Part shown: one piece after another, positions 1 to 64,000 of the stretch
How the letters are laid out: every line of letters starts with the position of its first letter
Position numbering within the stretch: the first letter of the stretch is position 1
DNA from: Halomonas socia
Lineage (GTDB): Bacteria > Pseudomonadota > Gammaproteobacteria > Pseudomonadales > Halomonadaceae
Direction of reading: 5' to 3'
NCBI RefSeq assembly: GCF_010977575.1
Contig: NZ_CP048812.1
Coordinates: forward strand, 4,588,001-4,652,000
DNA: 64,000 nt
Program-made: the position numbers and the translations under genes
Notes under the pieces: model-generated
What the model saw: the letters and a program-made list of their open reading frames with translations, nothing else
What the model was told of the DNA's origin: nothing
Databases searched by the model: none

Positions 1-1
1 C

Positions 2-97
2 CTTGCCTGCCTCCAGAGCAGGTCCATGAATGCGCAGATCATCCACCTAATACAGCGAGGCATGGAGCGTGAACAGGAATCACCGTCCCAGAAATGA
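2..97 (+). CDS. Possible 3' end of a small element gene (partial)
   Basis: A reading frame is open from the window edge to a TGA at 95-97 and contains an internal ATG at 26. From that ATG it would encode a 23-residue peptide; otherwise it is the tail of a gene starting outside the window. A hairpin follows directly at 99-130. No family is recognisable and the stretch is too short to judge, so this is only a candidate. Confidence 0.25.
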   Translation, partial: LACLQSRSMNAQIIHLIQRGMEREQESPSQK

Positions 98-98
98 C

Positions 99-130
99 GA
101 AGCCCCGGCGATGGGGGTCGCCAGGGCTTC
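99..130. terminator. Strong hairpin, possible terminator or transcript-processing site
   Basis: The arms GAAGCCC/GGGCTTC (7 bp) and GGCGA/TCGCC (5 bp) are separated by one C/A mismatch and enclose a six-base loop. There is no T-run downstream, so intrinsic termination is uncertain. The hairpin sits between the possible partial gene at the edge and the first complete small gene, which argues against starting that gene upstream of it. Confidence 0.35.
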
Positions 131-164
131 AACGTCTCATCATCTGCCAATGGATAAAGACACT

Positions 165-425
165 ATGAATCCTACCAATTTGCAGCAGAAACGCAATGCT
201 TCCCGACGCCGGCCCGCCGGCCTGACCCAGCAGCAAGCCGCCGTGATCACGATCGGCCGGCTGCTGATCCCCTATCGCGTGAACGCGCGCCCAGAGCAGC
301 GCGCCGAACTGATCGGCATGGCCAGGATGGCCGCTGCCCTGGGCGCCATCACGCCTGATGAACATGCCCACCTGCTGAGCCTTATCTCAACTGACGCCGC
401 CCCAGCCGCGCCGGAGGTGCACTGA
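165..425 (+). CDS. Small element protein of unknown function (86 aa)
   Basis: This is a small soluble protein with a basic, Gln/Asn/Arg-rich N-terminus followed by two predicted helices (around residues 20-70) and an Ala/Pro-rich tail. No family is recognised. The ATG at 165 is preferred over an in-frame ATG at 150 and an upstream GTG at 69, because the longer version would be translated through the hairpin at 99-130. Its TGA overlaps the ATG of the next gene (ATGA), so it belongs to the same rightward transcript. It is probably an accessory gene of the integrated element; no function is claimed. Confidence 0.55.
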   Translation: MNPTNLQQKRNASRRRPAGLTQQQAAVITIGRLLIPYRVNARPEQRAELIGMARMAAALGAITPDEHAHLLSLISTDAAPAAPEVH

Positions 426-688
426 TGACAACACCCACCTACTTCGGCCTGCTTGCCGAGTTCGATGGCCGCGCCGAGATCCCCCTCGAGGAGGTCGCGC
501 CGAAGTACTTCGGTATCAGCGCCCGCACCGCCGGCAGCCGCGCCGGGGCTCAGGCCCTGCCCGTGCCGGCCTATCGCGCCATGGACTCACAAAAGAGCCC
601 CTGGCTGGTCAGTGCCGGCGACCTCGCCGAGTACCTCGACCGCCGCAAAGCCGAAGCCCGCCAGCACTGGAAAGCCGTCAACGAGTGA
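425..688 (+). CDS. Pyocin activator PrtN-like protein
   Basis: The protein is 87 aa, the usual size of PrtN-family proteins. It has the family layout: an N-terminal segment with FGLLAEFDGRAEIPLEEV, a central helix, a stretch reading LPVPAYR, then SQKSPWLV and a C-terminal DLAEYLDRRKAEA helix. PrtN activates pyocin genes in Pseudomonas, and relatives are common as small activators in P2-like prophages and genomic islands. It overlaps the preceding gene by the ATGA junction and is followed after 10 bp by the next one. The likely role is a DNA-binding activator of element genes. Family assignment is by motif memory, not a search; the target genes are unknown. Confidence 0.7.
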   Translation: MTTPTYFGLLAEFDGRAEIPLEEVAPKYFGISARTAGSRAGAQALPVPAYRAMDSQKSPWLVSAGDLAEYLDRRKAEARQHWKAVNE

Positions 689-698
689 GGAAGCTGCC

Positions 699-1046
699 AT
701 GACAATCAACACCCCACCCCGCCTGATGCCCATATCCACCGCCGGCCCCCGGGGCGAAGCCGCCTTGCTGGTTGACGAAGCGGCCAGCCCCGAAGCGCTG
801 TATCTGGAAGCGGAGTCTCGGCTCAGCGCCGCCAAGGGCATGCTGCTCAGCGCAGCCATTGCCAGTGACTCTGCAGGCATAGAAGGCCAGGACGTTGGCA
901 ATATCGCCCGCGCTGCCGAGACGCTGGCCTCGGATGCCCTGGATCTGATGCATGCCCTCAACCTTGCCCACCTGCGAGCCACCGCCGCGGCTCGACAGCA
1001 CGCGCCCGGCACGGTCCACCACTTCAGCCGGCACCAGGGGGAGTGA
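699..1046 (+). CDS. Hypothetical element protein, DUF3077-like helical fold possible
   Basis: A 115-residue Ala-rich protein. The central part (about residues 25-95) looks like two or three amphipathic helices with regularly spaced Leu/Ala, loosely resembling the small DUF3077-type proteins frequent in Pseudomonas islands. That likeness is weak. The start at 699 is supported by a GTGAGGA ribosome-binding site eight bases upstream; a longer open frame from 453 merely shadows the PrtN-like gene. It lies in the same-strand gene string and its stop is one base from the next start codon. Confidence 0.5.
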   Translation: MTINTPPRLMPISTAGPRGEAALLVDEAASPEALYLEAESRLSAAKGMLLSAAIASDSAGIEGQDVGNIARAAETLASDALDLMHALNLAHLRATAAARQHAPGTVHHFSRHQGE

Positions 1047-1047
1047 C

Positions 1048-1452
1048 ATGCCAGCCCATGACATTGCACCGATCGACTTAAAGGTTCTGGTGAGGGGGCT
1101 TCGCGCGCACGGCATCGCCGCCAGCATGGAAGCCAATCACCTGGCGGGCAGCGGCCATCAGGAGCGCGGCGAGGAATTGGGTGCCGCAGCCCAGGCGCTG
1201 ACCGAGATGGCCAGCGAGCTTGAGGGATGGCGACGCAGCCAGGCCGAGGTGCTGCGCCGTGTGGCGCTGTCCATTACCAAGCAGCGGTTGGCGCTCGCCG
1301 ACTTTGAGCTTCGCGAAGGCCCGGCCATGCGGCCCCGCGAGAAGGTGTACTTCTATCGCGCGGCCAACATCACCAACGGCAGTGCCCTGGTGCTCGAGGC
1401 GCTGGCTCAGCAGCTCGACGCGCGCGATCAGAAGGGTGGCGATCATGATTGA
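1048..1452 (+). CDS. Hypothetical element protein (134 aa)
   Basis: The ATG at 1048 follows a GGGGGAG ribosome-binding site and lies one base after the preceding stop. The protein is mostly helical: helices around residues 30-55 and 60-95, then a basic region and a C-terminal helix ending in a short charged tail. No motif or family is recognised. The gene overlaps the next one by eight bases, typical of a tightly packed phage-like operon. It may be an accessory or early-control protein, but nothing in the sequence decides this. Confidence 0.5.
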   Translation: MPAHDIAPIDLKVLVRGLRAHGIAASMEANHLAGSGHQERGEELGAAAQALTEMASELEGWRRSQAEVLRRVALSITKQRLALADFELREGPAMRPREKVYFYRAANITNGSALVLEALAQQLDARDQKGGDHD

Positions 1453-1879
1453 TGTTATTCACCGCATCGACCGGCCGTTCGCTGTCGGCGTCATCGAGAT
1501 CTACGGCGATCCCAATATGGGCTGGTGGGAGTGGCGCATGCTGGAGCGCGGCGCCGTGATCCACGACACCAAGGAGGCGGGCTACGGCTCGCCCGGGATC
1601 GCCCTGCGCGATGCCTTGAACCACGACGAGCCGCCGCCTGGCGACAACCGCGCGGCCCTGGAGGGGCTGGCCGCCGGGCTTTCCAATCTCGCGCTGCATT
1701 ACTGCCGAATGGCGGCGCATCACGAGATCAAGGCCAAGCCGGTACCGCCCAGCGCGCTCGATGAGGTAGCCAGCAGCATCAGACTGATGCGCTTGCACCT
1801 GCTTGATGCCGTGAGCCACGGCCACGGCATGGCCCAGCAGGTGGCGCGCGTGGCGTTGGTAGGTGGCCATGCCAACTAA
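1445..1879 (+). CDS. Hypothetical element protein (144 aa)
   Basis: Starts at ATG 1445 inside the end of the preceding gene. The N-terminal third (residues 5-60) looks like a small beta-rich module with WWEWRML, which could bind a ligand or partner; the C-terminal two thirds is helical and His-rich. No family is recognised. It overlaps the start of the zinc-finger gene by 11 bases, so the two are probably translationally coupled. Confidence 0.5.
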   Translation: MIDVIHRIDRPFAVGVIEIYGDPNMGWWEWRMLERGAVIHDTKEAGYGSPGIALRDALNHDEPPPGDNRAALEGLAAGLSNLALHYCRMAAHHEIKAKPVPPSALDEVASSIRLMRLHLLDAVSHGHGMAQQVARVALVGGHAN

Positions 1880-2426
1880 GGGCGCCTCGCGGCATGCCGA
1901 CAGGCAGTGCCGCCATTGCGGCAACTACAGCTTGAGAATCAGAACCACGAGGCCGACCGCGGCAGGGGATCAAGTCGCTCACCTGGCATGCAAGGAATGC
2001 GGCCAGAAGTGGCAGATCGACGAAAAGCTCGGCCACCTGGTTAGCCAGTGCCAGTGGTGGTGGCGATGGGCAGGGTACGGCCGGCAGACGCTGCACCTTG
2101 AATATGACGGATGGCCGATCGACATCCAGAGCCGCTACTTGTGCATCCGCAAGCTCGACGATTGGTGGGGGCGAGGCACCGACGCCAGGATGCTCGATCG
2201 CCGCGGCCGCGGCTGGGGGCGTGGGGACGAAACAGGCTGGTTCATCCTGACGGCCAACTATCTGCTACTCGACAAGGCAACGCCAGACAGCAGCAAGCCA
2301 CTTGATCGGCTTATCGCGGAGCTGTTCAACGAGCGCCTCGAGGGGCTTCGAGATAACGATGGCGCCCTTCAGCCTGTTATCACCAGAAATAAATATCGCA
2401 ATAAATCGACAAATAACGATAAATAA
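1869..2426 (+). CDS. Zinc-finger element protein, possible Ogr/Delta-type late activator
   Basis: The protein is 185 aa. Residues 14-44 form a four-cysteine zinc site, C14-x2-C17 and C41-x2-C44, separated by 23 residues. P2 Ogr and P4 Delta, the activators of P2 late promoters, have a similar site with about 22 residues between the cysteine pairs, although their second pair is C-x4-C. The rest (45-185) is longer than in Ogr and rich in Trp and Arg, so this is at best a divergent relative. The ATG at 1869 is chosen over an in-frame GTG at 1863. The last dozen codons are AT-rich and Asn/Lys-rich, unlike the rest of the gene, because they run into the repeat-rich region upstream of alpA. Other DNA-binding zinc-ribbon roles are possible. 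Confidence 0.5.
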   Translation: MPTKGASRHADRQCRHCGNYSLRIRTTRPTAAGDQVAHLACKECGQKWQIDEKLGHLVSQCQWWWRWAGYGRQTLHLEYDGWPIDIQSRYLCIRKLDDWWGRGTDARMLDRRGRGWGRGDETGWFILTANYLLLDKATPDSSKPLDRLIAELFNERLEGLRDNDGALQPVITRNKYRNKSTNNDK

Positions 2427-2454
2427 AAAGCGCCACACACCAATAAATAACGAC
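2386..2454. repeat. AT-rich island with iteron-like ATAA repeats
   Basis: In an otherwise GC-rich region this 70-base stretch carries short related repeats of the form ATAA(AT)nCG: near 2388, 2401, 2413 and 2447. ATAACGA itself occurs at 2413-2419, 2447-2453 and once further upstream at 2353-2359. The array overlaps the end of the zinc-finger gene and leads into three palindromes. It could be a regulator-binding array, a promoter region or a replication origin for the nearby Rep protein; the sequence does not discriminate. Confidence 0.4.
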
Positions 2455-2488
2455 TTGTTGTAAGAACCCGAATTCCTACAACAAGTCG
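2451..2488. promoter_or_regulatory. Perfect 12-bp inverted repeat upstream of alpA
   Basis: CGACTTGTTGTA at 2451-2462 is exactly inverted at 2477-2488, with a 14-base spacer. There is no T-run, so it reads more as a protein-binding site or cruciform than a terminator. It is the first of three palindromes before the AlpA-type gene. Confidence 0.5.
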
Positions 2489-2510
2489 GGATGAAATCGC
2501 TTGAAACCTC

Positions 2511-2564
2511 GATCATCATGATCATTACCAGCAGCAAATCAGGCCAAACTTAGCCTTAGGCTAA
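2511..2564. promoter_or_regulatory. Two compact palindromes in the alpA leader
   Basis: GATCAT-C-ATGATC at 2511-2523 (6-bp arms) and TTAGCCT-T-AGGCTAA at 2550-2564 (7-bp arms, one-base centre) are near-perfect short dyads typical of operator sites. They lie 37-90 bases upstream of the alpA start codon, where a repressor or autoregulator of the element would act. The binding protein is unknown. Confidence 0.5.
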
Positions 2565-2600
2565 ATAAGGCAGACAGCGCCGAAAGCTCAGGAGACAGCA

Positions 2601-2858
2601 GTGGATCAGGACGCCACTAACCACCCTAAGCGGCTGATGCGTTGGCCGGAAGTCGAGAGGTTGACCGGGATATCACGCGCCACGCTGTCGAGCATGAGCG
2701 GGCGCGGAGACTTCCCCAAGCCGGTACAGGTTTCCGTTCACATCACCGCATTTCTAAGTCACGAAGTACTCGAGTGGTTTGACGGATTAGAGAGTCGCCG
2801 AGTCGATTACTCACCCAAGCGGTTCAAGTCAGCAGACCCCAAAGGAGATACGCCATGA
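2601..2858 (+). CDS. alpA: AlpA-family transcriptional regulator
   Basis: An 85-residue MerR-like winged-helix protein with the AlpA signature: RLMRWPEVERLTGISRATL (helix-turn-helix, residues 10-28), then GDFPKPVQVS, and the C-terminal EVLEWFDGLESRR helix. AlpA proteins are small activators or excisionase-like factors of P4-type satellites and genomic islands, often acting on integrase or excision genes. The start is GTG at 2601, chosen because it follows a good CAGGAGA ribosome-binding site; there is no closer in-frame ATG. Its stop overlaps the next ATG. It sits just after a palindrome-rich control region and probably opens a second transcription block that includes the replication gene. 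Confidence 0.8.
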   Translation: MDQDATNHPKRLMRWPEVERLTGISRATLSSMSGRGDFPKPVQVSVHITAFLSHEVLEWFDGLESRRVDYSPKRFKSADPKGDTP

Positions 2859-3073
2859 AACTTGTCAACGTCGAGATCGGGGGGCTGCCGTATGAGTTCA
2901 CCGAAGATGAAGCAGTGGAGCTTTACACATCACTGCACGCGGGTTTATCGAGCGCCGGCATTAACGTGAAAAAGCTCAAGGCGCGGTCTGCTGCCAAGCG
3001 GCACAGCAAGATGAATCGCGACGGCGGTGATATCGCCTTTTTCGGCCAATGGCCTGTACAGACCGACTGCTGA
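2855..3073 (+). CDS. Small element protein of unknown function (72 aa)
   Basis: ATG overlaps the alpA stop (ATGA) and is preceded by GGAGATACGCC. The first 40 residues look like a small beta-beta-alpha unit with EFTEDEAVELYTSL; the rest is basic. No family is recognised. It is probably co-translated with alpA. Confidence 0.5.
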   Translation: MKLVNVEIGGLPYEFTEDEAVELYTSLHAGLSSAGINVKKLKARSAAKRHSKMNRDGGDIAFFGQWPVQTDC

Positions 3074-3083
3074 GGGAAGCGCA

Positions 3084-3287
3084 ATGGCAAAGCGAGTCAT
3101 CACACTGAGCATCGGCGCCGAGCGGGTCACCTTCTACGCCGGCGACTGGCCCGCGATCAAGGAGGCGGTAAGGAAGGCGATCACCACCGAGGGCGAGTGG
3201 CATAGCGCAAGAGGGCGGCGCGAAATTCCGAAGGCAGTCGGCTTCACGGTTGCCGATGAAAGCAAGCTGGCGAAGGCCAAGGTGTGA
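3084..3287 (+). CDS. Small element protein of unknown function (67 aa)
   Basis: ATG 3084 follows a GAGGGAAG ribosome-binding site and lies 10 bp after the preceding stop. The protein is small, basic and probably alpha/beta, with ITLSIGAERVTFYAGDW at the N-terminus. No family is recognised. An upstream in-frame ATG at 3027 would overlap the previous gene more and lacks a ribosome-binding site. Confidence 0.5.
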   Translation: MAKRVITLSIGAERVTFYAGDWPAIKEAVRKAITTEGEWHSARGRREIPKAVGFTVADESKLAKAKV

Positions 3288-3288
3288 C

Positions 3289-3605
3289 ATGAGCACAAAA
3301 AGGAAAGCCCCCGAGTTCGCCAGAATCCCAAGGGGGCCAAACCGAATGGTTCCGACGCAAAGACTAGCACAGCCCCTGGGCTGCGCAACCCTTTGCCGGG
3401 TTCGGTGGCGCACGAGGGGCTTTCTGAGCTGCATCACTGCCATGCCTGCCACTGCTTCGCCCTGCTGGTGGAGGTCGCTGCCCTGGTACAGGAAGACCGC
3501 CTTACTGGCGACGACATGCCAGCCCAGCAGGTTATCGAGGAGGTCGAGACAGCCACGCTGAAGGCCTTCGATCGACTCGATCAGCCTGGGGAGCGCTGCC
3601 CATGA
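3289..3605 (+). pseudogene. Small element gene, apparently frameshifted
   Basis: The natural start is ATG 3289, one base after the preceding stop, but that frame soon becomes Arg/Cys/Trp-rich and unlike its neighbours. The -1-shifted frame from about 3330 to 3605 reads as a sensible protein ([24 protein letters not shown], then an acidic helix) and its TGA overlaps the ATG of the replication gene. Adding one C to the CCC run near 3327-3329 joins the two frames into a 105-residue protein. A TTG at 3393 is an alternative start for a 70-residue product. No family is recognised. The single-base defect resembles the others in this window. Confidence 0.45.
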
Positions 3606-6064
3606 CGGCGATGCATCTGCCACTCATGGTGCAGGCTGCCCGCGAGGTTGAGCAGACGCTCGGCACACCGGAGTGCCGGGCATTCCGTCGCCGCATCTTC
3701 GCGCGCTTTCCGCTGGTCGCCAGCGACCTGGTGCGCGGGGTGGTGGCGGTAGCTGCCGCCCATGGGCAAGGCAATCACGGCAACGCCAAGGCGAATACCT
3801 GGCTTCGCATCATGGTGAAGCAGCTCACCTTGGGGCCTTATAACACCACCTGGGATGATCAGGCTCTCGAGGATTACGCCCTGATCAAAGCCGAGCGAGT
3901 CGCGGCCGAGCTGGGGAGGCTTGGCCGCGAAGCCGATCGCGCCTTCGCCGCCACTTGCCGCCGCTACTTCTGGCAGCCGCGCCGCGCGGCTGGCCTCGAC
4001 CTCTGTGGACTCCACTTTCAGCGCCATGCCTGGCCCAGCCGCCGTGATGCCGAACTTGAGGCGCTGCGCGACGCACTTGAGAAGGCCCACAAGCACCACC
4101 TCGACATCGACCCACCCGACGAACTCGAGCGGCTGAGCCGAAACCAACGGGCCTCGCTGCTGAAGAAGCTGAGCGCCGAGCCTTGGTGGCGCCGCAAGCT
4201 GCGCACCGCGGCCACTCGCCGGCTCGACCAGTTCAAGCGCCTGGTGCGCCGGGTACACAAGCGTGCCGAGATCTATCTGTCCAACATCGCCTTCGACCGC
4301 TGGCAGCACCGCCAGGCGGCCAGTCGCGTGATTCTTGAGGGCACCACCGCCGTCAACCAGTTCGACCAGGAGCTGACCCTCGCCGAGCTCGCCGCCAGCG
4401 GCCAGGCTAACCCCAAGCACCGCTATGCCGAGATGATGCTCAGGGTGCGAGAGACCGAAGCCTTTGGACGCCGCGCCGGGCACTGTGGTGTGTTCGTGAC
4501 CTGGACGCTCCCCAGCGCCTTCCACTCGGTGCTCGAGAAGAACTCGACCCCGAACCCCAAGTACAACGGCGCCACGCCGCGCGAGGCACACCGCCAGCTG
4601 GGCAAGCTGTGGGCGCGCACCCGGGCCAAGCTGAAGCGCGATGGCATCGAGTGCTACGGGGTTCGTGTTGCCGAGCCTCACCACGACGGTACGCCCCACT
4701 GGCACCTGCTGCTGTTCGTCGCTGCCGACCAGCTCGACCAGCTCAAGGGCACCCTCCTCCGCTATGCGCTCTCCCTGGATCCCGAGGAGGTCGCCGGCCG
4801 CGAGCATCACCGCATCCGCTTCGAGGAGATCGACCCCGCCAAGGGCAGCGCCGCCGGCTACGTCGCCAAGTACATCGGCAAGGCCATCGCCGGCGCGGCA
4901 CATGCCGATGATGTTGACCTCTACGGCAACGCGATGGACGTGGCCTCCTCTCGCATCGAGGCGTGGGCCTCGGTGCATGGCATCCGCCAGTTCCAGTTCA
5001 TGGGCACCCCCAGCGTGACCGTATGGCGGGAGCTGCGCCGCCTGCGCGACAAGGAAGCCGACCCCTACGCCGCCGCCAGCTTCGAAGACTGGGTGGCCGC
5101 CACCCGGCCTGACCCCGAGGCGCTGGCCATCCTGGAGGATCTGCGCCGCGCCGCGGATGCCGGCGACTGGTTCAAGTATCTCGATCATATGGGCGGTGTT
5201 GGTATTCCCGCCGCTGAGCGCCCTGCCCGCCCCTGGCGGCTTCCTCGCCTCGACACCAAGGCCCCCGCCATGAACCCCGAAACCGGCGAGGTGCGAGCAG
5301 GCATCGAGAAACACGGCATTTATGGCGAGACCGTCAAGGCCACATTTGGCGTGGTCGTTGCCAGCGAGACAGGGCAGTCGGAGTTTTTGACGCGCTTCTA
5401 CCGCTGGGAAGTGAAGCCCGGCGCGGCAGCGCAGGGCCAGCGCAGCGGCGAAGCCGCGAGCACTTGGAGTCCTGAGAATAACTGTACGCCCCTCGATATC
5501 GAGCCACATAAGCCCGGCCCGAAACAGGCCAGTGATCAGGAAAAACGCTACCGAGAATGGCGAGCCAGCCCCGACGTCAGGGCCGAAATGGAAGGCCTCG
5601 AGGAGTATGAAGGCCGATTGAGAGCCGCCATGCGGAGAAAATTCACTCAGCAAGCAGAGTGGCGCGTCCCTGAGTACTTCCCGCCTGAGCTGGAGGGCCT
5701 CGAGGAAGTCGCCGAGGCCCCAGAAGATCAGGCGCCCGAGCCTCAGCACCCCGTTACCCACGAGTCGCAGGCCCTATGGCGCTTGCTGACCTCGAGTGAC
5801 AAGGCCAGCAAGCGCGCCGAGCTAGGCATCGACGCTGAATTGGCGCTGAACTTGGCGTCGATGTACTTCGAGCCACCCCGAGAACGCCAGGAACGCTTGA
5901 CCTGGTCGAGCCTGATGCTCGCTATCAACCGCAAGCGCATGCACGGCCGCCACGGCGGGCCGATGGATGCCGATGAGGCGATGCTGATCGCCGCTGCCCT
6001 GTGGGAAGCCCCCAACCCAGCTGAACCTTTACCCCAACGCACCACCTGGAGCACTGCTGCATGA
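3602..6064 (+). CDS. P2 gpA-like HUH replication endonuclease
   Basis: An 820-residue protein of the phage replication gene A family, slightly longer than P2 gpA (about 760). It nicks one strand at the origin and stays linked to the 5' end to start rolling-circle replication. The HUH metal motif is HWH at 366-368, in the context [13 protein letters not shown]; the paired catalytic tyrosines are Y420 and Y424 (GYVAKYIGK), matching the Y-x3-Y of P2 gpA. The N-terminal 350 residues are helical and basic; the C-terminal region (about 600-820) is more variable and charged. The start overlaps the stop of the preceding small gene, and the stop overlaps the next start. The catalytic core looks intact, so the element may still replicate. 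Confidence 0.9.
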
Positions 6065-6759
6065 CCACCACCCACGAGCACTTCACCAAAGTGACAGAGA
6101 ACTACCTCGCCACGCGCGACAAGCTGGAAAAGGCTGCCGCCAGGCTGCAGAGGCTGCAAGAACAGCGTGCCGCTACCCTGCAAAGCCGCCGCGACGCGGG
6201 CCAGCGCTGGCGTCAACTCTTCAAGGAGGGTGACGGCGCCGCCGGCAAGGAGGTACGCAACCTCCAAGCCGAGGAGAGCACCCTGGCCAGCGAAGTCGAG
6301 CAGCTCGACGAGCTGATCGGCGAGCTTAAGCCCCATGTCGACGAGCTCCGGCACTGGGCCGGCGAGCTCCGGCAACAGCACGTTCACGCCCTGAGAACCA
6401 CCCGTAGAGAAGTGGCCGCCCGGCGGCTTTCCGACGCCCTCGATGCAGTTTTCAACAAGCCAGAGGGTCAAGAGCTGCTTCAGGCGCTGGCTCTACGCGC
6501 CACGAGCCTAAATGCCGAGGTGATCGAAGATTCAGTCTTCATGGCAGGCCTAGGATTTGATGCCCACGAGTCTGCCATGTCGGGCTTCATGGCAAAGATT
6601 GCCGCAGCCGATCGCGCTGCCATCACCAGAGAGGTCAAGAGACGCAAAAAGGCCTTGATCGCAGACGCGGCAGGCCAGCGGCTGGCCCGCCTGGAAGGAA
6701 GCGCCTCATTCGAAGGTGATCTCGCCTCACCTATCGCCGCCCTTCTCTGCGAGCGCTGA
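6061..6759 (+). CDS. Coiled-coil protein between rep and capsid genes
   Basis: A 232-residue protein. Residues 10-120 form a long predicted coiled coil (LEKAAARLQRLQEQRA, then LQAEESTLASEVEQLDELI); the C-terminal half is a compact helical domain. It starts at the ATGA overlap with rep and ends 25 bp before the capsid gene. A coiled-coil protein directly before a P2-type capsid gene could be a scaffold, a size-redirecting factor or a capsid decoration protein. The layout (coiled coil then helical domain, about 200 residues) is reminiscent of P4 Psu, the polarity suppressor and capsid-decorating protein, but I see no decisive Psu signature. Function is inferred from position only. Confidence 0.55.
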   Translation: MTTTHEHFTKVTENYLATRDKLEKAAARLQRLQEQRAATLQSRRDAGQRWRQLFKEGDGAAGKEVRNLQAEESTLASEVEQLDELIGELKPHVDELRHWAGELRQQHVHALRTTRREVAARRLSDALDAVFNKPEGQELLQALALRATSLNAEVIEDSVFMAGLGFDAHESAMSGFMAKIAAADRAAITREVKRRKKALIADAAGQRLARLEGSASFEGDLASPIAALLCER

Positions 6760-6784
6760 TAACCATCACTAATAGGAAATCACC

Positions 6785-7801
6785 ATGCAAAACGCTACAC
6801 GTGAAGCATTCAACCAATTGATGGCCCGTATCGCCGAGCTCAACGGGGTGCGTGACGCCACTCAGGCTTTCAATGTTGCCCCCAGCATCCAACAGTCGCT
6901 GGAAACCCGGATTCAGGAGAGCTCAGCTTTTCTGAGCCAGGTGAATGTCGTCGGCGTCGACGAGGCGAGAGGGCAGCGCATAGGGATGGGGGTATCTGGC
7001 TCCGTTGCCAGGCGCACCAACACCGAACTGCATGACCGCGAGCCTCAAGATGTGTCGGATACACAAGTCTTCGAGTACGCCTGCGAGAGCATCGAGTTTG
7101 ACACCTATATCACCTGGGCGCAGTTGGATGCCTGGGCCAAGTTCCCCGACTTCCAGCGGCGCGTGCGCGATATGTTGGCCCAGCAGCAGGCACTCGACCG
7201 CCTGACGATCGGCTTCAACGGTGTGAGCGCCGCCGGCCATACCGACCGCGACGCAAACCCACTACTCGAGGACGTGAACAAGGGGTGGCTTCAGGTGTTT
7301 CGTGAACATGCCCCAGAGCGAGTGCTTTCCGAAGGTGCCAGCGGTGGAGAGGTACGCATTGGCCCCGGCGGCGACTACCAGAATATCGACGCCATGATCT
7401 TCGATGTAGTCAGCGAACTGATCGAGCCCTGGCACCGGGAGTCCCCCGAGCTTCGCGTGATCGCAGGGCGGCGATTGATCGCTGACAAGTATTTTTCGAT
7501 TGCCGAGATACATGCCAAAACACCGAGCGAGGCGGTGGCCATGGATATGCAGGCGAGTAATGCCCGCTTTGGTGGCCAAGTCGCCATAAGGGTGCCAGGT
7601 GTGCCCGAGAACAGCCTGTTCATAACCCCACCGAGCAACCTGTCGATCTACTGGCAGCGTGGAAAGCGCCGCCGCTTCCTGATCGACAACCCCAAGCGCA
7701 ACAGAGTCGAGAGCTACGACACCTCGAATGAAGCGTATGTGATCGAGGACTTCGGCGCTGGCTGCTTGGTCGAGAACGTGGTGTTCGGCGAATGGGCGTG
7801 A
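6785..7801 (+). CDS. P2 gpN-like major capsid protein
   Basis: A 338-residue protein (P2 gpN is 357) of the P2-family major capsid proteins. It opens with MQNATREAFNQLMARIAELNG, continues with TQAFNVAPSIQQSLETRIQE, has the VNVVGVDEARGQRIGMG segment, and ends with an RFLIDNPKRNRVESYDTSNEAYVIEDF block, all typical of this HK97-fold family. No premature stop or shift is seen. In P2 this gene is flanked by scaffold/protease (O) and terminase (M); here it is flanked by a coiled-coil protein and a 136-residue protein. A TAGGAAATC ribosome-binding site precedes the ATG. Confidence 0.92.
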   Translation: MQNATREAFNQLMARIAELNGVRDATQAFNVAPSIQQSLETRIQESSAFLSQVNVVGVDEARGQRIGMGVSGSVARRTNTELHDREPQDVSDTQVFEYACESIEFDTYITWAQLDAWAKFPDFQRRVRDMLAQQQALDRLTIGFNGVSAAGHTDRDANPLLEDVNKGWLQVFREHAPERVLSEGASGGEVRIGPGGDYQNIDAMIFDVVSELIEPWHRESPELRVIAGRRLIADKYFSIAEIHAKTPSEAVAMDMQASNARFGGQVAIRVPGVPENSLFITPPSNLSIYWQRGKRRRFLIDNPKRNRVESYDTSNEAYVIEDFGAGCLVENVVFGEWA

Positions 7802-7814
7802 CCATCTGAAGCCA

Positions 7815-7840
7815 CCCCCGCTGGACAGTACAGTCGGGGG
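7815..7840. other. Hairpin between capsid and next gene
   Basis: CCCCCG at 7815-7820 pairs with CGGGGG at 7835-7840, extended by CTG/CAG inside. It follows the capsid stop by 14 bases and has no T-run. It may protect or process the capsid message, or attenuate the genes after it. Confidence 0.4.
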
Positions 7841-7857
7841 CACACAGTGGAGGAAAC

Positions 7858-8268
7858 ATGGAACCGAGAGAGGCAAAAGCAAAGAGCCCGCGAGCCAACT
7901 ACATGGCATGTCGCCGCAGGTGTAAGAAGCTCCAAAGCGGCCAGGCCAGGCTTGATAGGGCGATTGATCGGTATGTGTCACGCGCTGAAAAGGGCTGTGC
8001 TCCAGCAAATGCAAACCTGGAGGAGCTTCTCGAGATGCGCGATAAGGCCGAGACCCTGATGCAGCTTCTGCAGCTCGACGCCTGGGAAGCAAGAAATGCC
8101 TGCATACATAGCGGGGTAGTGACGCCCAACGCACACCGCAGTGAGGGCGAAGGATTCCACGGGAGAACGCCTACCGAACTGAAAGCGCTCCGGCATCGCC
8201 TTGAGTCAGAGAATGACGCTTGCACTGCAGAGCTGCTGACTCAGGGGATGACAAAGGGGAGTAACTGA
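7858..8268 (+). CDS. Hypothetical element protein between capsid and tape measure (136 aa)
   Basis: ATG 7858 follows a good TGGAGGAAAC ribosome-binding site. The protein is helical and basic in its first 80 residues, with four cysteines spread along the chain (CRRRCKK near residue 20, CAP near 47, then NACIH). No zinc-site spacing stands out. It occupies a position where P2-like phages have head-completion or tail genes, but it matches none I know. One base separates it from the tape-measure gene, so the two are probably coupled. Confidence 0.5.
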   Translation: MEPREAKAKSPRANYMACRRRCKKLQSGQARLDRAIDRYVSRAEKGCAPANANLEELLEMRDKAETLMQLLQLDAWEARNACIHSGVVTPNAHRSEGEGFHGRTPTELKALRHRLESENDACTAELLTQGMTKGSN

Positions 8269-8269
8269 C

Positions 8270-10810
8270 ATGGCCAAGGGGCTCGACCTACGGGTCACAC
8301 TATCCGCTATCAACAAGGCCACCGGGCCACTCAGGCAGATCCTAGAAGGCAGCCGCGGCGCCGGCCGCGCGATCCGCGAGACCCGCGACCAGCTGCGCGA
8401 CCTCAACACCCAGCAGCGCCGCATCACCGCCTTCCGCGACATGTCGCGCCAGAGCCACGACACCCGCCGCGCGCTGATGGACAAGCGCGAGGAACTGCGT
8501 CAGATCTCCCGGCAGTTGGAGACCACCGAAGGCCCGACCCGCCGGCTCACCCAGCAGCAGGAAAGCGCCCAGCGCGAGATCGATAAGCTCACCCGCGAGT
8601 ATCGTCAGCAGCGCGACAGCGTGCGCGACCTGGCCCGCGAGCTACCCCCCGGCATTGAGGGCGCCCGGGGGCTTACTGAACAGAACGATGCCCTCGCCCG
8701 CCAGATCGAAGAGACCAACCGCCGCCTCGACGCTCAACGCGATGCCCTGGGACGCCTGGGCCGCGCCGATGTGGGCGGCAAGTTCCGCAACATGACCGGC
8801 GAGATCAGGAAGTTCACTCGCAACGTCACCCTGGCCGGCGGCCTTGCCGCGGGTACCGTGTTTGGCCTGGCCAACTCCACCGCCACCCTAGGCGACGACG
8901 TCGCCAAGACTGCCGACCTGATGGGCGTTGGCACCCACGAGCTGCAGGAAATGCGCTACGCCGCCGAGCGCGCCGGGCTAAGCACCGACACCCTGGATGG
9001 AAGCATGCAGCGCATGGTGCGCCGCACTGGACGTGCCGCCCAGGGCGGCGGCGCTGCCGCCAAAGCCTATGAAGAGCTGGGCATCAACGCCCGCGAGCTG
9101 GCCGACATGTCACCTTCTCAGGCCCTCGACGTGGTCGCCGATCGGCTCCATGACATCGACAACCAGACCGACCGCATCGCCTACGCCTCCGCCATCTGGG
9201 GCAACAACGGCGAGGCCATGCTGAACATGATCCAAGGCGGCTCTGATGCGCTAGGTGATTACTACGCCCAGGCCCGGTCGATCGGCCATGTGCTCGGCGA
9301 CGGCGCGGTACGTGATGCGGAAGACTTCCAAGACGCCCTGCTCGACAACCAGCTGACCATGCGCGGCATGCGACACACCATCGGCGCCGAGCTGATGCCC
9401 TCGGTGACCGATCTGATGCGCACGATGACCGGCTGGATGCAGGAAAACCGCCATCAGGTGCAGGAGTTCGCCCGCGATCTCGGCGAGGGACTCAAGGCCG
9501 CCGTGCCTATCGTGCAAGACCTGGTCGTTGGCGGCTGGCGTCTGGCCAGGGCCATTGGCGCCGGCATTGATCGCGTCGCCGACATGGTGGGCGGCTACGA
9601 CAACCTGGCCATGGTGGTCGGCACGCTGTTCGCCAGCAAGATGATCTTGTCGGTGATCAGCTTCGGCATCGCCCTGGTCAAAGCCGGCGCGGCGCTGGTT
9701 GCCTTCGCCAAGACCCTGCCGGCCCTTGCCGGCGGCTTCAAGGTTCTGTCGGCCGCGTTCGCCGCCACTCCCATCGGCTGGCTGATCGCCGGTATCACAG
9801 CCCTGGTCTACGCCGGGTACCTGCTATGGAAGAACTGGGGCGACCTGGGTAACCAGTTCCGCAACATCGGCACCCAGCTCAGAGACGCCTGGAGCGAAGG
9901 GCTGGGCGCCGTCACTAGGCTCATCCTCGACTGGACGCCCTTGAACGCTCTCTACCGCGTCATCATCGGCGCCCTGGAGACGCTCGGTGTCGATATCCCT
10001 GACGAGTTCCGCACCTTTGGCGGCTTTATCGTCGATGGCCTGATAGGTGGCATTCTCGGCGGCATCCAGAGCGCTATCGATGCGGTAAAGGATCTGGGGC
10101 GCTCGATCGCTGACGGCTTCAGGAACATGCTGGACATCAACTCGCCGTCGAAGGTGTTCGAAGGCTTCGGTACGAATATCGTCGAGGGGATTATTGGCGG
10201 TATCGGCGGCATGGCCGGCGCCTTGAAAGATCATGTCGTGGGCCTGGCCGGCGACATTGCCAGCTGGATGTCAGATGCTGTGGGCAACGCCTGGGAATCA
10301 GGCAAGGACATTGCCAGCGGCCTCGGCCAAGGCATTCGCAACGGGGCCAGCAACGTGGCAAGCCGCGCGGGCGACCTGGCCAACGAGACCATCGGCGTGA
10401 TGCGCGGGCTGTTCAAGACCAACTCACCTTCGCGCGTGTTCCGCGATATCGGCATGGACGTTACGGCAGGGCTGAGCCAGGGCATTCAGCGCACCCAGAA
10501 CCAGCCGATCGGCCAGGCCAGCGGCATGGCCAAGCAGGTCAGGGATCTGGCCGGCGGGCTCATGCTGGGCAGCGCTGCCGTCGCATCGCCGGCAGCCGCC
10601 AATCTAAGCATCGACAGCCGCCCGCCCATGGCCGCCCAGGCAGCCGGCGGCATGAGTATCAGCATCGGTGATATCCATGTGCATGCCGCGCCGGGGATGG
10701 ATGAGCAGGCCGTAGCCCACTACGTCGCCGCCGAGGTGCAAAGGCTGTTCGAGCAAAGGCTACGCGACGAGCAAGCAAAAAGACGAAGCGCTTTCTACGA
10801 TATCGACTAA
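8270..10810 (+). CDS. Phage tail tape measure protein, P2 gpT-like
   Basis: An 846-residue protein (P2 gpT is 815). Residues 1-170 are a long charged coiled coil. Residues 180-330 hold the conserved family domain with DDVAKTADLMGVGTHELQEM, MSPSQALDVVADRL and IWGNNGEAML. A hydrophobic stretch (about 440-520) follows, with ALVAFAKTLPALAGGF and PIGWLIAGITALVYAGYLLW. The C-terminal part has two copies of the NSP-S/R-VF turn (from residues 624 and 718), each followed by a Gly/Ile-rich segment. The family sets tail length and is delivered with the DNA. It is complete, although no tail tube, sheath or baseplate gene is in the window. Confidence 0.9.
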   Translation: MAKGLDLRVTLSAINKATGPLRQILEGSRGAGRAIRETRDQLRDLNTQQRRITAFRDMSRQSHDTRRALMDKREELRQISRQLETTEGPTRRLTQQQESAQREIDKLTREYRQQRDSVRDLARELPPGIEGARGLTEQNDALARQIEETNRRLDAQRDALGRLGRADVGGKFRNMTGEIRKFTRNVTLAGGLAAGTVFGLANSTATLGDDVAKTADLMGVGTHELQEMRYAAERAGLSTDTLDGSMQRMVRRTGRAAQGGGAAAKAYEELGINARELADMSPSQALDVVADRLHDIDNQTDRIAYASAIWGNNGEAMLNMIQGGSDALGDYYAQARSIGHVLGDGAVRDAEDFQDALLDNQLTMRGMRHTIGAELMPSVTDLMRTMTGWMQENRHQVQEFARDLGEGLKAAVPIVQDLVVGGWRLARAIGAGIDRVADMVGGYDNLAMVVGTLFASKMILSVISFGIALVKAGAALVAFAKTLPALAGGFKVLSAAFAATPIGWLIAGITALVYAGYLLWKNWGDLGNQFRNIGTQLRDAWSEGLGAVTRLILDWTPLNALYRVIIGALETLGVDIPDEFRTFGGFIVDGLIGGILGGIQSAIDAVKDLGRSIADGFRNMLDINSPSKVFEGFGTNIVEGIIGGIGGMAGALKDHVVGLAGDIASWMSDAVGNAWESGKDIASGLGQGIRNGASNVASRAGDLANETIGVMRGLFKTNSPSRVFRDIGMDVTAGLSQGIQRTQNQPIGQASGMAKQVRDLAGGLMLGSAAVASPAAANLSIDSRPPMAAQAAGGMSISIGDIHVHAAPGMDEQAVAHYVAAEVQRLFEQRLRDEQAKRRSAFYDID

Positions 10811-10830
10811 CGTCAGGAGGATTCAGAACA

Positions 10831-10868
10831 GCCCTGCCGCACTCACCTGAGCGCGGCAGGGCTTTTTT
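10831..10868 (+). terminator. Intrinsic terminator after the tape measure gene
   Basis: A perfect 10-bp stem, GCCCTGCCGC at 10831-10840 and GCGGCAGGGC at 10853-10862, is followed by six T residues (10863-10868). It lies 20 bases after the tape-measure stop and closes the rightward operon. Confidence 0.93.
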
Positions 10869-11322
10869 GCATCCAGAGTGTGCCCAGAGCGCCCAACTAG
10901 CGCCACACAGGGCAGCCAGCGAGACGCGCCGCGCTGCCAAAGCTTGCCCGAAACACAGCGAGAACGCCTTCCAGAGAGCCAGTAGGGGCCAATATACGGC
11001 ATATGCTAGAGGCTACCGCCCAGGGGCTGAGCCGCGCCGTCCCCTCCCCGCCTCCGCTGCTCGCTTGGCACTATTTTCTTCATGCAGCGGGAGCCAAAGC
11101 GGGCAATGCAGAAGCTGCGGGACTGGAGGCATTTCAGGGGGAGCATGGAAACGTGCGGAATTATGCAGAAAGCAACAGGGAAATAAGCGCCAAAATACAC
11201 CGATCAGCACAACAGCAGAAAATCAGGTTGATTATTCATGCCAAGGCAGCTGAAAACCCTGGACAACACTGCAAAAGGCACCAAGGCGATCAGCATCCAG
11301 TCAGGAAGGCAGGGCCATGAGA
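10869..11322. other. Stretch with no convincing gene
   Basis: About 450 bases between the terminator and the 3' end of the integrase gene. The open frames here have poor codon usage and no ribosome-binding sites. No clear repeat, tRNA or known non-coding RNA was recognised. It may be a remnant of genes deleted from a larger prophage, or hold regulatory RNA that I cannot see. Confidence 0.4.
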
Positions 11323-12390
11323 TCAACCGCCTGACGGGCGTAACTTCAGGTTCTCCGGCCGGAGGTGCGTGTAGCGTTTCAGCACGTCCCAGCTCTCGTG
11401 GAGGGTGAACTGCTGAACCTCGATGATCTCGTAACCAGCTTCGAACAGCCTTGAGGTGGCTTCGTGGCGGAGATCATGGAAGCGGAGGTCTTCAATACCG
11501 CAGGCCGCCGTGGCCGCCTGCCACCGCGTGCCGATCGAGGCCGGGCGGAAGGGGAAGATGCGGTCTTCGCCCTGGGCGCGTGGCTGCCGCTTGATGATGG
11601 CCATCGCCTCACTGGTCAGCTTGAACTGCCTATGATTGCCCAGCTTCTGCCGCGGATGCTTGGCATCACGTACCCAGCAGGCCGAAGCCGACTCATCGAG
11701 ATCTGACCAGAGCAACCGGGTGATCTCCTCTCGGCGTCGAGAGGAAGCGATAGCGAAGTCCATGATGTCTTCCATCGGGATGATCGCACTCGGCCGGATC
11801 TTCTGGGAGCGCTGGAAGTAGGCCCGCAGCCGTTCGATCTCGGCCAGCGTTGGCCGGCGGTCTCTCGACTTGGATTTACCGATCAGGCCCTTGGAGCGCA
11901 GCAGCAGCTTGGCCGCCTCGAACTCACTCAGGTCCACCGGCATTTTCCAGGCGGCCACGGCCGTCTTCAGGATGATGCCCAGCCAGACGATGTCCTGGTT
12001 AATCGTGGCCGGCTTGACGCCGCTGTTCCTGCGCATCACCCCGTGCTCGATGATCTGCTGGCTGGTCAGCTCGGTGATCATCACCCGCGCGATCGGGAAG
12101 CGCTGCAGTTGCTCGATCGTCGCCCGCTTGGAGCGGCCCGCGTCCCGGGCAAAATCTTGCAGGTAGCGCTCTATGGCATTGTCCAGGGTGACCCCTCGCC
12201 ACTGTGCCGACAGAATCCCACCGGGGGCGCTGAGCTCCAACTCGCGGCGCTTCGCCCACTCGTCGGCCATGGCCTTCCTGGGGAACGTCCGCGACTCGGA
12301 GTGGTCAGGTTGACCACGCCGCGCGATGCGGATCTGCGCCAGGTATGAGAAACTGCCGTCCTTTTTTCGACGCTTCCGTATCGTCGCCAT
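11323..12390 (-). CDS. int: Tyrosine-type integrase of the dusA-targeting kind
   Basis: A 355-residue tyrosine recombinase. The N-terminal 60 residues are a basic arm-binding-like domain (MATIRKRRKKDGSFSYLAQI); a core-binding helical domain follows, then the catalytic domain with R220 (SRRREEI), H305 and R308 (HDLRH), H331 and the nucleophile Y340 (KRYTHL). The ATG at 12390 is preferred over an upstream in-frame ATG at 12522, since the extra 44 residues overlap the attachment region and dusA and are unlike integrase. The gene points away from dusA and lies about 100 bp from its start, as in the known group of integrases that insert elements into the 5' end of dusA. All catalytic residues are present, so excision is plausible. 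Confidence 0.92.
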   Translation of the reverse strand: MATIRKRRKKDGSFSYLAQIRIARRGQPDHSESRTFPRKAMADEWAKRRELELSAPGGILSAQWRGVTLDNAIERYLQDFARDAGRSKRATIEQLQRFPIARVMITELTSQQIIEHGVMRRNSGVKPATINQDIVWLGIILKTAVAAWKMPVDLSEFEAAKLLLRSKGLIGKSKSRDRRPTLAEIERLRAYFQRSQKIRPSAIIPMEDIMDFAIASSRRREEITRLLWSDLDESASACWVRDAKHPRQKLGNHRQFKLTSEAMAIIKRQPRAQGEDRIFPFRPASIGTRWQAATAACGIEDLRFHDLRHEATSRLFEAGYEIIEVQQFTLHESWDVLKRYTHLRPENLKLRPSGG

Positions 12391-12402
12391 GCGAACTCCC
12401 CC

Positions 12403-12488
12403 ATGTACCAAATTGCCGGCGCCCTGTGTGCCAATTATGTACCAACATGCGGCGGAAAACAGGGCAAAACCACTGTAAATATGTACTG
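12403..12488. repeat. Direct repeats of ATGTACCAA, candidate integrase arm sites
   Basis: ATGTACCAA occurs at 12403-12411 and 12437-12445, and a partial copy ATGTACTG at 12481-12488. They lie between the integrase start and dusA, where arm-type integrase or excisionase sites would be expected. Alternatively they are operator repeats controlling int or the hybrid dusA promoter. Confidence 0.4.
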
Positions 12489-12490
12489 TA

Positions 12491-13531
12491 ATGGCAGATA
12501 AGGCAACCGCTATAAACCGCATGAATACTGAAACTGCGCCACCTGAGCTAGATAGAACCTTCTCCGTCGCGCCGATGATGGATTGGACTACCCGCGACTA
12601 CCGCGCCTTTGCGCGGACCCTAACGCGTCGCGCACTGCTGTATACCGAGATGGTTACCACCGGGGCGCTGATCCACGGCAGCCCGCGGGAGCGCTTCCTG
12701 GGCTTCGATGACATCGAGCACCCGCTGGCGCTGCAGCTGGGCGGTAGCGACCCCGGCGAACTCGCTGAATGTGCGGCGATTGCCGAAGAGTGGGGCTACG
12801 ACGAGGTCAATCTCAACGTCGGCTGCCCCAGCGACCGGGTGCAGAACAACCTGATCGGCGCCTGCCTGATGGGGCATCCGCACAAGGTGGCGGCGGCAAT
12901 CAAGGCAATGCAGGCGGCGGTATCGATCCCGGTCACCGTCAAGTGCCGGATCGGCATCGACGACCAGGACGAGGACGCCGACCTGGCGCGCTTCATCTCA
13001 ACGGTGGCGGATGCCGGCTGCGAGGTGTTCATCGTCCACGCGCGCAAGGCGTGGCTGCAGGGGCTCTCGCCCAAGGAGAACCGCGACGTGCCGCCGCTCA
13101 ACTACCGGCGGGTACAGCGCCTCAAGCAGCAGCACCCCGCGCTGCATATCGGCATCAACGGCGGCATCAAGACGCTGGATGAGTGCCGCAAGCACCTGGC
13201 GCGGGTCGACAGCGTGATGGTCGGTCGCGAGGCGTACCAGAACCCCTGGCTGCTGGCCGGCGTGGACAAGGCGCTCTACGGCGAGCCTGGCCCGGCAACC
13301 AGCCGCCACGCCGCCGCGCGGGCCTTCCGCCCCTATATCGCCCGGCGGCTGGAGGAAGGCGCCAAGCTCAACCACATCACCCGTCACCTGCTGGGGCTGT
13401 TCCAGGGCCAGTCGGGGGGGCGCCGCTTTCGCCGCCATCTCTCCGAACACGGCCACCTCGACGGTGCCTGCCTGCGGGTGTTCGACGACGCCCTCAGCCT
13501 GGTGCCCGAGCGAGCCGCGCTCAGCGCCTGA
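12491..13531 (+). CDS. dusA: tRNA-dihydrouridine synthase A
   Basis: A 346-residue FMN enzyme that reduces uridine in the D-loop of tRNA. Family features are VAPMMDWTTRDYR at the start of the barrel, LQLGGSDP, the catalytic cysteine in NVGCPSDRVQ (residue 112 from this start), KCRIGIDD, HARKAWLQGLSPKENR (a DusA hallmark) and GREAYQNPW. The ATG at 12491 is first in frame; an ATG at 12521 is also possible. The first 20 or so codons have element-like composition and come from the inserted DNA, so the gene is a hybrid with a new 5' end and probably a new promoter. The full family length suggests function is kept. Confidence 0.93.
   Translation: MADKATAINRMNTETAPPELDRTFSVAPMMDWTTRDYRAFARTLTRRALLYTEMVTTGALIHGSPRERFLGFDDIEHPLALQLGGSDPGELAECAAIAEEWGYDEVNLNVGCPSDRVQNNLIGACLMGHPHKVAAAIKAMQAAVSIPVTVKCRIGIDDQDEDADLARFISTVADAGCEVFIVHARKAWLQGLSPKENRDVPPLNYRRVQRLKQQHPALHIGINGGIKTLDECRKHLARVDSVMVGREAYQNPWLLAGVDKALYGEPGPATSRHAAARAFRPYIARRLEEGAKLNHITRHLLGLFQGQSGGRRFRRHLSEHGHLDGACLRVFDDALSLVPERAALSA
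12560..12595. other. Probable right attachment site inside dusA
   Basis: Elements with this integrase type insert into the early dusA codons and rebuild the reading frame. The sequence encoding SVAPMMDWT here is the first conserved dusA block and the likely core. Composition shifts at about this point: bases 12,480-12,560 are much less GC-rich than the rest of the gene. The left copy of the core is not in the window. Exact edges cannot be set from this sequence alone. Confidence 0.45.
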
Positions 13532-13542
13532 TCGCCGCCCTC

Positions 13543-14580
13543 TCACTTGGCAAGATCCGGCTGCGGGTCGTAGTCCGACTGGAACGACTCCACCGCGCTC
13601 TCGGCCTCCTCGATGGCGTCGAAGCGCGCGATGTGAAACAGCGCCTCGCCCTCGTTGGCCAGCGGCAGGTTGCTCATGCCGATCACGATGCCGTCGGCCA
13701 TCGCCACCACCTCACCCTCGGTGTTGCCGAAGGGGTCGGCTACCAGACCCAGCACCTCGCCCCTGGCGACACGCGCGCCGAGCCGCACCCGCGGCCGCAG
13801 GATGCCGTCGATGGGCGCCCGCGCCCAGCTCGAGCCGTTGGCCACTTCGGCGGACGGCGGCATGCGTCGGCGGTGCTCACCCGCCAGCATGCCGATGCGC
13901 CGCATCACGCGCAGTACGCCGCGCACCCCGGGGCCGATGGCCCACTCGTCGAAGCGCAGCGCCTCGCCAGCCTCGTAGGTGAGCACCGGTACGCCGCGAT
14001 TCTGGGCATAGTGGCGCAGGCTACCTTCACGCAGTTCGGCGTTGAGAATCACCGGCGCGCCGAATGCCTCGGCCATGGTCTCGGTTTCGGGATGGGTCTT
14101 CAGCTGGGCGCGGATCTGCGGCAGGTTGGTGCGGTGAATCGCCCCGGTGTGCAGGTCGATGATGTGGCTGGCATGGTCGACGATCTGCTCGCGGAACAGC
14201 GCCGCCACTCGTCCGCCCAGCGAGCCCGACTCGCTGCCCGGAAAGCAGCGATTGAGGTCGCGCCGGTCGGGCAGGTAGCGGCTGTGCTGGACGAAGCCGA
14301 ACACATTGACGATGGGCGCAGCAATCAGCGTGCCGCGCAGCCCCTGGAGCTGCTTGGAGCGCAGCAGACGGCGCACGATCTCGACACCGTTGATCTCATC
14401 GCCGTGAATGCCGCCGCATACCAGTAACACCGGGCCGGCCTGGCGTCCATGTACCACCTCGACGGGGATATGCAGCGGTGCATGGGTGTAGAGCCTGGCC
14501 ACCGGCACATCGATCTGTAGTCGGGCGCCGGGCGCAACGCGGGTGCCGGCGAGTTCGAAGGGGGCACGAGCCATGCGCAT
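13543..14580 (-). CDS. Succinylglutamate desuccinylase/aspartoacylase family zinc hydrolase
   Basis: A 345-residue zinc carboxypeptidase-like deacylase (AstE/AspA family). Zinc-binding residues are H59 and E62 in GGIHGDEINGVE and H144 in IDLHTGAIHR; PDRRDLNRCFPG is a further family block. The C-terminal part (about 250-340) is a small beta-barrel domain with IDGILRPRVRLGARVARGEVLG. The start at 14580 (MRMARAPF) or 14574 replaces a longer open frame that runs into the tetR promoter. It is convergent with dusA and divergent from tetR. Substrates in this family are N-acyl amino acids; the exact one here is not visible, and it is not in an arginine-succinyltransferase (ast) operon. Confidence 0.82.
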   Translation of the reverse strand: MRMARAPFELAGTRVAPGARLQIDVPVARLYTHAPLHIPVEVVHGRQAGPVLLVCGGIHGDEINGVEIVRRLLRSKQLQGLRGTLIAAPIVNVFGFVQHSRYLPDRRDLNRCFPGSESGSLGGRVAALFREQIVDHASHIIDLHTGAIHRTNLPQIRAQLKTHPETETMAEAFGAPVILNAELREGSLRHYAQNRGVPVLTYEAGEALRFDEWAIGPGVRGVLRVMRRIGMLAGEHRRRMPPSAEVANGSSWARAPIDGILRPRVRLGARVARGEVLGLVADPFGNTEGEVVAMADGIVIGMSNLPLANEGEALFHIARFDAIEEAESAVESFQSDYDPQPDLAK

Positions 14581-14663
14581 ATCCTTGTGCTGAGAAACGA
14601 TGCGGCCTGTTATACCGCGCCGAGTCATGCTTGGCGAGCCATGCAATCCAGAGTCGATAACTA

Positions 14664-14684
14664 TACAGTCACGAATGTAAGTAT
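14664..14684. promoter_or_regulatory. Operator-like site upstream of tetR
   Basis: TACAGTCACGAATGTAAGTAT here matches the site upstream of the efflux operon (21329-21349, read on the minus strand) at TACAnnCA(T/C)GAATGTAAnTAT. It resembles AcrR/TtgR-type operators. A TACAAT at 14698-14703 could be the tetR -10 box. Autoregulation by the TetR protein is the simplest reading. Confidence 0.6.
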
Positions 14685-14740
14685 GCTCGCATTGCGGTAC
14701 AATGCGGCCATGACCGTAACCGCTGCGAGAACGCCACCCC

Positions 14741-15352
14741 ATGGCCAGACGAACCAAAGCCGAGGCAGAAGCCACCCGTGAAGCCCTGCTGGATGCCGCC
14801 GAGGAGGTGTTCTTCGACAACGGCGTGGCGCGCACCTCGCTGGAGCAGATCGCCCGCCACGCCGGGATGACCCGTGGCGCCCTCTACTGGCACTTCAAGA
14901 ACAAGGCTGACCTGTTCATGGCACTGATCGAACGAGTACGCATGCCGTTCGAGGAACTGGTCGACACCCTGCACCACCCGCACCTGCTCGACGACCCGTT
15001 GGAGGCGCTGCGCGTGGCCTTCGACAACGGTTTCATCAGACTCGAGCAGCCCAGCAGCCACCGGGTCCACGCGATCCTGCTGCATCGCTGCGAGTTCTTC
15101 AGCGACATCAATCCGCTGGAGATGCAGGACCGCCTGGCCGAGGAGTGCCACGTCGAGATATGCCAACAGCTGCAGCGCGCCCATGAGCTCGGCCAGCTAC
15201 GCAACGACCTCTCCCCCGAGACCGCCGCCCGGATGCTCCAGGCGACCCTCGGCGGGCTGTTCCACGACTGGCTGCGAGACCCCGAGCGCTACTCGATCCG
15301 CGCGCGCGGCCAGGAGCTGCTGGGCAGTCTGCTGCATATGATGCGCCGCTGA
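14741..15352 (+). CDS. TetR-family repressor of the adjacent RND efflux operon
   Basis: A 203-residue AcrR/TtgR-type protein. The N-terminal helix-turn-helix (about residues 25-50) contains SLEQIARHAGMTRGALYWHFKNKADLF, almost the textbook signature of drug-efflux repressors. The C-terminal 150 residues form the helical ligand-binding domain. It is convergent with the efflux operon and shares an operator-like site with it, so it should repress both itself and the pump until a toxic ligand binds. The start at ATG 14741 is the first residue of the conserved ARRTKAEAE segment. Confidence 0.9.
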   Translation: MARRTKAEAEATREALLDAAEEVFFDNGVARTSLEQIARHAGMTRGALYWHFKNKADLFMALIERVRMPFEELVDTLHHPHLLDDPLEALRVAFDNGFIRLEQPSSHRVHAILLHRCEFFSDINPLEMQDRLAEECHVEICQQLQRAHELGQLRNDLSPETAARMLQATLGGLFHDWLRDPERYSIRARGQELLGSLLHMMRR

Positions 15353-15380
15353 CGTTTCGCTCCTTAACCTCCCAACAAGC

Positions 15381-15408
15381 AGCGGGCCGCCCCAAAGGGC
15401 GGCCCGCT
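15381..15408. terminator. Bidirectional hairpin between convergent tetR and efflux operon
   Basis: AGCGGGCCGCCC at 15381-15392 pairs perfectly with 15397-15408 across a CAAA loop (12-bp stem). T-runs are weak on both sides, but the position between two convergent gene ends fits a shared terminator. Confidence 0.65.
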
Positions 15409-15433
15409 GCGTTGTGGCACTATACGCGGGGCG

Positions 15434-16891
15434 TCAGACGTCGGCGGGCTGCTCGCCGGGCAGGTCGTTCTCCCAGCCACCACCCAGTGCCTTGAACAGC
15501 GTGGCGGTGGCGGTCAGCCGGTCGCGTACCGCCTCGGCCAGCGACAGTTCTGCGGAGAGCAACGCTCGCTGGGCATCCAGCACCTCGATAAAACCGACGA
15601 AGCCCTCGCGATAGCGCACCTCGGCCAGCTCCTGGGTACGGCGAATCGCCTCGACCTGCTCACGGGTCGCCTCGACCCGCTCACCGCTGGTCTCGTAGCT
15701 GACCAGCGCATCGCGCACCTCGTTGAAGGCCAGGTTGACCGTGGCCCGATACTGCGTCTCGGCCTGCTCGGATAGCGCCTCGGCGGTGTCGATGCGCGAA
15801 CGCGAGCGGCCGAAGTCGAAGATCGGTCCCATCACCGTGGCCCCCAGGCCCCAGGCCTGGGCCGCCGAGGTGAACAGGTCGCTGCTGTCGCCGGCCACCG
15901 TACCGATCAGCCCGCTGAGGTTGAGACTCGGTAGGCGGCTGGCCTCGGCAATACCGATGCCGGCATTGGCGGCGACCAAGCCAGCCTCGGCGGAGCGGAT
16001 ATCCGGGCGCCGCTCGAGCAGCGTCGACGGCAGCATAGTCGGCACGCCGGTGGGCAGCACGATATCGTCGAGCTGGGTGTCGCCGAAGTCGAGCTCATCG
16101 AACAGCTCGGCCGGCGACAGCCCCACCAGCGCCGCCAGCGCCCCCTCCAGGGAGCGCACGCGCTGCACCCGAGCGGGCAACTGGGCGCGGGTGGTCTCCA
16201 GCTCCGACTGCGCCTGACGCAGCGCCAGCTCGTCGGTCTCGCCGGAGTCGAAGCGGATCTGCTCGAGGCGGAAGGTCTCCTCCCGCGATTCCAGGGTGCT
16301 CTCGGTGATACGCCGCTGCTGCTCGGCGCTCTTCAGATCGAAGTAGGTCGCCACCACGTCGGTGATCACGTTGAGGCGCACCGCATCGTGGGCGAACACG
16401 CTCTCCTCGAGCAGCGCCTCGGAGGCCTCGCGTTCGCGCGCCAGGCGCCCCCACAGATCGATCTCGTAGCTCAGTTGCCCGGCCACCGAGAAGGTGTTGT
16501 CGGTGGACTCGACGCCGAGCGGTGAGGCGGTGGCCGGGGTACGCTCGCGGGCGGCCTCGGCCTGGGCGCCCACCGAGGGCAGCTGCTCGGCCCTCGCCAG
16601 GCCCAGCTGGGCTCGCGCCTCCTGGATCCGCGCCAGCTGCAGGCGGATATCCAGGTTCTCGGCAGTGGCGCGCTCGACCAGCGCGTCAAGCCGCGGGTCC
16701 TCGAACTGGCGCCACCAGTAGCGCCACTCGCTACGCTCCTCCTCGGCCAGCAGCACGTGCTCCGGCCACTCGTCGGGCAAGGCGATATCCGGGGCCCGGT
16801 AGTCGGGCCCCACGGCGCAGCCGGCCAACAGCGCGACCAGGATCAGCGGCGCGGCCAGGCGCGAGACGCCCGCGGCATTCGGCTTAGGCAT
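15434..16891 (-). CDS. RND efflux outer-membrane lipoprotein, OprM/NodT family
   Basis: A 485-residue outer-membrane factor. A lipoprotein signal with the lipobox LLAGC at about residue 23 is followed by [17 protein letters not shown], the family start. Two repeated helical-barrel halves carry the long coiled coils of the TolC tunnel; [31 protein letters not shown] is a strong signature. The chosen start is ATG 16891, overlapping the pump stop; the longer frame has no signal peptide. It is the last gene of the operon MFP-pump-OMF and would export the pumped compounds through the outer membrane. Confidence 0.93.
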
Positions 16892-19800
16892 GCTTCTGCT
16901 CTCTCTGCTCGAGACGACGGGCGCGGCGGCGCGAGCCCAGATCATCCATCAATTTATAGAAGAGTGGCACGAACAGCAGCGCCAGGGTACTGGCGAAGAT
17001 CATGCCGCCGACGACCACGGTGCCGATCTCCTGACGGCTGGCCGCCCCCGCGCCGCTGGCGAACACCAGCGGCAGGGTACCGATGATGAAGGTCAGCGCA
17101 GTCATGATGATGGCGCGGAAACGCTGCTGGGCAGCGGCCATGGCGGCATCGAAGGAGGACATCCCGGCGCGCCGGTTCTGAGCGGCGAATTCGACGATCA
17201 GGATGGCATTCTTGGCCGCCAGGCCGATCAGCACCAGCAGGCCCACCTGGAAGTAGATGTCGTTGGGGAAGCCGCGCAGCATCGCGGCCAGCGACGCACC
17301 CAGCACCCCGAACGGCACCGCCGAGGCCACCGCCAGCGGCAGGGTCCAGCGCTCGTACTGGGCGGCCAGGATCAGGAAGACCATCACCAGCCCGAGACCG
17401 AAGGCCAGGCCACCGGCCCCCGCCGCGGCGTCGAGCTGGTAGGCTTCGCCTGTCCAGCCCAGCGAGGAGCTGCCGTCGGTCAGCACCTCGGCGGCCACCG
17501 CGTCCATCGCCTCCTTGGCCTGGCCGGTGGTGTAGCCCGGTGCGGCATCGGCCAGGAACTTGGCGGCGCTGTTGACGTTGAAGCGGTTGATGATGTCCGG
17601 CCCCGGGGTACGCTCCAGTGTCACCAGGGTCGACAGCGGCAACATCTCGCCGCTCTCGGAGCGCACGAAGACCTTGTTGAGATCCTCGGGCTGGCCGCGG
17701 AACTCGGCCTCCGACTGCAGGTTCACCTGCCAGTTGCGACCGGCCAGGGTGAAGTCATTGACGTACAGCGAGCCGAAGGTGCTCTGCATGGTCTCGAAGA
17801 TCTGGTTGATCGGCACGCCCATGGCGCGGGCCTTCTCGCGATCGACCTCGGCGTTGTAGCGCGGGATGCTGGTATCCAGCGTGGAGCGCGCATTGACCAG
17901 CTCGGGGCGCTCGTTGGCCGCCGCGGAGAGCCGCTGGGCCAGTTCGGCGATCTCGTCAGTCGTGCTGTCGCCGCGCACCTCGAGATAACCCTCGACCCCG
18001 CCGGTCAGCGACAGGCCCTGGATCGGTGGCGGCGTGAAGGCCAGCACGTTGGCCTCGGGGATACCCGCGCCCATGCCCATGATGCGCCCCGCCAGCGAGG
18101 CGGCATCCTGCCCTTCGCCGGTGCGCTCGCTCCAGTCGGAGAGGTTGGCGAAGCCAACCCCGGCGTTGCTGCGCAGCGAGCCGGCAATGATGTCGAAACC
18201 GGCGAAGCTGGTGAACTGGTCCACCTCGTCCATGTCGGTGAGCATCGCCGAGACCTGGTCGCGCACGCTCTCGGTACGCGACAGCGCCGACACCGCCGGC
18301 AGCTGATAGACCACCAGCGCCACGCCCTGGTCCTCCTGTGGCACCAGGCCCGGGGCCATGCGGCTCATCGAGAACAGCGTCGCGGCCAGCACGCCGATGA
18401 ACAGCACGCAGCCGATGACGGCATGCCGCAACAGCTTGTGTACCACCCAGGCGAAGCCGTTGGTGAGCTTGTCGAAGCCGCGGTTGAACAGCTCGAAGGG
18501 CTTGGCCACCTTGTGCTTCTGGCCGTCCAGCAGCAGTGCACACATCGCCGGCGTCAGGGTCAGGGCCACTACCCCGGAGACCACCACCGAGATGGCGATG
18601 GTCACCGCGAACTGGCGGTAGAGCTCGCCGGTCAGGCCGCCGAGAAAGGTCACCGGGGCGAATACCGCCACCAGCACCAGGGTCGAGGAGAGCACCGCCC
18701 CGGCCACCTGGTGCATGGTCTTGATCGAGGCTTCGCGGGCCTCCATGCCCTTCTCGCGCATCAGCCGATCGACGTTCTCGAGCACGATGATGGCGTTGTC
18801 GACCACGATGCCGATCGCCAGCACCAGCCCGAACAGCGTCAGCAGGTTGACCGAGAAGCCCAACGCCAACATGCCGGTGAAGGTGCCGATCAGCGACACC
18901 GGGATCGCCGCCACCGGAATCAGCGTGGCGCGCAGGTGCTGCAGGAACAGGAAGGTGACCAGCACCACCAGCGCCACCGCGACCAGCAGGGTGATGAACA
19001 CCTCCTGGATCGAGATCTCGACGAACTCGGTGGTGTCGTAGGGGATGGTGTACTCGACGCCTTCAGGGAAGCGAGTGGCAATGTCATCCAGCGCATCACG
19101 CACCGCGTCGGCGGTTGCCAGGGCGTTGGCCCCGGGCTGCAGGTAGATGCCCATGGGCACCGCGTTCTGGCCGTTGTAGGTGGCCGAGAAGGCGTAGTTC
19201 TGGGCACCCAGCTCGGCCCGTGCCACGTCGCCCAGGCGCAGGCTGCCGCCATCCTCGTCGGCACGCAGGATAATGTTCTCGAACTCCTCCGGGTCGGAGA
19301 GCTGGCCGCGGGTGGTCACCGTGAAGGTGAACGCCTGGTCGTCCACCGAGGGCTCGGCACCCAGCTGGCCGGCGGCGAACTGGGCGTTCTGCTCGCGGAT
19401 TGCCGCGGCCACGTCGGACGGCGTCAGATCGAACTGCGATAGCTTGTCCGGCGAGAGCCACACCCGCATGGAGTAGTCCTGGGCACCGAACAGCGAGGCG
19501 TCGCCAACCCCCGGAATCCGCACCAGCTCGTCGAGTACATTGAGCAGCGCATAGTTGGAGATGAACAGCGGATCCTGGCTGCCGTCCGGCGAGTACATCA
19601 CCGGCACCATCAGGATGTTGGTGGAGCGAGCCTCGACCCGCACACCCTGGTCGCGGACCTGCTGCGGCACGCGCGCCAGGCCGGCCTGCACGCGGTTGTT
19701 GACGTTGATCGCCGCCTGGTCAGGGTCGGTACCCATCTCGAACGAGATGGTGATCTGCAGGCTACCAGCATCGGTGGCGCTCGACTCCATGTAGATCATG

Positions 19801-20024
19801 TCGTCGACGCCGTTGATCTCCTGCTCGAGCGGCGCGGCCACCGCCTCGGAGAGCACCTCGGCGCTGGCGCCAGGGTAGTTGGCCTGCACCACGATCTGCG
19901 GCGGCACCACGTCGGGGTACTGCTCCACCGGCAGCGCGCGCAGCGCGGCAAGCCCGGCCAGTACGATGATGATGGAGATGACCGAGGCGAAGATCGGCCG
20001 GTCAATGAAGAACCTGAGCATCAC
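16884..20024 (-). CDS. RND multidrug efflux pump, AcrB/HAE1 family
   Basis: A 1046-residue inner-membrane proton antiporter, the usual HAE1 size. It has [23 protein letters not shown] at the N-terminus, twelve predicted membrane helices in two blocks and two large periplasmic domains. The proton-relay region in helix 4 reads [14 protein letters not shown], with D409 present and N410 where AcrB has a second aspartate; this variant occurs in other HAE1 pumps. Its start overlaps the MFP stop by four bases and its end overlaps the outer-membrane factor start, so all three are coupled. Likely substrates are hydrophobic toxic compounds; specificity cannot be read from sequence. Confidence 0.94.
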
Positions 20025-21262
20025 GCCTCCTCGTCATCGGGGACTTGCTGTTCGGCATCGAACGCCGATTGCTCGGCTTCTTCGGCGGCCTCCTCGTCGT
20101 CTTCGACCTCGGCAGCAGAGACGTCCATGCCCTCCTGCAGCGCCACCTGGCCGTTGACCACTACGCGGTCACCGGGCTCGAGGCCATCGATGACGATCTG
20201 CTGGCCCTGCTGCACCGGTCCCAGCTGCACCACCCGCGTCTGGGCCTTGTCCTCGTCATCGACCACGAACACCTGCGGCCCCTCGGCACCCTGCCCCACC
20301 GCCTGGGGCGGAATAAGGAAGGCATCCGCGAGGGTCTGCACCACCACCCGCACGCGCACGAACTGCCCCGGCACCACCTCGCCGTCGGCATTGGGGAACA
20401 CCGCCCGCGCCGACACGCTACCGGTGCGCGGGTCGATGGTGCTGTCGGTGAAGTCGACCTGGCCGGCCTGATCGTAGTCGCTGCCGTCGGGCAGGATCAG
20501 CGCCGCCTCACGCGGCGACTCGTCGCCGTTGGCGACCATCGCCCGGCGCGCGGCGCGCTGCAGGGCGGCGTCGTTCTCGGGCAGCGAGAAACGCACGTGG
20601 ATCGGGTCCTGCTGGGTCACGCTGGTGAGCAGCTGGCCGCGATCGATCAGGCTGCCTTCCGGGAAGCTCTCGAGCCCGGTGACCCCGGCCACCGGCGCGG
20701 TGACCTCGGTGTAATCGAGGTTGAGCTGGGCATCGGCGACGCCGGCATCGGCCAGTGCATAGCGCGCCTCGGCCAGCTCGCGAGCGGACAGCGCGGTATC
20801 GCGCTCGCGCTCGCTGACCGCGTTCTGGTCGAACAGCGACGAGATCCGCTGCCACTCACGGCGCGCCTGGTTGAGGTCGGCCTGGGCATTGGCGCGCTCG
20901 GCCTCGGCGCGGCGCAGGGCGATCTCGTAGGGCTCGCGGTCGATGCGAAACAGCGCCTCGCCCTCCTCGACCATCTGGCCCTCGGTGTAGAGGCGCTCCT
21001 GCAGGATCCCCTCGACCCGGGCGCGCACCTCGACCTCACGCGAGCCACGGGCACGGCCGGCGTACTCCTGGACCACCTCGACGTCGCGTGGCTCGACGCT
21101 GACCACCGACACCGTGGTCGGCGGTGGCCCGCCCGCCTCGCCGCCCGGGGGGCCTTCCTCGTCCTCGCCGTTCTGGCCACAGGCCGCCAAGCCTACGCTG
21201 ATCAGCCCTGCCAACAGCAGGGTTCGAATCGGGGTCACGCCCGCTCGGGGTGCCAGTCGCAT
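20021..21262 (-). CDS. RND efflux periplasmic adaptor (membrane fusion protein)
   Basis: A 413-residue AcrA-type adaptor lipoprotein with lipobox LAACG near residue 28. It has the lipoyl half-motifs ([35 protein letters not shown]), a coiled-coil hairpin at about 100-180, a beta-barrel domain and a membrane-proximal domain. The last 35 residues are extremely acidic ([13 protein letters not shown] and further Asp/Glu), a tail not normally present in AcrA and likely a halophile trait. A GGAGGCACCTC ribosome-binding site precedes ATG 21262. It is the first gene of the operon, under the operator-like site at 21329-21349. Confidence 0.93.
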
Positions 21263-21328
21263 GAGGTGCCTCCAGGTGTGAAACGTATAAGTGACTCCGC
21301 CCTCGAGCCACCGGGAAAGGTGCGCATT

Positions 21329-21349
21329 ATAGTTACATTCATGTATGTA
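21329..21349. promoter_or_regulatory. Operator-like site upstream of the efflux operon
   Basis: On the minus strand it reads TACATACATGAATGTAACTAT, close to AcrR/TtgR operators and matching the site before tetR. It lies about 70 bases before the adaptor start codon. Confidence 0.65.
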
Positions 21350-21416
21350 TGCCAGACTTGTACGAGGTCAATTTATGTGAACAGCCGGCACCCTATTACC
21401 TCAACCTTGCATCAGG

Positions 21417-23333
<1,917 letters not shown>

Positions 23334-23387
23334 GGCAGGTCTCCTGAGTGGGGCATGCCCTACGTCATTCAAGACTCGCGCCAACAA

Positions 23388-23436
23388 CGATATTTCGTCG
23401 AAAAACCAACGAAATATCGCCAATGGCGAAATGTCG
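23388..23436. promoter_or_regulatory. Upstream activator sites for the CynF-like protein
   Basis: CGATATTTCGT at 23388-23398 is perfectly inverted at 23409-23419 with a 10-base spacer, and a third half-site CGAAATGTCG follows at 23427-23436. They sit 85-130 bases upstream of the -24/-12 promoter, the usual distance for a sigma-54 enhancer. They are also close to the cynF start, allowing autoregulation. Confidence 0.75.
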
Positions 23437-23519
23437 TCACTAGAGACCGCCCCTCCCGTCCGCCATGCAATACCGCTAACCCACTGGATAAAAAAGACTA
23501 TTCCTCCTTTCTCGGCAAC

Positions 23520-23535
23520 TGGCACGGGCCTGGCA
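23520..23535 (+). promoter_or_regulatory. Sigma-54 (-24/-12) promoter of the cyn operon
   Basis: TGGCACGGGCCTGGCA matches the consensus TGGCACGN4TTGCW with a single mismatch (T to G in the -12 block). It is about 90 bases upstream of the cynA start and downstream of the inverted-repeat activator sites. Confidence 0.82.
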
Positions 23536-23624
23536 ATGGTTGTCTCAGCGTCGCCGTGACTCCCGGCACTGCACCACCGCGGCGCATCCCGACGTCCCAT
23601 TGCTTCCGTGAGGTGAACAACAAT

Positions 23625-25046
23625 ATGACCGATCACAACGACCACAACAGCCTGGGCAACCCCTTCGACCATCGCCAATCATTGGTTCACGGTCGCCACT
23701 GCGACTGCCACGACTGCCGCCACGATGCTGCTGCATCCATCAACACCGCTGCCTCGAACGACAGCCCACCCGACGCTGCGCCGGTCAGCAGCGAGGAAAT
23801 GATGGATCGGGTGGTGGAAAGCGCCCTGGTGCGCGGCATGTTCGGCCACAGCGACATGCATCGCCGCCAATTCATGAAGCTGGTCGGCGGCGGTACCGCG
23901 GCCGCCGCCCTGGCCAGCCTGTTTCCGATGGACGCCATCAAGGCCGCCGTCAAGGAGGACCTCGGCCCGCTGGAGAAGACCGAACTGGATGTCGGCTTCA
24001 TCCCCATCACCTGCGCCACGCCGATCATCATGGCCCACCCGATGGGCTTCTATGAGCGCTATGGCCTCGACGTCAATGTGATCAAGACCGCCGGCTGGGC
24101 GCTGATCCGCGACAACTCGCTCAACGATACCTTCGATGCCGCGCACATGCTGTCGCCGATGCCGCTGGCGATGAGCCTGGGGGCCGGCTCCAGCCGCCGC
24201 TCCTTCATTGCTCCGGCCATCGAGAACATCAACGGCCAGGCGATCGTGCTGCACCTCGACCACCAGGACAAGCGCGACCCGCAGCAGTGGAAGGGCTTTA
24301 CCTTCGGCGTGCCGTTCGAGTACTCGATGCACAACTTCCTGCTGCGCTATTACGTCGCCGAGCACGGCCTCGACCCCGACCAGGATATCCAGATCCGCGT
24401 GATTCCGCCCCCCGAGATGGTCGCCAACCTGCGCGCCGGCAATATCGACGGCTTCCTGTCGCCGGACCCGTTCAACCAGCGCGCGGTCTACGAACGCATC
24501 GGCTTCATCCATCTGCTGACCCAGGAGATCTGGGATGGCCACCCGTGCTGTGCCTTCGCCACCAGCGCCACCTTCGCCCGCGAGAACCCCAACACCTACG
24601 GCGCGCTGCTGCGGGCGATCATCGACGCCACCCAGTACTCCTCGGACCCTGCCAACCGCTCGGAGATCGCAGAGGCCATCGCCCCGACCAGCTATCTCAA
24701 CCAACCGGTCAACGTCATCGAGCAGGTGCTTACCGGGCGCTTCGCCGACGGCCTGGGCGAGGTCCGCGACGTGCCCGACCGCATCGATTTCGACCCCTTC
24801 CCCTGGCACTCCATGGCGATCTGGATCCTCACTCAGATGAAGCGCTGGGGCTATATCGACGGCGACGTCGACTACCAGCAGGTCGCCCGCGATGTGTTCC
24901 TGGCTACCGAGGCCGGCGATGTGATGCGCGAACTGGGCTACGACGCCCCGGAAGAGACCGCGCGCAACTACCAGATCATGGGCAAGACCTTCGACTACAC
25001 CCAGCCAGAAGCCTATCTCGACAGCTTCGACATTCGCAGGAGCTAA
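23625..25046 (+). CDS. cynA: Cyanate/nitrate-type ABC transporter substrate-binding protein
   Basis: A 473-residue NrtA/CmpA/CynA-family binding protein. Residues 1-75 are a cytoplasmic-looking prefix with a Cys/His cluster (HCDCHDCRH, residues 25-33); a twin-arginine signal follows with RRQFMKLVGGG (RR at 80-81) and a hydrophobic core. The mature part begins with LDVGFIPITCATPIIMAHPMGFYERYGLDV, the NrtA family start, and includes PPPEMVANLRAGNIDGFLSPDPFNQRAV. Folded export by Tat is predicted. ATG 23625 follows GAGGTGAACAACA. The neighbours (permease, ATPase, cyanase) and the CynF-like regulator point to cyanate rather than nitrate. Confidence 0.85.
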   Translation: MTDHNDHNSLGNPFDHRQSLVHGRHCDCHDCRHDAAASINTAASNDSPPDAAPVSSEEMMDRVVESALVRGMFGHSDMHRRQFMKLVGGGTAAAALASLFPMDAIKAAVKEDLGPLEKTELDVGFIPITCATPIIMAHPMGFYERYGLDVNVIKTAGWALIRDNSLNDTFDAAHMLSPMPLAMSLGAGSSRRSFIAPAIENINGQAIVLHLDHQDKRDPQQWKGFTFGVPFEYSMHNFLLRYYVAEHGLDPDQDIQIRVIPPPEMVANLRAGNIDGFLSPDPFNQRAVYERIGFIHLLTQEIWDGHPCCAFATSATFARENPNTYGALLRAIIDATQYSSDPANRSEIAEAIAPTSYLNQPVNVIEQVLTGRFADGLGEVRDVPDRIDFDPFPWHSMAIWILTQMKRWGYIDGDVDYQQVARDVFLATEAGDVMRELGYDAPEETARNYQIMGKTFDYTQPEAYLDSFDIRRS

Positions 25047-25049
25047 CTC

Positions 25050-25907
25050 ATGGACCGCACGACCACCGAGTGGAACGTCAGTCTCAACGTCCGCGCCGGC
25101 ATCCTTGCCGTGCTGCTGCTGGCGCTGTTTGTCGGCCTGTGGGAGGGCCTCAACCGCGCGCCGATCCTGGGGGGCGGCGGCGAACTCAGCGAGTACGAGC
25201 AACTGATGGCCGGCGCCGACGAGACCGCCAGTGTACCGCCGCCCTCGGCGATCATGGTGCGCGCCTGGGAGCAGCTGTCGGATCCGTTCTACGATGCCGG
25301 CCCCAACGACAAGGGCATCGGCATTCAGCTCGGCTACTCGCTGTTCCGGGTGCTCACCGGCTACTTCGCCGCGGCACTGATCGCGATTCCCATCGGTTTT
25401 CTGATCGGCATGTCACCACTGGCCTACAAGGCGCTCAACCCCTTTATCCAGGTGCTGCGACCGATCTCGCCACTGGCCTGGATGCCGCTGGCGCTGTTCA
25501 TCATCCGCGACGCCCAGGCCTCGGCGATCTTCGTGATCTTCATCTGCTCGATCTGGCCGATGCTGCTCAACACCGCCTTCGGCGTCGCCGGGGTCAGGCA
25601 GGACTGGGTCAACGTCGCACGCACCCATGAGCTTTCACCGCTCAAGACCGCCTTCCAGGTGATCCTGCCGGCCGCTGCGCCGACCATCCTCACCGGCATG
25701 CGTATATCCATCGGCATCGCCTGGCTGGTAATCGTCGCCGCCGAGATGCTCGTCGGTGGCACCGGCATCGGCTACTACGTGTGGAACGAGTGGAACAACC
25801 TCGACCTGACCAGCGTGATCTTCTCGATCCTGCTGATCGGCGTGGTGGGCATGCTGCTCGACCTGGCCCTCGGTGCGGTCGCCAAGCTGGTCGCCTACCA
25901 GGAATAA
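25050..25907 (+). CDS. cynB: Cyanate/nitrate-type ABC transporter permease
   Basis: A 285-residue NrtB/SsuC-family inner-membrane permease. It has about six membrane helices, the first at residues 13-32, and the EAA loop region around VARTHELSPLKTAFQVILPAAAPTILTGM, which contacts the ATPase. The ATG is three bases after the cynA stop, behind GCAGGAGC. A roughly 50-residue segment between the first helix and the rest is typical for this subgroup. Confidence 0.88.
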   Translation: MDRTTTEWNVSLNVRAGILAVLLLALFVGLWEGLNRAPILGGGGELSEYEQLMAGADETASVPPPSAIMVRAWEQLSDPFYDAGPNDKGIGIQLGYSLFRVLTGYFAAALIAIPIGFLIGMSPLAYKALNPFIQVLRPISPLAWMPLALFIIRDAQASAIFVIFICSIWPMLLNTAFGVAGVRQDWVNVARTHELSPLKTAFQVILPAAAPTILTGMRISIGIAWLVIVAAEMLVGGTGIGYYVWNEWNNLDLTSVIFSILLIGVVGMLLDLALGAVAKLVAYQE

Positions 25908-25923
25908 CCTTCAGGAGAGAGAC

Positions 25924-26880
25924 ATGAATCACGCCTTCGTAGAAGTCCAGCAAGCCGCCAAACGCTTTCCCGGCGCCAAGGACGGCGATGACCTGACGGT
26001 GTTCGAGAACGTCAGCTTCCAGCTCGAAAAAGGCGAGTTCGTCTGCATCATCGGCCACTCCGGCTGCGGCAAGTCGACGATCATGAACGCCCTGGCCGGG
26101 CTCGATCAGTTCAGCGACGGCGCCATGGTCATGGAAGGCAAGGAGATAGACGGCCCGGGCCTGGAGCGCGGCGTGGTATTCCAGAACTACAGCTTGCTGC
26201 CATGGCTGTCGGCACTGGAGAACGTGCGCTTCGGCGTGCGCGCCCGCTGGAAGGAGTGGAGTGACGCCAAGGTCACCGAGCACAGCTTCGAATACCTGGA
26301 AATGGTCGGGCTGAAGGACGTGGTAGATCGCAAGCCGGCGCAACTCTCCGGCGGCATGCGCCAGCGCGTCAGCATCGCCCGCGCCTTCGCCACCAAGCCC
26401 AAGCTGCTGCTGCTCGACGAGCCGTTTGGCGCGTTGGATGCATTGACCCGAGGAGTGATCCAGGACGAGCTGATCAAGATCTGGACCCGTGATCGCCAGA
26501 CGGTGTTCATGATCACCCACGACGTCGACGAGGCGATCCTGCTCGCCGACCGCATCTTCTTGATGACCAACGGTCCCGAGGCGCGCATCGCCGAAGCGGT
26601 GGAGATCGACCTGCCACGGCCGCGGCAGCGCGGCGAGATCGTCAAGCACCCGCACTTCTACGCCATTCGTAATTACCTGGTCGACTTTCTGGTCAACCGC
26701 TCCGGCGAGCTACGCACCGCCGATCTCGACCGCCGCGGGCTGCACTACCCCGAATCGGTCAACCCGGTCGGGCACGCCTCGACCGACACCCCAGCGGCGC
26801 CCGATGGCAAGCCCGCGGACACCGGCACCAGCAACGACACTCTGGTCGCCTTTACCCCCAAGGAGACGCATCATGGATAA
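25924..26880 (+). CDS. cynD: Cyanate/nitrate-type ABC transporter ATPase
   Basis: A 318-residue ATP-binding subunit of the NrtD/SsuB family. Walker A is GHSGCGKST, the signature is LSGGMRQR, Walker B is LLLLDEPFGALD, and the switch histidine follows in MITHDVDEA. A 50-residue C-terminal tail after the core is Asp/Thr/Pro-rich. ATG 25924 follows CAGGAGAGAGAC. Its last eight bases overlap the cynS start, so transporter and cyanase are coupled. Confidence 0.9.
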   Translation: MNHAFVEVQQAAKRFPGAKDGDDLTVFENVSFQLEKGEFVCIIGHSGCGKSTIMNALAGLDQFSDGAMVMEGKEIDGPGLERGVVFQNYSLLPWLSALENVRFGVRARWKEWSDAKVTEHSFEYLEMVGLKDVVDRKPAQLSGGMRQRVSIARAFATKPKLLLLDEPFGALDALTRGVIQDELIKIWTRDRQTVFMITHDVDEAILLADRIFLMTNGPEARIAEAVEIDLPRPRQRGEIVKHPHFYAIRNYLVDFLVNRSGELRTADLDRRGLHYPESVNPVGHASTDTPAAPDGKPADTGTSNDTLVAFTPKETHHG

Positions 26881-27312
26881 GCTCGAAATGCGCCACACCC
26901 TACTCGCTGCCAAGGCCCGCAAACAGCTCAGTTGGGAGGCCATCGGCAGCGCCGTCGGCATGTCGCCGGTATGGGTCGCCTCGGCCTGCTACGGCATGAA
27001 CAGTGCCAGTCACGAGATCGCCCATAAGTTGTGCGATGTGCTCGGCGTCGACAGCGAGGCGGCCGAAGCACTCAAGGCCTTCCCCACCAAGGCCTGGGAC
27101 GAGGCGATCCCCAGGATCCGTTCATCTATCGCCTCTACGAAGTGGTGGGCGTCTATGGCGAGACCCTCAAGGACGTGGTCCAGGAGCGATTCGGCGACGG
27201 CATCATGAGTGCCATCGACTTCACCATGGAGGTCGACAAGGTCGAGGACCCCAAGGGCGACCGCGTACTGCTGACCCTCAACGGCAAGTTCCTGCCCTAT
27301 AGGTCTTGGTAA
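26873..27312 (+). pseudogene. cynS: Cyanase (cyanate hydratase), frameshifted as sequenced
   Basis: Cyanase turns cyanate and bicarbonate into ammonia and carbon dioxide. The first 80 residues (MDKLEMRHTLLAAKARKQLS to [14 protein letters not shown]) are in one frame; the catalytic domain ([20 protein letters not shown] to [11 protein letters not shown]) continues in another. The break is in the CCCC run at 27109-27112, and one extra C restores a 146-residue protein. The catalytic Arg and Glu (YRLYE) and Ser ([10 protein letters not shown]), matching R96, E99 and S122 of the E. coli enzyme, are all kept. Conservation on both sides of the break suggests a sequencing error or a very recent mutation. 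RBS AAGGAGACGC. Confidence 0.88.
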
Positions 27313-27316
27313 ACAG

Positions 27317-28162
27317 CTAGTCCTGGTAGGTCTCGACCTGCGCCACTGCCCGCTCGACCCCGTCGCGATAGCCACCGCCGAACAGCAGCAGGTGGTTGAG
27401 CAGCGGATAGAGCTGGAACAGCGCCTCGCGCCTCGGCCAGTCGGCCGGGGCGTCGCCGTTCCAGTAGGCCTCGAAGAAGGCCTCACCGGGAGAGCCGAAC
27501 AGCGTCAACATGGCCAGGTCGACCTCCGGGTAGTGGCGATTCACCGCCGGATCGATTAGCGCCGGCCCGCGCGGGGTAGACAGCACGTTGCCGCTCCACA
27601 GATCGCCGTGCAGCAGGCTCGCCGGGACATCCGGCAGCCAGCGCTCCAGGCCTTCGGCCAGGGTTTCGATGCGCTGGCGCAGGCCGTCGTCCAGCAGGCC
27701 GCGCTCATGGCAGGCGGCAGCCAGCGGCAGTAGCCGCCGCTGGCGCTGAAACGCCCGCCCGTCGGCCAGTGGCGCATTGGGCTGAGGGGTTAACCCGCAG
27801 GCGTTGTCGCGCGGCCAGCCGTGCTCGGCTGCGCTGTGCGCATGCAGTGCCCGCAGCCCCTGGCCAAGCGCGAAGGCGTCTCCCGCCCCGCGACTCGAAG
27901 GCTTTAGCGCCTCCATCACCAGCCACTGACCCGCCTGGGCCAGCACCTCGGGGACCACCAGGCCACTGTTGGCGGCACGCAGCGCCGCCAGGCCATCGGC
28001 CTCGCCGGCCAGCCGCTGGCTATCGTCGCGCTTGGCCACCACGGCCCCCTGGTCGGTAGCCAGGCGATAGACGGTGGCGCTATCGCCTCCCGCCATGGCC
28101 TGAAGCTCGCCCCGCGGCGTCAGCCCCAGCGACGCCAGCAGCTCCTCCAGCGATGCGTCCAT
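27317..28162 (-). CDS. Fructosamine kinase family protein
   Basis: A 281-residue kinase-like protein of the fructosamine/ketosamine-3-kinase family, related to aminoglycoside phosphotransferases. Key elements are VAKRD (ATP lysine), LLHGDLWSGNVL (catalytic loop) and ALIDPAVNRHYPEVDLAM (metal-binding Asp). Such enzymes phosphorylate sugars attached to protein amino groups so that the adducts fall off. ATG 28162 follows GGGAGGGCATC; a longer frame adds an unrelated N-terminus. It is convergent with cynS. Confidence 0.85.
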   Translation of the reverse strand: MDASLEELLASLGLTPRGELQAMAGGDSATVYRLATDQGAVVAKRDDSQRLAGEADGLAALRAANSGLVVPEVLAQAGQWLVMEALKPSSRGAGDAFALGQGLRALHAHSAAEHGWPRDNACGLTPQPNAPLADGRAFQRQRRLLPLAAACHERGLLDDGLRQRIETLAEGLERWLPDVPASLLHGDLWSGNVLSTPRGPALIDPAVNRHYPEVDLAMLTLFGSPGEAFFEAYWNGDAPADWPRREALFQLYPLLNHLLLFGGGYRDGVERAVAQVETYQD

Positions 28163-28277
28163 GATGCCCTCCCTTGATGGTGTCGCCTGGCCCAATCCTG
28201 CCATAACCACCCCTCGGCTGGCAAAGCGCCCACGGCTATGGCACAAGGGGCGCAATACATCCGAGAGGAGCGACAGC

Positions 28278-28589
28278 ATGTACAAACTGGCTTTCTTCGT
28301 GCCGCTGGACGCCGCCGAAACGGTCAAGGAGGCGGTATTCGAGACCGGGGCCGGGCGCATCGGCGACTACGAGGCGTGCTGTTTCGAGACCCGCGGCCGC
28401 GGCCAGTTCAGGCCGCTGGACGGCGCCGACCCGCATATCGGCGCGGTCGGCGAGCTGGAGCACGTCGAGGAGCTCAAGGTCGAGCTGGTCTGCGAGGACG
28501 GCGTCATTCAGGCCGCCGTGGCCGCCCTCAGGCTGGCCCATCCCTACGAGGAGCCGGCCTACGACGTCTGGCGGCTGGAGGATCTGTGA
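28278..28589 (+). CDS. Small NIF3/YqfO C-terminal-like domain protein
   Basis: A 103-residue alpha/beta protein similar to the insert domain of NIF3-like (YqfO) proteins, which also occurs alone in many proteobacteria. It opens with YKLAFFVPLDAAETVKEAVFETGAGRIGDYE and ends with LRLAHPYEEPAYDVWRLE, both typical. The stand-alone form has no established enzymatic role; metal or ligand binding is possible. ATG 28278 follows GAGAGGAGCGACAGC. Confidence 0.8.
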   Translation: MYKLAFFVPLDAAETVKEAVFETGAGRIGDYEACCFETRGRGQFRPLDGADPHIGAVGELEHVEELKVELVCEDGVIQAAVAALRLAHPYEEPAYDVWRLEDL

Positions 28590-28592
28590 GGG

Positions 28593-29555
28593 TCAGCCCA
28601 GGCGCTCGTCGATCAGCGCCTCGAGGGCGGCCTGGTCGTCATGGAAACGGCGAATGCCTTCGGCCAGCTTGTCGTTGGCCATGGCGTCCTGGTTGTGGCC
28701 CCAGCGGAATGTCGTCTCATCGAGTGGCGCAGGGCGCTTAACTTCGGTGGCGGGCTGCATGGCAACCTTGGGTGTCACCTCGCCGTCGCTTGCCGCCAGC
28801 TCCTCGAGCAGCGCCGGCGAGATGGTCAGCCGCGGGCAACCGGCCAGCGCCAGCACCTGGCCGGTGGTGCGAAAGCTCGCGCCCATCACCACCGTCTCGT
28901 ATCCGCCCCGGTTGGCCCGCTCACACACGCCGCGCACGAACGCTACGCCGGGATCCTCGTCGGGCGCATAGTCGCGGCCGGTTTCCTTCTTGTACCAGTC
29001 AGTGACGCGCCCGACGAAGGGCGAGATCAGAAACACCCCTGCATCGAAGCAGGCCTGGGCCTGGGCCTCGCTGAACAGCAGCGTCAGGTTGCACTGAATA
29101 CCCTCGTGCTCCAGCACCTCGGCGGCGCGAATGCCCTCCCAGGTCGAGGCCAGCTTGATCAGCACCCGCTCCGGCCCCACGCCGTGGCGGTCGTAGAGTT
29201 CCACCAGCTCATGCGCCTTGCGGATGCTGGCCTGGGTATCGAAGGAGAGCCGCGCCGCCACCTCGGTGGAGACGCGGCCCGGCACCAGCCGGCTGATCTC
29301 GCTGCCGATTGCCACCGCCAGCCGATCCACGGCGTGGGCCAGACGCGTGTCGTGATCCACGTCTTCCACCTTGACCGCCGCCAGCTCGGCGTCGATCAGG
29401 TCCTGATAGCCGGGCAGCGCGAAGGCCTTGAGCAGCAGCGAGGGGTTGGTGGTGGCATCCTGCGGCTGGTAGCGGCGGATCGCCTCGAGATCGCCGGTGT
29501 CGGCGACCACCAGCGAATGGCGTTTGAGCTGTTCGAGTTGGCTCGTGGACGTCAT
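28593..29555 (-). CDS. talB: Transaldolase
   Basis: A 320-residue class I aldolase of the pentose phosphate pathway that moves a dihydroxyacetone unit between sugar phosphates. It starts [22 protein letters not shown], with [12 protein letters not shown], then [20 protein letters not shown] containing the Schiff-base lysine, and ends with the usual helical region. Length equals E. coli TalB (317). The start at 29555 follows CAGGAGCGCTATC. As the last gene of the polyol run it would process pentose phosphates formed by xylulokinase. Confidence 0.95.
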
Positions 29556-29596
29556 GTGATAGCGCTCCTGGTAAAAAGAGTAACGAAGACGACGGG

Positions 29597-31090
29597 TCAA
29601 GGCGCCAGGGCGTGGCGCTCTGCCAGCGCCCGGTGGTAGCGGGCGTAGACCTCGCGATAGGCCGCCACCGCGCCCGGTTCGGGCTCGGCCAGCGAGCCGG
29701 CGTCGAGATGCACCAGCCGTGCGCACAGCGCCTCCAGCGTCACCCCCTGGTGGCGCTGGTGGCACCAGGCGGCCTGCAGCGCGGCACCCAGCGCCGCGGC
29801 ATCGGTGACCTCAGGGCAGATCACCGGTGTGGCGGTAACGTCGGCGACCATCTGCCGCCATACCGGGCTCTTGGCCCCGCCGCCGATCAGGCGGATCTGG
29901 CTGGCCCCCTCGGCCAGCGAGCCGAACAGGTCCAGGCCATAGCGCAGCCCGAAGGTCGCCCCCTCCATCACCGCGCGGCACAGGTTGGCCTGGGTGACGT
30001 TGACACCGCTCAGGCCGAGAAAGCTCGCCGTGGCCTCGGGCAGCATCGGCACCCGCTCACCGTTGAAGAACGGCAGCACGGTCACGCCCTCGGCGCCCAC
30101 TGGGGCACTGGCGATGCGCTCGCCGAAGGTGGCAAGGTCGAGGCCGAACAGCTCGCGCACCCGGGTGGTGGCCGAGGTGACGTTCATGGTGCAGATCAAC
30201 GGCAGCCAGCCGCCGGTGCTCGAGCAGAAGTTGGCAACCATGGCACTGTCGGCGATCACCGGCGCCGGCGAGTAGGCGCACAGCGTACCCGAGGTGCCCA
30301 GGCTCATGGTCACCAACCCCGGGGTGATATTGCCGGTACCGATGGCGCCGAGCATATTGTCGCCGCCGCCGCTCGACACCAGCACCTCCGGCGACAGCCC
30401 AAGCTCGCGGGCCAGCGCCGGACGCAGCATGCCGGCCGGCTCGCTGGCCTCGATGATCCGCGGCAGCACCCGCGCGGGGTCGAGTTCGGGGGCAATGGCG
30501 GCGAACGCATCCTCGCGCCAGGTGCGCGCCCGGGTGTCGAAGTAGCCGGTGCCCGAGGCGTCGCCAGCCTCGGTAACCCGCTCGCCGGTGAGCCAGAAGT
30601 TGAGGTAGTCGTGGGGCAGCAGCAGGCTCGCGATGCGCCGGTATGCCGCCGGCTCGCGCTCGCGCAGCCAGGCCAGCTTGGAGGCGGTGTAGCCGGTCTG
30701 CAGCACCAGGCCGAGCTTGTCGAGGCAGCCGGCTTCGCCGCCCAGTTGCTCGACCAGGGCGGCATTGTGCGCGGCGGTTTCGGTATCGCACCACAGCTTG
30801 GCCGGATAGACCGGCTCGCCCTTGTCGTCCAGCGCCACCAGCCCGTGCTGCTGGCCGGAGACGCCGATGGCGCGTATCGCCAGCGGGTCGATGGCCGCCA
30901 GGCGCAGCGCCTCGCCGAGGGCGCCGCGCAGCGCCGATACCCACTCACCGGGGTCCTGCTCGCGGCGGCCGTGGTCGCCCTCGATCAGCGAATGCGGCCG
31001 GCTGGCCTCGGCGAGAATCGTACCGCCTTCGACGTCGACCACCACCACCTTGGTGCTCTGGGTTCCGCAATCCACCCCGATATACATCAT
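29597..31090 (-). CDS. xylB: Xylulokinase
   Basis: A 497-residue FGGY kinase that phosphorylates D-xylulose to xylulose 5-phosphate. Marks are [17 protein letters not shown] (phosphate-binding loop), [33 protein letters not shown], and [20 protein letters not shown] near the C-terminus. The start overlaps the stop of the mannitol dehydrogenase gene. Start is ATG 31090 or 31087. With the dehydrogenase upstream it completes a D-arabitol to xylulose 5-phosphate route. Confidence 0.93.
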
Positions 31091-32574
31091 GCCGTCCCTT
31101 TCGACTGAACCAGTGTCTCGAGGGTAGCGCGTGCGCCGCGTTCTTGCAGCGAGGCAAGCGTCGCCAGATAGGCTTCGCGGAAACGTGGCTGCTCGGCGAG
31201 GTCGCCGAACAGCTCGGCATTCTCGATAAAGGCTGTCGGGTGTTCGCGGTTACGCTGTGCCAAGGCCATCAATGGCTCCTTGAGGCGATCCACCACCTCG
31301 ATGGGCTGGCTCTGTTCGTCGAGGCCCTCGGCGTAGCGTGCCCAGCTCGCCACCACCGCCGCGCTGCGCCGAATCTCGCCGCCGCGGGCCAACTGCGCGC
31401 GGATCACCGGCACCAGCCATTTGGGAATGCGGTCGGAACTCTCCGCGCACAGCCGCGCCAGGGTGTCCTTGATCTGCGGATTGGCGAAGCGCTCGATCAG
31501 CGTCAGGCGATACTGCTCGAGGTCCACGCCGGGCACAGCGGCCAGGGTCGGGCTGCCCTCCTCGCGCATATAGGCGAGCAGGAAGTCGACGAACAGCGGA
31601 TCCTGGCACACCTCGTGGGCGAAGCGGTAGCCGGCCAGGTAGCCGAAATAGCACAGCGCCTGATGGCTGGCGTTGAGTAGCCGCAGCTTCATCAGTTCAA
31701 AGGGCTCGACATCCTCGACCACCTGCACCCCGGCCTTCTCGAAAGCCGGCCGCCCGGCAATGAAGTGATCCTCCAGCACCCACTGGGTAAAGGGCTCGCA
31801 GACCACCGGCCAGGCGTCGCTGACGCCGAAGCGCGCGGCCAACTCGTCGATATCGGCTGGGGCGGTCACCGGGGTGATGCGATCGACCATCGAGTTGGGA
31901 AACGCCACCTCGGCGCTCAGCCACTCGCCAAGCTCGACGTCGCGGGCCCCGGCATAGGCGCTGAACATGCGCTTGGCGACATCGCCATTGCCCTGGATAT
32001 TGTCGCAGGACATCACCGTGAACGGTGCGATGCCCCGGGCACGGCGCCGCACCAGCGCCTCCACCACCAGGCCAAAGGTCGTGCTCGGCCGGCTCGGTTC
32101 GGCGAGGTCGGCACGCACCTGAGGGTTGTCGAGGTCGAACTCGCCACTCACCGGGTGGAAGTTATAGCCGCCCTCGGTGACGGTCAGCGAGACGATGCGG
32201 ATCGCCGGGTCGGCCATGCGCTCGATCACCGCCTCGGGGTCGTCCGGCGCGAACAGGTAGTCGATCATGCTACCGATGACCCGCGGCTCGTAGCGGCCGT
32301 CGGGATGCTTGACCACCAGGGTATAGAGGTAATCTTGAGCCGCCAGTGCCTGCTGCATGCGCTTGTCGCCGGGCATCACCCCGACCCCGACGATGCCCCA
32401 GTCAAGAGCCTCGCCCTGGTTCATCAAGCTATCCAGGTACATGGCCTGGTGGGCGCGGTGAAAGCCACCCACGCCGATATGCACGATCCCCGCCGTGACG
32501 GCACCGCAAGCGTAGCGCGGGCGGGCCACCTCGGCGGGCAGGCTGGGCAGCGTGGTGGTATCGAGGGGTGTCAT
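31087..32574 (-). CDS. mtlK: Mannitol 2-dehydrogenase (polyol dehydrogenase)
   Basis: A 495-residue long-chain NAD-dependent polyol dehydrogenase, the size of Pseudomonas mannitol dehydrogenase (493). It has the Rossmann start VHIGVGGFHRAHQAMYLD, SLTVTEGGYNF, the SCDNIQGNGD block and KLRLLNASHQALCYFGYLAG with the catalytic-site lysine and histidine. It oxidises mannitol to fructose, D-arabitol to D-xylulose and often sorbitol to fructose. ATG 32574 is chosen over an upstream ATG lacking a ribosome-binding site. It overlaps xylB by four bases. Confidence 0.92.
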   Translation of the reverse strand: MTPLDTTTLPSLPAEVARPRYACGAVTAGIVHIGVGGFHRAHQAMYLDSLMNQGEALDWGIVGVGVMPGDKRMQQALAAQDYLYTLVVKHPDGRYEPRVIGSMIDYLFAPDDPEAVIERMADPAIRIVSLTVTEGGYNFHPVSGEFDLDNPQVRADLAEPSRPSTTFGLVVEALVRRRARGIAPFTVMSCDNIQGNGDVAKRMFSAYAGARDVELGEWLSAEVAFPNSMVDRITPVTAPADIDELAARFGVSDAWPVVCEPFTQWVLEDHFIAGRPAFEKAGVQVVEDVEPFELMKLRLLNASHQALCYFGYLAGYRFAHEVCQDPLFVDFLLAYMREEGSPTLAAVPGVDLEQYRLTLIERFANPQIKDTLARLCAESSDRIPKWLVPVIRAQLARGGEIRRSAAVVASWARYAEGLDEQSQPIEVVDRLKEPLMALAQRNREHPTAFIENAELFGDLAEQPRFREAYLATLASLQERGARATLETLVQSKGTA

Positions 32575-32619
32575 GGCGTGTCTCCAGTGCAAGAGTGTTC
32601 GGCCCACCAGGGCCCGGCG

Positions 32620-33240
32620 TCAGCGCCAGACCAGGTCGGGTGTTCGTGAATGCCGCTTGACCAACCGCGCATTCAGCATGTCCTTGTTGCGCGCCTTGTC
32701 GAGGGCGGCCTCCGGGTCCTGGCCCATGCCCCGCCAGCGCTCCACCAGGCGTCGTTCGAGCTCGTCGTCATCGACCTCGAGCATCACGCTGAGGTCGAAC
32801 AGCGGCGCCAGATCGCACCACGGCGCCTGGTCGAGCAACAGGTAGTTGCCCTCGACCAGGATGATGCGGTGTTCCAGCGCGACGATGCGCCCACCGGCCC
32901 GGGCCAGGTCGAGGGGGCGATCGAAGACCGGTACCGCGACCGCTGCGTCGGCGCGACGAATGCGCAGCAGGTCGGCGTGCAGGCCAGCGACATCGAAAGT
33001 GTGCGGCGCGCCCTTGAACGGGATCTGCTCATCGCCGAGCACCGCATTGTCGAAGTGGTAGCCATCCATCGGCACCACCACCACCTGGCCGGGCAGCTCG
33101 GCATCGATGGCCTGCCACAGCTGCTCCGACAGCGTCGACTTGCCGGCCCCCGGCGGGCCGGCCAGGGCGGCCACGAAGCGCTCGGCATCCGCCGCGGCGG
33201 CGGTGATGCGCTGGGCAATGGCATGCAGTTCTTGGCTCAC
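32620..33240 (-). CDS. P-loop sugar/nucleoside kinase, uridine-kinase-like (FrcK type)
   Basis: A 206-residue kinase with Walker A AGPPGAGKST, the MDGYHFDN motif shared with uridine and pantothenate kinases, and IILVEGNYLLLDQ. Similar genes sit in fructose and polyol operons of Rhizobium (frcK). The substrate here is unproved; fructose or another ketose from the dehydrogenases is plausible. The start is GTG 33240, because AAAGGAG lies at the right distance upstream; an ATG at 33264 would place that ribosome-binding site inside the gene. Confidence 0.75.
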   Translation of the reverse strand: MSQELHAIAQRITAAAADAERFVAALAGPPGAGKSTLSEQLWQAIDAELPGQVVVVPMDGYHFDNAVLGDEQIPFKGAPHTFDVAGLHADLLRIRRADAAVAVPVFDRPLDLARAGGRIVALEHRIILVEGNYLLLDQAPWCDLAPLFDLSVMLEVDDDELERRLVERWRGMGQDPEAALDKARNKDMLNARLVKRHSRTPDLVWR

Positions 33241-33285
33241 GAGCAGCTCTCCTTTGCGAATCAACGAAGGCCCATGATGCCGCGC

Positions 33286-34035
33286 CTAGATCGCCGTGTA
33301 ACCGCCGTCGATGCGCAGGTCGGCGCCGTTGACCATGGCCGCCTCGCTCGCCGCCAGATACATCACGGCGGCAGCGATCTCTTCGGGCTGGGCGAAACGC
33401 CGGGTGGGGATCAGCGCCTTCATGCGTTCGCCCTTCTCTCCCGCCCAGCCGTAGCGGCCCAGCTCGGTCTCGACCACGGTGGGCGACACCGCGTTGACGG
33501 TGATCCCCCGCGGTCCCCACTCCAACGCCAGGGTGCGGGTCAGACCCAGCACCCCGGCCTTGCTGGTGCAGTAGGCCAGGTGGCCATCGAGGCCGACACT
33601 GGCCGCCTGGGAGGCCAGGTTGACGATGCGTCCTGCGCCGCGCGCCAGCATGGCCTTGCCGACCTCGCGGCAGAACAGAAAGACACCGCGCAGATTGACC
33701 GCCTGGGTCTGGTCCCAGAGCTCGCTGGACATCGCCTCGGCGGCATCCAGCGGGCCGATGCCAGCGTTGTTGACCAGCACGTCGATGCTGCCGAAATGCC
33801 GGCAGGCCTCGGCCACGCTGGCCATGACGGCGGCCTCGTCGGCCACGTCGTGCACTGCGACCAGCGCCTCGCCTGGCAGCGCGGCGGCCAGTTCATGCAG
33901 CGACTCGCTGCGGTCCACCAGCACCAGCCGCGCGCCGCTGGCGGCAAAGCGTTCGGCAAGCGTCTTGCCGATGCCGTTGGCGGCACCGGTAATCAGCACC
34001 ACCTGGCCCGCAAAATCGAACTGCAGATTGCCCAT
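33286..34035 (-). CDS. Short-chain dehydrogenase, probably polyol-oxidising
   Basis: A 249-residue classical SDR. It has the cofactor motif TGAANGIG, LVDRS after the second strand (an Asp there favours NAD), NNAG, the catalytic Ser in VNLASQAAS, and YCTSK with Tyr and Lys. The C-terminus GGYTAI is typical of the family. Location in the polyol run suggests oxidation of a sugar alcohol or a deoxy-ketose, but the substrate is not visible. Confidence 0.82.
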   Translation of the reverse strand: MGNLQFDFAGQVVLITGAANGIGKTLAERFAASGARLVLVDRSESLHELAAALPGEALVAVHDVADEAAVMASVAEACRHFGSIDVLVNNAGIGPLDAAEAMSSELWDQTQAVNLRGVFLFCREVGKAMLARGAGRIVNLASQAASVGLDGHLAYCTSKAGVLGLTRTLALEWGPRGITVNAVSPTVVETELGRYGWAGEKGERMKALIPTRRFAQPEEIAAAVMYLAASEAAMVNGADLRIDGGYTAI

Positions 34036-34058
34036 CGGTTCTCTCCTGAAAGGCGGGG

Positions 34059-35354
34059 TCAGCCCACGGCACGCCGGTCAGGCGGCACACAGGCCTCGGC
34101 GTAGGCACCCAGGGTACGGTCGATATGGTGCCGCACCAGCGCGCGGGCATCGGCGGCGAGTTCGCCGCGGCGGATCGCCTGATACTGCTGCGGCAGGTAC
34201 TGGCTGATCAGCGTCGGTGGTATCGCTGCCGCGTCGAGCGCATCGAACAGCGCCTCGACCGCAACGGCCACCTCGGGCTGCGCCCAGTAGTAGCGACTGC
34301 GGTCGCTGAGGCTGTAGCGACGGGCGAAGCGCTGCTCGTCGGCACTCCCCTCGTAGTAGGCCTGCCAGTAGCGCGGCTCGACGCGCATGGCCACCTCCAG
34401 GGTTTCGCGCAGCGGCGTCTTCCACGCCACCGCCGGCGCTTCCAGGGCAATATGGTCGAGGGCGAACAGCGCCTCGCGCAGAGCGAAGGTCAGCGCCGGC
34501 CCCACCTTGAGGATCGCGAAGTGGCCCTTCACCAGCGCGCGGTAGGCCCGCGGCGTCTGGTAATCGGTGGAGTGAGCCTCGAACACCAGGTTGGGCCAGG
34601 CGTGGATGGCGGCGCTCAGCTCAGCGGCGGCGGCCGGCATGAAGTCGATCACCTCGGTATGGCCGAACTCCACCCCAGGCTGCACCACTACCCCACACAC
34701 GCGCTGCCAGGCCTCGCTCAGCCCATGGGCCGCAAACACCTGGCGATGGGTCTCGAGGGTCACCTGCAGCTCGGCGGTACCGGTCACGGCAAGGGTATCG
34801 AGGTGTTCCTGGGCACCGCCGGGCACCGGCACCTCGGTACCGATTACATAGCGCAACTGCACACGGCCCTCCCCTGCGGCCTGCTCGGCGGCCTGGGCGA
34901 GGCGCGCGGCCCGGGCCGCCACCGTGGCATCGTCGAGCGCCGGCGGGTCATCGGCGCAGGGCATGCTGGCGTCGAGATGCAGCTTGGTAAAGCCGGCCGC
35001 GGCGTAGGCCGCCACCATCGCTTCGGCCTTGGCCATGGCCGCCGCGGCGGACTCGGCCTGCCACGGCGACGGCCCCAGATGGTCGCCGCCGAGGATCAAC
35101 TGCGCCTCGGGCAAGCCCCGTCGCGCCGCCAGGGCCAGCACCCGGTCGCGAAAGTCGGCCGGCGTCATGCCGGTATAGCCGCCTTGCTGATTGACCTGGT
35201 TGCAGGTCGCCTCGACCAGCAGCGGCGTGGCGTCGGCCAGGGCTCGCTCAATGGCGGCCTCGAGCACCAGCGGGTGGGCCGAACACACCGAGGGGATGCC
35301 GCACATCTCGCCGCGACGATTGGCGGCAACGATCTCATCGAGGGGGTGAGTCAT
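34059..35354 (-). CDS. GatZ/KbaZ-like protein, possible D-tagatose 6-phosphate 4-epimerase
   Basis: A 431-residue protein of the GatZ/KbaZ family, long regarded as a non-catalytic partner of tagatose-bisphosphate aldolase. It shows IPSVCSAHPLVLEAAIE, VEATCNQVNQQGGYTGMTP, LILGGDHLGPSPWQ and the C-terminal RYYW and ALFDAL region. No class II aldolase partner (GatY/KbaY) is nearby. In Agrobacterium a lone member acts as a tagatose 6-phosphate 4-epimerase giving fructose 6-phosphate; together with the adjacent PfkB-type kinase that role fits here. It overlaps the kinase gene by four bases. Confidence 0.8.
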   Translation of the reverse strand: MTHPLDEIVAANRRGEMCGIPSVCSAHPLVLEAAIERALADATPLLVEATCNQVNQQGGYTGMTPADFRDRVLALAARRGLPEAQLILGGDHLGPSPWQAESAAAAMAKAEAMVAAYAAAGFTKLHLDASMPCADDPPALDDATVAARAARLAQAAEQAAGEGRVQLRYVIGTEVPVPGGAQEHLDTLAVTGTAELQVTLETHRQVFAAHGLSEAWQRVCGVVVQPGVEFGHTEVIDFMPAAAAELSAAIHAWPNLVFEAHSTDYQTPRAYRALVKGHFAILKVGPALTFALREALFALDHIALEAPAVAWKTPLRETLEVAMRVEPRYWQAYYEGSADEQRFARRYSLSDRSRYYWAQPEVAVAVEALFDALDAAAIPPTLISQYLPQQYQAIRRGELAADARALVRHHIDRTLGAYAEACVPPDRRAVG

Positions 35355-36304
35355 CGCGTCTCTCCCGCAGCGGCAAGCCGCTGCTCCAGGGTGGCAAGGT
35401 CGCTGCAGCCCTCCATCGGCCCCAGCACCGTCACGGCATGGGCGCCGGCGGCATTGGCCAGGCGCAGTGCCTGGCGCAGCTCGCGGCCGGCGGCCAGGGC
35501 GGCGATCAGTGCGCCACCGAAGCAGTCACCGGCACCGGTGGGGTCGACCTCCTCCACGCTAAGGCCGGGCACCTCGATCACCTCGCTGGCGGTGTAGGCC
35601 CGGCAGCCCGCCGCGGCCCGCTTGAGCACCAGCAGCGATATGCGGTGCTCGGCCATCAACCGCGCCACGCTAGCGTCCATGCCTTCTCCCGGAGCGGCCA
35701 GCCATTCGAGGTCGGCATCGCTGGGCAGGAAGATATCGCAGCCGGCGACGAGCTCGAGCAGCGCCTCGCGTACGCCGGGACGCTCGATCAGCTCGTCGCG
35801 CACATTGGGGTCGAAGCTGATCCGCCCGCCGTTGGCCCTGACCCGCGCCACCAGCCGTCGCACGATGGCGATGGCCGCCGGCGACGACAGCGACGAGCCC
35901 ATCACGTGGCAGTAGCGGCACGCCGCCAGCCGCTCCAGCTGATCCTCGTCGAGGGTCTGCTGGCCGGCAGCGCTGTGCGCCAGGTTGAAGATGAAGCGGC
36001 GGCTGCCGTCGGCCTGGTAGCTGACGAAGGCGCTGCCGGTGGGTCGCTCGGCATCGCGCTGCACGGCGCCAACATCGATGCCGTCATCGCGCAGGCGGGC
36101 GACGATCAGGTCGCCGAAGCCGTCGTCACCCACGCGTCCGGCATAGGCGACCCGCGCGCCCATGCGTGCCGCCTGGGAGGCGAAGATCGCCGGGGCGCCA
36201 CTGGCAAAGGGGCCGTGGAAGCGACCGGCAGCGTCGAAACGCTGGTTGCAGGCCTCGGCCATGAACTCGGCGAGCAGCTCGCCGCTGGTGGTAATATCGA
36301 ACAT
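35351..36304 (-). CDS. PfkB-family sugar kinase, possible tagatose kinase
   Basis: A 317-residue ribokinase-family enzyme. The N-terminus (FDITTSGELLAEFMAEAC), the substrate region with GAPAIFASQAARMGARVAYAG, and the catalytic DPTGAGDCFGGALIAAL near residue 250 are clear. The neighbouring GatZ-like gene suggests D-tagatose as substrate, but fructose or a 2-keto sugar is possible. It overlaps the GatZ-like gene and lies three bases after smoS. Confidence 0.82.
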   Translation of the reverse strand: MFDITTSGELLAEFMAEACNQRFDAAGRFHGPFASGAPAIFASQAARMGARVAYAGRVGDDGFGDLIVARLRDDGIDVGAVQRDAERPTGSAFVSYQADGSRRFIFNLAHSAAGQQTLDEDQLERLAACRYCHVMGSSLSSPAAIAIVRRLVARVRANGGRISFDPNVRDELIERPGVREALLELVAGCDIFLPSDADLEWLAAPGEGMDASVARLMAEHRISLLVLKRAAAGCRAYTASEVIEVPGLSVEEVDPTGAGDCFGGALIAALAAGRELRQALRLANAAGAHAVTVLGPMEGCSDLATLEQRLAAAGETR

Positions 36305-36307
36305 GGC

Positions 36308-37096
36308 TCAGCTCATCCAGTTGCCGCCGTCGACGTTCAGCGTTTGGGCCACCACGTACTCGCTGTCGTCGCAGGCCAGGAACAGCGCCGCGCCAATATA
36401 GTCCTCCGGGCGCCCCATGCGCCCATAGGGCACCGCCTCGCCGACCAGGCGCTTCTTCTCGCCCAGCGGCCGCCCTTCATAGCGGGCGAACAGCGCATCG
36501 ACCTCCGCCCACATCGGAGTGTCGACCACCCCGGGGGCGATGCCGTTGACGCGGATGCCGTGCTTGATCAGATCCAGCGCGCAGGACTGGGTGAGGCTGA
36601 TCACCGCCGCCTTGGTGGCGCAATACATGCTCACCAATGCCTCGCCGCGGCGCCCGGCCTGGGACGACATGTTGATGATCGCCCCACCCTGGCCGCGTGC
36701 CACCATCGCCCTGGCCACCGCCTGCAGGGTAAAGAACAGGCCCTTGACGTTGACGTTGAACTGCTTGTCGTAGCTGGCTTCGGTCACCTCGAGTACCGGC
36801 TGCATGTCGAACAACGCGGCGTTGTTGACCAGGATATCGATGCCGCCGAAGCGCTCGCTGACCTCCGCCACCATGGCCGCGATGGCCTGATGGTCGCAGA
36901 CGTCGAGGCGCACCCCCATCAGACGTCCCGCGCTCTGGCCATCGGCATCGAGGGTCGTCAGTGCCGCATCGATGGCGGCCTGATCGATATCGGCGATGAC
37001 CAGCTTGGCGCCCTGGGCCAGGTAGCCCTGGGCAATGGCCAGGCCGATGCCACGGGCGCCGCCGGTAATCACCGCTACCCTGTCATTGAGTTTCAT
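36308..37096 (-). CDS. smoS: Sorbitol/galactitol dehydrogenase, SmoS type
   Basis: A 262-residue SDR very like Rhodobacter SmoS, which oxidises sorbitol to fructose and galactitol to D-tagatose. Features: TGGARGIGLA, IADIDQAA (NAD-type), NNAALFDMQPVLEVT, NMSSQAGRRGEALVSMYCATKAAV with the catalytic Ser, Tyr and Lys, and the C-terminus NVDGGNWMS, which is nearly diagnostic. ATG 37096 follows AAGGAGACACGAGAG. The start overlaps the HAD phosphatase stop. Confidence 0.92.
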   Translation of the reverse strand: MKLNDRVAVITGGARGIGLAIAQGYLAQGAKLVIADIDQAAIDAALTTLDADGQSAGRLMGVRLDVCDHQAIAAMVAEVSERFGGIDILVNNAALFDMQPVLEVTEASYDKQFNVNVKGLFFTLQAVARAMVARGQGGAIINMSSQAGRRGEALVSMYCATKAAVISLTQSCALDLIKHGIRVNGIAPGVVDTPMWAEVDALFARYEGRPLGEKKRLVGEAVPYGRMGRPEDYIGAALFLACDDSEYVVAQTLNVDGGNWMS

Positions 37097-37796
37097 CTCT
37101 CGTGTCTCCTTGAAGGAAGGCTCAGCGCGGCACCGCGCCAGTCGCTGACCAGCTCGGCCAGATGCTGCATATGGTCGATCACCCGCCAGGCACCGGCGGC
37201 CGCCAGGCGCGCCGCCTGCCCCGCTTCGATATGACTGGCGCCGATAAAGCCCACCACCGTCATGCCGGCGGCGTGGGCCGCGGTAACCCCGGCAACGCTG
37301 TCCTCGATTACCAGGCACTCATCGGCCGACACGCCCAGCCGCGTAGCGGCCAGTCGGTAGAGGGCCGGATCGGGCTTGGGGTGCTCGACCTCATCGGCAG
37401 TGAAGATCGGCGCCTCGCCGAGCAGGGCATCCAGCCCGGTGCAGGCCAGCGAGGCCACTACCCGTTGGCGACGGCTGTTGGAGACCACCGCCTTGGGCAG
37501 CGGGATGGCGCGGATGGCCGCCGCGACCCCGGGCATGGCCTGCAGCTCCTCGGCCAGCCGCGCCTCAATGGTGGTATCGACGCGCTGGGTGGCATCGGCA
37601 GGCAGCCGGTGGCGGCTCTGCGACTCGAGATGGCGCAGGATATTGGCGGTGGTCATGCCCAGCGCCTGGCGCAGCACGTCCTCAGCGTCCAGGTCGGGCA
37701 GCCACTCGCCAAGCAGCTCGATCAGGGTCGCCTCGGCGATCGCCTCGCTGTCGACCAGCACGCCGTCGCAGTCGAAGATCAGGGTCGCCGTCGAGC

Positions 37797-37800
<4 letters not shown>
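37093..37800 (-). CDS. HAD-family sugar phosphatase
   Basis: A 235-residue HAD-IA hydrolase related to beta-phosphoglucomutase and sugar phosphatases. It has the nucleophile motif LIFDCDGVLVDSE, the SNSRR motif II, the lysine in KPDPALY and the metal site VIEDSVAGVTAAHAAGM. Similar genes occur in the smo polyol operon. It could dephosphorylate dead-end polyol phosphates. It overlaps both neighbours by four bases. Confidence 0.88.
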
Positions 37801-38939
<1,139 letters not shown>

Positions 38940-38951
38940 GTGAATCGTCCT

Positions 38952-38975
38952 TTACTTGACGGCGCCGGAGGTCAG
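38952..38975 (-). repeat. Vestigial copy of the smoG 3' end
   Basis: Read on the minus strand, these 24 bases encode LTSGAVK and a stop, almost the same as the real smoG end (LTFGAVK and a stop at 38997-39020). The copy lies in the same frame, 21 bases after the smoG stop. It looks like the remnant of a tandem duplication or of recombination between permease genes. Confidence 0.7.
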
Positions 38976-38996
38976 CCTCTCGGCATCGTCGAATAC

Positions 38997-39815
38997 CTAT
39001 TTCACCGCGCCGAAGGTCAGGCCACGGACCATCTGTTTCTGGGTCAACCAACCGAAGATCAGGATCGGCGCGACCGCCATGGTCGAGGCCGCCGACAGCT
39101 TGGCCCAGAACAGTCCTTCGGGACTGGAGAACGAGGCGATATAGGCGGTCAGCGGCGCTGCCCGCGAACTGGTCAGATTGAGACTCCAGAAGGCCTCGTT
39201 CCAGCTCAGGATCACCGATAGCAAGCCGGTTGAGGCGATCCCCGGCAGGGTCAGCGGGATCAGCAGAAAGAGAATCTCCTGATGGGTGCTCGCGCCGTCC
39301 ATGCGCCCTGCCTCGAGGATGTCCTTGGGCAGATCCTTGAAGAAGGTGTAGAGCATCCAGATCACGATCGGCAGGTTCATCAGGGTGTACACGACGATCA
39401 AGCCGGTACGCGTGTCGAGCATGCCCAGATCGCGGAAAATCAGGTAGATCGGCACCAGCACGCCCACCGGCGGCAGCATCTTGGTGGAGAGCATCCACAG
39501 CAGCGTGCCCTTGGTGCGCTTGGTGGGCAGGAAGGCCATCGAGTAGGCCGAGGGAATGCCGATCAATAGCGCCAGCAACGTCGAGCCAAAGGCAACGTAG
39601 ACACTGTTGAGGGCAAAGTGGAAATAGTTGGCACGACTCTGGATGGCGGCATAGCTGTCCAGCGTCGGCGTGAAGAACAGGGTCGGATCGGCGATCGCCT
39701 GGGCTTCGGTCTTGAAGCCAGTGAGGAACATCCACAGGATCGGGAAGAAGATCACGAAGGTGATGCTCCAGGCCACCACGGCCAACACCAGACGCTGTGT
39801 ACGAGAGGTATTCAT
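38997..39815 (-). CDS. smoG: Polyol ABC transporter permease, SmoG type
   Basis: A 272-residue inner-membrane permease with six predicted helices. It has FPILWMFLTGFKTEAQA near the N-terminus and the EAA loop EAGRMDGASTHQEILFLLIPL. The LPPVGVLVPIYLIFRDLGMLDT segment is typical of mannitol/sorbitol transporters. The amber stop is followed in frame by a short second tail. Confidence 0.93.
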   Translation of the reverse strand: MNTSRTQRLVLAVVAWSITFVIFFPILWMFLTGFKTEAQAIADPTLFFTPTLDSYAAIQSRANYFHFALNSVYVAFGSTLLALLIGIPSAYSMAFLPTKRTKGTLLWMLSTKMLPPVGVLVPIYLIFRDLGMLDTRTGLIVVYTLMNLPIVIWMLYTFFKDLPKDILEAGRMDGASTHQEILFLLIPLTLPGIASTGLLSVILSWNEAFWSLNLTSSRAAPLTAYIASFSSPEGLFWAKLSAASTMAVAPILIFGWLTQKQMVRGLTFGAVK

Positions 39816-39830
39816 TAGCGACTCCTAGCG

Positions 39831-40718
39831 TCAGTCTTCGAGATTCTTCGCGACCATGCGAATCAGGAAGATCGCTACGATATTGGCCAGGATGATGGCG
39901 ATTACACCACCCGCGGAGGCACCGCCGACATCGAACTCCAGCAGCGCGCGTATATAGATCAGGAAGGCCAGGTTGGTGGTGGCCAGCCCCGGTCCGCCGG
40001 AGGTGGTGACATAGATCTCGGCGAAGATGGTCAGCAGGAAGATCATCTGGATCATGATCACCACGCTGATCGCGCGCTTGAGGTGCGGCAGGGTGATGAA
40101 GAAGAACACCGCCACCGGACCGGCGCCGTCCATACGCGCCGCCTCGACCTGGTCGTCGTCCAGCGATTGCATGGCGGTAAGCAGGATCAGCAGTGCAAAC
40201 GGCAGCCACTGCCAGGCGACGATGATGATGATCGACAGCAGCGGGAAGGAGGAGAACCAGTCTATCGCCGGTAGCCCGAACAGCCCGGTGAACCAAGCCA
40301 GCACCCCATTGACCGGGTGCATCATCATGTTCTGCCAGATCAGTGCGCTGACCGTGGGCATGATGAAGAACGGCGAGATCGCCAATACCCGCGCCACGCC
40401 GCGGCCCAAGAACTCCTGCTGGTAGAGCACCGCCAGCAGGGTTCCGCCGATCACCGAGATCGCCAGCACTGAGCCGACCAGTACCAGGGTGGTACCCATG
40501 GCCCGCCATAGCGCCGGGTCGGTGAACAGATATTCATAGTTTTCCAGGCCGGCGAACTGCTCCATGCCTGGCATCATCAGGTTGTAGCGCTGGAAGGAGA
40601 ACCACAGGGTCATGCCCAGTGGAATCAGCATCCAGATCAGCAGCAGTGTGACGGCGGGCGCCTGCAGCGACAGGCTACGCAGGCCACCGACAGTTCGCCC
40701 GGAAGCTCGAGTACGCAT
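39831..40718 (-). CDS. smoF: Polyol ABC transporter permease, SmoF type
   Basis: A 295-residue permease partner of SmoG, with six helices. Its EAA loop reads VEAARMDGAGPVAVFFFITLPHL, and the N-terminal LIWMLIPLGMTLWFSFQRYNL is typical of the polyol group. It is 15 bases upstream of smoG and 69 bases after the binding-protein gene. Confidence 0.93.
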   Translation of the reverse strand: MRTRASGRTVGGLRSLSLQAPAVTLLLIWMLIPLGMTLWFSFQRYNLMMPGMEQFAGLENYEYLFTDPALWRAMGTTLVLVGSVLAISVIGGTLLAVLYQQEFLGRGVARVLAISPFFIMPTVSALIWQNMMMHPVNGVLAWFTGLFGLPAIDWFSSFPLLSIIIIVAWQWLPFALLILLTAMQSLDDDQVEAARMDGAGPVAVFFFITLPHLKRAISVVIMIQMIFLLTIFAEIYVTTSGGPGLATTNLAFLIYIRALLEFDVGGASAGGVIAIILANIVAIFLIRMVAKNLED

Positions 40719-40787
40719 GGTGTTACCACTCGGGATTGAGGTACGGGGGTCGGCCGGGGAGAGCCCCGGCCGACTCAGGACTGACGA

Positions 40788-42097
40788 TCAGTCGTAGTAG
40801 CCCGCCTGACGCATGGCGCGTTCGGCGCTGCGCTGTGCCGACTCCAGGGCCTGCTCGACCGGCATCTGCCCGGTGAGTGCCGCGGCGATCGACTGTCCGA
40901 CCTGGGTGCCGATGGCCTGGAACTCGGGGATGCCGACGAACTGCACACCGGTGTAGGGGTTAGGCTCGAGGGTCGAGTCGGTGGGATCGGCGTTCTGCAT
41001 CGCCTCGAGCACGAAGCTGGCAAACGGCGCCGCCTCGATATAGCGCTCGTCCTCGTAGGTCGAGGCACGGGTGCCCGGCGGCACGCTGGTCCAACCTTCG
41101 GTCTCGCCGACCAGTTCGATGTACTCCTGCGACGTCGCCCAGGTCACGAACTGCTTGGCGGCGTCCTGTTCTTCCGAGGAGGCTGGAATCGCCAGCGCCC
41201 AGGACCACAGCCAGTGCGAACCTTTCGGCGTTTCGGCCACCGGTGCCTGGGAGAAGCCGAGCACCTCGGCGACGTCAGACTCGCGCGGATCATAGATACG
41301 GCCCGCCGCCGAGGTAGCGTCGATCCACATGCCGCAGCGGCCGCTGGAGAACAGCGCCTGGTTCTCATTGAAGCCGTTGGAGCTGGCTCCAGGCGGGCCA
41401 TAGTTGTTCATCAGGTCGACGTAGAAGCTGATCGCTTCCTGCCACTCGGGGAGTTGATCTCGGGGTTCCAGTCCTCGTCGAACCAGCGACCGCCAAAGGT
41501 GTTGACCAGGGTCGAGACGAAGGCCATGTTCTCGCCCCAGCCCGGCTTGCCGCGCAGACAGATGCCGTAGAGACGATTGTCGGGATCGTGGATCTGCCCG
41601 GCCCACTCGTAGACCTCATCCCAGCTCGGCTGCTCGGGCATCTCGATGCCGTGTTCCTCGAACAGGTCGGTGCGGTAGTAGAGCATCGAGCTCTCGCCGT
41701 AGAACGGCAGCGCATGCAGGGTACCGTCATGACTCAAGCCGTCGCGCACCGGACGCAGCAGGTCGTCGACCTGATACTCCTCGGACAGGTCATCGAGCGG
41801 CACCAGCCAGCCGCGTTCGGCCCAGATCGGCGCCTCATAGGTGCCGATGGTCATTACGTCGAACTGGCCGCCGCCGGTGGCAATGTCGGTGGTCAGACGC
41901 TGACGCAGCACGTTCTCCTCGAGCACCACCCAGTTGAGGGTGATGCCGGGGTGGGCCTGCTCGAACTCGTCGGTCAGGCTCTGCATGATTACCATGTCGT
42001 TGTTGTTGACCGTGGCGACGGTGATTTCCTGGGCGTGGGCCGCGGCCGAGACCGCCACCGCCAGGGTCGCCAACGGCAAGGCGTGGGAGAGTTTCAT
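40788..42097 (-). pseudogene. smoE: Polyol ABC transporter binding protein, frameshifted as sequenced
   Basis: Periplasmic sorbitol/mannitol-binding protein. The signal peptide MKLSHALPLATLAVAVSAAAHA leads into EITVATVNNNDMVIMQSLT and continues to GGRWFDEDWNPEIN in one frame; the rest (PEWQEAISFYVDLMNNYGPPG to MRQAGYYD) is in another. The break is a run of four C on the coding strand (GGGG at 41448-41451). One added C gives a 436-residue protein, the full family length. Both halves are well conserved, so a read error is likely; if real, polyol uptake would be lost. ATG 42097 follows AAGGAGCACTCC. Confidence 0.88.
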
Positions 42098-42143
42098 GGA
42101 GTGCTCCTTGGTAACGCTTGGCATTGTTGTTCTGCTCAAGTCA

Positions 42144-42180
42144 TTTTGATCAAATTGATCATTGATCGATCAAATGATCG
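42144..42180. promoter_or_regulatory. Cluster of TGATCA palindromes, probable operator of the polyol operon
   Basis: Five TGATC or GATCA units lie within 37 bases, including TTTGATCAAA and the dyad TTGATC-N7-GATCAA. They sit 47-83 bases upstream of the smoE start, where a SorC/SmoC-type regulator encoded just upstream could bind. Confidence 0.6.
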
Positions 42181-42191
42181 TTCACGCTTCC

Positions 42192-42214
42192 AAAAAAGCA
42201 AAGCCGCAAGGCTT
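42192..42214 (-). terminator. Weak terminator between the regulator gene and smoE
   Basis: On the minus strand AAGCC-TTGC-GGCTT (5-bp stem) is followed by GC and six T. It could limit read-through from the regulator gene into the transporter genes. Confidence 0.4.
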
Positions 42215-42247
42215 ATACTTTGGGTGTATTTATGCAGACGCGGTAAT

Positions 42248-42258
42248 GCTGTGATGCA

Positions 42259-42265
<7 letters not shown>
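42248..42265. promoter_or_regulatory. Perfect 18-bp palindrome at the end of the regulator gene
   Basis: GCTGTGATGCATCACAGC is exactly self-complementary and spans the regulator stop codon. The TGTGA-N4-TCACA spacing differs from a CRP site (N6). It may be another regulator's site or a short hairpin in the transcript. Confidence 0.45.
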
Positions 42266-44081
<1,816 letters not shown>

Positions 44082-44082
44082 C

Positions 44083-45021
44083 TCAGGCCTCGGGAGGGGC
44101 CTCGTCGGCCAGATGTGACTGCTGCCACAGCCGAGATACCAGCTCCTGGATGAAGTTGCGCACGATCAGCGACGGCCGCCGCCCGGTGCGGGTCACCACG
44201 CAGAACGGCGAGGCGATCTCGACCTCGTCGGGCAGCAGCGCCTTGAGCTCGCCGCGGGCCACCCAGTGCGCGGCGTAGTAGTGGGGCAGATTGCCGATGA
44301 AGTGGCCGCTCAGGATCAGTAGCGCCTGGGCTTCCATATTAGAGGCGTGGGCGCCTACCCGCGCCCCGGGAAAGCTACGCAGTTCCTGGAGGTTGGCGTA
44401 GGGACGCACCACGAAGGAATGGCGAACGATCTCCGCCACCGTCAGCTGCTCGGACTGGCGCTCGAACAGCGGGTGAGCCCGCGCGCAGTAGACACCGTGC
44501 ATCTCGGTGTAGACCTGGCGATGCTGGAGCCCCTCCATCTGCGCGGTTTCCGGCAGGATACCCAGCTGCACTTCGCCGTTGGCGATCTCGCCGATCAATC
44601 GGTCGGGGCTACCCACGGTGATGTTCAATCTGGCACGGGGATTCTTGCGTAAAAACTCGCCGATCACCCCCTGCAGGTCGAGATCCTCGTCCATGATGGT
44701 GTTGTCCACCACCCCCAGCCGTAGCGTGCCGTAGACCGAACTGCGTAGCTCACTCATCTCGCTGTCGAAGTCGTCCACCGAGGCCAATAGCGCCTTGGCC
44801 CTTTCATGCACGATGGCGCCACGCTCGGTGAGTTCGAAGCCCTGGCGCCCGCGCCGGCAGACCGTGAAACCGACCCGCTCCTCCAGCGCGCGGATATGGA
44901 AACTCACCGCCGACTGACTCATGTGCAGCGCCGTCTGGGCGCCGGCGAAGCCGCGGTGCTCGGCTACCGCCAGAAACACCGAGAGGCTCTTGAGATCCGC
45001 CGCGGATGGCTTCATCGGCAT
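44083..45021 (-). CDS. LysR-family regulator next to a nitrogen-compound uptake cluster
   Basis: A 312-residue LysR protein. The winged helix (about residues 8-65) has LSVFLAVAEHRGFAGAQTALHMSQSAVSFHIRALEERVG; the periplasmic-binding-like effector domain follows. It is divergent from the ABC transporter and amidohydrolase genes and likely controls them. The 153-base gap to the transporter is AT-richer than its surroundings, as expected for a shared promoter, but I cannot place the T-N11-A box with confidence. A tail-to-tail gap of one base separates it from the YdfG gene. Confidence 0.85.
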   Translation of the reverse strand: MPMKPSAADLKSLSVFLAVAEHRGFAGAQTALHMSQSAVSFHIRALEERVGFTVCRRGRQGFELTERGAIVHERAKALLASVDDFDSEMSELRSSVYGTLRLGVVDNTIMDEDLDLQGVIGEFLRKNPRARLNITVGSPDRLIGEIANGEVQLGILPETAQMEGLQHRQVYTEMHGVYCARAHPLFERQSEQLTVAEIVRHSFVVRPYANLQELRSFPGARVGAHASNMEAQALLILSGHFIGNLPHYYAAHWVARGELKALLPDEVEIASPFCVVTRTGRRPSLIVRNFIQELVSRLWQQSHLADEAPPEA

Positions 45022-45174
45022 GCCCTACCTTAGTGCGCGGCACATCAAAAATATGGGTTCATACATCGAAAGATAGCAATTTTCCTGCTGTGAATCCTCT
45101 GCTTAACTCAACTCGTACTCCCCGACTCGCTGCCCGGCAGCGCCGACGACCATCAACAACAAGAGGGTCACCCC

Positions 45175-46005
45175 ATGAACCGCATCATCTCCATGACCGC
45201 CGGCCTACTGCTCGGCGGCGGCCTGGCGGCCACCAGCGCCCACGCCGACCTGCTTGAAACCATTCGTGCCGACGGCACTTTCACGGTGGGTACCGAGGCC
45301 CGCTTCGCACCCTTCGAGTACATCGAGGACGGCGAGATCGTCGGCTACTCCACCGACATCATGGAGCACATCATGGCCGAGCTCGATGGTGTCGAGCTGA
45401 TCCGCATGGACCTGCCGTGGCAGGGCATCCTGCCCGGCCTCGAGCGCGAGCGCTTCGACTACGTGATCACCTCGGTCACCGCCACCCCCGAGCGCATGCA
45501 GCGCTACCACCTCAGCGCACCGATCGCCGATGCCACCATGGCGATCCTCAAGCGCGCCGGCGAAGACGAGATCGGCTCGCCGGAGGACATCGGCGGCAAG
45601 GTCGCCGCCGCCCAGGCCGGCTCGGCCCAACTCGAAGCGCTGGAGGCGCTGGCCGCCGAGCTAGAGGAAGCCGGTACACCGCTCGCCGACATTCGCACTT
45701 ACACCGGCGTCGACGAGGCCTACGCCGACCTCGGCACCGGCCGCGTCGACGTGGTGATCAACAGCCTGCCCAACCTGCTCGAGGCCGAGCGCACCCGCCC
45801 CGATGTGTTCGAAGTAGTCGGCACTTTCGGTGAGCCGGTCTACTTCAGCTGGGCCGGGCGCCGCGACGACGAGAGCGCCGCGCTCAACGCCTTCATGGAC
45901 GAGCAGATCCAGCGCCTCAACGAGGACGGCACCCTCGCCGAACTCCAGGAGACGTGGTTCGGCGCGCCCATGGACCTGCCGCTGGAACTGCCCGCTGCGG
46001 AGTAA
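45175..46005 (+). CDS. ABC transporter substrate-binding protein, polar amino acid family
   Basis: A 276-residue periplasmic binding protein with a signal peptide ending near ATSAHA (residue 24). The mature part reads LLETIRADGTFTVGTEARFAPFEYIEDGEIVGYSTDIMEHI, standard for the HisJ/ArtJ family, and ends with LAELQETWFG. The binding-site arginine usually seen after the second domain start is in TPERMQRYHLS. Ligands of the family are amino acids, opines and guanidino compounds. The downstream hydrolases suggest a guanidino or ureido compound. Confidence 0.88.
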   Translation: MNRIISMTAGLLLGGGLAATSAHADLLETIRADGTFTVGTEARFAPFEYIEDGEIVGYSTDIMEHIMAELDGVELIRMDLPWQGILPGLERERFDYVITSVTATPERMQRYHLSAPIADATMAILKRAGEDEIGSPEDIGGKVAAAQAGSAQLEALEALAAELEEAGTPLADIRTYTGVDEAYADLGTGRVDVVINSLPNLLEAERTRPDVFEVVGTFGEPVYFSWAGRRDDESAALNAFMDEQIQRLNEDGTLAELQETWFGAPMDLPLELPAAE

Positions 46006-46065
46006 CCACGATCCGAGGAGCGGCCGCATGCCGCTCCTCGCTCCCTCCCCGCGAACAGGTGCCCC

Positions 46066-46722
46066 ATGCTTGAGATCCTGCTCAACCACTACCCAGTGCT
46101 GATCAAGGGCCTGACCACCACCCTGGTGGTGTCGCTCTCGGCCATCGCCCTGGGGTTGGTATTCGGCGTGCTGCTGGCCTTCGGCCTGACCAGCCGCCAC
46201 CGCTGGGTACGCTGGCCCTGCGGGCTCTATCGCAGCTTCTGGCGCGGCACACCGATCCTGCTGCAGCTGCTGCTGGTCTTCTACCTGCTGCCGGAAGTGG
46301 GCATCGAGGTGGCACCGATCACCGCCGCCATTCTGACCCTGACGCTGAATACCACCGCCTTCCAGTCGGAGATATTTCGCAGCGGTATTGCACATATCCC
46401 TGCGGGCCAGATCGAGGCCGCGCGCATGGCCGGCATCTCGGCCTGGCAGACCCGCCGGCGCATCGTCATGCCGCAGGTGTTTCGCCTCACCCTGCCACCG
46501 TTGACCAACGAGATCATCACCATTCTCAAGAACTCGTCACTGATCTCGGTGATCGCCGTCACCGAACTGATGCGGGTCAGCGAGCAGATCGCCTCGCGCA
46601 CCTTTCAACCCCTCGAGACCTATCTCGCCGCGGCCGTGCTCTACCTGGCGGTCAATCTGGTGCTAGCTCAAATCAGCGCCCATCTGGAACGCCGCCTGGC
46701 CGGCGGCCTGGCCACCGAATAG
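46066..46722 (+). CDS. Amino-acid-type ABC transporter permease (first)
   Basis: A 218-residue HisM/HisQ-family permease with about five helices. It has YRSFWRGTPILLQLLLVFYLLP, a family mark, and the EAA loop IEAARMAGISAWQTRRRIVMPQVFRLTLPPLTNE. It begins 60 bases after the binding-protein gene. Confidence 0.92.
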   Translation: MLEILLNHYPVLIKGLTTTLVVSLSAIALGLVFGVLLAFGLTSRHRWVRWPCGLYRSFWRGTPILLQLLLVFYLLPEVGIEVAPITAAILTLTLNTTAFQSEIFRSGIAHIPAGQIEAARMAGISAWQTRRRIVMPQVFRLTLPPLTNEIITILKNSSLISVIAVTELMRVSEQIASRTFQPLETYLAAAVLYLAVNLVLAQISAHLERRLAGGLATE

Positions 46723-46746
46723 GCACGCCCCCGAGGAGCTATCGCC

Positions 46747-47445
46747 ATGTTTGATTTCGCCCTGCTGTGGGAGACCCGTGAACTGATCCTGCAAGGCCTG
46801 TGGAACACCGTCTGGATCTGTTTCCTGGGCTGCCTGGTAGCCCTGTCGCTGGGCCTGGTACTGGCCGCGCTGCGACTATCGAGCCCACGCCTGTTCGGCT
46901 ATCCGGTGGCCTGCTACGTGGAGATATGCCGCGGCACCCCGCTGCTGGTGCTGCTGTTTCTGCTCTACTACGGCGGCCCCAGCATCGGCCTGCGCCTCGA
47001 CGCCGAGATCGCCGGCGTCACTGGCATCGGCCTCTACGGTGCCGGCTATTTCGCCGAGATCTACCGCGGCGGCTTCAAGTCGATCCCCAAGGGCCAGCTC
47101 GAGGCGGCAAGGATGCTCGGCATCTCGCCCTGGCACGCCCTGACCTGCATCCAGATCCCGCAGATGCTGCGCCTGATCGTGCCGCCGGGCACCAACCAGT
47201 TGATCATCCTGGTCAAGGAGTCGGCGCTGATCTCGATCATCTCGGTGGACGACCTGACCAAGAACGCCACCACCATCGTCAACCAGACCTTCAGCGTGAT
47301 CGAACCCTACCTCACCGTCGCCCTGCTCTACTGGATGATCATCGAGCTGATCGCCCGCGGCGGCTATGCCCTGGAGAAACGCCTGGCCAACCGCCGGCCG
47401 CGCCACATCGCCCGCACAGGAGAGTCCGCTCATGCCCACGGCTGA
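46747..47445 (+). CDS. Amino-acid-type ABC transporter permease (second)
   Basis: A 232-residue HisM/HisQ-family permease, the heterodimer partner of the previous gene. It has [18 protein letters not shown] and the EAA loop [42 protein letters not shown] ribosome-binding site precedes ATG 46747. Its end overlaps the ATPase gene by 14 bases. Confidence 0.92.
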
Positions 47446-48262
47446 TGCCATCACCTCGCCCGAGACGACCAAGCGCCAGACGCCCAGCAAGCCCATCGTC
47501 GAGGCCCGCGGCATCGGCAAGTCCTTCGGCGAACTCGAGGTGCTGAGCGATATCGACTTCCGCCTCGAGCCTTCGGAAGTGGTCTGCGTGATCGGCCCCT
47601 CCGGCTCCGGCAAATCCACGCTGCTGCGCTGCCTGGCCTTCCTCGAGCCCTACGACCACGGCAGCGTGCATATCGACGGCCAACTGCTCGGCTACGAGCA
47701 GCGCGGTGGCATGCGCGTGCGCGCCCGGGAGTCGCACATCGACGCGGTGCGCGCCCCGGTGGGCATGGTCTTCCAGCACTTCCACCTGTGGCCGCACCGC
47801 ACCGCGCTGGAGAACGTCACCGAAGCGCTGCGGCTGGTCAACCGCCTATCCCGCCGCGACGCCGAGGCCGAGGGCATGGCGATGCTCGAGCGGGTCGGCC
47901 TCGCCGAGCGCGCCGGCCACTTCCCCGAAAGCCTCTCCGGCGGCCAGAAGCAGCGTGTGGCCATCGCCAGGGCGTTGGCCATGCAGCCGCGGGTGATGTT
48001 CTTCGACGAGCCCACCTCGGCCCTCGATCCCGAGCTGGTCGGCGAGGTGCTCGACGTCATGAAGCAGCTCGCCCACGACGGCATGACCATGGCCATCGTC
48101 ACTCACGAGATGGGCTTTGCCGCCAAGGTCGCCGACCGTGTGGTGTTCATGGACCAGGGCCGGATCGTCGAGAGTGGGGCCCCCGAGACGCTATTCCGCC
48201 ACCCTCAGAGCGAGCGCCTCAAGCAGTTTCTCAACACCTGGCGCGAACGCCATATCGACTGA
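47432..48262 (+). CDS. Amino-acid-type ABC transporter ATPase
   Basis: A 276-residue ATPase of the GlnQ/HisP family. Walker A is GPSGSGKST, signature LSGGQKQR, Walker [13 protein letters not shown], then [14 protein letters not shown]. An insertion after the second strand ([26 protein letters not shown]) matches the subfamily. About 25 extra residues at the N-terminus before the core are Thr/Pro-rich. ATG 47432 follows CAGGAGAGTCCGCT. Confidence 0.93.
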
Positions 48263-48306
48263 CTCACTGCGTCTAGTCGCTGATCGATCACCACACGGAG
48301 AACACC

Positions 48307-49026
48307 ATGAGCAGCAAGCCAACCTTCGACCATACCCGCATCGAGCAGCTGCCGCGCAGCAACAGCGAACCCTGCGGCCACAACCACACCCTCGACACGC
48401 CGATCTCCGCCGACGGCACCCCGGTACTCGGCGAACGCTACGAGGTCGCCGCTCGCGGCGGCCGGGCGGTGCGCCTCAAGCAGGGCCAGACCATTCGCAT
48501 CATCAACACCCACGGCACCCAGGTCTGCGACACCTGGGCCTTCAGCAGCGACAACCTCAACGAGTTCATGTCCTGGGAGCACGGCCGCGCCTGGCTCAGC
48601 GGGCTGATCCCCCAGGTCGGCGACCCGCTGATGAGCAATCGCCGTCGCCCGATCATGACCCTCACCGCCGACACCTCGCCAGGCATCCACGACACCCTGA
48701 TGGCGGCCTGCGACCTGTTCCGCTACATGACCCTCGGCGTCGAGGGCTATCATGACAACTGCGCCGACAACCTGCGCCTGGCGCTCAAGGCGATCGGCAT
48801 CGACGCCCCGGAGGTTCCACAGCCGCTCAACCTGTGGATGAACATCCCGGTCAACGAGCAGATGAAGGTCGACTGGTGTCCGCCGGTCTCCAAGCCCGGC
48901 GACTACGTCGAGCTGCGCGCCGAGATGGACTGCATCGTCGCCATGTCGTCCTGCCCCCAGGACATCATTCCCATCAACGGCAAGGAGTGTGTCCCCGTCG
49001 AGGTGCACTTCGACGTTCACGCATGA
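48307..49026 (+). CDS. DUF1989 (urea carboxylase-associated) family protein
   Basis: A 239-residue protein of the DUF1989 family. It shows RLKQGQTIRIINTHGTQVCDTWAF, then YHDNCADNLRLALKAIGI and the C-terminal DYVELRAEMDCIVAMSSCPQDIIPINGK, each rich in conserved Cys, Asp and His that could bind metal. Two members of this family form carboxyguanidine deiminase next to urea carboxylase; here there is only one and no urea carboxylase. It is placed between a transporter and two C-N hydrolases, so a role in breaking down a guanidino or ureido compound is inferred. Confidence 0.85.
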   Translation: MSSKPTFDHTRIEQLPRSNSEPCGHNHTLDTPISADGTPVLGERYEVAARGGRAVRLKQGQTIRIINTHGTQVCDTWAFSSDNLNEFMSWEHGRAWLSGLIPQVGDPLMSNRRRPIMTLTADTSPGIHDTLMAACDLFRYMTLGVEGYHDNCADNLRLALKAIGIDAPEVPQPLNLWMNIPVNEQMKVDWCPPVSKPGDYVELRAEMDCIVAMSSCPQDIIPINGKECVPVEVHFDVHA

Positions 49027-49036
49027 GGAGACACTG

Positions 49037-50308
49037 ATGGGCAAGACGACCGACAGCAGCGATGCCAAGGCAGTTGGCGAAGCGGTAGACCCAGCGCGCC
49101 TTGAGCGCGACCTCGCCTTTCTGGCCACTCTCGGCGCCCGCGATGACGGCGGCGTGGCACGCCTGGCACTCGACGCCAACGACACTCAGGCACGCCTGTG
49201 GCTGGCCGAGCAGGCCGCGGCCCTCGGCGCCAACGCCAGCGTCGACGCCATCGGCAACCTGTTTCTCGACCTGCCCGGCAGTGATCCGACGCTGGCGCCG
49301 GTGGTCACCGGCAGCCACCTCGACAGCCAGCCCGCCGGCGGTCGCTACGACGGCGCGCTGGGGGTGCTGGCCGGGCTCGAGGCGCTGCGCGCCCTGGGTG
49401 ATGCCGGCATCCAACCGCGCCGGCCGCTGTCGCTGGTCAGCTGGACCAACGAGGAGGGCGCGCGCTTCGCCCCCGGCACCTCGGGCTCGGCGGTGTTCTG
49501 CGGCGTGCGCGGCCTCGACGAGACCCGCGCTATCCGCGATGCCGACGGGGTCAGCCTGGGCAGCGCGCTGGACGAGTGCCTGGCGGCGCTGGACGCCGCC
49601 GGCATCCCGCGCCGCCCGCTGGCCACGCCAATGCACGCCTTTGTCGAGCTGCATATCGAGCAGGGGCCGATCCTCGAGCGCGTCGGTGCGCCAGCGGGTG
49701 TGGTCGAGGGCATCCAGGGCGTCAGCTGGTTCGAGGTCACGCTGAGCGGCAGTGCCAACCACGCCGGCACCACGCCCCGGGCGATGCGCCGCGACGCCCT
49801 GGAGGGCGCCTGCGCCCTGGCCGCCTCATTACGCGAAGCGGCCCGCGATGAAGCCGACCGCGTGCGCTTCACTATCGGCAAGTTCGTCGTCAGTCCCGGC
49901 TCGGTGAACACCATTCCCGATCGGGTCACCTTCAGCATCGACCTGCGCCACCCCGAGGCCGCCACCCTCGATGCCCTGAGCGCCAGCTTCCGGCTGCTCG
50001 CCGGGCAGCCCTGGGCCGGCTGCCAGGCGACGCTCACGCCGCTGTCGCGCATCGAGCCGGTGGACTTTCCGGCCCCATTGACCGCGCTGCTCGCCGACAC
50101 CGCCGAGGATCTGGCGCTCACCGCGCCGAGGCTGATGTCCGGCGCCTTCCACGACGCCATCCATCTGGCCGGCCACTGCCCCACGGCGATGCTGTTCGTA
50201 CCCTGCCGCGGCGGTCTCAGCCATCACCCCGACGAACATGTCGACCTCGACGAGGCGGTGGCCGGCACCCGGCTATTGGCCGCCAGCCTGGCGCGGCTGT
50301 GCGCCTGA
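49037..50308 (+). CDS. M20-family Zn amidohydrolase (hydantoinase/carbamoylase type)
   Basis: A 423-residue metal amidohydrolase of the N-carbamoyl-L-amino acid hydrolase/allantoate amidohydrolase group. Metal and active-site residues: H94 and Asp in GSHLDSQPAGGRYDGALG, Glu-Glu in SWTNEEGARF, His in ELHIEQGP, and the substrate-gate region SGSANHAGTTPRAMRRDAL; a last His lies in RGGLSHHPDEHVD. Members remove carbamoyl or ureido groups as ammonia and carbon dioxide. ATG 49037 follows GAGGAGACACTG. The substrate is unknown; the context suggests a ureido acid made by a neighbour. Confidence 0.88.
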   Translation: MGKTTDSSDAKAVGEAVDPARLERDLAFLATLGARDDGGVARLALDANDTQARLWLAEQAAALGANASVDAIGNLFLDLPGSDPTLAPVVTGSHLDSQPAGGRYDGALGVLAGLEALRALGDAGIQPRRPLSLVSWTNEEGARFAPGTSGSAVFCGVRGLDETRAIRDADGVSLGSALDECLAALDAAGIPRRPLATPMHAFVELHIEQGPILERVGAPAGVVEGIQGVSWFEVTLSGSANHAGTTPRAMRRDALEGACALAASLREAARDEADRVRFTIGKFVVSPGSVNTIPDRVTFSIDLRHPEAATLDALSASFRLLAGQPWAGCQATLTPLSRIEPVDFPAPLTALLADTAEDLALTAPRLMSGAFHDAIHLAGHCPTAMLFVPCRGGLSHHPDEHVDLDEAVAGTRLLAASLARLCA

Positions 50309-50329
50309 GCCACCCCGCAAGGAGCCTGC

Positions 50330-51310
50330 ATGGCACGCCCAACCGACACCACCCGGCGCAACGCCGCCACGGGTGAGCCCTATCACCCGCACCTCGAGCC
50401 GCGCTACCGCGAGATCGCCACTTTCCTGCGCGCGCCGCTGGCCGAGTGCCTCGACGACCTCGACATCGCCCTGGTCGGCATTCCCTTCGACGGCGGGGTC
50501 AGCAATCGCCCCGGCGCCCGCCTCGGCCCGCGCGAGATCCGCAACCAGTCGAGCCTGATGCGCAGCATCCACCATGTGACCCGCCAGGATCCCTTCGCCC
50601 AGGCACGCATCGCCGATATCGGCGACGTGCGCTTCTCGTCGGTCTACGACCTCGAGCGGGTCTCCAACGACATCGCCGCCCACTATCGCGCCATCCACCA
50701 GGCCAGGGTGCTCCCGCTCAGCGCCGGCGGCGACCACTCGGTGACCTATCCGATCCTGCGCGGCCTGGCCGCCGAGGCCCCGGTGGGGCTGATCCAGGTC
50801 GATGCCCACACCGATACCTGGGACGAGTTCCAAGGCTCGAAATTCCACCATGGCGGGCCCTTCCGGCTGGCCTGCGAGGCCGGCCTGATCGATCCCCGGC
50901 GCACCGTGCAGATCGGCATCCGCGGTGCCCAGAATACCGCCCAGGGCTGGGACTACTCGGATGCCACGGGGATGCGGGTGATGTTCATGGAGGAAGTCGA
51001 GGCGCTGGGCATCGCGGCGGTGGTCGCCGAGGCCCGGCGGGTGGTGGGCGATGGCCCGGTCTACCTGTCGTTCGATATCGACAGCGTCGACCCGGCCTTC
51101 GCCCCAGGCACCGGCACGCCGGAAGTCGGTGGGCTGACCAGCCTGCAGGCACTGCAGCTGGTGCGCGGCTTTCGCGGACTGCCGCTGATCGGCGCCGACG
51201 TGGTGGAGGTGGCGCCGCCGTTCGACCCTAACGGCAATACCGCGCTGCTCGGCGCAACGCTGATGTACGAGCTGCTGTGCCTGCTGGCCGCTCAGGCCGA
51301 GCCGAAGTAG
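50330..51310 (+). CDS. Ureohydrolase (agmatinase/guanidino-acid hydrolase family)
   Basis: A 326-residue binuclear manganese ureohydrolase. Metal ligands are in SAGGDHSVTYP (His), QVDAHTDTWDEF (Asp, His, Asp) and LSFDIDSVDPAFAPGTGTPE (two Asp, then the substrate-binding GTGTPE loop). The family splits urea from agmatine, guanidinobutyrate, guanidinopropionate or other guanidines; the substrate loop does not tell which. It is the last gene of the transporter cluster and overlaps the convergent Nudix gene by 19 bases. Confidence 0.9.
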   Translation: MARPTDTTRRNAATGEPYHPHLEPRYREIATFLRAPLAECLDDLDIALVGIPFDGGVSNRPGARLGPREIRNQSSLMRSIHHVTRQDPFAQARIADIGDVRFSSVYDLERVSNDIAAHYRAIHQARVLPLSAGGDHSVTYPILRGLAAEAPVGLIQVDAHTDTWDEFQGSKFHHGGPFRLACEAGLIDPRRTVQIGIRGAQNTAQGWDYSDATGMRVMFMEEVEALGIAAVVAEARRVVGDGPVYLSFDIDSVDPAFAPGTGTPEVGGLTSLQALQLVRGFRGLPLIGADVVEVAPPFDPNGNTALLGATLMYELLCLLAAQAEPK

Positions 51311-51849
51311 CGCTCGCGGTCCTCGGCGGTGACATCGCTGATATGCAGCGGGTAGAGGCCATCGCGGCGGTCGCGGTAGAAGTGACGCAGGGTGCGTTCG
51401 ATGGTGGGAAAGGCCAGCTCGTCCCAGGGGATCTCGTGCTCCTCGAACAGCGCCACCTCGAGGCTCTCGGGGCCGGCGTCGAAGCCGCCCTCGAGGTCGG
51501 CGCGAAACATCATGTAGACCTGGTTGATATGCGGCAGGTTGATCAGCGTATAGAGGCCATGGATGACCACCTCGGCGCAGGCCTCCTCGCGGGTCTCGCG
51601 GGCGGCCGCCTCAACGGTGGTCTCGGCGTTCTCCATGTAGCCCGCCGGCAGCGTCCAGAAGCCCTTGCGCGGCGAAATAGCCCGGCGGCACAGCAGCACG
51701 CGGCTGCCGCTCACCGGCAGGGTGCCGGCGACGATGCGTGGATTCTGGTAGTGGATGGTACCGCAGGCGTCGCACAGGAAGCGCGGGCGGTCGTCGCCCT
51801 CGGGAATCGCAAAACGGACGGTCTGGCCACAGTGGCTGCAGAAGTTCAT
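51292..51849 (-). CDS. Nudix hydrolase with N-terminal zinc ribbon
   Basis: A 185-residue protein. MNFCSHCGQTVRFAIPEGDDRPRFLCDACG is a four-cysteine zinc ribbon as in NudC-like enzymes; the Nudix box GYMENAETTVEAAARETREEACAEV follows at about residues 70-95. It probably hydrolyses a nucleotide-sugar or ADP-ribose-type substrate. ATG 51849 follows GAAGGAGAGCC; the longer frame has no homologous start. Confidence 0.88.
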   Translation of the reverse strand: MNFCSHCGQTVRFAIPEGDDRPRFLCDACGTIHYQNPRIVAGTLPVSGSRVLLCRRAISPRKGFWTLPAGYMENAETTVEAAARETREEACAEVVIHGLYTLINLPHINQVYMMFRADLEGGFDAGPESLEVALFEEHEIPWDELAFPTIERTLRHFYRDRRDGLYPLHISDVTAEDRERYFGSA

Positions 51850-51981
51850 GGCTCTCCTTCGTGGCGCGGGGTCAGGCCAGCGGCGATCCAGGGCAAGAAG
51901 GCCGTCCGCCGTCAGTAGCGAAGCGCGCCTTGACGCCTGTGCGGGAGCTGGGTACAACACACGAAACCCAGCGGACACCCC

Positions 51982-52635
51982 ATGTTAGAGAAACTGCGCG
52001 AGCGCCTGCAAGCACACCGCCCTCAACGCCTGACACTCGCCATGCCCGAAGCGGCGGTGCTGATCCCGATCGTGACCCGGCATGAGCCGACGCTGCTGTT
52101 CACCCGCCGCGCTGACCACCTCAATACCCATCGCGGCCAGGTAGCCTTTCCCGGCGGCAAGCGCGAGCCCCACGACCGCGACCTGCTGGACACCGCACTG
52201 CGCGAGTCCGAGGAGGAGATCGCCCTGCCGCGGGGGCGGGTCGAACTGCTCGGTCAGCTCAGCGAGGTGGTCTCGCTGCACGGCCTAAAGGTCACCCCCT
52301 ACGTGGGGCTGATCCCGCCGGACCTGCCGCTGACCCCGGATCCCAACGAGCTGGATGCGATCTTCGAGGTACCGCTGGCGCTGTTTCTCGACGACTGCCG
52401 CAGCCACACCGACGTAATCACCGTCGATGGCCGCCCCTACTTCGTGCCCAGCTATCAGGCCCAGGGCCAGGTGATCTGGGGGCTCTCGGCGATGATGCTG
52501 GTGGAGCTGCTCAGCGAGGGCTTCGGCTGCCCGGTGAGCCTCGACCGCGCCCCCGAGGGCGGCCCGCTGCGCCATCGCGCACCGCGACGCGGGCCGCGTC
52601 AAACTCCACCTTCCACCCACCATCAACAAGATTGA
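51982..52635 (+). CDS. CoA pyrophosphatase-type Nudix hydrolase
   Basis: A 217-residue Nudix enzyme of the CoA/NudL group. RGQVAFPGGKREPHDRDLLDTALRESEEEIAL combines the CoA motif upstream of the Nudix box (GGKxxxxDxxxxxTAxRE) with the EE-x-E metal site. These enzymes split coenzyme A to phosphopantetheine and 3',5'-ADP. The last 25 residues are Arg/Pro-rich and probably unstructured. The two Nudix genes are divergent. Confidence 0.9.
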   Translation: MLEKLRERLQAHRPQRLTLAMPEAAVLIPIVTRHEPTLLFTRRADHLNTHRGQVAFPGGKREPHDRDLLDTALRESEEEIALPRGRVELLGQLSEVVSLHGLKVTPYVGLIPPDLPLTPDPNELDAIFEVPLALFLDDCRSHTDVITVDGRPYFVPSYQAQGQVIWGLSAMMLVELLSEGFGCPVSLDRAPEGGPLRHRAPRRGPRQTPPSTHHQQD

Positions 52636-52640
52636 GCCGT

Positions 52641-52976
52641 ATGACCCAAGCCGTCCTGATCAGCCTCGCCGTTGCCGCCCTGCTGGTGTGGTTCTTCATG
52701 CGTACCAAGGCCAAGGGCTTTCAGCTGATGCGCTGCGCCCTCTATCTACAGAACCTTCAGGAGATCATCGACGACCACCCCGGCGACGACGATCTGGTGA
52801 TCACCCGGGAGCAGGCCGAACAGGCCTACCGGGGCGCCCGCGAAGAGTTCGCCGGCATGGCCACCCGCCAGGGGCAGGCCTACTGCGTGCAGGTCACCCA
52901 GGCCCAACTACGCGCTTATGGCAACAAGAAGAACGTGATGCTGGCTCGTGCCCGCGCCCACGGTTTCCCGGAGTGA
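52641..52976 (+). CDS. Small membrane-anchored protein of unknown function
   Basis: A 111-residue protein with one N-terminal membrane helix (VLISLAVAALLVWFFM) and a cytoplasmic helical part with acidic and basic patches. No family is recognised. ATG 52641 is five bases after the Nudix stop, so the two may be coupled. Confidence 0.7.
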   Translation: MTQAVLISLAVAALLVWFFMRTKAKGFQLMRCALYLQNLQEIIDDHPGDDDLVITREQAEQAYRGAREEFAGMATRQGQAYCVQVTQAQLRAYGNKKNVMLARARAHGFPE

Positions 52977-52983
52977 AGACGCC

Positions 52984-53633
52984 ATGAACCGCTCCGCCTT
53001 CGACCCGCAGCGCCTCGCGCCGCTGGTCGATGCCCTGGTCGCACAGGGCTGGTTCGTGGGCGAGGCGCTCATCGACGCCGAGCTGTGCCAGGCACTGTTC
53101 GCCGAGGTCAGCCAGCTTGCCGAGCTCGACGCCCTGGCTGCCGCCGGCATCGGCCGCGGCAGCGAGCACCATCTGCGCCGCGACATCCGCGGCGACGCCA
53201 TCCACTGGCTCGACCGCGAGAGCCTGGCCCAGCGCCGCTACCTGGCGGCCATGTCCGAGCTGCAGCAGAGTCTGAACCAGGCGCTCTATCTGGGGCTGTT
53301 CGAGTTCGAGGCGCACTTCGCCCACTACCCGCCGGGCAGCTTCTACAAGACTCACCTCGACAGCTTTCAGGGGCGCGCCAACCGCGTGGTCTCCACTGTG
53401 CTCTACCTCAACCCGGGTGGCCTGCCGACGGCGGCGGCGAGATGGCGATCTACGCCAGTCGGGACTCGCAGCGAGAAGTCGCTCGGGTACGCCCGGAGGC
53501 CGGCACCTTCGCTTGCTTTCTCTCCGAGACGGTGCCCCACGAGGTACTGGCGACCCGTTTGCCGCGGGCCAGCATCGCCGGCTGGTTCCGGCGCAACGCC
53601 TCACTGGGCGGCCGGATCGACCCAGCAAGGTAA
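52984..53633 (+). pseudogene. 2OG-Fe(II) oxygenase, frameshifted as sequenced
   Basis: A prolyl-4-hydroxylase-like dioxygenase of the proteobacterial SM-20 type. The first part (to VVSTVLYLNPG) includes FEAHFAHYPPGSFYKTHLDSFQGRANRVVS with the iron-binding His and Asp. The second part (GEMAIYASRDSQREVARVRPEAGTFACFLSETVPHEVLATRLPRASIAGWFRRN), with the second His and the oxoglutarate-binding Arg, is in another frame. The break lies at the GGG run 53415-53417; one extra base gives a 216-residue enzyme of normal size. As in cynS and smoE, both halves are intact. Confidence 0.82.
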
Positions 53634-53642
53634 GTATTGGCC

Positions 53643-54083
53643 TCAGGCCTTGAGCACATAGCGCAGGATCTCGACCACCTGGTCGGTGCTGGTGGCCCAT
53701 GCCATCGCCTGGGCATCGACCTCCTTGAGCGGATGCACGATGTCTTCGCCGTGCAGGGTCATGTAGGGCTTGCCCAGCGCCGCGCAGTAGCCGGCATCGA
53801 AGGCCGCGTTCCACTGCTTGTACTTGTCGCCGAAGCGCACCACCATCAGGTCGCTCTGTTCGATCAGGGTCTTGGTGCGGATCAGATTGACCTTGGACGA
53901 CTTGTGGTCGCGCCAGAACGGCTGGCTCTCCTCACCGAGGTGGTCGCCGGCGGCATCGCTGGCGGCGTGGTCGGTCACCGCCGAGGTGAATACCACGTCG
54001 AGGCCCAGCGCCTCGGCGCCGCGCTGGATCTCATCGCGCCAATCGGTGTGGATCTCGCCGGATAGGTAGACGTAAAAGCTCAT
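53643..54083 (-). CDS. YtoQ family protein
   Basis: A 146-residue protein typical of the YtoQ family: MSFYVYLSGEIHTDWRDEI, FTSAVTDHAASDAAGDHLG, KSSKVNLIRTKTLIEQSDLMVVRFGDKYKQWNAAFDAGY. It has the fold of nucleoside 2-deoxyribosyltransferase-like proteins, but no confirmed reaction is known. ATG 54083 is preferred over an upstream one that adds an unrelated N-terminus. Confidence 0.88.
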   Translation of the reverse strand: MSFYVYLSGEIHTDWRDEIQRGAEALGLDVVFTSAVTDHAASDAAGDHLGEESQPFWRDHKSSKVNLIRTKTLIEQSDLMVVRFGDKYKQWNAAFDAGYCAALGKPYMTLHGEDIVHPLKEVDAQAMAWATSTDQVVEILRYVLKA

Positions 54084-54139
54084 CGAAGGCTCCATGACAG
54101 AGGCAAAAGGTCGGCCATGATAGCCCAGCGCGACGGCGA

Positions 54140-55117
54140 TCAAAAATCCCGTGACAGGGTGACCGCGCCAAACACGTCGTGGCTGGTCTGGCCCTCGAAC
54201 TCGTGGCTGCGACGCACTGCAGTATAGCTCAGCTGCCAGGCGTCCCAGGCCAGCGCCGCGCCCCCCACCAGATCGCCGACCCATTCACGGCGCTCCACCG
54301 AGTGGCTGCTCTTGACGGTGTTGCCGTCGAGGGTCAGGTTGTGGGCCATGTAGTAGCCCTCGATGCTGGCGAACAGGTACCAGCGCAGCCCAGAGCGCTG
54401 GGTGAACGCCTGGCGACCGCCCGGATTGGGCGTGACCGTGGGAATGCCCGCGGCATCATCGCCGAAGCGCACCCCATACCCGCCGCTGGCGTAGGTATAG
54501 AGGTTGCCCAGCGCCAGCCCCGCGCTGGGGCCATGGGCCAGGGTCTTGCCGGCCAGCGGCGACTCGTGCCACCACTGGCGGCGCAGCGTGGCGTTGACGA
54601 TCGGCTCATCGGCAAGCTGGTTGTCCCAGCCGCGCGGGCGATTGGTGCGCGAGAAGCGGTGCGCCTCGCGCTGGATGCGCTCGGCCTGGGACGAGCGCCC
54701 CACCATGCCCGCGTCGAGGTGCAGGTCCGTGGCCTGGCGCCAGTCACCGCGCGCCACGTCCTCATAGAACGACACCCCGCCAAACACCAGCCCGGCATAG
54801 GGGCGATCATCCTCGATCAGACCACGCTGATCGATGTCGTCAGGGGTATAGATCTGGTGGATCAGCCGGTAGGCCACCCTATCGGCCTGGCCAATCAGCG
54901 CATCGGGCAAGCGCGCGGCTACCCGCTGGCTCCAGTGCTCGGCCTCGGGGGCGAAGGTCCAGTTGAGTTCGACGCCGCTGGTGAAGTGGCCGTCGTCGCT
55001 GCTGGCCAGGAAGTCGTTTTCCACCTTGAGGGTAAGCGTGCCGTCGGCGGCAGCCACCCCGGGCAGTGCCGCCAGGGCTGCCGCTGCCAGCCAGCAGCAG
55101 AGTCTGCGATAGGTCAT
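54140..55117 (-). CDS. LpxR-like outer-membrane lipid A deacylase (DUF2219)
   Basis: A 325-residue outer-membrane protein with a signal peptide ending at GVAAA. Family features: LTLKVENDFLASSDDGHFTSGVELNW, IYTPDDIDQRGLIEDDRPYAGLVFGG, and a beta-barrel ending in Phe (VTLSRDF). LpxR removes acyl chains from lipid A; catalytic Asn/Asp/His in this family are in the NDF, TSG and DDRPYAG regions, which are present. A reduced inflammatory or altered-permeability lipid A is the inferred result. It lies 23 bases downstream of the MipA-like gene on the same strand. Confidence 0.85.
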   Translation of the reverse strand: MTYRRLCCWLAAAALAALPGVAAADGTLTLKVENDFLASSDDGHFTSGVELNWTFAPEAEHWSQRVAARLPDALIGQADRVAYRLIHQIYTPDDIDQRGLIEDDRPYAGLVFGGVSFYEDVARGDWRQATDLHLDAGMVGRSSQAERIQREAHRFSRTNRPRGWDNQLADEPIVNATLRRQWWHESPLAGKTLAHGPSAGLALGNLYTYASGGYGVRFGDDAAGIPTVTPNPGGRQAFTQRSGLRWYLFASIEGYYMAHNLTLDGNTVKSSHSVERREWVGDLVGGAALAWDAWQLSYTAVRRSHEFEGQTSHDVFGAVTLSRDF

Positions 55118-55140
55118 GTCTCGATCCTTGAGCATGCGAG

Positions 55141-55896
55141 TTAGAAACGGTAGCTGAGGAAGACCCCGGCTACCGGCTGCAGCGCATCGCCGAGGTCGTC
55201 GACGATGGGGCTATCGGCGGCGTCACCGCTCAGGTAGGTAACGCCGGCCAGCGCGGTGAGCGACCAGGCCGGGGTCAGCGCATAGCTGATGGTACCGCTC
55301 AGCCCATAGCGCAGGTAGCCGCTGCCGGGTTCATAGGCTTCCACCCCCGAGCGCGCGCTATCGTCGGCCGAGACGCCGAACATCGAACGCGTCCAACTCG
55401 CGCTGGAGTAAGTCACGCTGGGGCCCAGGGTGACGAAGGTGCGCGCGTCGAGGGGCGCTCGCCAGCTGGCGCGGGCCTGCCACTCCGAGCCATTGACGTC
55501 GCCGCTGAACGGTGACTCCCCGGACAGGCTGTAGCGCCACGGGCCCTGATCGTAGCTGACGCGCAACCCCAGGGTGGCACCGCCGTCGACCTCCTCGAAC
55601 GCCGCCAACGCGCCGCGATTGTCGCGACCGAAGGTATAGCCGAGGTAGGGTGACACCATCCAGTTGCCCTCACGCACGGCGTTCCAACCCAGACCTTCAC
55701 GCGGATTGAAGTAGAAGGCATCGCCGTAGCGCAACTCCAGCGACGGCCAGGCCCGAGTGCGAAAATCATCGCTGCCCAGATACTCCGGCGTCACCAGCAC
55801 CCCGGCGCCGACGCTGCCCTGCCACGGGCTCTCCGCCATGGCTGGCGTCGCCGCTAGCCCCACTGCTGCCACCACCCACCATCCACGTATTGCCAT
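55141..55896 (-). CDS. MipA/OmpV family outer-membrane protein
   Basis: A 251-residue barrel protein with signal peptide ending near ATPAMAE. The mature start SPWQGSVGAGVLVTPEYLGSDDFRTRAWPSLELRYGDAFYFNPREGLGW matches the family; the C-terminal aromatic residue (SYRF) fits outer-membrane insertion. Members are scaffolds for murein enzymes or antibiotic-resistance-linked porin-like proteins; the role here is unknown. ATG 55896 gives the shortest good signal peptide. Confidence 0.88.
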   Translation of the reverse strand: MAIRGWWVVAAVGLAATPAMAESPWQGSVGAGVLVTPEYLGSDDFRTRAWPSLELRYGDAFYFNPREGLGWNAVREGNWMVSPYLGYTFGRDNRGALAAFEEVDGGATLGLRVSYDQGPWRYSLSGESPFSGDVNGSEWQARASWRAPLDARTFVTLGPSVTYSSASWTRSMFGVSADDSARSGVEAYEPGSGYLRYGLSGTISYALTPAWSLTALAGVTYLSGDAADSPIVDDLGDALQPVAGVFLSYRF

Positions 55897-55923
55897 GTCA
55901 CTTCCCTGCGTTGCGTTCACACC

Positions 55924-55959
55924 ATTGCAAACATTTTTGATTGTATGTAATTGTGCAAT
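55924..55959. promoter_or_regulatory. AT-rich promoter patch with an inverted repeat
   Basis: ATTGCA at 55924-55929 is inverted as TGCAAT at 55954-55959 in an AT-rich stretch between the divergent mipA-like and WYL genes. This may be a regulator site controlling one or both genes. Confidence 0.35.
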
Positions 55960-56053
55960 AACAGCGCAAGCGTCAGCGGTTATTTCTCTTCAGAGCGGGC
56001 GTAGGAGGCTATGCTGCTGCAATAACCCTACGGGAAATGGAGTCCTGATCGCC

Positions 56054-56743
56054 ATGTCGCGCACGACGCGCCTGTTCGACCTGATGCAGTTGCTACGCCA
56101 CCATCGGCGACCAGTGAGGGGCCAGGTGCTCGCCGAGCAGTTGGGCGTGTCGCTGCGTACCCTGTACCGCGACATCGCCGATCTCAAGGCGATAGGGGCC
56201 CAGATCGACGGCGAACCCGGTTTAGGCTATGTGCTCCAACCGGATTTCATGCTGCCGCCCCTGATGTTTTCCGCCGACGAGGTGGAAGCCCTGGCACTGG
56301 GACTGACATGGGTCGAGCGCCGGGCAGACAATGAGTTGGCTGCTGCCGCGGCCGAAGTGCTGGCGAAGGTCTCGGCGGTCCTGCCACGCGAGCTGCATGC
56401 CCGCCTGAAAGATCAAGCCCTGCTGGTCGGCCCTGGCTGGGATAAACCCCAGGCGGTCGCATTGCGGGACCTCCGTCAGGCCATCCGCGAGGAGCGTAAG
56501 CTGCAGATCGACTATCACGACGAAGCCGGCAGTGCGTCGACACGCGTCGTCTGGCCGGTCAGCCTGACCTTCTTCGAGTCGAGCCGCATCCTCGCGGCCT
56601 GGTGTGAGCTGCGCCATGACTATCGGCATTTCCGCGCCGACCGAATCGCAGCGGCCACGCCCTTGCCGGAGCACTATCCACGCCGGCGCTATCTGCTCCG
56701 ACGCGAATGGCTGGCAACGCTCCCCTCTCCCGCACACTGCTGA
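56054..56743 (+). CDS. YafY-type regulator with HTH and WYL domains
   Basis: A 229-residue transcription factor. The N-terminal HTH_11 (RLFDLMQLLRHHRRPVRGQVLAEQLGVSLRTLYRDIADLKAIGA) is followed by the WYL domain with LQIDYHDEAGSASTRVVWPVSLTFFESSRILAAWCELRHDYRHFRADRI; the strict W-Y-L triad is not obvious, as usual for YafY relatives. It is likely to regulate the nearby GST or divergent membrane genes. ATG 56054 follows AATGGAGTCCTGATC. Confidence 0.85.
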   Translation: MSRTTRLFDLMQLLRHHRRPVRGQVLAEQLGVSLRTLYRDIADLKAIGAQIDGEPGLGYVLQPDFMLPPLMFSADEVEALALGLTWVERRADNELAAAAAEVLAKVSAVLPRELHARLKDQALLVGPGWDKPQAVALRDLRQAIREERKLQIDYHDEAGSASTRVVWPVSLTFFESSRILAAWCELRHDYRHFRADRIAAATPLPEHYPRRRYLLRREWLATLPSPAHC

Positions 56744-56805
56744 CAAAACCTGTCAGCAGGCTCGCCTATGCTGGTAGCTCCCTCAGTGGCTGACAGGAGT
56801 CGATC

Positions 56806-57443
56806 ATGCAAACAACCATCACGTTTTACACCAACCCCTTCTCGCGCGGCGGCATCGTGCACTGGATGCTGGAAGAGATCGGGGCCCCTACCAAGTGGAA
56901 TACCTTGAATACAGTGCGTCGATGAAGGCGCCGGACTACCTGGCCATCAACCCGATGGGCAAGGTACCTGCCATCCAGCATGGCGAGGTCGTGGTCACCG
57001 AGGCAGCGGCAATCTGCGCCTATCTTGCCGACGCCTTTCCCGAGGCCGGCTTGGCTCCCCCGCTGGCGAATCGGGGCGACTACTACCGCTGGCTGTTCTT
57101 CGCCTCCGGGCCACTCGAGGCCGCCATTGGCCTCAAGAGCTGCAATGTGGAGATGACCCCCGACCAGGAGATGCAGCTGGGGTGCGGGCGTATCGAAACG
57201 GTCCTCGACGTGCTGGCCGACGCGGTGCGGGGGAAACACCATATCGCCGCCGATCGCTTCTCGGCAGCGGACATCTACGTTGGCAGCCATATCGGCTGGG
57301 GCATGCAGTTCGGCACCATCGACCGACGCCCGGAATTCGAGAATTACTGGCAAGCGCTGAAACAGCGTCCTGCGCATCGCGACAGCATGGAGCAAATCGA
57401 GGCAGCGATGGCCAAATATCCGCTGCCGGACGCCGGGACCTGA
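56806..57443 (+). pseudogene. Glutathione S-transferase family protein, frameshifted as sequenced
   Basis: The first frame reads MQTTITFYTNPFSRGGIVHW and MLEEIGAP, then stops early; the shifted frame carries YQVEYLEYSASMKAPDYLAINPMGKVPAIQHG (thioredoxin-fold glutathione site) and a helical C-terminal domain ending near residue 212. The break is in the CCCC run at 56885-56888; one extra C restores the enzyme. It lies 63 bases after the WYL regulator. Catalytic Ser or Tyr of this subgroup would be in the NPFSRGG segment. Confidence 0.85.
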
Positions 57444-57516
57444 TCAATAGAAGCAAATAAGCCGAAACCGAGTCGCAGAGTTCAATAGCGCTCTGCGCTC
57501 GGCCATTCCCGCTTAT

Positions 57517-57541
57517 CCGCAGCCATCCTCTGCGGATTTTA
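57517..57541. terminator. Hairpin between convergent GST and alcohol dehydrogenase genes
   Basis: CCGCAG at 57517-57522 pairs with CTGCGG at 57530-57535; ATTTTA follows on the plus strand. A second hairpin (GCAGAG/CTCTGC) lies just upstream near 57475-57496. Together they probably terminate transcription from both sides. Confidence 0.5.
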
Positions 57542-58618
57542 GCCCGCCTGGATCGCCACCTTGAGCACACCGTCGCGCTGATGGGAGAACAGTTCGTAGG
57601 CATCGACGATATTCTCCAGGGCGTAGCGATGGGTGACCATGGGGCCAAGATCGAGGCGGCCGGCGGCGATGATGTTCATCAGCCGGCGCATGCGCTCCTT
57701 GCCGCCGGGGCACAGCGAGGTGACGATCGTGTGGTCGCCGAGGCCGGCGCAGAAGGCCCCCAGCGGGATGGTCAGGTCCTCGGAATAGACGCCGAGGCTC
57801 GACAGGGTGCCGCCAGGCTTGAGCACGCGCAGCGCGGACTCGAAGGTCTGCTGCAGGCCGAGCGCCTCGATGGCGGCATCCACGCCGCGCCCGCCGGTGA
57901 GCTTGAGGATCTCCTCGACCACGTCGACCTTGCGGAAGTCGAGGGTCACGTCGGCGCCCATCTGCTTGGCCATGGCCAGGCGCTCGTCGACGCCGTCCAC
58001 AGCGATGATCAGGCCCGCGCCGCGCAGCCGCACGCCGGCGGTGGCACATAGGCCGATCGGGCCCTGGGCAAACACCGCCACCGTGTCACCGATCTTGATA
58101 GCGGCAGACTCGGCGCCGGCGAAGCCGGTGGACATGATGTCTGGGCACATCAACACCTGCTCGTCGCTCAGGCCATCGGGTACCGGCGAGAGGTTGGCCT
58201 GGGCATCGGGCACCAGCAGGTACTCGGCCTGGGCACCGTCGATGGTGTTGCCGAAGCGCCAGCCGCCCATCGGCTTGTAGCCGTGGCCGTGGTGGCCGCC
58301 GTCCTGGGCGCAGCAGTCGTCCTGGCAGGCGTAGGAGGTAAAGCTCGGGCAGATCGCCCCGGCGATCACCCGCTGGCCTTCGCGGTAGCCCTTGACGTTG
58401 GCGCCGAGCTTCTCGATCACCCCCACCGGCTCATGGCCGATGGTCAGGCCACGCTCCACCGGGTACTCGCCCTTGAGGATATGCACGTCGGTGCCGCAGA
58501 TGGTGGTGGTCGTCACGCGCATCAGGGCGTCGTTGGGTCCGATCTCGGGGATCGGCTTGTCGTCGATCTCGATGCGGCCAGGCTCGACGAAAATGGCAGC
58601 TTTCATCATGGCAGGCAT
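57539..58618 (-). CDS. Zinc-dependent alcohol dehydrogenase
   Basis: A 359-residue medium-chain dehydrogenase. It has MKAAIFVEPGRIEIDDKPIPEIG, the catalytic zinc ligands Cys in TTICGTDVHILKG and His in TIGHEPVGVIEKLG, an unusual Cys/His-rich lobe (SFTSYACQDDCCAQDGGHHGHG) where the structural zinc would sit, and AVFAQGPIGLCATAGVRLRGAG for NAD(P) binding. It resembles secondary-alcohol (isopropanol-type) dehydrogenases. Start is ATG 58618 or 58606. Confidence 0.88.
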   Translation of the reverse strand: MPAMMKAAIFVEPGRIEIDDKPIPEIGPNDALMRVTTTTICGTDVHILKGEYPVERGLTIGHEPVGVIEKLGANVKGYREGQRVIAGAICPSFTSYACQDDCCAQDGGHHGHGYKPMGGWRFGNTIDGAQAEYLLVPDAQANLSPVPDGLSDEQVLMCPDIMSTGFAGAESAAIKIGDTVAVFAQGPIGLCATAGVRLRGAGLIIAVDGVDERLAMAKQMGADVTLDFRKVDVVEEILKLTGGRGVDAAIEALGLQQTFESALRVLKPGGTLSSLGVYSEDLTIPLGAFCAGLGDHTIVTSLCPGGKERMRRLMNIIAAGRLDLGPMVTHRYALENIVDAYELFSHQRDGVLKVAIQAG

Positions 58619-58814
58619 GGGGCAACTCCTCTGTGAGGTAAGTCAGGGCACACCATCATCAAGCCATACATCGGCACCACACATATTGCTCTGAATCAAA
58701 CCCAGGGCTGGATATCGGAGATGGACGAGCCGTCGATAGACAGCCGCCATGCATAGTCAGCTTTTTGACGATGCTGCTATATTGGTCATCCCTGCCGCCG
58801 ACGAGACCCCGGCC

Positions 58815-59582
58815 ATGACCACACCACCGCATAACGTCCCGGGCCAGCACTGGAACGCTGACGATTACGCCCGCCACGCCGATTTCGTCCCCAACCTGGG
58901 CAGTGACGTGGTCAAGCTGCTGGCGCCCCAGGCCGGCGAACGCATCCTCGACCTGGGCTGCGGCGACGGTGCGCTGACCGAACGCCTGGCCAAGCTCGGC
59001 GTCGACATCCTCGGCGTCGACTCCTCAGAGGCGATGGTCGAGGCGACCCGCCAGCGGCGTATCACGGCCCAGCTGATCGACGCCCATCAGCTGCCCTTCG
59101 ACCACGAGTTCGATGCCGTCTTCAGCAACGCCGCGCTGCACTGGATGCTCGAGCCCCAGGCAGTGATCGCCGGAGTCAAGCGCGCGCTCAAGCCCGGCGG
59201 CCGCTTCGTCGCCGAGTTCGGCGGCCACGGCAACGTCGCCGCCATCTGCACCGCCCTGCTGGCCTCGCTGCAGTTCCGCGGCATCAGCGCCCGCGGCCGC
59301 CACCCCTGGTACTTCCCCACCGCCGACGAGTACCGGCGGCTGCTGGAAACGGCCGGCTTCCGGGTCGAGGAGATCGCGTTGATCCCGCGCCCCACGCCCC
59401 TGCCCACCGGCATGGCCGGCTGGCTCGAGACCTTCGCCAATCCTTTCCTGCACGGCTTGGATGACGACGTGCGCGAGGCGGTGCTCGACAACACCCAGGC
59501 GCTGCTCAGCCATAGTCTGCGCGATGGCAACGGTCACTGGAGCGCCGACTACGTGCGCCTGAGAGTTCGCGCGCGAGTGTGA
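58815..59582 (+). CDS. Class I SAM-dependent methyltransferase
   Basis: A 255-residue methyltransferase. SAM motif I is [16 protein letters not shown], motif [15 protein letters not shown], then [13 protein letters not shown] and [13 protein letters not shown], as in trans-aconitate or biotin-pathway-type methyltransferases. ATG 58815 is chosen because the conserved part starts soon after it; an ATG at 58749 would add 22 residues without family support. The substrate is unknown. Confidence 0.85.
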
Positions 59583-59652
59583 CAAGACGCCGCGAAATCC
59601 GCACAATATCGGCTCGAGTTATCGATTCGTTCTCAGCGAGGCACTCCAGGGC

Positions 59653-60600
59653 ATGGCATTCAAGGTCTACGTAGACGGGCAGGAAGGCACCACCGGACTC
59701 CGGCTGTTCGAATACCTCAACGCACGCACCGACATCGAGCTGCTACGCATCGACAGCGACAAGCGCAAGGATCCGGCCGAGCGCGCGCGCCTGCTGAATA
59801 CCGCCGACGTGGCCTTCCTGTGTCTGCCGGACGACGCCTCCCGCGAGGCCGCGGCGATGGTCGACAATCCCGACACCTGCCTGATCGACGCCAGCACCGC
59901 CTTCCGTACCGACCCTACCTGGGTCTACGGCCTGCCCGAGCTGGCCCCGGGCCAGCGCGAGGCGATCCGCGCCAGCAAGCGCATCGCCAACGTCGGCTGC
60001 CACGCCAGCGCCTTCATCCTGCTGGTGCGCCCGCTGGTAGACGCCGGCCTGCTGCCGCCCGACTACCCGCTGTCGGCCTTCTCGCTGACTGGCTACAGCG
60101 GCGGCGGCAAATCGCTGATCGCCGCCTACGAAGCCGATACCGATAGCCAGCTACAGGCGCCACGCCCCTACGCCATGGGCCTCACCCACAAGCACCTGCC
60201 GGAAATGCAGCAGCACGGCCGGCTGGCCCAGCCGCCGGTGTTCTCACCAGTGGTCGGCCCCTTCCTCAAGGGACTGGCGGTGACGGTGCCGCTACAGTGT
60301 TCGCACCTGCCGGCCGGCGTCGATGGCGAGCGCTTGCTCGCCGCCTATCGCGAACGCTACGCCGATGAGCCCTTCATCCGCGTGCACGCCATCGACGACA
60401 TGGCCAATCTCGACGGTGGCTTCTTCGACGTCCAGGGCAGCAACGACACCAACCGCGTCGACCTGTTCGTGTTCGGCAGCGCCGAGCGGCTATGCCTGGT
60501 GTCACGTCTCGACAATCTCGGCAAGGGCGCGGCCGGCTCCGCAGTGCAAAACATGAACGTCCACCTCGGACTCGACGAGCATATCGGACTCGACGCCTGA
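59653..60600 (+). CDS. argC: N-acetyl-gamma-glutamyl-phosphate reductase (short form)
   Basis: A 315-residue arginine-biosynthesis enzyme of the ArgC type 2 group, which is about 30 residues shorter than E. coli ArgC. It has [19 protein letters not shown] (NADP site), [21 protein letters not shown], the catalytic C116 in NVGCHASAF and [12 protein letters not shown]. It lies alone, not with other arg genes. Confidence 0.93.
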
Positions 60601-60632
60601 CCCGCTCTGCCACGCTCCTTCGGTACTCCACT

Positions 60633-60660
60633 CGGGCCGCGGACATTACGCCGCGGCCCG
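60633..60660. terminator. Hairpin after argC
   Basis: CGGGCCGCGG at 60633-60642 pairs with CCGCGGCCCG at 60651-60660 (10-bp stem, 8-base loop). There is no T-run; termination is plausible from position. Confidence 0.5.
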
Positions 60661-60731
60661 GTCGTTAGCGCGCTTCCTTTCTCGCCGCGCCGGTCGTAAG
60701 CTGAGTCGTTTCCGATTCACAAGGACATCGC

Positions 60732-61634
60732 ATGTCTCCCGCCGATACCCTGCGCCTGCTGCTGCTCTCCTCGCTGTGGGGCCTGTCGTTTATCTTCATG
60801 CGCGTGGCGGTGCCCGAGTTCGGCCCGGTACCGTTGGTACTGGTGCGTATGGGCATCGGCGCCCTGCTGCTGATACCGCTGCTGCTCGGGGCGCGCTACC
60901 TGAGCCTGGTGTGGCAGCACAAGCGCCAGCTGTTCCTGCTCGGCTTCGTCAACCACGTGCTGCCCTTCAGCCTGCTGGCGCTGGCCACCACCCGGCTGGA
61001 GGCCGGCTTCACCTCACTGATCAATGCCACCACACCGATCTTCACCGCACTGATCGGCGCGCTGTTCTTCACCACGCCGGTGCGCCGTCAGCAGTACCTG
61101 GGGCTGGCGCTGGCCTTCGTCGGGGTCTATGTACTGTCGGCCAATCGGCTCGATTTCGCACTGGGCGGCGATGGCTGGTTCATTCTCGCGGTGCTGGGTG
61201 CCACCTTCTGCTACGGTATCGCCGGCAACTACTCCAAGACCCATCTCTCGCACCTGCCGGTGCGGGTGCTGGCCGCGGGCAGCTCAGCGATGTCGGCGCT
61301 GATCCTGCTGGTGCCGGGCATACTGCTATGGCCCAGCGAGCCGATCAGCGGCCTGGCCTGGGCCAACGGCCTGGCGCTGGCAGTGCTCAGCACCACCGTG
61401 GCCTTTCTGCTCTACTTCGGGCTGCTCTCCAGCGCTGGCGCCACCGCCGCTTCCACGGTGACCTTCCTGGTACCGGTCAGCGCCCTGCTGTGGGGCTATC
61501 TGCTGCTCGGCGAAGTGCTCAGCGTACAGATCCTGATCGGCATGGCGATCACCCTGACCGGCACCGCCGTGGCTACCCGGATGGTGCGCTTCAGGCGGCG
61601 CGCACCCAGCGAGCTAGGGCCGCCTCAAGGCTAA
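60732..61634 (+). CDS. EamA/DMT-family transporter
   Basis: A 300-residue inner-membrane protein with ten predicted helices in two EamA repeats (LLLLSSLWGLSFIFMRVAVPEFG and the second from about residue 150). Signature TTRLEAGFTSLINATTPIFTAL. Such transporters export amino acids or metabolites; the substrate is unknown. The stop overlaps the convergent LysR gene by four bases. Confidence 0.88.
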   Translation: MSPADTLRLLLLSSLWGLSFIFMRVAVPEFGPVPLVLVRMGIGALLLIPLLLGARYLSLVWQHKRQLFLLGFVNHVLPFSLLALATTRLEAGFTSLINATTPIFTALIGALFFTTPVRRQQYLGLALAFVGVYVLSANRLDFALGGDGWFILAVLGATFCYGIAGNYSKTHLSHLPVRVLAAGSSAMSALILLVPGILLWPSEPISGLAWANGLALAVLSTTVAFLLYFGLLSSAGATAASTVTFLVPVSALLWGYLLLGEVLSVQILIGMAITLTGTAVATRMVRFRRRAPSELGPPQG

Positions 61635-62494
61635 GCGGACTTGGCCAGCAGCTCGGCCAGCGCCCAGGCCGGCTCGCTGATCTGGCCGGTGGCACGCTGC
61701 ACCAGGCCGATGTCGCGATGGAAGGTGTCGGCGCCCAGGTCGATGGCGCGCACCCCGGCGGGCCAACGGTGTAGCGCCGCGGTCTCCGGCACCAGCGCCA
61801 CGCCGACGCGGTTGGCCACCAGTTCGACGATCGCCTCGAGTTCGTCGACTTCGCACACCTCACGCACGCCGAGGCGCCGTTCGCGCAGGAAGCGCTCGAC
61901 CTGGCGGCCGCCGAAGGAGGCGCGGTCGTAGCGCACGAAGGGCCGGTCGCTCAAGCACTCGCGCCAGTCGTCGCCAGCCTGGCCGGCGGGCACCAGCAGG
62001 CGGAAGGGTTCCCGCGCCAGCGTCGTCCAGCGCAGGTCGCTCTGCAGCGAGAACGGCGGCCGGATACTGACCGCCATGTCGAGTTCGCCGGCATCGACCA
62101 GATCCACCAGCTGCATAGAGAGGCCCGGCATTACCCGCGTTCGACAGCCGGGATAGTGGCGATGAAAGCGTGCCAGCACGCTGGGCAGCAGGCCGCGCTG
62201 CACCGAGGCGATGGCGCCGATAGAGACCAGCGTTTCGGCGGCCGGGCCAGCGGCGTCGGCGCCCAGGCCGGCGTAGAGCCTGATCAACTCCTGGGCTTGC
62301 TGCAGGGTATGGCGCCCGCGGGCAGTGAGCCGCGCGCTGCGTCCGTGGCGCTCGAACAGGGCAACGTCCAGCGCCGCTTCCAGGCGCTTCATCTGGGCGC
62401 TCACCGCGGCCTGGGTCAGGCCGATGCGCTCGCCGGCAGCGGCAAAGGTGCCGGCCTCGGCCACGGCGATAAAGGTCTGCAGCTCACGAAGCAT
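61631..62494 (-). CDS. LysR-family regulator
   Basis: A 287-residue LysR protein with MLRELQTFIAVAEAGTFAAAGERIGLTQAAVSAQMKRLEAAL as the winged helix and an effector domain of usual size. It is divergent from the VOC-protein gene, with an AT-rich 100-base promoter between them. Confidence 0.88.
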   Translation of the reverse strand: MLRELQTFIAVAEAGTFAAAGERIGLTQAAVSAQMKRLEAALDVALFERHGRSARLTARGRHTLQQAQELIRLYAGLGADAAGPAAETLVSIGAIASVQRGLLPSVLARFHRHYPGCRTRVMPGLSMQLVDLVDAGELDMAVSIRPPFSLQSDLRWTTLAREPFRLLVPAGQAGDDWRECLSDRPFVRYDRASFGGRQVERFLRERRLGVREVCEVDELEAIVELVANRVGVALVPETAALHRWPAGVRAIDLGADTFHRDIGLVQRATGQISEPAWALAELLAKSA

Positions 62495-62506
62495 TCATCA
62501 ATACTC

Positions 62507-62523
62507 TTTGTGTTTCTAACAAA
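62507..62523. promoter_or_regulatory. LysR-type box between lysR and the VOC gene
   Basis: TTTGT-N7-ACAAA forms a dyad, containing a T-N11-A unit (62509-62521), just upstream of the lysR start and near an AT-rich -10-like region. It is the natural site for autoregulation and control of the VOC gene. Confidence 0.5.
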
Positions 62524-62597
62524 TATATATTGATTTTATTATGACTTCGCCTCTCCTAGGCTGTGAGCTGATCCATTACACCCAACAGGAGCCGACC

Positions 62598-63023
62598 ATG
62601 AGCCTCTCGCCCTTCCATCTGGCCATCCCCGTTCACGACCTGCCCGCCGCCCGCGCCTTCTACGGCGAGGTCTTCGGCCTGGCCGAGGGCCGCTCCAGCG
62701 AGCAGTGGGTCGACTTCGATTTCTACGGCCACCAGCTGGTGATCCACGAGCACCCCAAGACCTCCACCCAGGAGAGCGCCCACACCAATCCCGTCGACGG
62801 CCACGACGTACCGGTGCCGCACTTCGGCATCATCCTCGAGTGGGAGCAGTGGGAGGCCCTCGCCGAGCGCCTGCGCGGTCGCGACACCCCGTTCGTGATC
62901 GAGCCCTATGTGCGCTTCAAGGGCGAGGTCGGTGAGCAGGCCACCATGTTCCTGCTCGACCCCTGCGGCAACGCCCTGGAGTTCAAGGCGTTCAAGGACA
63001 TGAGCCAGCTGTTCGCCAAATAA
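62598..63023 (+). CDS. VOC (glyoxalase/dioxygenase) superfamily protein
   Basis: A 141-residue protein of the vicinal-oxygen-chelate fold: FHLAIPVHDLPAARAFYGEVFGLAEGRS (metal-binding His near residue 6), then HFGIILEWEQWEALAERLRG and MFLLDPCGNALEFKAFKD (metal-binding Glu). Members detoxify methylglyoxal, bind antibiotics or open rings. ATG 62598 follows CAGGAGCCGACC; a start at 62541 would overlap the promoter. Confidence 0.88.
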   Translation: MSLSPFHLAIPVHDLPAARAFYGEVFGLAEGRSSEQWVDFDFYGHQLVIHEHPKTSTQESAHTNPVDGHDVPVPHFGIILEWEQWEALAERLRGRDTPFVIEPYVRFKGEVGEQATMFLLDPCGNALEFKAFKDMSQLFAK

Positions 63024-63032
63024 GCCGCGCCG

Positions 63033-63935
63033 TCACGACACCTGCAGCGCACGCTCCTCGCGGCGGTGCTGCAGCGGCGAGGCGCCGAAGTAGCGTTTGT
63101 AGTCGCGGCTGAACTGCGACACGCTGCGATAGCCCACCGCCGCCGCGGCCCGATTGACGTTGCGGACGTCCTGCATCAGCAGCTGCTGCGCCTTGATCAG
63201 GCGCAGCCGTTTGACGTATTGCAGCGGCGATGAGTGGACGATCTGCTTGAAGTGCTGGTGAAACGTCGACAGGCTCATGTTGGCCTGACGGGCCATCTCC
63301 TCCACCGAGATATCCTCGGCGTAGTGCACCTGCAGCCGCGTCAGCACCTGCACGATCCGCGCATAGTGGCCCTGATGCAGCACCAGGGCGCGCAGCGCCG
63401 GCCCCTGCTCGCCCTTGAGCGCCTCGAACACCACCTCGCGCACCCGCGCCTCGCCCATCGCTGCCGCCGCACCCGGCTCGTGCAAGCTCTCCAGCAGACG
63501 CACCACGGCGCCGTGCATGCCCGCCGCCATCGGCACCGAGGCCATCGGCACCGGATCCGCCGCGGTAGCATCGACCAGTGACTCGCCCATCGCCGTTACC
63601 AGCTCGCCAAGCAGCCCCGGCTCCAGACGCACCGACACCCCCAGCAGCGGCGCCTCGGCGCTGGCCAGCGTCAGGCACTCGAAGGGCAGCGGCAGGGTCT
63701 GGACCAGATAGTGGCCGGGGCCGTAGTGGATCTCCCGCGCGCCGAGATAGCCGACCTTGTGGCCCTGGGCGACGATGATCAGGCTCGGGTCGTAGATCAA
63801 TGGCGCCGGCCCGTGGGCGCGATGCATGGCCATCAGCGACACGCCGGGCAGCGGCGTCGCGGTGTAGCCGTCGCTCTCGATCAGTGGCGCCAGCAGGTCG
63901 ACCAGTGGGTCGGGCAGCGTCGATGATGGCGGCAT
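63033..63935 (-). CDS. AraC-family regulator with AraC_N domain
   Basis: A 300-residue protein. The N-terminal sensor domain has YDPSLIIVAQGHKVGYLGAREIHYGPGHYLV, typical of the AraC_N group; the C-terminal double helix-turn-helix has EEMARQANMSLSTFHQHFKQIVHSSPLQYVKRLRLIKAQQLL and VGYRSVSQFSRDYKRYFGASP. Relatives often control a nearby oxidoreductase gene, perhaps to the right of the window. Confidence 0.9.
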   Translation of the reverse strand: MPPSSTLPDPLVDLLAPLIESDGYTATPLPGVSLMAMHRAHGPAPLIYDPSLIIVAQGHKVGYLGAREIHYGPGHYLVQTLPLPFECLTLASAEAPLLGVSVRLEPGLLGELVTAMGESLVDATAADPVPMASVPMAAGMHGAVVRLLESLHEPGAAAAMGEARVREVVFEALKGEQGPALRALVLHQGHYARIVQVLTRLQVHYAEDISVEEMARQANMSLSTFHQHFKQIVHSSPLQYVKRLRLIKAQQLLMQDVRNVNRAAAAVGYRSVSQFSRDYKRYFGASPLQHRREERALQVS

Positions 63936-64000
63936 GACAAGCTCCTCGTAGCAGCAGTACCAGCGAATTATGCCGATTTTTGACGCCTGGTGGGCCCCCA

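Follow-up and report, generated by a model that had tools for sequence, protein, structure and literature searches.

A probable P2-dependent satellite in Halomonas socia, with capsid and tape-measure genes beside a recurring core

The element integrated in dusA at the left end of the window (the whole 64,000-nucleotide stretch of Halomonas socia DNA that was analysed) is, judging from its genes and sites, very probably a P2-dependent satellite. It likely represents a small Halomonadaceae family of integrative satellites of P2-like myophages, in which a core is combined with exchangeable virion cassettes. In the best reading, the element follows a P4-like logic, with Sid, cos and AlpA, but has a P2-type Rep and swappable structural cassettes.

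The integrated element and its boundaries

The located positions of attL and attR give an element of 14,123 bp, bounded by 33-bp repeats that are identical at 33/33 positions. Its features are as follows, in window coordinates unless stated.

Genome 4586432-4586464 (G000:C1), 1,569 bp left of window base 1: attL, the second dusA core copy
L003 6594-8094, left end beyond the window: HicA, HicB, an Arc/RHH repressor (minus strand) and a small RHH-like gene (L003 7939-8094, read by eye)
425-688, plus strand: excisionase-like protein (phrog_1300, 8.3e-23)
1863-2426, plus strand: C4 zinc-finger protein, possibly Ogr/Delta-like (weak; hhalign probability 58.7% against an Ogr set of 3)
2601-2858, plus strand: AlpA-like regulator (PF05930, 3.4e-10)
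3602-6064, plus strand: P2 gpA-type rolling-circle Rep, satellite lineage (PF05840, 1e-69)
6061-6759, plus strand: putative Sid-like external capsid scaffold (size determination), a likeness from Foldseek, a family HMM and hhalign
6785-7801, plus strand: gpN-type major capsid protein, satellite clade (PF05125, 9e-129)
7858-8268, plus strand: 136-aa helical protein, seen beside satellite tape measures only
8270-10810, plus strand: gpT-type tail tape measure, 846 aa (phrog_28, 2.5e-52, plus other tape-measure families)
About 10829-10865, plus strand: Rho-independent terminator at the end of the cargo operon (-39.7 kcal/mol and z -7.7 for the fold of 10811-10875)
11035-11082, minus strand: predicted cos-like packaging site (P2-phage cos profile, 6.8 bits)
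11323-12522, minus strand: tyrosine integrase (PF00589, 1.9e-17)
12555-12587, plus strand: attR, the 33-bp core within dusA (12491-13531)

The initial annotation had described a dusA-integrated element with its own capsid and tape measure and without packaging genes, and the perfect att repeats and tblastn searches bear this out. With queries from Halomonas phage vB_HboP_4908 (its portal, terminase, scaffold, lysis and tail proteins; cut-off E 1e-3), gpN and the tape measure were the only such genes to appear in the element; for families other than the P2 type, some of the element's proteins were compared with Pfam and PHROGs. Terminase, portal, tail or lysis genes just left of the window had been named as the sign of an ordinary rearranged prophage. 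All genes in the retrieved flank are of the HicA/HicB or ribbon-helix-helix kind, and none of them serves packaging, tail or lysis. The frames that the annotation listed (AlpA, Rep, coiled coil, gpN, 136 aa, tape measure and integrase) are all present and open, and the gpN and tape-measure frames match their families, as tabulated. The strong terminator that it placed between tape measure and integrase is also found by folding; the listing of a simple terminator scan does not contain it.

The zinc-finger protein has no match to Pfam Ogr_Delta. The sequence TTGT-N12-ACAA, which we take to be the Ogr binding motif, does not occur exactly in any of the five satellites described below, and the annotated activator sites of P2 are likewise inexact.

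Recurrence of the core and mobility of one element

The Rep has the HUH and Y-x3-Y motifs noted at the outset, as HWH at residue 366 and YVAKY at residue 420. Its lineage is found at full length in 5 of 275 genomes of the family, the window's included, and the other four Reps are 60-74% identical to it. A Sid-like gene lies directly behind Rep in each of these four. The core shared by the five elements comprises the excisionase, AlpA, the P2-type Rep, the Sid-like scaffold and a helper-type cos, with a dusA integrase in 4/5. Among the four other satellites, identity to the excisionase-like protein is 84-87% in three and 34% in the remaining one, and the integrase is 73-83% identical to those of three of them. 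Elements bounded by att sites and 13.1-14.1 kb in length were delimited in 4/5 cases; for G046, neither a matching integrase nor the element ends were found.

The virion genes behind Rep differ among the carriers. The window has gpN, the 136-aa gene and the tape measure, G064 has gpN and the tail-completion gene S, G046 has gpN and a HAD-like gene, and G011 and G012, which are two species, have the 136-aa gene and the tape measure. The proposed search for the window's gene order in other Halomonadaceae thus succeeded in part: the core of Rep and Sid-like gene recurs in four genomes, and the exact set of gpN, 136-aa gene and tape measure occurs in the window only among the genomes searched. This recurrence removes the suspicion of a one-off deletion scar. 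At the level of the order, 48 of 390 genomes matched Rep, with no full-length match outside the family. Other P2-type Rep loci (L209-L219) were rejected as members because they lack both a Sid-like gene and a cos site.

The elements of G011 and G012 are 98.89% identical over 13,391 bases, compared with 88-89% in their flanks, which implies that the element moved as a unit between the two species. Their tape measures differ by 14 nonsynonymous and 47 synonymous changes, concentrated at 11.5-12.5 kb. Because they cluster, these differences may have come in by recombination, and they cannot be taken as clear evidence of selection within the satellite. Searches of the window genome and of the four other carriers turned up no P2-type capsid apart from the gpN of the satellite itself, which leaves them without a resident helper.

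The cos-like site and the virion genes

The cos profile was built from 18 of 21 P2-like phage regions, with satellites excluded. Regions L222-L224 were left out because no site passed the filter (TTTAG or GAAGA directly before a G-rich core). As controls, the annotated P2 cos is the top P2 site (32.5 bits) and P4's end is the top P4 site (22.4 bits). In 5/5 satellites, the best site of the profile is on the minus strand just behind the cargo, and 0/1000 shuffles of each do as well. The other four sites score 24-74 bits; the window's, at 6.8 bits, is far the weakest of the five, and 0/1000 shuffles and 0/528,172 background positions reach its score. The core of the window site occurs in one IMG/VR contig (L242) and, allowing up to 1 mismatch, in none of the other family genomes among the 275.

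The gene at 6061-6759 had been read as encoding a coiled-coil protein. Its identity was corrected from a first "Psu-like" match to the closer P4 Sid, the capsid-shrinking scaffold, which the predicted protein resembles in sequence profile and modelled fold. The top Foldseek match is P4 Sid (7jw1_E, probability 1.00, E 0.15), with nothing at 0.001 or better. The family HMM gives 4.7e-6 for P4 Sid and 53 for P4 Psu, and hhalign gives 78% against Sid and 4.7% against Psu. Psu also exceeds all 100 shuffles, far less strongly (23.2 versus a maximum of 21.5). Psu itself, suggested by the PHROG label "Psu-like", was rejected as the identity, as P4's own Sid has the same label and both profile and fold favour Sid. 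The match to Sid draws on an elongated helical fold together with weak sequence similarity. A phmmer search with Sid, Psu and two satellite types finds this single Sid/Psu-type gene in the element, and no separate Psu gene. An IMG/VR scan with the Sid-like protein, which starts from short peptide patterns, gave no match.

The three satellite gpN proteins form one clade with support of 100/100 and a long stem. They are full length, including the N-terminal arm that gpO cleaves off in P2, and are under purifying selection (dN 0.14-0.19, dS 0.89-1.04, dN/dS about 0.16-0.19).

The tape measure has full-length relatives in P2-like phages, and the phage alignment spans residues 1 to 846. A search with it matched 108 of 275 family genomes, of which the best loci were retrieved. 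Close relatives were rejected as further satellites, because P2 tail genes adjoin in 41/41 loci examined besides the window's (some being the same genome from two collections). In a quick tree, satellite tape measures have at least two separate origins. The 136-aa gene occurs in 3 of 226 genomes, each time with a satellite tape measure, and has no match in phages, nor in IMG/VR viral contigs by scans that start from short peptide patterns. Its predicted model has four helices (pLDDT 80), for which a fold search gave no match at 0.001.

Possible roles of the virion genes and comparison with known satellites

Infection by a P2-like phage, or induction of one, would lead the element to excise and replicate by rolling circle. 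Under the direction of the Sid-like protein, satellite gpN would assemble into small T=4-like shells together with the scaffold/protease and portal of the helper, and the helper terminase would package element DNA from cos. Helper tails assembled round the satellite tape measure, perhaps with the 136-aa protein as partner or chaperone, would complete the particle. That satellite gpN forms the satellite's shells is somewhat probable; that the tape measure is built into tails is a more tentative proposal. Equally tentative is the full picture of chimeric particles, in which the shell, tape measure and a satellite-only partner would come from the satellite and the portal, terminase, tube, sheath and baseplate from the helper, with single virion genes traded behind a core of Sid, Rep and cos. 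The original proposal of a satellite that supplies shell and tail ruler to a P2-like helper gains support from the cos sites of five elements, the Sid-like gene, the gpN clade and the recent transfer; the role in the tail is its conjectural part.

It is very improbable that Rep, N and T were brought together by a chance deletion in a P2-like prophage undergoing rearrangement or decay. All structural genes are of the P2-phage kind and no other genome in our data has the exact set of the window, as that history would allow, but the core recurs in 5/275 genomes, the att repeats are perfect, the satellite-only gpN clade has a long stem, the 136-aa gene is found in satellites alone, and a Sid-like gene, a cos at one fixed place and a horizontally moved relative accompany them. 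An ordinary prophage was rejected: both the genes of the left flank and the recurrence of the core speak strongly against it. It is also unlikely that the virion genes serve as weapons, in which case gpN, S or the tape measure would be decoys, sabotaging assembly of the helper and staying out of satellite particles. The cassettes are partial and variable, as interference parts could be, and each alone builds nothing; PMC10803314 reports that satellites interfere with helper reproduction, decoy virion proteins being a conjecture of ours. Against decoys, gpN keeps its full length and arm under purifying selection, the tape measure can be aligned to its phage counterparts over its whole length, and a scaffold of the kind that binds gpN in P4 appears to be encoded next to gpN.

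A further alternative, rather doubtful yet less so than decoys, is that the satellite tape measure serves DNA delivery and not tail length, through an altered injection channel or escape from the superinfection exclusion of helper lysogens. Open frames of the phage relatives span a range that includes 846 aa, so that tail length would hardly change, and the quick tree suggests that two satellite tape-measure lineages were acquired separately. This alternative is conjectural, and it overlaps with the chimeric-particle explanation as a sub-case. With this family it becomes testable why a parasite would carry its own tail ruler, as a matter of assembly, delivery or exclusion.

The element shares with P4-like satellites integration, AlpA, a Sid-like scaffold, a helper-type cos, the lack of terminase genes and a size about one third of the helper genome (14.1/38.6 kb, or 0.37 of the phage, versus 11.6/33.6, or 0.35, for P4/P2). 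P4 differs in its alpha primase-helicase, in place of which the element has the P2 gpA-type Rep, and in its separate Psu, whereas the element has one Sid/Psu-type gene only. P4 also supplies no gpN, tape measure or S of its own, unlike the window family, whose members carry gpN and/or a tape measure or S. The same bacterial family also harbours P4-like relatives that have this Sid-like gene. Toprim and DUF927 genes are present in 16/16 of their loci examined, and a cos site of 58-71 bits in 11/16, the remaining 5/16 having none such. Toprim and DUF927, which mark P4-like replication, are matched by none of the five elements, and the P4-like integrase of L111 has no match in the window element at 1e-10. 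With the cos profile and the Sid-like family, P2-dependent satellites can be sought well outside Enterobacterales.

Whole capsid sets are already known from other satellites. The cf-PICIs, 14 kb on average (PMC10803314), have their own major capsid protein and need helper tails; PMC10690885 lists capsid, protease, portal, connectors and terminase among their genes. From that list the window element has just the capsid gene, to which it adds a tail gene. The same paper describes the Streptomyces satellite phages MulchRoom and MiniFlayer as having their own structural genes, with a tail-fibre gene in MiniFlayer. In that description, these have capsid and packaging sets without key replication genes, whereas the window element has its own replication and would borrow packaging. 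Known satellites shrink a shell taken from the helper (P4) or encode a complete head (cf-PICI), and the window family lies in between. Helper packaging kept while a capsid subunit or tape measure is swapped gene by gene suggests a route to capsid-forming satellites. No satellite with its own tape measure was found in the literature as judged by titles and abstract openings, a body in which subscription papers are mostly outside; if the reading is true, this would be the first tape measure in a satellite without the rest of the tail within that literature.

The P2-like phages of Halomonadaceae (vB_HboP_4908, 38.6 kb, and IMG/VR contig L007) appear as the source of gpN, tape measure, S-like gene, Rep type and cos. 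They are complete, with a tail operon in the order FI-FII-E-T-U-D, whereas the window element is without portal, terminase, scaffold and lysis genes. Contig L007 is a 4-kb fragment with the S-like gene after T.

Bounds and gene content of the element

The host genome is a single 4.75-Mb contig, so the left flank of the element is readable. A second dusA core copy is found at 4586432-4586464, and is identical to window positions 12555-12587 at 33/33 bases. The element between these core repeats is 14,123 bp long. Packaging, tail, or lysis genes to the left of the window would have indicated an ordinary prophage, but the 1.57 kb up to the second core copy contains HicA, HicB, and two ribbon-helix-helix genes, the smaller of which was identified by eye. 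The genes named in the initial annotation are located where it placed them and have open frames, the Rep motifs HWH (residue 366) and Y-x3-Y (residue 420) are intact, and folding supports the strong terminator proposed to close the operon.

Features of the element (window coordinates unless noted)
L003 (the left flank of the window) 6594-7204, left of the window: toxin-antitoxin genes HicA/HicB, at the element's attL end
3602-6064, +: Rep
6061-6759, +: Sid-like coiled-coil protein
6785-7801, +: gpN capsid
7858-8268, +: 136-aa protein (136)
8270-10810, +: tape measure
11035-11082, -: candidate cos (packaging) site

When proteins of the Halomonas P2-like phage vB_HboP_4908 were used as queries, counterparts in the element were found only for gpN, the tape measure, and Rep. 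The portal, both terminase subunits, scaffold, head completion protein, and lysozyme had no match, nor did baseplate, sheath, tube, E, U, and D proteins.

Related elements and their cargo

Rep matches occur in 59 of 275 family genomes, but extend over the whole protein, at 60-100% identity, in only five: the window genome, G064, G011, G012, and G046. The remaining matches are partial and at most 51%. A Sid-like gene directly follows Rep in all five elements. Of the gene order Rep-coiled coil-gpN-136-tape measure, the Rep-Sid-like core recurs in four other genomes; gpN, 136, and the tape measure occur together only in the window element.

Cargo of the five elements
Window element: gpN, 136, and tape measure
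G064: gpN (73%) and a tail-completion S protein of 223 aa (PF05069, 1.1e-25)
G046: gpN (77%) and a protein of 127 aa whose matches are HAD/polynucleotide-kinase-like
G011 and G012: 136 (40%) and a 944-aa tape measure, without gpN

The G046 Rep is nearest to that of G012 (76% identity), and the G046 gpN groups with the window gpN in the gpN tree (support 92/84). Because Rep and gpN relationships disagree, the satellite modules have probably been reassorted. The G064 element comprises 13,066 bp with a 28-bp att repeat (27 matching), and those of G012 and G011 comprise roughly 13,390 bp with att repeats of 20 and 14 bp. For G046, neither element ends nor a matching integrase were found at the locus.

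The strongest evidence that such an element moves as a unit is the contrast between G011 and G012. Aligned over 13,391 positions, their elements show 149 differences (98.89% identical), whereas their flanks are 88.0% and 89.3% identical, with the identity step at the att sites. Rep exhibits 10 nonsynonymous and 6 synonymous differences, and the tape measure 14 and 47. Because the tape-measure differences are concentrated at 11.5-12.5 kb, recombination with another copy is likely, which weakens an argument from selection.

At 14.1 kb, the window element is 0.37 of the size of vB_HboP_4908 (38.6 kb), and P4 is 0.35 of P2, so the size ratio fits the P4/P2 pattern. Apart from the gpN that the elements themselves encode, the five carrier genomes yielded no P2-type capsid, and a helper would therefore come from outside.

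Sid-like, capsid, and tape-measure genes

The coiled-coil gene has a Psu-like PHROGs label (phrog_6165, 3e-9), which P4 Sid also carries. P4 Sid has a Psu-like fold, and its stem (residues 11-137) exceeds the Psu stem in length (PMC7552001). The predicted Sid-like structure (pLDDT 82.7, 4-row alignment) contains two long helices (2-56, 63-131), followed further on by one at 182-210. Its top Foldseek match among 350,542 PDB chains is Sid (7jw1_E; probability 1.00, TM 0.54/0.53), yet the E-value is 0.15. A profile of the Halomonad family has an hhalign value of 78% for Sid (score 40.4; maximum of 100 shuffled Sid sequences, 19.9) versus 4.7% for Psu (score 23.2; shuffles, 21.5), and an HMM from the same set gives 4.7e-6 for P4 Sid and 53 for P4 Psu.

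The three satellite gpN proteins form one clade (support 100/100, stem 0.58, 32 gpN rows), with dN of 0.14-0.19 and dS of 0.89-1.04 among them. Three of 21 satellite-specific changes (P2 positions 210, 214, and 219) are in the P2 "sir loop" (183-224), which is the part contacted by Sid (PMC7552001). D206 and Y207 are retained.

A quick tree of 52 rows suggests at least two origins for satellite tape measures. That of the window is sister to the tape measure of IMG/VR contig L007 (69%), which is also the nearest relative found for it. L007 (IMGVR_UViG_3300037502_003009), a fragment of a P2-like phage, has an S-like tail-completion gene at 3286-3933, between the tape measure and U. The closest relative found of the G064 S gene is also on L007, by the tape measure (49% over nearly full length). 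Because L007 holds both relatives, two satellites carry kin of neighboring genes from one phage lineage, which may be a donor or helper.

The 136 gene is present in 3 of 226 genomes searched (a subset of the 275), exactly the satellites with tape measures, and has no match in phage records or the IMG/VR scan. It stops one base ahead of the tape-measure start, the position of the E/E' gene in P2.

Putative packaging site and relation to other satellites

Beyond the portal gene, 18 of 21 P2-like phage regions have a G-rich site in common, and these 18 sites alone were used to build a cos profile. In all five satellites, the top-scoring site is on the minus strand, located after the final cargo gene and, where int is present, ahead of it. 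Scores are 74.3 bits (G011 and G012), 38.6 (G046), 24.1 (G064), and 6.8 (window), and 0/1000 dinucleotide shuffles of each satellite gap reached them. As controls, the profile ranks the annotated cos of P2 first among P2 sites (32.5 bits; next, -13.5) and the P4 end first among P4 sites (22.4; next, 4.5). The maximum in the host part of the window is -14.0, and a background set of 528,172 positions, taken from phage tail regions and other Rep loci, peaks at 4.6 bits, so that none reaches 6.8. Judged by these scores, the window candidate is diverged, yet above background.

The Sid-like gene is found in 34 of 275 genomes, including the five elements, and is also carried by P4-like satellites, which appear common in Halomonadaceae. 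Among 16 P4-like loci (L111 and L114-L128), the L111-type Toprim and DUF927 genes are present in all, and 15, counting L111 itself, have its integrase type; none of the three is found in any of the five elements. A cos-profile site of 58-71 bits is present in 11 of the 16 loci and absent from five.

Satellite families listed in a review are P4-like, PICI, cf-PICI, PLE, PICMI, VEIME, and Tycheposon (PMC11389934). Head and packaging sets are carried by cf-PICIs and MulchRoom/MiniFlayer (PMC10690885), and PICMIs are described as lacking capsid remodeling genes (PMC10803314). Literature searches, judged by titles and the openings of abstracts, turned up no satellite with its own tape measure. Because it lacks alpha-type replication genes, the element is best classed as a previously undescribed form of P2-dependent satellite, and not as a true P4-like member.

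Other loci also encode a P2-type Rep. In 14 of 80 loci, all on partial contigs (L156, L164, L177, L181, L182, L184-L186, L191, L196, L198, L199, L207, and L208), the Rep gene precedes X, lysis, baseplate, and tail genes, and no head gene was matched in the interval; their head genes may be elsewhere or missing. Eleven Halomonadaceae loci (L209-L219) have no P2 structural gene, cos, or Sid-like match in the stretches fetched, and are possibly another kind of Rep-bearing element. The P4-like locus L111 (G128:C4) contains two Sid/Psu-type genes (oriented 7471-8583 and 9519-10424), one closer to the window type and the other closer to the G012 type.
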